A DNA stretch of 34,355 nt from Nitrospirota bacterium (lineage in GTDB: Bacteria; Nitrospirota; Nitrospiria; Nitrospirales; Nitrospiraceae), in the NCBI GenBank assembly GCA_013388555.1, contig JACAFD010000071.1:1-34355 (forward strand). Direction: 5' to 3'. Below, piece after piece: positions 1 through 34,355 of this stretch. Both the position numbers and the translations under genes were made by a program. How positions within the stretch are numbered: the stretch's first letter is position 1; every line of letters begins with the position of its first letter. The notes under the pieces were generated by a model that ran no database searches, was not told the origin of the DNA, and was given only the letters and a program-made list of their open reading frames with translations.

Positions 1-1
1 G

Positions 2-787
2 GAAAGCGCCGCCCGAGTTGCGCTCATCGGCCAAACGATCGTCGGGAATCTGTTTGAACCGGGCGAAGAGCCGGTGGGGGCGGTGATTCGCATCAAGAAC
101 GTCCCGTTCCATGTCATTGGAGTCCTTGCGCCGAAAGGCCAGTCTGCGCAAGGGGCCGATCAGGACGATGTGGTGTTCATCCCTTTCAGCACGGCGGAAC
201 GGAAGGTGTTCGGGACGTCGTTTATCGGATCCGTCGGGGCGATGTTCGGCTCGACGGATCAGGTTGAGGATTTGCCGATGGCCGCCGAGCAGATTCGAGA
301 GGTGTTACGGGCACGGCACCGGCTTCAGGCAGAGCAGAACGATGACTTCACGATCCGGACGCAGGTTGATATTGGGAAGGTGCAAGAGGGCGCCAGCGAG
401 ACCTTAACGATGATGTTATTTGCGGTTGCCTCTGTGTCCTTGTTAGTCGGAGGGATCGGGATCATGAATATCTTGCTTGTCTCTGTGACGGAACGGACGA
501 GAGAGATCGGGGTCCGCATGGCGGTGGGAGCAAAACGCCGGCACATCATGATGCAGTTCTTGATCGAGGCCATGACCTTAAGCCTGGTGGGAGGTGTGTT
601 GGGCATCGTACTCGGGATTGCCGGGACCAAATTGACGACACTGATTGCCGGATGGCCGACCATCATTTCCGGCAACGTCATTGGAATCGCATTCTTCTTC
701 TCGCTTGCGGTCGGTCTGTTCTTCGGACTGTACCCTGCCAGCAAGGCCTCTCGACTGAATCCTATCGAAGCTCTCCGGTATGAATAG
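2..787 (+). CDS. ABC transporter permease, MacB/FtsX family (5'-truncated by window edge)
   Basis: Frame is open from base 2 (ESAARVALIGQTIVGNLFEPGEEPVGAVIRIK...); C-terminal FtsX-type TM region with GGIGIMNILLVSVTERTREIGVRMAVGAKRRHI and ending LYPASKASRLNPIEALRYE. Confidence 0.93.
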   Translation, partial: ESAARVALIGQTIVGNLFEPGEEPVGAVIRIKNVPFHVIGVLAPKGQSAQGADQDDVVFIPFSTAERKVFGTSFIGSVGAMFGSTDQVEDLPMAAEQIREVLRARHRLQAEQNDDFTIRTQVDIGKVQEGASETLTMMLFAVASVSLLVGGIGIMNILLVSVTERTREIGVRMAVGAKRRHIMMQFLIEAMTLSLVGGVLGIVLGIAGTKLTTLIAGWPTIISGNVIGIAFFFSLAVGLFFGLYPASKASRLNPIEALRYE

Positions 788-872
788 GTGTAGGCCTTCC
801 CCTGTGGGCTCCGCGCGCCGGTTTCGCGACACGGCTCCGCAATTTTGCAACGAACCGTCATAACGAATGTGG

Positions 873-1295
873 CTAGAACCTTGATGTAGGCGTCAGATGC
901 ACTTCGATGCGAGGGTTGTCTTTATCGAGGTATTTGTACAGGTGGGTTTCCACGATGCGGTTGTCGTTGATGCCGAGTCCCTCACAGAGGGCATCCTGTG
1001 CGATCTTGAGTCCGCCATCGACATCCCGTCGTAGGGCCGAGGTAAAAAAGAACCGGATGGACAGAGCGAGCCACTCCGATTGGAGTCGTGCAAGTAGGTG
1101 AGCCCGGTGAGCAGACTGCGCCAGCTTCAACCACACGAGTTGCCCTACCTGAATCTTGTAGGCGCGACCAGCCGAAGAGATCAATCGCCGGCCGTTCACT
1201 GTGGCGTATTGGTGGTTCACACTGGGAGGCACAGGGAGTGTCAAGACTACCGCATGGTTCCCGATCGGTGGGTGTAAAGGTAGGGGTGCAGGCAT
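873..1295 (-). CDS. RusA-like Holliday junction resolvase / endodeoxyribonuclease
   Basis: LPVPPSVNHQYATVNGRRLISSAGRAYK... plus RRDVDGGLKIAQDALCEGLGINDNRIVE matches the RusA family pattern (D-x-DN/DG, K, D). The ORF is open further upstream; the start at 1295 is my choice. Confidence 0.8.
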   Translation of the reverse strand: MPAPLPLHPPIGNHAVVLTLPVPPSVNHQYATVNGRRLISSAGRAYKIQVGQLVWLKLAQSAHRAHLLARLQSEWLALSIRFFFTSALRRDVDGGLKIAQDALCEGLGINDNRIVETHLYKYLDKDNPRIEVHLTPTSRF

Positions 1296-1434
1296 ACGGG
1301 AATTCGGAGTCGTTCTGGTGGGAATACGTGTGACCGCAACTCTCTTTTCAGGGTTTCGGTAGGAGGCGATGCGAACAGCTCGCGGAGTAGAAGGAAATCG
1401 GGGCGGACGCCGAAACATAGGCATGCGTTTGAGC

Positions 1435-1875
1435 TTACAGAAGATTGAGGATCTTTGACATGTTCTGCTCGTACCGCTCTTCAGATTGGGAGATATAACG
1501 GCGCCATGTGCTCGGATTCCAGATCTCCATGCGATGGTACAAGCCAACGAGAATGATTTCCTGGTCCTCGTCTAACGGAATAATCTTTCTGAGCCGACTC
1601 GGAATCAGGATACGGCCGGCTTTGTCGAGTTCCGATGTGCCGGCTTCTGAGACGACGAAGTGCATGAATAGCCGACTCTGGTCTTCGTCGAGGGTGGTTT
1701 TTGTCCGTTCGAGGACTTTTTCCCATTCTTTCATAGAGTAGATGAGCGTCGATTCTTCGGGCCCTTTCAGGAAGACGACAGCCTGTCCCTCCGACTCGAC
1801 CTGCTCTCGGATCGGTGAGGGGACAATAAACCGCCCCTTCTCATCCACTTTGCAGAGGTATTCCCCGGCGAACAT
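1435..1875 (-). CDS. mraZ: Transcriptional regulator MraZ
   Basis: MFAGEYLCKVDEKGRFIVPSPIRE... and second AbrB-like repeat ELDKAGRILIPSRLRK; internal Met of the 178-aa ORF chosen as start. Confidence 0.92.
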   Translation of the reverse strand: MFAGEYLCKVDEKGRFIVPSPIREQVESEGQAVVFLKGPEESTLIYSMKEWEKVLERTKTTLDEDQSRLFMHFVVSEAGTSELDKAGRILIPSRLRKIIPLDEDQEIILVGLYHRMEIWNPSTWRRYISQSEERYEQNMSKILNLL

Positions 1876-1891
1876 CAGTGTAGCCTGTCCT

Positions 1892-2089
1892 TTACGACGC
1901 CAGCGTGGCTCTGGTGCGATCGCGAATCCACTGCTCGAGATCCGAGCGTACGAAGCGCCATTCTTTTCCAAGCTTGAAAGCGGGAATCTGGCGACTCCTG
2001 AGATAACGATAGAGCGTGCGTTGGGTGATCTTGAGATAGAGGCACGTCTCCTCCGCCGTCATCAGCTCGCTCTTGGGCTCTCTGGCCAT
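1892..2089 (-). CDS. Helix-turn-helix (excisionase/MerR-like) DNA-binding protein
   Basis: 65 aa; MTAEETCLYLKITQRTLYRYLRSRQIPAFKLGKEWRFVRSDLEQWI is the typical excisionase-family HTH. Confidence 0.85.
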   Translation of the reverse strand: MAREPKSELMTAEETCLYLKITQRTLYRYLRSRQIPAFKLGKEWRFVRSDLEQWIRDRTRATLAS

Positions 2090-2185
2090 TGAAGAACCTG
2101 ACTTGATAGGGGTCCATATGCCTCACGAGGCTTCAGATACAGTCGCCAGCGTAGGGAAATTACCACGATCTGTCAAGTGAAAATA

Positions 2186-2204
2186 TATGACAATTCCTGT
2201 CATA
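2186..2204. promoter_or_regulatory. Perfect 7-5-7 inverted repeat TATGACA-ATTCC-TGTCATA, putative operator upstream of HTH-mraZ
   Basis: Read directly; additional TGTCA copies at 2171-2175 and 2208-2212. Confidence 0.5.
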
Positions 2205-2544
2205 GTCTGTCAGTGCCATCCGATTCCATGCTACCGGTTTCGTCGGACTCCATCGCCTCTAAAACATCGTCGCCAAGGTCTTCCCCCATCTCCTCTCCCA
2301 TAGTTTTCATGAATCGAGCCATGCTCTTAGGATCATTTTCATCGAGTCCTGCAAGATTACTGGGATTCGCCAAGTCCTCAAGGCGAGCCTCTTCGGATTT
2401 CGGCGTGGCAAATCGAGACAGGATTCGTTCCACCCGGGCACTCTTGCAATGGGAGCAGCCTGCCGGTGCCTGGTTGGCTGGCATCAATACGAGGATTGTG
2501 TTGCGTTTGTTACAGTCGAGGCAGCGGTATTCGTACAACGGCAT
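2200..2544 (-). CDS. FmdB-family zinc ribbon protein
   Basis: MPLYEYRCLDCNKRNTILVLMPANQAPAGCSHCKSARVERILSRF; CxxC pairs of the FmdB zinc ribbon. Confidence 0.88.
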   Translation of the reverse strand: MPLYEYRCLDCNKRNTILVLMPANQAPAGCSHCKSARVERILSRFATPKSEEARLEDLANPSNLAGLDENDPKSMARFMKTMGEEMGEDLGDDVLEAMESDETGSMESDGTDRL

Positions 2545-2547
2545 CGA

Positions 2548-3369
2548 TCATATTCCTATGGTTGTCAGGGACGGTGGTGCTTGCTCGGCGAAGTGGCGAT
2601 CCGGTACCAGGTCCGTATCGACAGTTCTGGCCAGAGTCAAGGCAAAGACGGGTCCGGCCCCGGCTTTCCGTAGGGTCTTTGCACATTCATTCAGTGTCGT
2701 ACCGGTGGTAAACACGTCGTCCACGAGGAGGATGCGTTTCTCGGCGATGTCTTGTGGTTTTCGGATGGCGAATGCCTTCCGCAGATTTCGCAACCGCGCC
2801 TGCCTCGTTAACGTGGTTTGGGGATCGGTGGCAGCGATTCTGACGAGGTTGGTGGCCCAAACCGGGAGAGCCAGATAACGACCGAGCTGATCGGCCAGCA
2901 GCAAAGATTGGTTGAATTCACGAGTGCGTAAGCGGGCCGGGTGTAAGGGTACAGGAATGATCACATCGACATCGATTCCGCTTGGCAGAGCGCCGATCAT
3001 GAGGCGCGCCAGTGGTTGTGCCAGCGTATGTTTACCCCGGTATTTAAACGAGCAGATAGCTTCTCGCAGTGGTGGAAGGTAGGGGAACAGGGTCCAGGCT
3101 CGTTGGAAATCCGGTGGCCTTTCCTGACACTGTTGGCATTGATGGTTTGGCGTATAGTGTGTGGCCTCTTGCGATACAAACGGCTGATCGCAGCGGGCAC
3201 AAGCCGGCTGCTGGAACGGGCGGATGGTGTGCCAGCATGCAGTACAGAAGAAAGGCACAGGGTCCGTGCTGAGTGACCGGCCACAGGCGATGCATTCCAC
3301 CGGCAACACGAACCGGATGGCCTGACGGCACCATCCGGTGAGTCGATCCCGTGTAGTGTCACGCAACAT
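2548..3369 (-). CDS. comF: ComF family protein (phosphoribosyltransferase)
   Basis: N-terminal CxxC zinc finger (CIACGRSL...FCTACW), FNQSLLLA, and PRTase motif RILLVDDVFTTGTTLNECAKTLRKAGA. Confidence 0.9.
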   Translation of the reverse strand: MLRDTTRDRLTGWCRQAIRFVLPVECIACGRSLSTDPVPFFCTACWHTIRPFQQPACARCDQPFVSQEATHYTPNHQCQQCQERPPDFQRAWTLFPYLPPLREAICSFKYRGKHTLAQPLARLMIGALPSGIDVDVIIPVPLHPARLRTREFNQSLLLADQLGRYLALPVWATNLVRIAATDPQTTLTRQARLRNLRKAFAIRKPQDIAEKRILLVDDVFTTGTTLNECAKTLRKAGAGPVFALTLARTVDTDLVPDRHFAEQAPPSLTTIGI

Positions 3370-3517
3370 CGTAGAGAAGCTCTCTAATCAATGTGTGTAT
3401 GATTCTTCTAAGAGAAAGTGCCGTGCCTGTCAAGGTTGTCCGTCTGTAAATGGTTGTGATATACGTGACGCGCGAGACAGGCACGATGAAAGGGAAAGGC
3501 GGGACGGGCGAGAACGG

Positions 3518-3612
3518 ATGGTTTGCCTTGTTTGTTAGGTCTGTTTGGTTGAACTTGACTCACCAGACAAACAAAATAATCCAGGTGAACCAGATCAACC
3601 CGACCCGCCCAT
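3518..3612. repeat. Degenerate short-period repeat (TTGTTTGTTAGGTCTGTTTGGTT... / CACCAGACAAACAAAAT...CAGGTGAACCAGATCAACC)
   Basis: Recurrent (C)CAGA-(C/T)-(A)AAC-like units and their complements by eye, in the gap between comF and the ABC ATPase. Confidence 0.4.
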
Positions 3613-3631
3613 CTATTTTTTGGGTTGGGGT

Positions 3632-4348
3632 ATGGAGCAGCAGATTGCAATGGTGAGATTCGACCAGGTGTCGAAAATTTATGAGCGGGGTGGCGAGACC
3701 ATCACCGGGCTTGATCGGGTCACAGTCGAAGTCGAGAAGGGAGACTTCTGTGCGTTTATCGGGCCCAGTGGCTGCGGGAAAAGTACATTACTCAATCTGG
3801 TTGCCGGACTGGATACGCCGACCTCGGGGACTATCCTCCTTGGAGGGCGGTCGACCAGCCAGTTCACGAGCGATGACTGGACGAGGATCAGGCGGGAAAC
3901 AGTCGGGATTGTTTTTCAAGCCTTCCATCTGATTCCCGGATTGACGGCAGTGGAAAATGTCGCATTTCCCCTGTTACTGCGCGGGGAACGAGGAGTCTCG
4001 GTCCGAGCTCGCGTCGAGGATGTGCTCGAGCTGGTTTCAATGACGGGGCGACGACACCATCGACCCAGCGAGCTTTCGGGCGGAGAGCAGCAGCGCGTGG
4101 CGATTGCGCGAGCGATCGTGCATCAGCCACAGATCCTTCTCGCCGACGAGCCAACAGGAAATTTGGATTCCCAGCATGGGGCTGAGATCATTATTCTCCT
4201 TCGATCACTCGTCGAGCGCTTTTGCCAAACCATCCTATTGGTCACTCACAGCACTGCGGCCGCGGAGGCTGCCGATTATGTCTGGTCCATGAAGGACGGG
4301 CAGCTCGTGTCGAAGACGAAGCATGAACCGGCCACGGTAGTGGTGTGA
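3632..4348 (+). CDS. ABC transporter ATP-binding protein (LolD/MacB/YbbA type)
   Basis: Walker A GPSGCGKSTL, signature LSGGEQQRVAIARA, Walker B ILLADEPTGNLD. Confidence 0.95.
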   Translation: MEQQIAMVRFDQVSKIYERGGETITGLDRVTVEVEKGDFCAFIGPSGCGKSTLLNLVAGLDTPTSGTILLGGRSTSQFTSDDWTRIRRETVGIVFQAFHLIPGLTAVENVAFPLLLRGERGVSVRARVEDVLELVSMTGRRHHRPSELSGGEQQRVAIARAIVHQPQILLADEPTGNLDSQHGAEIIILLRSLVERFCQTILLVTHSTAAAEAADYVWSMKDGQLVSKTKHEPATVVV

Positions 4349-5274
4349 TGGACCTTTCGATCACCATAGCCGGCGTACGATTCCCCAGCTGCGTTATGAA
4401 TGCCTCGGGGGCTCTCTGTGTCACGCATGAAGAGCTGTTGGCCCTCGGTCGATCTCGTGCCGGGGCCATCGTCACCAAATCGATGACGATTGAGCCCCGC
4501 GACGGCAATCCGACACCCCGATATTATGGATTTCCCGGAGGTTCTATCAATTCCATGGGCTTGCCGAATCTCGGGTACAGGGCGTATGCCGCGCTCATTC
4601 CCGAATTGAAGACATTTGGCAAACCGGTCATTGCCAGTGTGGCGGGTCTCTGTGAAGACGACTTCCAGATAATTGCCACTGTGATCAACGCGGCGAAGCC
4701 CGACTTGATCGAAGTCAATCTCTCTTGTCCCAACATCCCAGGCAAACCGCAGATTGGATATGACACAGAAGCTTCCGAACGTCTGCTGAAGCGGGTCCGA
4801 AAGGTAATCACGGTTCCGATGGGGGTCAAGCTGCCTCCGTATTTCGATCCGGCCCATCACTCAGCGATGGGATCAGTGATCGGTCGTTGCGGGGTTGATT
4901 TTCTCAACCTGATTAACTCGGTCGGCAACGGGCTCGTCGTCGATCCGGAGCATGAAGTGGTCGTCATCAAACCGAAGGGTGGCTTCGGCGGATTGGGTGG
5001 TGCGAGTATTAAGCCCGTGGCGCTGGCCAATGTGCGGGCCTTTTGGAAAATCTTTGAAGGGCGCATGCCGATTATCGGGACCGGCGGCGTGGTCAGCGGT
5101 GTGGATGCATTTGAACATCTGCTCTGTGGCGCGACGGCCGTGCAGATCGGGACGGTCTTGGTTGAGGAAGGGGTCAATGTATTCGATCGACTGGAAACGG
5201 AGCTAGTGGCACAGCTCAGCAAGAAAGGCTATGCGAGCTTGGAGGAGTGCCGGGGAAAGCTGAAGGAGTTGTAG
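4348..5274 (+). CDS. pyrD: Dihydroorotate dehydrogenase, class 1A-like
   Basis: NLSCPNIPGKPQIGYD, VKLPPYFDPAH, NSVGNGLVVDPEHEVVVIKPKGGFGGLGGASIKPVALANVRAF, GTGGVVSGVDAFEHLLCGATAVQIGT. The pattern is characteristic of lactococcal PyrDA-type class 1A enzymes. Confidence 0.92.
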   Translation: MDLSITIAGVRFPSCVMNASGALCVTHEELLALGRSRAGAIVTKSMTIEPRDGNPTPRYYGFPGGSINSMGLPNLGYRAYAALIPELKTFGKPVIASVAGLCEDDFQIIATVINAAKPDLIEVNLSCPNIPGKPQIGYDTEASERLLKRVRKVITVPMGVKLPPYFDPAHHSAMGSVIGRCGVDFLNLINSVGNGLVVDPEHEVVVIKPKGGFGGLGGASIKPVALANVRAFWKIFEGRMPIIGTGGVVSGVDAFEHLLCGATAVQIGTVLVEEGVNVFDRLETELVAQLSKKGYASLEECRGKLKEL

Positions 5275-5276
5275 GT

Positions 5277-5552
5277 CTACTTGGCTCCGAACGTCTTGGC
5301 AAGGAGGCCCAACTGCAGGGCTCGTCTGAGCAGTTGCGCAACATTTCTTACATTCAACCGTCGCATCAAGTTGAATCGGTGCACTTCGACCGTGCGCACG
5401 CTGATCTCCAGTGCCTCCGCAATCTCGCGGTTCGTGTGCCCGATCGACACCAGGCGAAGAATGTCACTCTGCCGAGGTGTGAGAAGATCGGTATCGATCT
5501 CTTCCTGTAGCGGTTGGACTTTTCGGCTCAGAACAATTCTCGCACCCATCAA
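5277..5552 (-). CDS. Stand-alone LuxR-type HTH regulator (DNA-binding domain only)
   Basis: LTPRQSDILRLVSIGHTNREIAEALEISVRTVEVHRFNLMRRLNVRNVAQLLRRA is the LuxR C-terminal HTH; no receiver or ligand domain. Confidence 0.88.
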   Translation of the reverse strand: MMGARIVLSRKVQPLQEEIDTDLLTPRQSDILRLVSIGHTNREIAEALEISVRTVEVHRFNLMRRLNVRNVAQLLRRALQLGLLAKTFGAK

Positions 5553-5682
5553 TTACCTCTCATCGTCAACTCACGCGAGTCTAGCAAAGGTGTGTATCGC
5601 TGTAAACGAAACTGCTAATTTGTGCAGGGCTACGTTCCTGGTCCAAAGGATTCGTTCAGTGAATACAGCCCTCAGGCCTTAG

Positions 5683-8301
5683 ATGACCAAACTATTCCCG
5701 CTCCACCTTGCTCTGATCCGTGCTCATGCTCTCCAGAGGCCATTTCGCGCTCTCCTCAGCATTGCTGGAGTGGCGCTAGGCGTTCTGGCCTCAGTGGGCA
5801 TCGGGACGGCGAACGTTCAAGTGCTGCGATCTTTCGAACAAGCCATCACGACAGTAGCCGGTTCCGCCACATTGGAAATTGTGGGCAACGATCTCGGAGT
5901 GGATGAGTCGGTCATTACGGCTGTCCGAGCGGTCGAAGGGGTTGTGAGCGCCGCTCCGGTCATTGAAGACTCGGTTGTGGTTGTCCAGGGGGATCTCCGT
6001 GGTCAAGCGCTTCAGATATTGGGGCTGGATCTACTTGCGGAGGTTGGAACGCGTGGATTTCGAATCTCGCAGACTGACAACGATGTCGCGCTGGAAGCGC
6101 TCTTGGCTCCAGACGCACTATACCTTGGTCGTCAGGTTGCAGCAGATCTGAACGTGGGAGTCGGCGCTGTCGTCGAGGTAACCGCTGGAGGGCGTCTTGC
6201 CAGGCTGCGAGTCGCAGGGCTCATCCACACCGAGGCGGAGGGTTCGACACTCTGGGATCGGCTTGCTGTTATGGATATTGCCGCGGCGCAGCTGTTGTTT
6301 CAATCATTCGGGCGGTTGGACCGGATCGAGTTGGTGACGGCGCCTGCTCGAATGCTCGAGGATGTCGTGACTTCCGTGCGCGCGGTTCTCCCTCCTCATC
6401 TCGTCGCACAAAGGCCAGCGCAACGGACAAAGCAGCTCGAAAACATGGTGTGGGCCTTCCAGCTTAATCTGTCAGTCATGAGCTGGGTCGGACTGCTCGT
6501 CGGAGCGTTCTTGATCTACAACACAATCGCCTTTGCTGTGGCGCAGCGGAGGCGCGAGATTGGTATTTATCGCGCACTCGGCATGACGGAGCGGCGGGTC
6601 GCCGGTCAGTTTCTGGTAGAAGCAGGCTTGCTCGGTCTGCTTGGTGGGCTATTGGGAGGTCTTGGCGGGGTCTGGCTTTCCAGGAGTTTGGTGTCGCTTG
6701 TGAGCAGGACGATCTCAGACCTCTATGCGCCGGTCACGTCCGGCGGGTTGATTCTATCGATGGACATGGTGACGCTCGCTGCAGTGGCAAAAGGAATTCT
6801 GCTCGGGACAGTTGTCTCGATGGTGGGGGCCTTAGGCCCCAGCGTGGAAGCTGGTAGGACTGTGACGGCCCGTGCTTTGGCACCGGGAGACTATGAATCG
6901 ACTCGTCAATTGAGAGTGGGCCTGCTTGGACGGATCAGCCTTATCTTGTTGGTGTTGGCAGGCCTCTGCTCGCTGATGGGTCCAGTCGGAGACCTGCCGC
7001 TGTTCGGCTATCTTGCGACAATATGTATTTTGGGGGCACTCTCCTGTTTTGCGCCCCTCTGTATCCAGGCGTTGAGTACGCGGCGCTCTCGCCAGGACGG
7101 CAAGACCTTGATGCTCGGGGGGAGCCTTCGGCATATTGCGGCAGACCAGGCAGCGCGCCATCCAGGCCGGAATGCGGTGACGGTGTCGGCGTTGATGGTG
7201 GGACTGTCTGTGATGATCGGTGTGGCTGTCATGGTCCGTAGCTTTCGTGACACGGTCGAGGTGTGGGTGGATGAGACGGTGATGGCTGATCTCATCGTGG
7301 CTCCGCAATCCTGGTTGCAGGGGAAACAGGTCGGGCAATCGTCCCGTGCCTTGCCTGGAACCTGGCGTTCGACTCTGTCGTCGATTGACGGCATTGCCGC
7401 GGTCGATGCCCTCAGGGAAATGTCTGTGGGCGTCGACGGACAGCCGGTGGCGTTAGTGTCACGGGATCTCCGGCTTCATGCGCGGCACAGCCGGTATCGG
7501 ATGGTTCGCGGAGATTCGACCGAAGCCCTGCAGCGAGCCGCCGAGACCGGCGGCACCCTCCTGTCGGAAGTGTTGGCGACTCGATTACAACTTCGGGAGG
7601 GGAACAAGGTCTCGATTACGACGCCGACAGGACATGTTGCTATGTCTGTCGAAGGGATCTTCTACGATTACGCGACCGACGGTGGGAAGATGGTGGTCGA
7701 TCGGGCCTGGTATCAGCGCGAATGGCGCGATCACTGGGTCACAGTGTTTGCGATCTACCTGGCTACAGGGGCTGATGCAGAACAAGTTCGGCAGTCGATT
7801 GTCACACATGTTACCGGGCTGGATGGAATGACGGTTCCACCACTGGTGATTCGAAACCACGAGTTGCGGCGAGAGATTCTCGAAATCTTCGACCGCTCCT
7901 TCGCATTGACCTATGTTCTTGAAGCTATCGCCGTATTGGTGGCTGTGCTCGGCATCGTGAATACCTTGGTGACGGCCGTGTTGGAGCGACGACGCGAATT
8001 TGCCTCGTTGCGGGCGATTGGTGCCAGCACGAGGCAGGTGGAGCGATTGGTCTTGTGGGAAGCGGCCTATCTCGGGTTGATCGGGGCAGTTCTAGGCGTT
8101 GTGGGAGGCCTGTTGCTCGCTTTGTTGCTCATCCATGTGATCAATAAACAATCTTTTGGCTGGACGATTCAGATGACGGTCCCAGGCGGATTGATTCTCC
8201 AAGCTGTCGGTCTCGCACTCACGGCTGCTCTGGTGGCAGGCTACTGGCCCGCACGATGGGCAGCCAGGCAGCCGGTGGTGGAGGGGTTGAGAGAAGAATA
8301 G
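5683..8301 (+). CDS. Large ABC transporter permease with two FtsX-like domains (YbbP/LolC-like)
   Basis: 872 aa; two FtsX-type regions (RRREIGIYRALGMTERRVAGQFLVEAGLLG and RRREFASLRAIGASTRQVERLVLWEAAYLG). Confidence 0.93.
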   Translation: MTKLFPLHLALIRAHALQRPFRALLSIAGVALGVLASVGIGTANVQVLRSFEQAITTVAGSATLEIVGNDLGVDESVITAVRAVEGVVSAAPVIEDSVVVVQGDLRGQALQILGLDLLAEVGTRGFRISQTDNDVALEALLAPDALYLGRQVAADLNVGVGAVVEVTAGGRLARLRVAGLIHTEAEGSTLWDRLAVMDIAAAQLLFQSFGRLDRIELVTAPARMLEDVVTSVRAVLPPHLVAQRPAQRTKQLENMVWAFQLNLSVMSWVGLLVGAFLIYNTIAFAVAQRRREIGIYRALGMTERRVAGQFLVEAGLLGLLGGLLGGLGGVWLSRSLVSLVSRTISDLYAPVTSGGLILSMDMVTLAAVAKGILLGTVVSMVGALGPSVEAGRTVTARALAPGDYESTRQLRVGLLGRISLILLVLAGLCSLMGPVGDLPLFGYLATICILGALSCFAPLCIQALSTRRSRQDGKTLMLGGSLRHIAADQAARHPGRNAVTVSALMVGLSVMIGVAVMVRSFRDTVEVWVDETVMADLIVAPQSWLQGKQVGQSSRALPGTWRSTLSSIDGIAAVDALREMSVGVDGQPVALVSRDLRLHARHSRYRMVRGDSTEALQRAAETGGTLLSEVLATRLQLREGNKVSITTPTGHVAMSVEGIFYDYATDGGKMVVDRAWYQREWRDHWVTVFAIYLATGADAEQVRQSIVTHVTGLDGMTVPPLVIRNHELRREILEIFDRSFALTYVLEAIAVLVAVLGIVNTLVTAVLERRREFASLRAIGASTRQVERLVLWEAAYLGLIGAVLGVVGGLLLALLLIHVINKQSFGWTIQMTVPGGLILQAVGLALTAALVAGYWPARWAARQPVVEGLREE

Positions 8302-8433
8302 ACAACCTAGGTCATTCCTGTCCTTGCGCAACGCGCGGCCTTGGCCACTCTCTTAACGAGAGATGAGGAGGATTGGAAGGCCCTCGCCCGGGCTCATGGC
8401 ACGTCTCGGGAAATCGATTGCGAAGCAATCGGA

Positions 8434-8474
8434 GGGTAGGGTGGGTGAAAAATGTCCGCCAGTGGGTGGGCGGG
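8434..8474 (+). other. G-tract cluster with G-quadruplex potential
   Basis: Six GGG tracts: GGGTAGGGTGGG ... GGGTGGGCGGG. Confidence 0.35.
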
Positions 8475-8598
8475 TGAGAAAGTAGCGCGCTTGGAATAAA
8501 CAAAGGTAGTCTCCCTTAAGAAGGGTCGATCAAGAATGAAAGAAGTGATACCCGCCGTGGAAGTAAAAGTGGCCACTGCTTTAGCGAGAGGTCTGTGG

Positions 8599-9594
8599 TT
8601 ACCCCGCTACAGGTTGCTGGTAGTCCACTTCGATCTTGAAGCCGAGGTCCTCGATCATGCCCCAGACTTCGGGGGCCGGTTGACCTGGTGTTGTGAGGTA
8701 GCCGTTCACGAAGATGGAGTCGGCTGGATAGAGGGCCAACGGCTGGAGGCTGCGCAAGTTATGTTCGCGGCCTCCGGCAATACGAAGTTCGGTGCGTGGA
8801 TGGAGGAAACGGAAGAGGCAGAGTGCTTTCAGACAGCGTTGCGGAGTCAATTGCTCGCAGTTTTCTAGCGGCGTGCCTGTCGCCGGATGGAGCATGTTCA
8901 GCGGAATCGAGTCCGGTCTGACTTCGCGGAGTGCCATGGCGAGGTCGATGAGGTCCCCGTCCTTTTCACCCATGCCGACAATCCCACCCGAGCAGATTTC
9001 CAATCCTGCTGCTCGAGCGCTCTGGATGGTGCTGAGTCGGTCCCGGAATGTATGTGTGGTGCAGATTGAGGAGTGAAAGGCTTCGCTCGTATTCAGGTTA
9101 TGGTTCACCCGATCGACTCCTGCCGCTTTCAGTCGCTTGGCCTGTTGTTCATTCATGAGTCCCAGTGAACAGCAAATCTGAATCGGAATCTCCTGCTTGA
9201 TCGAGCGGACCGCTCCGGCAATTTCGTCGATTTCCCGATCCAACGGGCTTCGGCCGCTAATGACGATGCAGTAGCGTTGGGCCTTCGAGGCCGATGCCTG
9301 TCGGGCACCTTCCATCATCTGTTGTTGAGACACGAGGTTATAGCGCTCGATGGGAGCGGTGGAAATCGCAGATTGTGAACAATAGTGACAGTCTTCCTGG
9401 CAGGCTCCGCTCTTGGCGTTCTGCAACATCTGGAGGCGAACGGTCTTGCCGAAATAGTGGGATCGGATGGTGAATGCGGCTTGGAGAAGCCCAAGCAACT
9501 GCTCGTCCGGACTGTTGAGCACAGCCTGGCATTCGCTTCGGGTCAGCGTTTCGTCGCGCAAGGCCTTGGCAGCAAAAACCTGGTAGTCGACCAT
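8599..9594 (-). CDS. bioB: Biotin synthase
   Basis: Radical SAM motif SGACQEDCHYCSQSA; CCSLGLMNEQQAKRLKAAGVDRVNHNLNTSE; SGGIVGMGE. Start set at internal Met MVDYQVFAAKAL. Confidence 0.95.
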   Translation of the reverse strand: MVDYQVFAAKALRDETLTRSECQAVLNSPDEQLLGLLQAAFTIRSHYFGKTVRLQMLQNAKSGACQEDCHYCSQSAISTAPIERYNLVSQQQMMEGARQASASKAQRYCIVISGRSPLDREIDEIAGAVRSIKQEIPIQICCSLGLMNEQQAKRLKAAGVDRVNHNLNTSEAFHSSICTTHTFRDRLSTIQSARAAGLEICSGGIVGMGEKDGDLIDLAMALREVRPDSIPLNMLHPATGTPLENCEQLTPQRCLKALCLFRFLHPRTELRIAGGREHNLRSLQPLALYPADSIFVNGYLTTPGQPAPEVWGMIEDLGFKIEVDYQQPVAG

Positions 9595-9679
9595 GGGACA
9601 CTCCATCATCTGTAGAGGTTGCGTTGACTGCGATGCGGATGGCTGCGCATGCGTGCAGCACGCCGGACTGGCCGAAAAC

Positions 9680-11080
9680 CTACACGGTTTCGAAGGGAGA
9701 AGCAATGCCCTGGTAGGGAACCGCAGAGACTGGCAGGGGGCTTTTTTGTTGACCGGGGACCGCTTGCCCGGCATTGGGCCACGGCAGTGCGACTAATGTA
9801 TTCCAGGTCCCGCAGCGGCGGCAGCGCCCCGACCATTCAGTTGATTCTTGCTGACAGGCGGTACATACATAGGGGACGACCACACGCTTTTTGAAATGTA
9901 GAGCCTTTTTGAGTTCGACGACGGCTTCCTCCATCTGCTGCTTGCGCAGAAAGAGATTGGCCATGATCTTATGGTAGTCGACCAATTGGTCCTGTATTCC
10001 TTCAACGGTTGAGAGGATGTCAAAGGCTTCGTCGACCATCTCGAGTCGGTAGTAGAGCTTGCCTAAATAGAACTGCAGGGAGGGGTTATGCGGGTCTTGC
10101 CTGAGGGCCTCCTGATAGACACGTATAATTTCGCTGGGTTCGCCCTGTTCGAGAAAGAGTTCTTCCAATCGGTGCAGGATGATCAGACTGCGGGTCTTGG
10201 CATAGACCTTCTTGAGAATTTCTACTGCCTGCTTGTTTTTGCCTTCCCTGATCAAGATTTCACCTATGCCGATGTAGGCCGGTAGGAACGTCCTGTCTTT
10301 CTTAATGGCGCCTCGGAAGTAGCGCCGTGCCTTATCGGGGTGGCCCCGTTCCAGCAGCTGGCGTCCTACCTCGTACGTGCAGCCGGTGAGGAGATGAGCC
10401 GCATCCTGGCGTTCCGGCTCGGGCAGGTTGGCCTTGAGGAGACGATGTTGGATTTCGAGCGCCTCGCTCCATTTTTCAAGCCGGATCAACAGATCGCGCT
10501 TGCGGATGAGCGCGGTGAGGTTATCCGGTTCGATCTTGAGCATCTTGTGCAGGGTCTGCAAGGCGTCCTCATAGCGCTTGGCACCCTCCAAGTCGTTTGC
10601 CAACTCAAGCAGAATTTCGATGTTGCGGTCGTCGACACGATTCGCTCGTTGGTGGAGTCGAATCGCTTCGGTGAAGTTGCTTTCTACGCGGTAAATGTTT
10701 CCCAGCCAGAGCAGCGAGTCGACACGATTTGGATCCATGGCCAGCGCCCGCTCGAACAGGCCGATGGCTTCGACAATGCGCTTTGACATGAAGGCATGGG
10801 TACCGTCACGATGGAGTGCATCGATTTTTTCCTTGCGCCGCAACAGCCTGGTGCTGCGCCAGTTGCCGATGACATGGGCGGTCTGCCTCATGCCGACGGC
10901 TAGGGCCACAAGCACGGCGCCGACAGCCATGGAAAAGACGACGAGTGTGACAGGACTCAGCTCAAACTGGATGGAGGGGCTGGTCCTGACTGCGACCGTG
11001 CCAGGGTTCAATTCACGGAAATAACTATAGAGGAAGATCCCGGCGCTGATAAGGAAGATGGTGATGAGCAGTCGGAGCAT
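9680..11080 (-). CDS. lapB: TPR protein with C-terminal rubredoxin-like zinc ribbon, LapB/YciM-like
   Basis: N-terminal TM segments (LapA-like), multiple TPRs, C-terminal YVCTACQQESTEWSGRCRRCGTWNTL. Confidence 0.82.
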   Translation of the reverse strand: MLRLLITIFLISAGIFLYSYFRELNPGTVAVRTSPSIQFELSPVTLVVFSMAVGAVLVALAVGMRQTAHVIGNWRSTRLLRRKEKIDALHRDGTHAFMSKRIVEAIGLFERALAMDPNRVDSLLWLGNIYRVESNFTEAIRLHQRANRVDDRNIEILLELANDLEGAKRYEDALQTLHKMLKIEPDNLTALIRKRDLLIRLEKWSEALEIQHRLLKANLPEPERQDAAHLLTGCTYEVGRQLLERGHPDKARRYFRGAIKKDRTFLPAYIGIGEILIREGKNKQAVEILKKVYAKTRSLIILHRLEELFLEQGEPSEIIRVYQEALRQDPHNPSLQFYLGKLYYRLEMVDEAFDILSTVEGIQDQLVDYHKIMANLFLRKQQMEEAVVELKKALHFKKRVVVPYVCTACQQESTEWSGRCRRCGTWNTLVALPWPNAGQAVPGQQKSPLPVSAVPYQGIASPFETV

Positions 11081-11098
11081 CGGACTAGGCCTTCGAAT

Positions 11099-11464
11099 TC
11101 ACGGATGCTTTTTTCGTTTCATGGACCGTGGGGCGACAGCCGATCTTGTGGCCGGCGGTTCGCCCGGGATGGCGATGCGCTTCGCGTCGGCCCACAACCG
11201 TTCGAGCGCGTAATGCTCCCGGACATCCTGTCTGAAAATATGGGCGATGACATCGCCAAAGTCTATCAGTACCCACTGAGCGGACCTTGCACCCTCAACG
11301 CTCAGCGGTTTGGAGCCGGAGCGAGAGAGGCTACTGGTGATATGGTCCGCGATGGCGCTTGCTTGACGGTCCGAATCCGCAGAGCCTATGACCAGGTAGT
11401 CGGCAACAGAGGTCAGGGGGGCTACCTGGAGGATAAGAGCCTCAGTGGCCTTTTTATCACGCAT
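11099..11464 (-). CDS. rsfS: Ribosome silencing factor RsfS (start uncertain; see finding)
   Basis: ATEALILQVAPLTSVADYLVIGSADSDRQASAIADHI...VEGARSAQWVLIDFGDVIAHIFRQDVREHYALERLWADA is a clear RsfS/Iojap core. Confidence 0.92.
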   Translation of the reverse strand: MRDKKATEALILQVAPLTSVADYLVIGSADSDRQASAIADHITSSLSRSGSKPLSVEGARSAQWVLIDFGDVIAHIFRQDVREHYALERLWADAKRIAIPGEPPATRSAVAPRSMKRKKHP

Positions 11465-11492
11465 TGCCCGGGCAATGGCGAGGGCCGTAGAC

Positions 11493-12176
11493 CTAGCTGT
11501 TTGTGCGATCGCGCTCCTCTTGGTAGAGATGATGTCGAAGTATATAGGATTCCACTAAGGGCGGCAACAGATTTGCCAGGGGGAGTCCTTGGCGGATTCG
11601 AACACGAATGTCTGATGCGGAAACTGTGCAGGGTGGTAGCCGGAGACAGGTAAGTCGTTGCTCCCCAAGAGGTACTTCGATTCGGGAAATCCGTCCCGCA
11701 TCCAGGTCCATCAGCGAAGAGGATGGAATCGGCGGAAGTAACGAAACTGCGGAAAAGGAGCGAAACGACAGACCTGGCCGGGAGAGGACGACAAAAGAGC
11801 AGAGCTGCAGTAATGCCTGAGGGTCACGCCAGGAGGGAAAATCTAGAAAGGCATCGAGCCCGATGAGGAAGAATAGTTGAGTGTGCGCCCCATACTCTTG
11901 CTGCAGTAGGCGAATGGTGTCGATGGAGTAGGACTTGCCTGGTCGGCGGATTTCCACATCCGAAATGGCAAAAGAGGGGTCTGAGGCAATGGCAAGGCGC
12001 ACCATCTCGTAGCGGTCGCGGGCTGGTGCCAGGCTGCCGTTCGGTTTATGGGGCGGGTAACTCGTGGGAATAAAGAGGATTTTGTCGAGCCCGAGGGCCT
12101 CGCGTGTCTGATGTGCAATAGCCAGGTGGCCGTTGTGCACGGGGTTAAAACTGCCGCCCAATAGGCCAAGTCGCAC
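11493..12176 (-). CDS. nadD: Nicotinate-nucleotide adenylyltransferase (GTG start chosen; ATG at 12239 is in the same frame)
   Basis: VRLGLLGGSFNPVHNGHLAIAHQTREALGLDKILFIPTSYPPHKP, SYSIDTI, LIGLDAFLDFPSW. Confidence 0.92.
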   Translation of the reverse strand: MRLGLLGGSFNPVHNGHLAIAHQTREALGLDKILFIPTSYPPHKPNGSLAPARDRYEMVRLAIASDPSFAISDVEIRRPGKSYSIDTIRLLQQEYGAHTQLFFLIGLDAFLDFPSWRDPQALLQLCSFVVLSRPGLSFRSFSAVSLLPPIPSSSLMDLDAGRISRIEVPLGEQRLTCLRLPPCTVSASDIRVRIRQGLPLANLLPPLVESYILRHHLYQEERDRTNS

Positions 12177-12177
12177 G

Positions 12178-12205
12178 CTGGGTGCTGCGTGCTGGGTGCT
12201 GGGTG
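12178..12205. repeat. Four tandem heptamers CTGGGTG-CTGCGTG-CTGGGTG-CTGGGTG
   Basis: Read directly; immediately 5' of the nadD core on the minus strand. Confidence 0.85.
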
Positions 12206-12255
12206 CGGAAGATTGAGTTGTAGAATCTTGAGCGGGCATAACTGAGCACCCAGCT

Positions 12256-13377
12256 CTACAAGATGACGAGATTGTCCCGGTGGATGACTTCTTCATATTC
12301 CTGCGGGCCTAGTTGCTGCTGGATCTCGATCGTTTTGAGCCCTTTGATTCGTGCCAAGATGTCGGAGGAGAAGTTCACGAGTCCTTTGGCGAATTCTTTG
12401 CCGTCTTGGTCAAGGCAACTGACCGCATCTCCCGCATCGAACGGACCGCTGACATCCAGAATGCCTGAAGCCAATAGGCTCTTGCCCCGTCGGGACAACG
12501 CTTCGACGGCACCAGGATCGAGCGTCAGGCTCCCTCGCGGCCTGAGTGTGAAGGCGATCCAATGTTTGCGACTGGTGAACCGGCGTTCCTTCGCGAGAAA
12601 GAGGCTGCCACCTGATCCGCCGGCTAATACTTGTGGAAGGAGGCCAGCCCTTTGCCCGTTCAAGATCAAGGTAGCCACTCCGTACTCACTGACTTTCTTG
12701 GCAGCCCGGACTTTCGTAGCCATGCCTCCGGTTCCTTCGAAAGAGCTGGAGACGCCGGCCCGCCGTTCAATTTCCTCGGTAATGTCTGGGATCAACGGAA
12801 TCAGCCTGGCTGCAGGGTTTTTGCACGGGTCCTCCGTGTACAAGCCGTCGATATCGGACAGGATGATCAGCAGCTCTGCGTCGACCAGATGGGCCACCTC
12901 GGCGGCCAGGGTATCGTTGTCCCCCACGCGGATCTCATCCACAGCAACCGTATCGTTTTCGTTGATGATGGGGATCACGCCGAATCCGATCAGCGCACTC
13001 AGGGTGTGGCGTGCATTGAGAAAGCGCCGCCGATCGGCGAGGTCGTCGTGGGTGAGTAGGATTTGTGCTACTTTGACGTCGAGCCGCTCAAACGATTTTT
13101 CGTACGCCCACATGAGACGGCTCTGGCCGACCGCCGCGGCTGCCTGCTTCACGGGGAGACTCTTGGGGTATTCAGTCAGCCCTAACTTTTTGATGCCGGA
13201 GACGATTGCACCGGAGGAAACGATCAGGACTTCACGCCCGCCTGACCGGATGGCTGCGATTTCATCCGCGAGTCGATCGATTCGTTCGGGGCGTAGGCCG
13301 GTCTCTCGAGACGCAACGAGTCTGCTCCCGATTTTGATCACGATGCGAACGGCGTGCTTTAGGAGCTGATCTCGCAT
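12256..13377 (-). CDS. proB: Glutamate 5-kinase (AAK kinase plus PUA domain)
   Basis: RIVIKIGSRLV, VSSGAIVSGIKKLGL, KQAAAAVGQSRLM, INENDTVAVDEIRVGDNDTLAAEVAHLVDAELLIILSDIDGLYTEDP; C-terminal PUA. Confidence 0.95.
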   Translation of the reverse strand: MRDQLLKHAVRIVIKIGSRLVASRETGLRPERIDRLADEIAAIRSGGREVLIVSSGAIVSGIKKLGLTEYPKSLPVKQAAAAVGQSRLMWAYEKSFERLDVKVAQILLTHDDLADRRRFLNARHTLSALIGFGVIPIINENDTVAVDEIRVGDNDTLAAEVAHLVDAELLIILSDIDGLYTEDPCKNPAARLIPLIPDITEEIERRAGVSSSFEGTGGMATKVRAAKKVSEYGVATLILNGQRAGLLPQVLAGGSGGSLFLAKERRFTSRKHWIAFTLRPRGSLTLDPGAVEALSRRGKSLLASGILDVSGPFDAGDAVSCLDQDGKEFAKGLVNFSSDILARIKGLKTIEIQQQLGPQEYEEVIHRDNLVIL

Positions 13378-14384
13378 GGTGTGGCTCGAAATTGTGCAAC
13401 CTGTTGTCCCACATAGGTGACGAGTTCCGTCAACCCTTCTCTCGTGGCGGCAGAGATCGGGAGGCATGTATAGCGATGGCGCTTGCAGTACTTCTGCAAC
13501 TCACGCAGGCGTACCCTGTCTCCGGCCACGTCGATCTTTGTAGCAACCACTGCGAAAGGGCGTGTGATGATCGGCTCATCGTAGGCGGCCAATTCTTGAC
13601 GCATGACCTCAAAACTCTTGACCGGCTCCTCGGGGGCCCATTCTGACACGTCGATCATGTACAGCAAAAACGACGTGCGTTCGATATGCCGGAGAAATTG
13701 GAGCCCCAGTCCTTTACCTTCATGGGCGCCTTCGATGATTCCGGGAATGTCGGCAACGGCAAAACTTCCTGTTTCTCCCCAGCGAACGATCCCTAGATTC
13801 GGCGTCAGCGTGGTGAAAGGATAGTCGGCGATCTTCGGTCGTGCCGCCGAAATCGCGGCGATGAGCGTCGATTTTCCGGCATTGGGGAAGCCCACAAGTC
13901 CGACATCGGCCAACAGCTTCAGCTCGAGTCTGAGCGACCGTTCTTCGCCCTCCGTGCCTGTTTCAAATTCTGTGGGTGTCCGGTTGGTCGAAGTGGCAAA
14001 GTGGCTATTGCCGCGTCCGCCCCGGCCTCCATGAGCTCCTACAAACCGCTGTCCTGGAGCGACCAGGTCGGCTAACGTTTCATTGGTCTGATCGTCATAG
14101 ATGACGGTGCCGATTGGAAGGCCTACGACAACATCTTCGCCGGTTCTTCCAGAGCAATTTGCGGCGCCACCCTGGCGACCGACTTCTGCTTCGTAGTGTT
14201 TTTGGTACCGGAGGTCAAGGAGCGTAGTCATGCGAGGCGACGCTTCAAACACGACATTGCCACCATGGCCGCCGTCTCCGCCATCCGGCCCACCGCGGGG
14301 CACAAACTTTTCGCGCCGAAAACTGCATGCGCCGTCGCCGCCTCGGCCAGCTGTGATACGGATACGGACTTCATCGACAAACAT
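13359..14384 (-). CDS. obgE: GTPase ObgE/CgtA
   Basis: Glycine-rich Obg fold (FVDEVRIRITAGRGGDGACSFRREKFVPRGGPDGGDGGHGGNV) and G1 motif GFPNAGKSTLIAAIS; ends with 19-nt overlap into proB. Confidence 0.96.
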   Translation of the reverse strand: MFVDEVRIRITAGRGGDGACSFRREKFVPRGGPDGGDGGHGGNVVFEASPRMTTLLDLRYQKHYEAEVGRQGGAANCSGRTGEDVVVGLPIGTVIYDDQTNETLADLVAPGQRFVGAHGGRGGRGNSHFATSTNRTPTEFETGTEGEERSLRLELKLLADVGLVGFPNAGKSTLIAAISAARPKIADYPFTTLTPNLGIVRWGETGSFAVADIPGIIEGAHEGKGLGLQFLRHIERTSFLLYMIDVSEWAPEEPVKSFEVMRQELAAYDEPIITRPFAVVATKIDVAGDRVRLRELQKYCKRHRYTCLPISAATREGLTELVTYVGQQVAQFRATPCEISS

Positions 14385-14510
14385 CGTCGCACCGTTTCAG
14401 TGGGATGACTGTACAGGCATGACATACGAGGAACATCCCGTTGCACTCCTACTCATGCCGGGAATCCTCGCGGTAACGACACTGTGACGAGAAAAGTGGA
14501 AAAGAATGTA

Positions 14511-14774
14511 CTATGAAATCGAGGGCGCGGAGTAGACGCTGATCTTTTGCCGTCCGCGGCCGCGTTCGAACTTCACGATCCCTGTGATGCGGGCGAAGAG
14601 GGTGTGGTCTTTGCCGAGGCCTACGTTGAAACCGGGGAAGAACTTCGTCCCTCGCTGACGGATCAAGATCGATCCGGCCTTCACGGTCTCTCCGCCGTAG
14701 GCCTTGACCCCAAGATACTGCGGATTACTATCGCGTCCATTTCTAGTCGATCCGCCGCCTTTATTTGTTGCCAT
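14511..14774 (-). CDS. rpmA: 50S ribosomal protein L27
   Basis: [48 protein letters not shown]. Confidence 0.97.
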
Positions 14775-14786
14775 GACTGATCCTCG

Positions 14787-15101
14787 TTAGGCCGTTTCGA
14801 TACCGGTAATGCGCAATTTGGTAAAGCCCTGGCGATGGCCATTCGTCCGCCGATAGTTCTTGCGGCGCTGTTTCTTGAAGATGGTAATGGAGCGGGTTCG
14901 GCCCTGGTTGATAATCTCGGCTTTGACGGTGGCCCCTTTGACCAACGGTTGTCCGACCGTTACACCCTTGTCGCCGTGAACCAGCCGAACCTGGCCGAGT
15001 TCAATCGTCCCCCCAACCTCGCCGGGAAGGGATTCCACTTGAACCAATGACCCAGTTTCGACCCGATACTGCTTGCCGCCTGTCTCTATGATTGCGTACA
15101 T
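14787..15101 (-). CDS. rplU: 50S ribosomal protein L21
   Basis: MYAIIETGGKQYRVETGSLVQVESLPGEVG...KKQRRKNYRRTNGHRQGFTKLRI. Confidence 0.97.
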   Translation of the reverse strand: MYAIIETGGKQYRVETGSLVQVESLPGEVGGTIELGQVRLVHGDKGVTVGQPLVKGATVKAEIINQGRTRSITIFKKQRRKNYRRTNGHRQGFTKLRITGIETA

Positions 15102-15130
15102 AAGCCCTTATCTCCATTACGGAAGACGAA

Positions 15131-15160
15131 TCTGTACCATAGGCATTTTAAGTCTGTCAA
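15131..15160 (-). promoter_or_regulatory. Sigma70-like promoter for the rplU operon
   Basis: On the minus strand: TTGACA, 18-nt spacer, TACAGA, about 30 nt upstream of the rplU start. Confidence 0.45.
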
Positions 15161-15537
15161 GGTAAAGATATGGGGAAATACACCTGAGAATCTAAGTTGC
15201 TATCTACAAACTGGTTCTAGAAATGGTTTCGCGATAAAGGGAATTCCCTCACAAAAAATTGCATAGTTCCTTAATGGACTAGGGGATATAGACGTCTGCC
15301 TTAATTCATGAGCCCAAAACTTGAGACAACTTGTCGGGAAGTGCCGCTGTTACTAGTATTTCCAATACCCTACGAACATAAGGTGGTCGCATATGGGGTG
15401 TCTAATAATACGGTGTTATGCTCTATAGGCAATCCCGTGTGAGACTTTTTTATGGGAGGCTCCAGGCTACGTGGGTAGTAGGTTTGGAAGATGCATCGCC
15501 CCTGTTGTTGCCGAGCCACCAAGGATAGGGTCGCATA

Positions 15538-15684
15538 ATGAATCATATAGTCCCCCATGATGTCAGGGCTGGTTTTTTTCTGATGGTGGGCTTGGCCATG
15601 TTGGCCTTTATCTGTGCTGTGGCCGCCCTAAGCACCGTCATGCGTCCGGCTCGGTGGACTGATCGCAAGCCGGCTCAATTCTAG
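15538..15684 (+). CDS. Small single-TM protein, 48 aa (absent from the supplied ORF track)
   Basis: MNHIVPHDVRAGFFLMVGLAMLAFICAVAALSTVMRPARWTDRKPAQF*; preceded by AAGGATAGGG at SD-like distance; one hydrophobic helix followed by a basic tail. Confidence 0.5.
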   Translation: MNHIVPHDVRAGFFLMVGLAMLAFICAVAALSTVMRPARWTDRKPAQF

Positions 15685-15905
15685 ATTTTCCTCTCCTGCC
15701 CACCCTTTCGTGATGCTAAGAGTTGGATCTGTCCACCATTTACATTTCGTGCCCGTCGCAAGAGTTATCTCCAACAACATGATAATTCAAGTGAAACAGT
15801 GACTGGCCTCGATTGAACCTCATCTTTGCATACAGGTGCTATATTTGATCTACGCTGGCTAGATATTATTTCAAAGATGGGGGCACAATCATGATTGGAA
15901 GTCCA

Positions 15906-16508
15906 ATGAAAAGAGCTGCCGTGGCAGCAATAGGGTTTGTCCTGCTGGTTAGTCAGGGTTGTAGCATGAAATGGTTGCAATCCGATGGAGAGACGGGAGC
16001 AGGCACTGTGCAAAAAGGAGGTTCAGGGGGAGCGCTAAGTGGCTTCTCGAAGAATCCCTCGGAAGAGCGTCTTAGGAAGGGCGGCGATATTGCCTCGCTC
16101 TCCTCTTCAGGTGGGATAAGCGCCCGTCAGCGTGCGGAGATAACCAAAGAAGAAAAAGCAGCTATCGAAGCTGGTTTACTAGATGTGTTCTTTGGATATG
16201 ATCAGTGGACGCTTTCAGATGCTGGGATGGAGGCCTTGAACCACGACGCGCAGTGGTTGAAAGACCATCCTGGTGCGGTGATGAAGGTTGAGGGTCACGC
16301 CGATGAACGGGGCACAGCCGACTATAACCTCGTCTTGGGGGATAAGCGAGCCAAGGCCGCGCGCAGCTATCTGATCGAGTCGGGTGTGGGTCCCAAGCAG
16401 CTGGCGATCGTGTCGTACGGCAAAGCTCGCCCTTTCTGCATGGAGACTTCTGAGTCCTGCTATCAGCAGAATCGTCGCGGACATGTCTTGTTGAATCTGA
16501 AGAAGTAA
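15906..16508 (+). CDS. pal: Peptidoglycan-associated lipoprotein (Pal/OmpA C-terminal domain)
   Basis: Lipobox LLVSQGC; OmpA-like VFFGYDQWTLSDAGMEALNHDAQWLKDHPGAVMKVEGHADERGTADYNLVLGDKRAKAARSYLIESGV. Alternative start 15891. Confidence 0.9.
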   Translation: MKRAAVAAIGFVLLVSQGCSMKWLQSDGETGAGTVQKGGSGGALSGFSKNPSEERLRKGGDIASLSSSGGISARQRAEITKEEKAAIEAGLLDVFFGYDQWTLSDAGMEALNHDAQWLKDHPGAVMKVEGHADERGTADYNLVLGDKRAKAARSYLIESGVGPKQLAIVSYGKARPFCMETSESCYQQNRRGHVLLNLKK

Positions 16509-16534
16509 TCGAAAATTTGAAGATTTCTATAGAG

Positions 16535-16565
16535 ACCCCGGCGCCTCCTTACCCGAGTCCGGGGT
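16535..16565 (+). terminator. Hairpin terminator after pal
   Basis: ACCCCGG ... CCGGGGT followed by TT. Confidence 0.55.
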
Positions 16566-16592
16566 TTCCTGCTTAAGGGGGGTAAAACAGGC

Positions 16593-16988
16593 ATGGCGCT
16601 CATAAAAAACCAGCGGGATTCAACGAAGAGGCATCCTCAGCCTCGCATGGTCAAAGAAGAGTCTCCCAGAGAAAAGCGGCAACAGCCACGTTTTACATCG
16701 CAGTTCAGAAGTACCTTTTCAGGCGACCAACGGGAAGGCCAAGGTCGGACGCTAGACCTCTCCTCCGGCGGCTGTATGATCGAATCGGATTCGCCGGTTG
16801 TCGTGGGGACTACATTTGAGTGCCGCGTCTATGTTCCCGGGCTTGATTGGCCTTTGCGGATCGATGAAGCTCAAGTGCGATGGGTCAAGGCCGGGACATT
16901 TGGGATCCAGTTTACGAAGATCCAGCCAGACGAGGAAGTAAAACTCAAGCGAGTCATTGCCAGTCTCAACCAAGAAATTAACGCGTAG
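16593..16988 (+). CDS. PilZ-domain protein
   Basis: KRQQPRFTSQFRSTFSGDQREGQGRTLDLSSGGCMIESDSPV: RxxxR and DxSxxG(G) PilZ motifs. Confidence 0.85.
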   Translation: MALIKNQRDSTKRHPQPRMVKEESPREKRQQPRFTSQFRSTFSGDQREGQGRTLDLSSGGCMIESDSPVVVGTTFECRVYVPGLDWPLRIDEAQVRWVKAGTFGIQFTKIQPDEEVKLKRVIASLNQEINA

Positions 16989-17041
16989 CCTTTCCCCTTT
17001 CTCCCACTCGGCTTAGAATATTTTGTTGCTCACCCACAGTT

Positions 17042-17092
17042 ACGCGTGAGGATCTTGCGCTCGCTCACGGAACTGTTCGCAGCCTCACGCGT
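17042..17092. repeat. 10-bp inverted repeat ACGCGTGAGG / CCTCACGCGT, hairpin or dispersed palindromic element
   Basis: Perfect 10-bp arms, 31-nt loop, then CTTTAT; between the PilZ gene and msrA. Confidence 0.5.
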
Positions 17093-17179
17093 CTTTATGG
17101 TATAAGGCGCGGGAGGAGCGGCAAGAAAGTAGGACCTTCCAGGACTCATTTTGAGACCATGTAATCAGTGATCTGCACG

Positions 17180-17743
17180 ATGAAACAGGCTGCCTCTCCG
17201 GCACAGAAGGAATTCAGTATTGCAACTGTGGCCGGCGGTTGCTTTTGGTGCCTCGAAGCAGTCTATGACCAGATGAGGGGTGTCGTGGCGGTCGAGTCCG
17301 GCTACATCGGTGGTCATGTAGATTATCCAACGTATGAAGCCGTGTGTAGCGGCAGGACTGGTCACGCAGAAGCAGTCCGTATCACGTTCGATCCCACCAT
17401 CGTCAGCTACCGCGAGTTGCTGGAAGTGTTCTTTGTCATCCACGATCCTACGACCCTTAATCGGCAGGGGCACGATGTAGGAACTCAATACCGGTCAGCA
17501 GTCTTCTTCCATGGACTTGAGCAGAAGCAGACTGCCGAGGAGGTGATCGCAGGCGTCACGAAGGAGAAACTCTATGCCAACCCGATTGTGACGGAAATCA
17601 CTCCCGCAGGGACCTGGTACGTAGCCGAGCCCTATCACCAGGAATATTTTTCGCGGAATCCTTTTCAGGGCTACTGTGCAGCTGTGGTGGGGCCAAAAGT
17701 GGTCAAGTTCCGAAAGCAATTTGCGTCGAAATTGAAGGCGTAA
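17180..17743 (+). CDS. msrA: Peptide-methionine (S)-S-oxide reductase
   Basis: [32 protein letters not shown] ... [15 protein letters not shown] ... [22 protein letters not shown]. Confidence 0.96.
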
Positions 17744-17794
17744 ATTGCCCCCTGCTTCTTGGGTACATCTCAAGCAATCCGTCAATGAAAAGTT

Positions 17795-18484
17795 CTACTC
17801 TCCGAGCGGAAGATGGGTGAGATCACGATGAATAGGGTGGCGGGTACTCGCATCGGTTCCAGGCCGCACGATGTGGGCGGTCCTGAACCCAATTGATGCG
17901 GCAGCATCCAGTTCGAGTTCCGCGTCCGACAGAAAGAGAATGTCAGGGGGTTGTAGACCTATCTGCTCGCTGATTCTGTGGTAACTAGAAGACGTATTTT
18001 TCCCGCCGACCGTGGTATCGAAAAAGTGCTCAAACAACGGAGTCAGATTCCCGACGTTGGTATAGGCAAATAGGAGCCGCTGGGCCTGTTCTGAACCTGA
18101 GGAGTAGATGCCCAAGCGGATGCCGCGAGTCCGCCACTGTGTTAAGGCTGGCAGGACATCGCCATACAGTTCCGGTGCAAATGTTCCCTGTCGATAGCCC
18201 TCATCCCAGATCATTCCTTGCAGCGCTTTGAGGCCGGCCACTTTGCGGTCCTGATCGATCCACCCTGTCAGCATGACTGGCAGCTCCTCATACGCAGGGC
18301 GTGTTCCTGTTTCGCGCTCAATGACATCCTGACATGACGCAGTCCATTGGCGCACATCTGGATCATGTTGCCGCTCTTTGAGGAAGGGTGAGAGTCGGTG
18401 TTTTGCAAAGGGGAAGAGGACCTCACGGACAAAGGCCACGGAAATGAGAGTGCCTTCGATGTCCATGAGGATGTATCGGACCAT
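17795..18484 (-). CDS. mtnC: Acireductone synthase (enolase-phosphatase E1)
   Basis: ILMDIEGTLISVAFVREVLFPFAKHRL ... LGIYSSGSEQAQRLLF ... GGKNTSSSYHRISEQIG. Confidence 0.93.
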   Translation of the reverse strand: MVRYILMDIEGTLISVAFVREVLFPFAKHRLSPFLKERQHDPDVRQWTASCQDVIERETGTRPAYEELPVMLTGWIDQDRKVAGLKALQGMIWDEGYRQGTFAPELYGDVLPALTQWRTRGIRLGIYSSGSEQAQRLLFAYTNVGNLTPLFEHFFDTTVGGKNTSSSYHRISEQIGLQPPDILFLSDAELELDAAASIGFRTAHIVRPGTDASTRHPIHRDLTHLPLGE

Positions 18485-18491
18485 GAAGCGG

Positions 18492-19019
18492 CTACCAGCG
18501 ATATCGTTGATCGATTCCGGAATTCGTGTAATGGGGAACCCAGCCCGTCTGGTCGATGAAGATACGAATTGCCCGTATCTTTGGAACCTCGCCTAAGTCG
18601 AACCAGTGTTTTGTGTTGGCCGGAACAGAAATGAGATCACCTTGCTCGCACAACAGCGCAAAGATTTCGTCGTCGGGCTCTTCGTTATGGAACCAGAAGA
18701 GACCTTGTCCTTCAACAAAGACACGCACTTCATCCTCGCTGTGAGTGTGCTCTCGGAAAAATTTTTCACGAATCCCTTGCAGATTCGGTGTCTGCACATC
18801 CACACTGATTACATCCATCGTCTGGTACCCGTACTTTTCCATCAAGGGCTTGAGTAGGTAGTCGTAGGCGGCGAGGACCTGCTCGTTCGTGGCGTTGGAA
18901 GGCAGGTCTCTGTCCGCGGACCACCGTTCATTGACGATGCCTCGCAGGTTGAGAAATTGCCGGACGGCAGATGGATCCAGCAGCGTCATGTTCTTATCGG
19001 GTATTCGCAGAGTAGCCAT
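18492..19019 (-). CDS. mtnD: Acireductone dioxygenase
   Basis: REKFFREHTHSEDEVRVFVEGQGLFWFH cupin metal motif; NTKHWFDLG. Confidence 0.94.
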   Translation of the reverse strand: MATLRIPDKNMTLLDPSAVRQFLNLRGIVNERWSADRDLPSNATNEQVLAAYDYLLKPLMEKYGYQTMDVISVDVQTPNLQGIREKFFREHTHSEDEVRVFVEGQGLFWFHNEEPDDEIFALLCEQGDLISVPANTKHWFDLGEVPKIRAIRIFIDQTGWVPHYTNSGIDQRYRW

Positions 19020-19647
19020 GCAACATCACCTCTCGTTGGCATTGGAGAAGATATTCGAAGACCTCGAGATGCCGTTTCGCCTCTGGTATATCCTTCCCCC
19101 ATGCATAGAGGCCGTGTCCTGCCAGCAAAAATCCATAGCAGGACTTCTCACTCGAAAGAGATCGTTCTACGAGCGTGGACAATGCCTGCATATCCTGTGA
19201 GTTCGGAAAGACCGGCAAGGAGATGTCTACTTCGTGAGTCTCGATCCCGCTCAATCCTTTCAGCAATTCCCATCCAGAGAGGAGTACTTGTCCTTCATCG
19301 CGAGCCATGTAAGAGAGCAACGCTGCTGGGAGTGAGTGCGTGTGAAGCACAGCTCCGGCTCCCATCGTGCGATAAAGAAGTAGATGAAGAGGGGTTTCGG
19401 CCGAGGGTTTCAGGCCGTCTGCATCGATGGCACTGCCATGTTGATCGACGGAGAGGATGTGTTCGACCTCGATCGTGCCTTTCTCCACGCCGGAGCTCGT
19501 TATCGCGCAGTAGGCGGGGGCTGCATCGGCTGGTAACCGCACACTATAATTTGTGCTTGTGGCAGGAGCCCAGCCCATACGAGACGCCCACCGGGCAGTC
19601 TGGACCAATTGCTCAGCGAGCATTTTGAAATCGGGATAGTGTGCCAC
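18994..19647 (-). CDS. mtnB: Methylthioribulose-1-phosphate dehydratase (class II aldolase fold)
   Basis: GWAPATSTNYSVRL, PSAETPLHLLLYR, VLHTHSLPAALLS, GFLLAGHGLYAWG. Confidence 0.93.
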   Translation of the reverse strand: MAHYPDFKMLAEQLVQTARWASRMGWAPATSTNYSVRLPADAAPAYCAITSSGVEKGTIEVEHILSVDQHGSAIDADGLKPSAETPLHLLLYRTMGAGAVLHTHSLPAALLSYMARDEGQVLLSGWELLKGLSGIETHEVDISLPVFPNSQDMQALSTLVERSLSSEKSCYGFLLAGHGLYAWGKDIPEAKRHLEVFEYLLQCQREVMLHGYSANTR

Positions 19648-19774
19648 AACCTACAACCTAGCGCTAAAGTCGATACCGTCTAGCGGACTCGCCAGGGCAT
19701 TGCAAATATGGGCCCTTATTCAGGCGTTCGTCAGATGCCGCCGATCTTACTCCCATTCGGTAAAATTGTAAGGC

Positions 19775-20647
19775 TCATGAAAGTGAGGAATGATCTTGAT
19801 CCAACCAGGCATCCTCTTCCCCCTTTGCCTGATCGGATGCACACAGCCCTATGAAGTCGAACAGCCGTCTGTCGAGGAGAAGCGGGGGCGCCACATTAGA
19901 CAGGGCGGCGAACATACTGTCCGTGCAGCCAGGCGACCGTTGTTCCCATTCGTGCAGAAACTCCTTTACCTGTTTCCGTTTGAGGTTCTCTTGTGAGCCA
20001 CAGAGATCGCAGGGAATAATGGGAAACGTGCGGAGTTCTGCATACCGAGCGAGATCGCTTTCCCGCACGGCGGATAATGGACGAATGACCACATGCCGGC
20101 CATCTTTCGACCGTAGTTTCGGGGGCATCGTCTTGAGCTTGCCTGTATAGAGCAAGTTCAGGAGCAGAGTTTCAACGATGTCATCGCGGTGGTGACCCAG
20201 TGCGATCTTGGTCGCGCCCAATTCTGTGGCGACGCGATAGAGTATGCCACGGCGGAGTCTGGAGCAGAGCGAACAGGTGGTCTGCCCTTCAGGGATGAGT
20301 CGCTTGACGATGGAGTAGGTGTCTCGTTCTTCGATATGAAATGCTATCCCGATATCTGACAGATAGTTAGGAAGTACATGGGCAGGAAAGCCTGGCTGCT
20401 TTTGATCCAAGTTTACCGCAACAAGGTCGAATTGAATCGGAGCACGCCGTTGCAAGACCAGCAATAGGTCAAGCAGAGCATAACTGTCTTTCCCGCCTGA
20501 AAGGCAGACCATAACCTTGTCGCCATCCTGAATAAGACCATACTTGCCAATGGTATCCCCGACGAGGCGGAGTAGCTTCGTCTGCAGCTGTTCTGTGATT
20601 TCGTCCATTTTGGGACGTGCGTGCGAAGGGCTTGCCGAATGTGACAT
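19775..20647 (-). CDS. ttcA: tRNA 2-thiocytidine(32) synthetase TtcA
   Basis: PP-loop [58 protein letters not shown]. Confidence 0.92.
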
Positions 20648-20703
20648 GGGTTGGCATTCTACGCGCCCAACTGTATGTCTGTCGATCGTTAGTCGGAGGC
20701 GCC

Positions 20704-21198
20704 ATGGAGAACGATGAGAATCGATCGAGGGAAACAATTCAGTCAGTACTATTCGTATGCACGGGGAACATATTCCGGAGCGTGACAGCAGAGTATGCGC
20801 TCAAAGCCAGCCTTGGTCCCGGCACGTCCTGCGTCGTCGGCTCGGCCGGGATCGATGTCAAGACTCAGCCCATGCATGCGTGGGTTCAGGACCGATTGAG
20901 CGAAAAGGGCGCTGATCTAACCACACATGTCCCACGACAATTAACCAAGGAACTGGTTGAGGCTGCTGACCTTGTCATTGCGATGGGGCGAAACCACCAA
21001 GCCTTCGTTCGGGAACTATACGGACGTGACATTCCCCTACTTGCTCAGGTCTGTCTCGGCCAGGATCAGCCGATTCTTGATCTGCACGAAGTCTTGCCGA
21101 ATTGGGAAAGCAATCCTGAGCAGGCCCGCTCGTATGTGTGTTCAGTGATTGATGTCATCTGGATAATGGCGCCGGCCCTTCTTCCTCGCCTCCGTTAG
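20704..21198 (+). CDS. Low-molecular-weight protein tyrosine phosphatase family
   Basis: [20 protein letters not shown]-loop (CxGNxxRS) and distal acidic DLHEV.. region. Confidence 0.85.
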
Positions 21199-21374
21199 TC
21201 CGTGCTGGCGACACATATTGTCGAGGCCGGTTCATTCTTGGCCCTGATCGGACATTTTTTCTCCATGACGTGGTCGGCAGACGGGGGAAGGGCTTCCCGA
21301 ACCAAGGGGAATCTCGTCGCACATGCTATATTTTAAGAGCACTGCATGCAGATTGAATGTCAGGATAAGCGTCG

Positions 21375-22436
21375 ATGCAACGATCACAGACCCAAGAAGC
21401 GATAGGGAGTGATCGCCATGATCACGAGCCCGAATGGATCTCATGGTCCAACGAAAAGCTCCTGGACCTTCCCATGAACCAACTCGGTGTCACCGTCGAT
21501 GGACCATTCCTGTCGGGACAGATCCAGCAACTCTACGCCGAACTTGAAGCCCGACGGCTTCTCTTCCGTCCCCATTTTTGGCTGTCCAATGAATGGTTCA
21601 CTCCGGATGGTGTGCCGGGGATTGCCGTGCCGTTTTACCTGGCCCATCCACGACTCGAAAAACTTGAAATGGATCAGATGCTCGAGGTTGAGGGAGGGAC
21701 TCCAGAATGGTGCATGCGAATCTTGAGGCATGAAGCAGGGCACGCTCTGGAAAATGCCTATCGTCTCCGCCGTCTCCGCCGTCGGCAGCAGATCTTTGGG
21801 CGCTCATCCGAACCGTACCCCAAGTATTACAGCCCTCGGCCCTATAGTCGGAGTTTTGTACGGCATCTCGACGTGTGGTATGCGCAAAGCCATCCGGATG
21901 AAGACTTTGCGGAAACCTTTGCGGTCTGGCTCACGCCCGATTCGACCTGGGCTGATCGCTATAGAGGATGGCCGGTACTCAAGAAGCTTCAATACGTCGA
22001 TGGGCTCATGGAGGGGCTGGCTGCTGTCCAGCCCAAGGTGGTCACATGTGAGGAGGTCGATCCGTTGCCCGAACTGAAGAAGACCCTGCGCGAGCATTAT
22101 GAACGCAAACGCAAACATTATGGAACTGAACGACCGTCATTATACGATCCGGACTTGAAACGATTGTTTTCCGACGCCCCTGTCTACGCCGATAAACAGA
22201 GCGCAGCCGCCTTCTTGAACCGTTTTCGAAAAGAGGTGCGCCGCAAAGTCGCTGCCTGGACCGGTGAGTATCAATACACCATCGACCAGGTGCTCGAAGG
22301 GATGATTCAGCGTTGCCGGCAGCTCCACCTGCGATTGCCGGTGGCGGAAGAGCAGGCGAAATTGGATTTCACGATTTTGCTGACCGTTCATACGATGAAC
22401 TATTTGCGCAGTGGACGGCACAAGGTGGCGCTATGA
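21375..22436 (+). CDS. Putative zinc-binding metallopeptidase
   Basis: RHEAGHALENAYRLRR (HEAGH) and downstream HPDEDFAETFAVWLTP (candidate third ligand). Confidence 0.8.
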   Translation: MQRSQTQEAIGSDRHDHEPEWISWSNEKLLDLPMNQLGVTVDGPFLSGQIQQLYAELEARRLLFRPHFWLSNEWFTPDGVPGIAVPFYLAHPRLEKLEMDQMLEVEGGTPEWCMRILRHEAGHALENAYRLRRLRRRQQIFGRSSEPYPKYYSPRPYSRSFVRHLDVWYAQSHPDEDFAETFAVWLTPDSTWADRYRGWPVLKKLQYVDGLMEGLAAVQPKVVTCEEVDPLPELKKTLREHYERKRKHYGTERPSLYDPDLKRLFSDAPVYADKQSAAAFLNRFRKEVRRKVAAWTGEYQYTIDQVLEGMIQRCRQLHLRLPVAEEQAKLDFTILLTVHTMNYLRSGRHKVAL

Positions 22437-23455
22437 AACGGTCCCGCATCCTCGTCCTGATGCATGAAGATTTGGTGCCGCCAGACTCCCTCAATGGGCA
22501 GGACGTGACCGGAGCTGAATGGAAGACGGAATACGACATAGTCTCTACCCTTCGCAAGCTCGGCCATGACGTCAAGCCGCTGGGGGTCAAGAGTGATCTG
22601 GGGGTGCTTCGATCGGCCATTGAGGATTGGAAACCGCACATAGCATTCAATCTGCTCGAAGAATTCGATGGGGTAGCGGTCTATGACCAGAACGTCGTGT
22701 CGTATCTTGAATTGCTTCACGTGCCCTATACCGGCTGTAACCCACGTGGGTTGATGTTGGCGCGCGACAAGGTGCTCTCCAAGAAACTGTTCTCATTCCA
22801 TCGAATCCCGTTCCCGGATTTCATGGTCGTGCCACAGGGACGGACGGTTAAACGGCCCAAGTGGCTGTCATTTCCCTTAATTGTCAAATCGGTGACCGAG
22901 GAAGCTTCCCTTGGGATCTCTCAGGCGTCCATTGTCCAGGATGACGACAAACTCAGGGAGCGAGTCGAATTCATTCACACAAGTATAGGAACCGGGGCCC
23001 TAATTGAACAGTACATCGAAGGGCGTGAACTGTATGTCGGGGTGATGGGCAATGGGCACGTGCATGTCTTACCGGTGTGGGAGTTGATGATGGACAAGTT
23101 GCCGGATGACGCACGGCGGATCGCGACCGAGCGAGTCAAATGGAGTCGTACGTATCAAGACAAGTATGGGATTCGGTCCGGTGAAGCCAGGAATCTTCCT
23201 GAAGGGAAAGCCGAAGAGATCCAACACCTCGCGAAACGTGTCTATCGCGCACTCGGCCTGAGTGGCTATGCACGCATCGACGTGAGAATGGACGCGGAGA
23301 GGAACGTGTACGTGCTGGAAGCCAATCCGAATCCACAAATCGCGCACGACGAAGATTTTGCAGATTCGGCAGAGAAAGCCGGTTATCCGTATAAGGATCT
23401 GTTGCAAGAACTGCTGAATATCGGACTTCGCTGGCGGCCGGCCAAAGCGGCCTAG
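22433..23455 (+). CDS. ATP-grasp ligase (D-Ala-D-Ala ligase-like)
   Basis: Starts with ATGA overlap on the peptidase; YTGCNPRGLMLARDKVLSKKLF, LIVKSVTEEASLGIS, YARIDVRMDAERNVYVLEANPNPQIAHDEDFADSAEKAG. Confidence 0.9.
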   Translation: MKRSRILVLMHEDLVPPDSLNGQDVTGAEWKTEYDIVSTLRKLGHDVKPLGVKSDLGVLRSAIEDWKPHIAFNLLEEFDGVAVYDQNVVSYLELLHVPYTGCNPRGLMLARDKVLSKKLFSFHRIPFPDFMVVPQGRTVKRPKWLSFPLIVKSVTEEASLGISQASIVQDDDKLRERVEFIHTSIGTGALIEQYIEGRELYVGVMGNGHVHVLPVWELMMDKLPDDARRIATERVKWSRTYQDKYGIRSGEARNLPEGKAEEIQHLAKRVYRALGLSGYARIDVRMDAERNVYVLEANPNPQIAHDEDFADSAEKAGYPYKDLLQELLNIGLRWRPAKAA

Positions 23456-23536
23456 CTTCCATCTCTCGCATCCCTCGGATACTTCATTGCGGGTCAGTGT
23501 AAGCTGCATCCCTCCTCGCAGGGCTCCGCGAACGTG

Positions 23537-23590
23537 CCTCTGCCTAGTTGCTGTAGGCCGCCGCCACGACTACGAAGCAGGAGGCAGAGG
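23537..23590. terminator. Inverted repeat CCTCTGCCT / AGGCAGAGG between convergent genes
   Basis: Perfect 9-bp arms between the ATP-grasp (+) and OMP (-) genes. Confidence 0.45.
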
Positions 23591-23625
23591 GTGTGAATGA
23601 GGCAAGGGGTTTCCCCTATCGTACA

Positions 23626-24195
23626 CTAGGGGCCGAAGCGGAAACCGAACAGCATGGCAACGCTTGTATTGTCATCTTGCGATAACGACGGAGAAAGATC
23701 GATGTCGTGGAGATTGACGATCAATGTCGAAGTCAGGGCGACATTGTGGGCAGCCTGGTACTCTAGTGAGACACCAATAGGGATGTACCAGCTCGTGTCA
23801 TTGCGGTCGATGCGCCCAGGGCCGGTCCCTCGGTCTAGGTCTGCGTGGATCAATCCGATTCCTGTGAAGGGCACCAGGTTGATGCCGTTATTGAGGCGAA
23901 AGTAATAGCGGCCGACCCCCGCGAAGGAGATCTGGAAGAGATCGCCCGTCGGACTGATCTGCATCAACGGTCCGACAGAGAAGTTTCGATCTAGATAGTA
24001 GTCACCACTAAATGCAAGGTTAAATACCGTGCCATTGACCGTTCCGGATGTGAATCCCAGGCCGCTTCCGAATCCCCAATGGTTTTCGTAGGCGTGGGCC
24101 CGAGATGCGAATACAGCGGTGCCAGCGACCAAGATAGCTAACAGACTAGCGGCGCAGGTCCATCGTAAGAACGTGGTAGCAATCTGCGGGATCAT
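23626..24195 (-). CDS. Outer-membrane beta-barrel protein (OmpW/OMP_b-brl-like) with signal peptide
   Basis: Signal peptide ...LLAILVAGTAVFASRAHA|YENHWGFGSGLG; alternating-strand pattern; terminal Phe-rich FGFRFGP. Confidence 0.75.
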   Translation of the reverse strand: MIPQIATTFLRWTCAASLLAILVAGTAVFASRAHAYENHWGFGSGLGFTSGTVNGTVFNLAFSGDYYLDRNFSVGPLMQISPTGDLFQISFAGVGRYYFRLNNGINLVPFTGIGLIHADLDRGTGPGRIDRNDTSWYIPIGVSLEYQAAHNVALTSTLIVNLHDIDLSPSLSQDDNTSVAMLFGFRFGP

Positions 24196-24298
24196 GGCGG
24201 CGAACTCTAGCACAGAGGGCGGACTCGGACAAGGCGTTTGAGTGCACTGGCGACTGTAGGGTATTCTTTGCCAGCATAGATGAGGGAGATTGTGGAGC

Positions 24299-24793
24299 AT
24301 GTCAGACAACTCCATGACGCCAAGGCAAGCTGCGGTAGTTCTGGTCGCAGCGATGCCGATCGGCGTATCCGTTCAGCAACTGGAGGAGTATGGGATCGAG
24401 GCGACGACGGAGCAGGCCCAAGCTATCACGCAAGAAGTGCTCTCGTTGAATCTGTTTTGGATCTTCGCAGCCATCGAAGCGCATATCCCTCAGAAGTATC
24501 AGCCCGCGCTTTCTGAGCTCATCGTGGGTGCGATAGAAGCAGGATGGGGGACGACCATTCCTGTCGGTTCAGTCAGCTGGACGGCCTACCTCAACGAATG
24601 GCAGGAACGTCGTCGCCGGTATAAGCGCTTAGTTGAGGAAGGGGTGAGCCCGCTTGCGGTGAGTGCAGAGGCGGCTACGCTGATGGAGGAAAACCACCTG
24701 GTCAGAGAAGCAGAGCGGCGTAATCTATTAACTCTCCTGATCGATTTCGTTCCGGTCGACAGCTACGGTCAGTTACTGGAAGATGTCGGATAA
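24299..24793 (+). CDS. Hypothetical protein
   Basis: 164-aa ORF (MSDNSMTPRQAAVVLVAAMPIGVSVQQLEEYGIEA...) in an otherwise empty gap; no family recognised. Confidence 0.6.
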   Translation: MSDNSMTPRQAAVVLVAAMPIGVSVQQLEEYGIEATTEQAQAITQEVLSLNLFWIFAAIEAHIPQKYQPALSELIVGAIEAGWGTTIPVGSVSWTAYLNEWQERRRRYKRLVEEGVSPLAVSAEAATLMEENHLVREAERRNLLTLLIDFVPVDSYGQLLEDVG

Positions 24794-24815
24794 TTTCCTG
24801 GCCTGCCGTGGCCTG

Positions 24816-25421
24816 TCAGAGGTAACGGTGGTCGATGACCTTCCCCATTTTGTCCATCTCATAGAGCAACGGCGCGCCAGTTGGGATATTCAATTCCAGC
24901 ACTTGCTCTCGGGAGAGTTGTTCTAATTCCATGACCAGGGCCCGTAAGCTATTCCCGTGCGCTGCGACGAGGATTGTTTCCCCTCTCAAAAGATAGGGCT
25001 TGATGACCCGTTCATAGTAGGGCAACGTTCGCTCAGCTGTGTCTTTCAGGCTTTCCCCTCCAGGCGGACGCACGTCGTAGCTCCGCCGCCAGATCTTCAC
25101 CTGTGCCTCGCCGTATTTTTTCGCGGTTTCAGCCTTGTTCAATCCCTGCAGGTCGCCGTACATCCGTTCATTGAGAGCCTTGTCCTTCTCAATGGGGATG
25201 TTCGGCTGACCGATCGCATCGAGTACCAGCCTGAGGGTTTCATTCGCGCGCTGCAGCACAGAGGTAAAGGCACGATCGAACGTAAAACTCCGGAGTTTGC
25301 TTCCTGCGTTTTTTGCCTCCTCTATGCCTCGGGGAGACAGGGGGACGTCGACCCAGCCAGTGAAACGATTCTCCAAGTTCCATTGAGATTCGCCATGACG
25401 AAGCAGGACTAATCGAGCCAT
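24816..25421 (-). CDS. gpmA: 2,3-bisphosphoglycerate-dependent phosphoglycerate mutase
   Basis: [33 protein letters not shown] ... [22 protein letters not shown] ... [17 protein letters not shown]. Confidence 0.95.
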
Positions 25422-25685
25422 ACCCAGCGCCTCCATGATCACATGACAAGGTCGAATCCCCGCCAGGATAAACGATCACAGCACGAAGTCAAGAGCAGGG
25501 ATGCAATTCATGCTGCAGAGTGCGCGGAGCCTTGCCAAGGTTGAAACTCGGACTAACCAAAGGCGCGATGCAGCATGCCTGCCGGGAATCCATCAAGACC
25601 CGCGAAGCCAGACGCCAAGTAGAGCAGGCTATGAAAGGGTTGCAGCAAGATTTCACGAACGAGCACAAGGCCGACATATGCCCCA

Positions 25686-25716
25686 TTGACTTTGTTCTAA
25701 CTAGGACTATTATAAT
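25686..25716 (+). promoter_or_regulatory. Candidate sigma70-like promoter overlapping palindrome CTATTATAATAG
   Basis: TTGACT at 25686-25691 and TATAAT at 25711-25716 (19-nt spacer; TATTAT gives 16). 12-bp perfect palindrome at 25707-25718. Confidence 0.4.
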
Positions 25717-25773
25717 AGGGCCTGCAGGCTGGGCATCGAGGGTGACGGGACAGCGTGATAAAGGTGACCTCTC

Positions 25774-25926
25774 GTGTGGAACAACAAGCTTCGCGACATG
25801 CGGCTCAGCGATCTGACTCTTCAGGCTCACCAGTATCTGGAGGAATATATTCCCAAGTTCATGCCGCAGCATCGACCGGTGTATGTGTGGTTTGACGTGT
25901 ACGACCTGGAGGAAAAGAGGTTATAA
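25774..25926 (+). CDS. Small ORF, about 50 aa, hypothetical (absent from ORF track)
   Basis: GTG start, preceded by AAGGTGA: (M/V)WNNKLRDMRLSDLTLQAHQYLEEYIPKFMPQHRPVYVWFDVYDLEEKRL*; alternative ATG at 25798. Confidence 0.35.
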   Translation: MWNNKLRDMRLSDLTLQAHQYLEEYIPKFMPQHRPVYVWFDVYDLEEKRL

Positions 25927-25967
25927 GAGCGATGTTCACAACATTGGTTTCTGGCAAAAGGAGGAGG

Positions 25968-26864
25968 ATGATGACTCAACATCCAACGATCGCAACCAGA
26001 GTGACCAAAGAAGTCGTCGGAATCTATCAGCCTGGGTCGACGCACATGGTCGGTGATGGATTTCCCGTTCGGAATCTTTTCCCGAGCAATGATCTCGATG
26101 GGGCGGTCGACCCGTTTCTCATGCTCGACTATGCGGGGCCGCAGTATTTTTCGCCCACAGACCATCCGCGAGGCGTGGGGGAACACCCGCACCGAGGATT
26201 TGAAACTGTGACGATTGTCTACGAGGGTGTCGTGGCCCATCGAGATTCGGCTGGAAATGCCGGCGTGATCGGTCCGGGTGACGTGCAGTGGATGACCGCC
26301 GCATCCGGTGTCGTCCACGAAGAGTTTCACGAAAAAGAGTTTGCCAAGAGGGGCGGTACCTTGCATGCCATCCAATTGTGGGTCAACTTGCCGCGTGCCT
26401 CGAAAATGTCGGCGCCCAGGTATCAGACAATTCTCAATGCCGATATTCCAGCAATCGATCTCGATGGTGGTGGGGAATTGCGGGTGATCGCGGGATCATT
26501 CCAAGGACAGAAGGGGCCGGCCCACACCTTTACGCCCATACAGCTGTACGATCTTCAACTGAAGGCTGGAGCGCCCGCGTCACTGCTATTTCCAGACGGA
26601 CACAATACCTCGATCTTTGTCTTGCAGGGGAGTATCTCAGTGAACGGATCATCCGAGGCAAGAGAAGCCGAACTGATCGTCTGCAGGCGCAATGGATCGC
26701 AGGTGGCGGTCGAAGCACGGAAGGACAGCCGGCTCCTAATCATGAGCGGCGAGCCTATTGATGAACCGATTGCGCGCTATGGCCCCTTTGTCATGAACAC
26801 AAAAGCCGAGTTGGTTCAGGCTGTGCAAGATTATCAGGCCGGCAAGATGGGACACTTGTCCTGA
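25968..26864 (+). CDS. Pirin family protein
   Basis: RNLFPSNDLDGAVDPFLMLDYAGP...GVGEHPHRGFETVTIVYEGVVAHRDSAGNAGVIGPGDVQWMTAASGVVHEEFH; SD AAAGGAGGAGG. Confidence 0.93.
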   Translation: MMTQHPTIATRVTKEVVGIYQPGSTHMVGDGFPVRNLFPSNDLDGAVDPFLMLDYAGPQYFSPTDHPRGVGEHPHRGFETVTIVYEGVVAHRDSAGNAGVIGPGDVQWMTAASGVVHEEFHEKEFAKRGGTLHAIQLWVNLPRASKMSAPRYQTILNADIPAIDLDGGGELRVIAGSFQGQKGPAHTFTPIQLYDLQLKAGAPASLLFPDGHNTSIFVLQGSISVNGSSEAREAELIVCRRNGSQVAVEARKDSRLLIMSGEPIDEPIARYGPFVMNTKAELVQAVQDYQAGKMGHLS

Positions 26865-26934
26865 AGCCGCCGTTCGTCGCTTGTGAAGCGTACCTCGTTG
26901 AGTGAGGAACGGGTATGAGAAGGTGGCCACTTCG

Positions 26935-27609
26935 ATGAATAAGCAAGATGCGGGGTTGCACATCGAGATCTATTCCGATGTCGTTTGCCCGTGGTGCTAC
27001 GTTGGGAAGCGTCGGCTTGAGCGGGCACTGGATCAATTGAAAGAAATAGGGCAGGCGCAGATCACCTGGCGTCCGTCCCAACTCAATCCGACGATGCCAC
27101 TCGATGGAATGGATCGGACTACCTATTTGAAAGCCAAGTTTGGCAGCTTGGAAGCCTTTGGTCGTATGGAAGAGCAACTCCTTGCTGCCGGCGAGGATGA
27201 ACAGATTCCCTTTGCCTTTGAGAAGATTAAGCGGACGCCAAACACCTTTGCGGCCCATCGGCTGGTCTGGTATGCCGAGCGGCAGGGTCGTCAGGATGCC
27301 ACCGTGGAATCGCTGTTCCGGGGATACTTCACGGAAGGAGTGGATATCGGTTCGATACCGGTTCTTACTCAACTAGCGGGTCGTGCCAGCCTTGATGTTG
27401 CGGTCGTCGAATCGTTTCTCCGCAGTGAGGAAGGGACCACGGAGGTTAAGGCCGAAGAAGCGGTTGGTCGCCGACTCGGCATCAGCGGGGTTCCCTATTT
27501 TGTCCTTAACGGCAGCATCGCAATTTCCGGTGCCCAGCCTTCCGACATCTTTGTGTCCGCTATTCAACAGGCAAGGGAAACGGTCGGGAAGAAAAATGGA
27601 GGGGGCTAA
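26935..27609 (+). CDS. DsbA family oxidoreductase, FrnE-like
   Basis: IEIYSDVVCPWCYVGKRRLERAL (CPWC) and GRRLGISGVPYFVLNG. Confidence 0.92.
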   Translation: MNKQDAGLHIEIYSDVVCPWCYVGKRRLERALDQLKEIGQAQITWRPSQLNPTMPLDGMDRTTYLKAKFGSLEAFGRMEEQLLAAGEDEQIPFAFEKIKRTPNTFAAHRLVWYAERQGRQDATVESLFRGYFTEGVDIGSIPVLTQLAGRASLDVAVVESFLRSEEGTTEVKAEEAVGRRLGISGVPYFVLNGSIAISGAQPSDIFVSAIQQARETVGKKNGGG

Positions 27610-28043
27610 TGGCCGTCCAAGTTTATGGTTGCAACCATATCGTCATTGAGGTAACCGATGCCAAGAAAGCGGTGAAGTTTTATTCGGACGTGTTCGGCTT
27701 GGAGATGCTGCGCGGTGGCGAAGGCGCAGCCTGGTGCAAGCTGGGCGAGCACCAGTTCATGGCGATCTTTGAAGTGGACAAGCTGCAACCGGATCGGGTG
27801 AAACATTTCGGCTTGATGGTCTGGGATGCGCAACAGATCAAGGAAGTGCGGAAGAAGCTGACCAAGAAGTACAAACTCAAACTGCAGCCGAATTTCCGCT
27901 GTGACTTCCGTGATCCCTGGGGCAATCGCATTCAGGTCGGCGATCTCAGCGACGAATCGCTTGTCTGGCTCCTTCCCTACCAGGAAGTGCAGAAAGCCGG
28001 GATTACATTCGCCCGCAAACCTCAAAAGGAGAAGCGATCATGA
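27609..28043 (+). CDS. VOC (glyoxalase/dioxygenase) family protein
   Basis: YGCNHIVIEVTDAKKAVKFYSDVFGLEML ... FRDPWGNRIQVGDL; start overlaps the dsbA-like stop. Confidence 0.88.
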   Translation: MAVQVYGCNHIVIEVTDAKKAVKFYSDVFGLEMLRGGEGAAWCKLGEHQFMAIFEVDKLQPDRVKHFGLMVWDAQQIKEVRKKLTKKYKLKLQPNFRCDFRDPWGNRIQVGDLSDESLVWLLPYQEVQKAGITFARKPQKEKRS

Positions 28044-28411
28044 GCACAACCAATCTGCAACAGCGCCTGAACGATCTTTTCGGCTACATCCGCCAAGGCA
28101 AGATCATCGAGGCCATGAGTGAATTCTACGATAAAGACACAGTGATGCAGGACAACGCCAATCCTCCGACAAAGGGGTTAGCGGCGAACATCGAGCGAGA
28201 AAAACAGTTCATGAGCGGCGTCAAAGAATGGAAAGGGTTCAACGTCACGGCTCAAGGTGTGGGAGGCGACGCAACCTTTTACGAGTGCAGCCTGGACTTC
28301 ATTGCCACAGACGGGCAGCCGGTTCACATGGAGCAGGTCGTCGTGGCCAGGTGGAAGAACGGGAAAATCTTCCACGAGCGATTCTACTACGACACAGGTG
28401 CGACAAATTAA
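28040..28411 (+). CDS. SnoaL/NTF2-like fold protein
   Basis: 123 aa: LFGYIRQGKIIEAMSEFYDKDTVMQDNANPPTKGLAANIEREKQFM...VVARWKNGKIFHERFYYD; ATGA overlap with VOC. Confidence 0.8.
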   Translation: MSTTNLQQRLNDLFGYIRQGKIIEAMSEFYDKDTVMQDNANPPTKGLAANIEREKQFMSGVKEWKGFNVTAQGVGGDATFYECSLDFIATDGQPVHMEQVVVARWKNGKIFHERFYYDTGATN

Positions 28412-28486
28412 GGCATGATTCCCGGGGAGTCGTGAGTGTGGGGGGAATCAGACTCTACAATATGCTGATTGTCGAGGGAGTGTCCG

Positions 28487-29593
28487 ATGTCAGACGAACA
28501 ATGGACGGAGGTTGGAAGCGTTAGAGACCTGAAGAAAAAGCCCTTGCAGGAAGTCTCTTGCGGGAACACAACGATCGCATTGACCTATAAAGGCGGAGTC
28601 TTCTCCGCAATCTCGGGCGTCTGTAATCATGTCGGTGGCCCATTGGGTGAAGGTACCCTCGAAGGCGACTATGTCGTCTGTCCCTGGCATTACTGGAAGT
28701 TTCATCGCAAAACAGGTAAAGGAGAGCCGGGATACGAACAAGATCAGGTTCCGAGCTATACTACCAAGATCGAGAACGGCAGGCTCTATATCGACCTGTC
28801 GTCCGCGACGAAACGGAAGAAACAGTCGCATAAGCCTCATCCGCTCGCACGCCCGGTGTTGCGTCAGGCGGGCCCGATCCGGATTGTGGGAATCTCGACG
28901 ACGGCGATGACGCTCGACCATCCACGCTACAGCGGGTCGGATGCGCTGCTAGAGGCGGCGTTGGAGCACGCAGGAAGCGAGCTTCAGCTTGAAACCCAAT
29001 ACATCAAACTTCGGGAGCTGAGCTTTCGATGCTGCGAAGGTTTCTATTCGAAATCCGCCCAGGCCTGTACCTGGCCTTGCTCGATCACACAGATGGACCC
29101 GACCGATCAGCTCGATCGCGTGTACGAAGCGATCGTGCATTGGGCCGATGTGATTTTGATTGCCACGCCGATTCGCTGGGGGAACGCGAGCAGTTTGTAT
29201 TACAAGATGGTCGAGCGGCTGAACTGTATCCAGAACCAGGAGACCATCGCGAACAAGCATTTACTCAAGAACAAGGTGGCGGCATTCATCATCATGGGCG
29301 GGCAAGACAACGTCCAGGGTGTGGCTGGGCAACTCATGACCTTTTTCGCTGAAGTCGGGTGCCAGTTCCCTCAATTCCCGTTCATTGCCCATTCGAGGGG
29401 CTGGAGCGCTGAGGACATGGAACGGAATGTCAGCGAGGTCCAGAACAGCCGGGAACTGCGTGAAGGGGCGCAGGCACTTGTTGCACGAGCGGCAGGCATG
29501 GCAAGGCTCATGATCGGGGGTCAGATTCCTGAGCATGCGCTTGCCCGTGGCGGGCGCAAGGCGCATCAGCTCGATAGTGAGCCGACCGGGTAA
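28487..29593 (+). CDS. Rieske [2Fe-2S] domain fused to NADPH-dependent FMN reductase / iron-sulfur-flavoprotein-like domain
   Basis: Rieske motifs CNHVGG...CPWHYWKFH; flavodoxin-like IRIVGISTTA...ADVILIATPIRWGNASSLYYKMVERL; Cys cluster CCEGFYSKSAQACTWPC. Confidence 0.9.
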   Translation: MSDEQWTEVGSVRDLKKKPLQEVSCGNTTIALTYKGGVFSAISGVCNHVGGPLGEGTLEGDYVVCPWHYWKFHRKTGKGEPGYEQDQVPSYTTKIENGRLYIDLSSATKRKKQSHKPHPLARPVLRQAGPIRIVGISTTAMTLDHPRYSGSDALLEAALEHAGSELQLETQYIKLRELSFRCCEGFYSKSAQACTWPCSITQMDPTDQLDRVYEAIVHWADVILIATPIRWGNASSLYYKMVERLNCIQNQETIANKHLLKNKVAAFIIMGGQDNVQGVAGQLMTFFAEVGCQFPQFPFIAHSRGWSAEDMERNVSEVQNSRELREGAQALVARAAGMARLMIGGQIPEHALARGGRKAHQLDSEPTG

Positions 29594-29653
29594 CGTCGTT
29601 CGAGAGCCTCGATGGTTCGTCTGGATTGCCTCTCATCGCGTTAAGGTGTAGGA

Positions 29654-30100
29654 ATGAAAGCACACTACCTCGGCCATGTCGTTTTTTATGTGAAGGATCT
29701 CCAGCGCTCCCTGGAATTTTACCGTGACCTGATCGGGTTCCAGGACGTGGGCCGGATCTTCAACGGAGCCGCGGCGGCGCTCACATCGGGCCGCACGCAT
29801 CACGAGTTGCTGCTGATCCAGGTCGGTGACGCGCCGGGACCACCGCCTGGGAGGAGAATCGGGCTCTATCACATCGGGATTAAGGTCGGAGACAGCTTGG
29901 AGGAGTTGCGCGTAGCAAAAGGGGAGCTGGAGCATGCCGGTGTGGCGATCGACGGCATGAGCGATCACACCGTTAGTCAGAGCCTCTACCTGCGCGATCC
30001 TGACGGTAACGAGGTGGAACTCTATGTGGACGCAGACGAGTCAGTATGGAACAATAATCCGGCGGCAGTCCTGTCGCCCATCAAGCCGTTACGCTTGTAA
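29654..30100 (+). CDS. VOC family protein (catechol-2,3-dioxygenase-like)
   Basis: YLGHVVFYVKDLQRSLEFYRDLIGFQDVG ... LYHIGIKV ... SQSLYLRDPDGNEVELYVD. Confidence 0.9.
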   Translation: MKAHYLGHVVFYVKDLQRSLEFYRDLIGFQDVGRIFNGAAAALTSGRTHHELLLIQVGDAPGPPPGRRIGLYHIGIKVGDSLEELRVAKGELEHAGVAIDGMSDHTVSQSLYLRDPDGNEVELYVDADESVWNNNPAAVLSPIKPLRL

Positions 30101-30121
30101 CTTGTACAAGGAGGACTATTC

Positions 30122-30358
30122 ATGGCGAAACCACGCATCGCAGCCAACCAGCCCGCAGTACTTTCGTTGGACCCGGGGACCTACTACTGGTGCTTATGCG
30201 GACGCTCAAGGGACCAACCGTTCTGTGACGGATCTCATCAAGGAACCGGGTTTGAGCCGGTCGAGTTTACGTTGAATGAAAAGAAAGAAGTGGCTTTGTG
30301 CCAGTGCAAGCAGACCAAGACTCCGCCCTTCTGTGACGGAACGCACCAGACGCTCTGA
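30122..30358 (+). CDS. Double CDGSH iron-sulfur protein (mitoNEET-like)
   Basis: Two motifs: CLCGRSRDQPFCDGSH and CQCKQTKTPPFCDGTH. Confidence 0.95.
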   Translation: MAKPRIAANQPAVLSLDPGTYYWCLCGRSRDQPFCDGSHQGTGFEPVEFTLNEKKEVALCQCKQTKTPPFCDGTHQTL

Positions 30359-30512
30359 AAGTGTGAATCGAGTGTCAAAATGAAAATCGCGTTGATCGGT
30401 GCAACTAGAGTGGAGCGTCAAGCGCATATCCGGCAACCTTTCCGATCGGTTATTGAAGAGCGACAGACTCTGCCTGGAAGTCTCGATCACTCTCTGCTAA
30501 GGAGGAAGTAGC

Positions 30513-30647
30513 ATGGACTGGGAAGCACCGTCATTCGTGGAAGTGAAAATGGATGCCGAGATCAACTCGTATCAAGATGACTTTGCAGACAGGCCTGATA
30601 TCGAAGAGCCATCTGCAGAAGGGCCGGTTGTGACCGCCCCTCAATAA
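30513..30647 (+). CDS. pqqA: PQQ precursor peptide PqqA, 44 aa (absent from the supplied ORF track)
   Basis: MDWEAPSFVEVKMDAEINSYQDDFADRPDIEEPSAEGPVVTAPQ*; MxWxxP start, E16-x3-Y20 crosslink motif, strong SD AAGGAGG, directly before pqqB. Confidence 0.92.
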   Translation: MDWEAPSFVEVKMDAEINSYQDDFADRPDIEEPSAEGPVVTAPQ

Positions 30648-30665
30648 AATCGATGGGTGGATGTG

Positions 30666-31589
30666 ATGATCGTACGTGTCCTAGGGTCGGCAGCGGGAGG
30701 AGGATTCCCGCAATGGAACTGCGCCTGTTCTCAATGCCGAGGCGTGCGGGAAGGGCTGATCAACGCGAGCCCTCGAACGCAGGAATCGGTCGGTCTAAGC
30801 GCGGACGGTGAAGACTGGTTTCTCATCAACGCGTCTCCGGACATTCACTCGCAGATCGAGAGCTTCGGCCCACTCCATCCTGGGAAATCACGTACCACAC
30901 CCATCCAGGCGATTTTTCTGACCAACGGAGACCTGGATCACTGTTTGGGGCTCCTTTCGCTCCGAGAGAATCATCGACTTGTGATCTATTCCACGGAGTC
31001 TGTGCGTCGTGGATTCACCGACAGCAATGTCTTGTATCGAACCCTGCAACGCTTTGCCGGGCATGTGACCTGGCGAACGCTGAAACTAGGTGTTGAAGAG
31101 GCCATGCTGTGCGCAGACGGACGCCCGTCAGGTTTGACGGTGGAAGCCTTGGCCGTCCCGGGAAAGCCTCCCATTCATTTGGAAGGACTTGTCTCGCCTG
31201 GTGATCCGGAACTGAATGTGGGACTCAGGTTTCGCCAGTGTACCAACGGGCGAGTGCTGGCCTATCTCTCCGCTGTTGGCAGGATCACGACATCGGTCAT
31301 CGAAGGGTTGGCAGATTCGGATTGCGTCATGTTCTACGGCACCTTCTGGTCGAGCGATGAACTCTCCTCTCCGGGTTTCCTCAAGAAGTCAGCCGAGGAT
31401 CTTGCCCACTGGCCTGTCGGAGGTCAGACAGGGAGTCTTGCGATGCTCTCGACGATCACGACTCCTCGGCGAGTGTTCACTCACATCAACAACACCAATC
31501 CGATGTTGAGGGAAGATTCCACCGAGCGCAAGATCATTGAGGCAGCCGGATGGAACGTCGCGTGGGACGGGATGGAGATCAGGTTATGA
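30666..31589 (+). CDS. pqqB: PQQ biosynthesis protein PqqB
   Basis: MIVRVLGSAAGGGFPQWNCACSQCRGVREG ... SQIESFGPLHPGKSRTTPIQAIFLTNGDLDHCLGLLSLRE. Confidence 0.97.
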   Translation: MIVRVLGSAAGGGFPQWNCACSQCRGVREGLINASPRTQESVGLSADGEDWFLINASPDIHSQIESFGPLHPGKSRTTPIQAIFLTNGDLDHCLGLLSLRENHRLVIYSTESVRRGFTDSNVLYRTLQRFAGHVTWRTLKLGVEEAMLCADGRPSGLTVEALAVPGKPPIHLEGLVSPGDPELNVGLRFRQCTNGRVLAYLSAVGRITTSVIEGLADSDCVMFYGTFWSSDELSSPGFLKKSAEDLAHWPVGGQTGSLAMLSTITTPRRVFTHINNTNPMLREDSTERKIIEAAGWNVAWDGMEIRL

Positions 31590-32362
31590 AAGACGATCAA
31601 CAGCGAGTTCCACTTTCAAAGGAAGCCTTCGTGGAACGGCTCACGCGTGAAGGCTCCGCCCGCTACCATGACCATCATCCTTTCCACAAGCTCATGCACG
31701 AGGGAAGATTGACAAAGGTCCAGTTGCAACAATGGGTGCTGAACCGGTACTACTACCAAACGCGGATTCCGATCAAGGATGCCTTGATCGTGTCGAAGTC
31801 AGAAGACCCGAGCTTTCGACGAAACTGGCTCCACCGTATACAGGACCATGACGGGCAACAGGAAGGGGAAGGCGGACTCACGTCATGGCTCGAGCTGGCG
31901 CGAGGCGTGGGGCTCGACGCCGAGGAAGTCAGGAGTTTGCGGTCAGTGCTTCCTGGGGTCAGGCTCGCCTGCGACGGGTACGTGCAGTTCGTCCGCGATT
32001 CATCGCTTCTCGAAGCAGTGGGTTCATCACTTACCGAATTGTTTGCTCCGACGCTTATGGCCCGTCGCATCGAAGCTTGGAAGCACCATTATCCCTGGGT
32101 GAGCTCAGACGCACTGAGGTATTTTCAGATGCGTATAGCCCACGCCACCCTTGACTCGAAGCAGGCCGTGGAATTCGTCATTCAGCACGCCCTCACGCAC
32201 GAGTTGCAGGAACGCTGTGTGCGGGCCCTGATCAAGAAGGCGGAAATTCTGTGGCATCTGCTCGACTGCCTGTACCTGGCCTATGTCGAACCAGGACCGG
32301 AAAGAAAGAAGCCTGTCTATGACCAACGGCATGACCGGCGACATAGCCAGACCTCAGCTTAG
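31586..32362 (+). CDS. pqqC: Pyrroloquinoline-quinone synthase PqqC
   Basis: RYHDHHPFHKLMHEGRLTKVQLQQWVLNRYYYQTRIPIKDALIVSK ... WRRI/WLHRIQDHDG; ATGA overlap with pqqB. Confidence 0.97.
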   Translation: MKDDQQRVPLSKEAFVERLTREGSARYHDHHPFHKLMHEGRLTKVQLQQWVLNRYYYQTRIPIKDALIVSKSEDPSFRRNWLHRIQDHDGQQEGEGGLTSWLELARGVGLDAEEVRSLRSVLPGVRLACDGYVQFVRDSSLLEAVGSSLTELFAPTLMARRIEAWKHHYPWVSSDALRYFQMRIAHATLDSKQAVEFVIQHALTHELQERCVRALIKKAEILWHLLDCLYLAYVEPGPERKKPVYDQRHDRRHSQTSA

Positions 32363-32612
32363 TCTCAAAGTTCGGCTTCGTTTCGATCGGCGAACCGGTC
32401 ACTATCTACTTTTGTACCCTGAAACGGGTCTTGAACTGAGCAGAACCGCGACAGAGATTGTGCATCTCTGCACAGGAGAACGGACGGTCGACGAAATTGC
32501 GCAGTATCTGGCTCAAACTCATAGCGATATCTCTCTTGTTGAAATCACGCGGGATGTGTGCGACTTTCTCAAGGCCCTTGCGGGCCGCGGTCTGGTTCAA
32601 GGCTTCAAATGA
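32319..32612 (+). CDS. pqqD: PQQ biosynthesis peptide chaperone PqqD
   Basis: VRLRFDRRTGHYLLLYPETGLELSRTATEIVHLCTGERTVDEIAQYLA. Confidence 0.95.
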   Translation: MTNGMTGDIARPQLSLKVRLRFDRRTGHYLLLYPETGLELSRTATEIVHLCTGERTVDEIAQYLAQTHSDISLVEITRDVCDFLKALAGRGLVQGFK

Positions 32613-33712
32613 ATAACGAGTATCGTCCCTATACGTTAATCGCCGAGCTCACCTACCGGTGTCCGCTGCGATGTCCCTATTGTTCAAACCCTCTCGGCTA
32701 TGCCGGTTATGGAAATGAGATCGATACCGACACATGGCTTCGTGTCTTCCAGGAGGCGGAAGCACTTGGTGTAGTCCATCTCAACCTGACAGGGGGAGAG
32801 CCGTTGCTAAGGGATGACCTGGAACGGCTCATTGAGAGAGCGAGCCGGCTTGAGTTGTATACGAACCTGATCACCAGCGGCATGCCTCTGACCTTCGGGC
32901 GGCTGTCTCGGTTTGCGGCACTCGGACTCAATAGCGTGCAAGTGTCTGTTCAAAGTTCGGGGCCGACAGAATCAGACCGGATTGCCGGAGCACCCTCCTT
33001 CCACCGGAAGCTCGAAGTGATGCAGTGGGTCGCATCGCTCGAACTCCCGCTGACCATGAACGTCGTGCTCCATCGCGACAACATCGATGAAATCGAGGAA
33101 CTTATCGCTCTGGCCGAGCGCGTTTCCGCCGACCGACTCGAGCTGGCGAACGCGCAGTACCTTGGATGGGCTCTCAAGAACCGTGTGGCGCTCCTGCCGA
33201 CTCGCGAGCAGGTCGAAACCGCGCGAACCATTGCGTCTAAAGCAAGGGAGCGGCTTCGGGGAACAATGGAAGTGATCTTCGTCACGCCCAACTATTATTC
33301 GGTGCACCCGAAACCTTGTATGGATGGGTGGGGACGACGGTTCATTGTGGTGAACCCGGAAGGGCTTGCGCTACCCTGTCATCTGGCACACACGTTGCCC
33401 GGATTGCGTTTTGACAATGTCACGAAGCGCGACCTCGCAGATATTTGGCATCATTCAGACGGCTTTAATGAGTTCCGTGGAAACAGATGGCTACCCGACG
33501 TATGCCGGAACTGTGATCGTCATACCAAAGACTTCGGAGGATGTCGATGTCAGGCCTTTCATGTGACGGGGAACGCCTGCGCTACCGATCCCGCTTGTTC
33601 TCTCTCACCTGATCATGGCTTGATTGAATCTGCCCGAAGTCAGGCAAGTCAGTCGGCCGGTGTGCCGATACTGTTCGAATATCGGACAGGTCGAGGGTTC
33701 TCCCAAGCATGA
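32609..33712 (+). CDS. pqqE: PqqA peptide cyclase PqqE (radical SAM, SPASM)
   Basis: LTYRCPLRCPYCSNP (CxxxCxxC), NLTGGEPLLRDDLERL, C-terminal Cys-rich CRNCDRHTKDFGGCRCQAFHVTGNACATDPAC. Confidence 0.97.
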   Translation: MNNEYRPYTLIAELTYRCPLRCPYCSNPLGYAGYGNEIDTDTWLRVFQEAEALGVVHLNLTGGEPLLRDDLERLIERASRLELYTNLITSGMPLTFGRLSRFAALGLNSVQVSVQSSGPTESDRIAGAPSFHRKLEVMQWVASLELPLTMNVVLHRDNIDEIEELIALAERVSADRLELANAQYLGWALKNRVALLPTREQVETARTIASKARERLRGTMEVIFVTPNYYSVHPKPCMDGWGRRFIVVNPEGLALPCHLAHTLPGLRFDNVTKRDLADIWHHSDGFNEFRGNRWLPDVCRNCDRHTKDFGGCRCQAFHVTGNACATDPACSLSPDHGLIESARSQASQSAGVPILFEYRTGRGFSQA

Positions 33713-34224
33713 GCCGGCGTATGGATATCAGCCTGGTCATATTGCTCGTCCTCGTTGTCTGCCTCGGTTTGTTTGCTGTGGTAAGGGACCGCGCTCTGCC
33801 GTTGGAGGGGTTGTATGCAAGTGGCCGGCTGTTCGGGAGCGTCTGGATTGAACTGCTGTTGGGCTTCCTCATTGCGGGGCTTCTTGAAGTGCTCATCTCT
33901 CCCGATGAAATCACCGTGCGGCTGGGAACTGAATCCTCTACGAGAGGAATTCTTGTAGGGTGGCTAGCCGGCCTGGTGATTCCAGGAGGACCATATCTGC
34001 TCTTTCCCATTGCGGCGAAGCTCTGGACAGCCGGAGCGGCTCCCGGCGTCTTGATCGCGCTGATTACCGCAAAGTCCCTCGTCAGCCCGATCCGCATGCT
34101 GACCTACGAAGCTCCGCTGTTGGGTTGGCCCTTAACCCTTGCCCGTTGTTTGCCGGCTCTCTTCGTTCCTCCGATTATGGGCATACTGGGACAATGGGTC
34201 TTCAATCTATTCATGAGGAAGTAA
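33709..34224 (+). CDS. Half-size membrane permease (ArsP/DUF318-like)
   Basis: 171 aa, multiple TM helices (LLLGFLIAGLLEVLI ... GWLAGLVIPGGPYLLFPIAAKLW ...); ATGA overlap with pqqE. Confidence 0.75.
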   Translation: MSRRMDISLVILLVLVVCLGLFAVVRDRALPLEGLYASGRLFGSVWIELLLGFLIAGLLEVLISPDEITVRLGTESSTRGILVGWLAGLVIPGGPYLLFPIAAKLWTAGAAPGVLIALITAKSLVSPIRMLTYEAPLLGWPLTLARCLPALFVPPIMGILGQWVFNLFMRK

Positions 34225-34226
34225 TC

Positions 34227-34355
34227 ATGAACGCGGACCGCAGGAACAAAAGGAATACGATGAGTCGTGTCGTTGCGCTGGTATTTTCCTCGATGATCCT
34301 CTTTTTCGTCGAGAACCGGATCGATGCCGCCTCCCTTCCTCTCGATACGATCAAA
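34227..34355 (+). CDS. N-terminus of exported protein (truncated by window edge)
   Basis: MNADRRNKRNTMSRVVALVFSSMILFFVENRIDAASLPLDTIK...: signal peptide-like; 2 nt after the permease stop. Confidence 0.6.
   Translation, partial: MNADRRNKRNTMSRVVALVFSSMILFFVENRIDAASLPLDTIK

Follow-up and report, generated by a model that had tools for sequence, protein, structure and literature searches.

Locus organization

The window, a 34,355 bp stretch of Nitrospirota DNA (contig JACAFD010000071.1), carries the gene for the ribosomal silencing factor RsfS on the complementary strand, directly after nadD. The coordinates of the features are listed in Table 1. Inspection of the reading frame showed that no ATG, GTG, TTG or CTG is found between the upstream in-frame stop and the ATG at codon 16. 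An ATC is present 4 nt after AGGAG, preceded by AAGAGGAGCGCG, and a gene started at this codon is overlapped by nadD by 17 nt. These results agree with the sequence-only reading of the locus, which had noted the lack of a canonical start and proposed that RsfS is either short or initiated at a rare codon (ATC, or an ATT further down) as in infC, perhaps with coupling to nadD. The start codon of nadD itself is uncertain, owing to short imperfect repeats of the type CACCCAGCAC between proB and nadD.

Table 1. Features at the rsfS locus (positions in the window)
Position	Strand	Feature	Remarks
9680-11080	-	Gene after rsfS	TPR protein ending in a CxxC...CxxC metal-binding module
11099-11509	-	rsfS, as reinterpreted	ATC start, 136 codons plus stop
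11099-11180	-	C-terminal tail of RsfS	Variable, Lys/Ala/Pro-rich
11456-11506	-	Codons 2-18 of rsfS	Predicted N-terminal helix alpha-1
11462-11464	-	Downstream ATG (codon 16)	Rejected as the start
11493-12296	-	nadD open reading frame	Stop TAG 11495-11493, inside rsfS codons 5-6
11507-11509	-	ATC start codon	AUC in mRNA
11514-11520	-	Shine-Dalgarno AGAGGAG	AGGAG at 11518-11514; GAGG (11519-11516) is the part conserved in relatives
11555-11557	-	In-frame TAG	Bounds the rsfS frame upstream
12180-12260	-	Short imperfect repeats	Between proB and nadD

Similarity of the encoded protein to RsfS

Profile searches were carried out with both the ATC-started (136 aa) and ATG-started (121 aa) forms of the protein, and both matched RsfS in Pfam and NCBIfam. 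The longer form scored better (PF02410, E=1.6e-29; TIGR00090, E=1.1e-30) and covered the first profile positions, with PF02410 matched from position 2 instead of 8 and TIGR00090 from position 4 instead of 10. Matches to PF02410 and TIGR00090 were above the curated cut-offs, at 102.5 bits against 21.6 and 105.7 against 56.9. The N-termini of solved RsfS chains aligned to codons 8-16 (chain residue 7 to codon 8 in 9q40, 7 to 10 in 6sj5, and 11 to 13 in 2o5a), such that their own first residue would fall near codons 2-4 of the ATC-started frame. An AlphaFold model (pLDDT 84.8) has a confident helix at residues 2-18, with pLDDT of 85-96 per 10-residue block, and matched the RsfS structure 4wcw with a TM of 0.88 on target. 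Starting translation at the ATG would remove almost the whole of this predicted helix. The C-terminal tail varies in Nitrospira, and in locus L021 (loci are designated by L numbers) it contains repeated KKAP units.

Conservation of the ATC within the family

In order to determine if the ATC is maintained in relatives, 121 distinct loci from about 20 genera of the same GTDB family (f1) were compared. The codon at the site is ATC in 99 of these loci, 98 by automated count plus L362, which is shifted by an alignment gap and reads aggagaGTGATC, and it is preceded by a conserved GAGG or AGGAGG. The same ATC occurs in every same-genus locus that reaches the site (28 loci, of which L016 is masked just upstream), which excludes a sequencing error. 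In the other 22 loci, all in one genus (g17) as far as loci were assigned, the codon is AGC, and all 22 have GTG one codon upstream. Five ATC loci in the count, plus L362, also have this GTG; one of them (L269) is in g17, where L280, L320 and L323 still have ATC alone. The path from ATC only, to ATC plus GTG, to GTG only is therefore visible, and no locus has neither codon. The 22 GTG-started loci show that a canonical codon is tolerated, and the switch from ATC to GTG in g17 (L089, L090, L243, L249 and L306-L325), with intermediates carrying both codons or only ATC in the same genus, offers a natural comparison for the effect of the weak start. Most of the genomes are metagenome assemblies. 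Loci within genera are related, so these counts are not independent, though about 20 genera within the family agree.

Over 97 aligned ATC loci the three bases are each 100% conserved and the GAGG at -10 to -7 is 95-100% conserved, whereas positions -5 to -1 range from 47 to 67% and +7 and +8 from 46 to 53%. The possibility that ATC is conserved only because of nadD coding, with the true start at another near-cognate codon such as ACG (codon 8) or ATT (codon 13), was considered, since the ATC lies inside nadD and both codons are conserved or nearly so within the genus. However, the ATC forms the second and third base of one nadD codon (GAT 65, AAT 26, CAT 4, TAT 2) and the first base of the next (CGC 50, CGT 24, CAC 14, CGG 5, CTC 2, CCG 1, CCC 1), so that the nadD residues vary on both sides (Asp/Asn/His/Tyr, then Arg/His/Leu/Pro) while ATC does not. 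The T is a synonymous nadD third position, and is T in only 62% of comparable nadD codons upstream. Codons 8 and 13 are not conserved across the family and, by inspection, have no Shine-Dalgarno at the right distance, making this alternative very unlikely.

Ribosome binding and the downstream ATG

Duplex energy with the anti-Shine-Dalgarno was calculated as -8.6 kcal/mol before the ATC in the window, and -1.1 kcal/mol before the downstream ATG. Over 103 family loci the mean before ATC is -8.8 kcal/mol, with all loci at or below -6 and the conserved Shine-Dalgarno 6 nt upstream, while the mean before the ATG is -1.46, equal to in-gene controls at -1.6. The region around the ATC is poorly structured, at -6.9 kcal/mol versus -12.8 elsewhere, and no sequestering hairpin was found (fold z-score of +0.76 in the window).

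A short RsfS of 121 aa starting at the ATG, with upstream conservation due only to nadD coding or chance, is also very unlikely. The ATG is present in most loci of the genus and of genera g2 and g6, and the shorter form still scores as RsfS, but the ATG lacks a Shine-Dalgarno and is absent from codon 16 of L016, L033, L034 and L035, in which it cannot be the start. The stretch between the ATC and the ATG continues past the nadD stop and keeps RsfS residues: from codon 9 on, first and second codon positions are mostly held (GC-, CT-, GC-) and third positions are free, indicating that it is translated in the RsfS frame. The upstream residues are thus conserved, and of the two options in the sequence-only reading the rare start codon is supported, with ATC rather than ATT as the codon.

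Since the rsfS frame is open for about 60 nt before the nadD stop, production of a NadD-RsfS fusion by programmed frameshifting was also considered. No slippery heptamer was seen by eye, and a strong Shine-Dalgarno stands exactly before the ATC. This explanation is very unlikely, as the abnormal start remains in families with a gap or with no nadD found upstream (see below).

Start codons of rsfS in other Nitrospirota

In 100 distinct rsfS loci from the rest of the phylum, 51% have no ATG, GTG or TTG between codons -20 and +6, against 68% in the family and 13% in 60 named loci of other phyla. At the homologous start column the codons are TTA 32, ATA 22, ATG 5, CTT 4, GTA 3, GTC 3, ATC 3 and a few others. 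TTA makes up 32 of 40 Leu codons at this column, from 12 families, but only 134 of 939 (14%) in the rest of the gene, and no other Leu column with at least 15 sequences exceeds 29%. The third base is A in 62 of 85, against 22% of NTN codons elsewhere. Shine-Dalgarno energy before these codons averages -10.9 kcal/mol (86% at or below -6), against -2.8 (13%) at in-gene controls. TTA follows a GGGAGG-like Shine-Dalgarno in L165, L169, L172, L182, L196, L201, L204, L207, L211, L232 and others, from at least 12 other Nitrospirota families, suggesting an apparent UUA start codon. This rests on codon bias, Shine-Dalgarno placement and the lack of alternatives, and is less secure than the ATC start. 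In L161 and L163 (family f28) an in-frame TAA stands two codons before ATT, next to a GAGG, so only a start after that stop is possible.

It is possible, though unlikely, that the AUC start is real but only a passive low-level setting, in which ribosomes translating nadD terminate 12 nt downstream and reinitiate at AUC without IF3 control. Overlap with nadD is found in the family of the window and in families f2, f4 and f36. In f2 the nadD stop overlaps the start as AUAA or AUAG, the usual 4-nt geometry, and in L196, L216, L246 and L176 it overlaps TTA as TTAG or TTAA, as read off by eye. In much of family f32, however, nadD lies 60-165 nt upstream, and in family f23 it was not found upstream in the stretch read (up to 1.4 kb), yet TTA or ATA remains. 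The codon choice therefore does not appear to be a by-product of overlap with nadD, and canonical codons would serve coupling better.

Comparison with infC and rplT

In the same genome and genus, infC, which encodes IF3, also lacks a canonical start and has ATC after AAGAGGTG. In this genome (L063) it reads AAAGAGGTGGCCT-ATC-GTC-CCC-AAA, and the same ATC stands in all sampled members of the genus. Of 55 infC loci of the phylum, 39 have only ATC, ATA or ATT in reach of the N-terminus. The gene starts at ATC in the genus of the window and at ATC, ATA or ATT in most of the phylum (L051-L080 and L281-L305), so IF3 is probably also misannotated in these genomes. Neither this parallel nor the recurrence of abnormal starts across the phylum, including where nadD does not overlap, was foreseen in the sequence-only reading. 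By contrast, rplT, used as a control, is ATG in 50 of 50 Nitrospirota loci, which argues against a general looseness of start codons. The initiator tRNA is normal, with anticodon CAU, in the four genomes checked, and an unusual initiator tRNA was rejected for these.

Proposed initiation of RsfS at AUC

On the basis of comparative sequence evidence, RsfS in this Nitrospira is almost certainly translated from the AUC codon. We infer that ordinary initiator fMet-tRNA is positioned there by the AGGAG/GAGG Shine-Dalgarno inside the end of nadD. AUC is one of the codons that IF3 proofreads against, so initiation is expected to be weak and should rise when IF3 is scarce relative to 30S subunits, as for infC. 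RsfS binds L14/uL14 of the 50S subunit and keeps subunits apart (PMC3400551, PMC7125091). The two subunit anti-association factors, IF3 on 30S and RsfS on 50S, would then be under one translational rule, with RsfS made at a low, IF3-sensitive rate and its level moving together with that of IF3. This IF3 control is inferred and only somewhat more likely than not; a weak start could simply set a low constant level rather than regulate. Any reinitiation coupling to nadD is likewise inferred. A wider reading, slightly less likely than not, is that across the phylum rsfS is started at codons that IF3 rejects (AUC, AUA, AUU, GUA and UUA), and forms with infC a small IF3-controlled set that adjusts both factors to the free-subunit pool.

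Few bacterial genes besides infC are known with conserved abnormal starts. The infC gene itself starts at AUU in E. coli, ATC in Streptomyces and AUA in S. aureus, with IF3 autoregulation (PMC5472188, PMC13009471); as in rsfS, a near-cognate start disfavoured by IF3 is conserved with a strong Shine-Dalgarno, on a gene for a subunit anti-association factor. The sigR gene of Streptomyces has a conserved GTC start with an extensive Shine-Dalgarno that is missed by gene callers, and its repression by IF3 has been shown experimentally, although it encodes a sigma factor (PMC5472188). In S. aureus the unrelated genes ccpN (AUA) and cvfC1 (AUU), found by ribosome profiling, have conserved near-cognate starts with strong Shine-Dalgarno motifs and give about 10% of AUG activity in reporters (PMC13009471). 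While this kind of regulation is known, rsfS as its subject, its spread over a phylum, and UUA as a probable natural start codon appear to be new, no report of these having been found in the literature searched, which lacked most subscription papers.

Gene callers that allow only ATG, GTG and TTG will have cut or misplaced the start of RsfS throughout Nitrospira, a group central to nitrification, and probably across the phylum. The combination of an invariant near-cognate codon, a Shine-Dalgarno at fixed distance, and replacement only by a nearby canonical start provides a comparative recipe for finding other IF3-controlled genes. Interestingly, isolated cases were also noted outside Nitrospirota, in L130 (bacterium UBA2219), L138 (Proteobacteria S015_20) and L101 (Deltaproteobacteria), where rsfS seems to start at ATC, ATC or TTA, and CTG.
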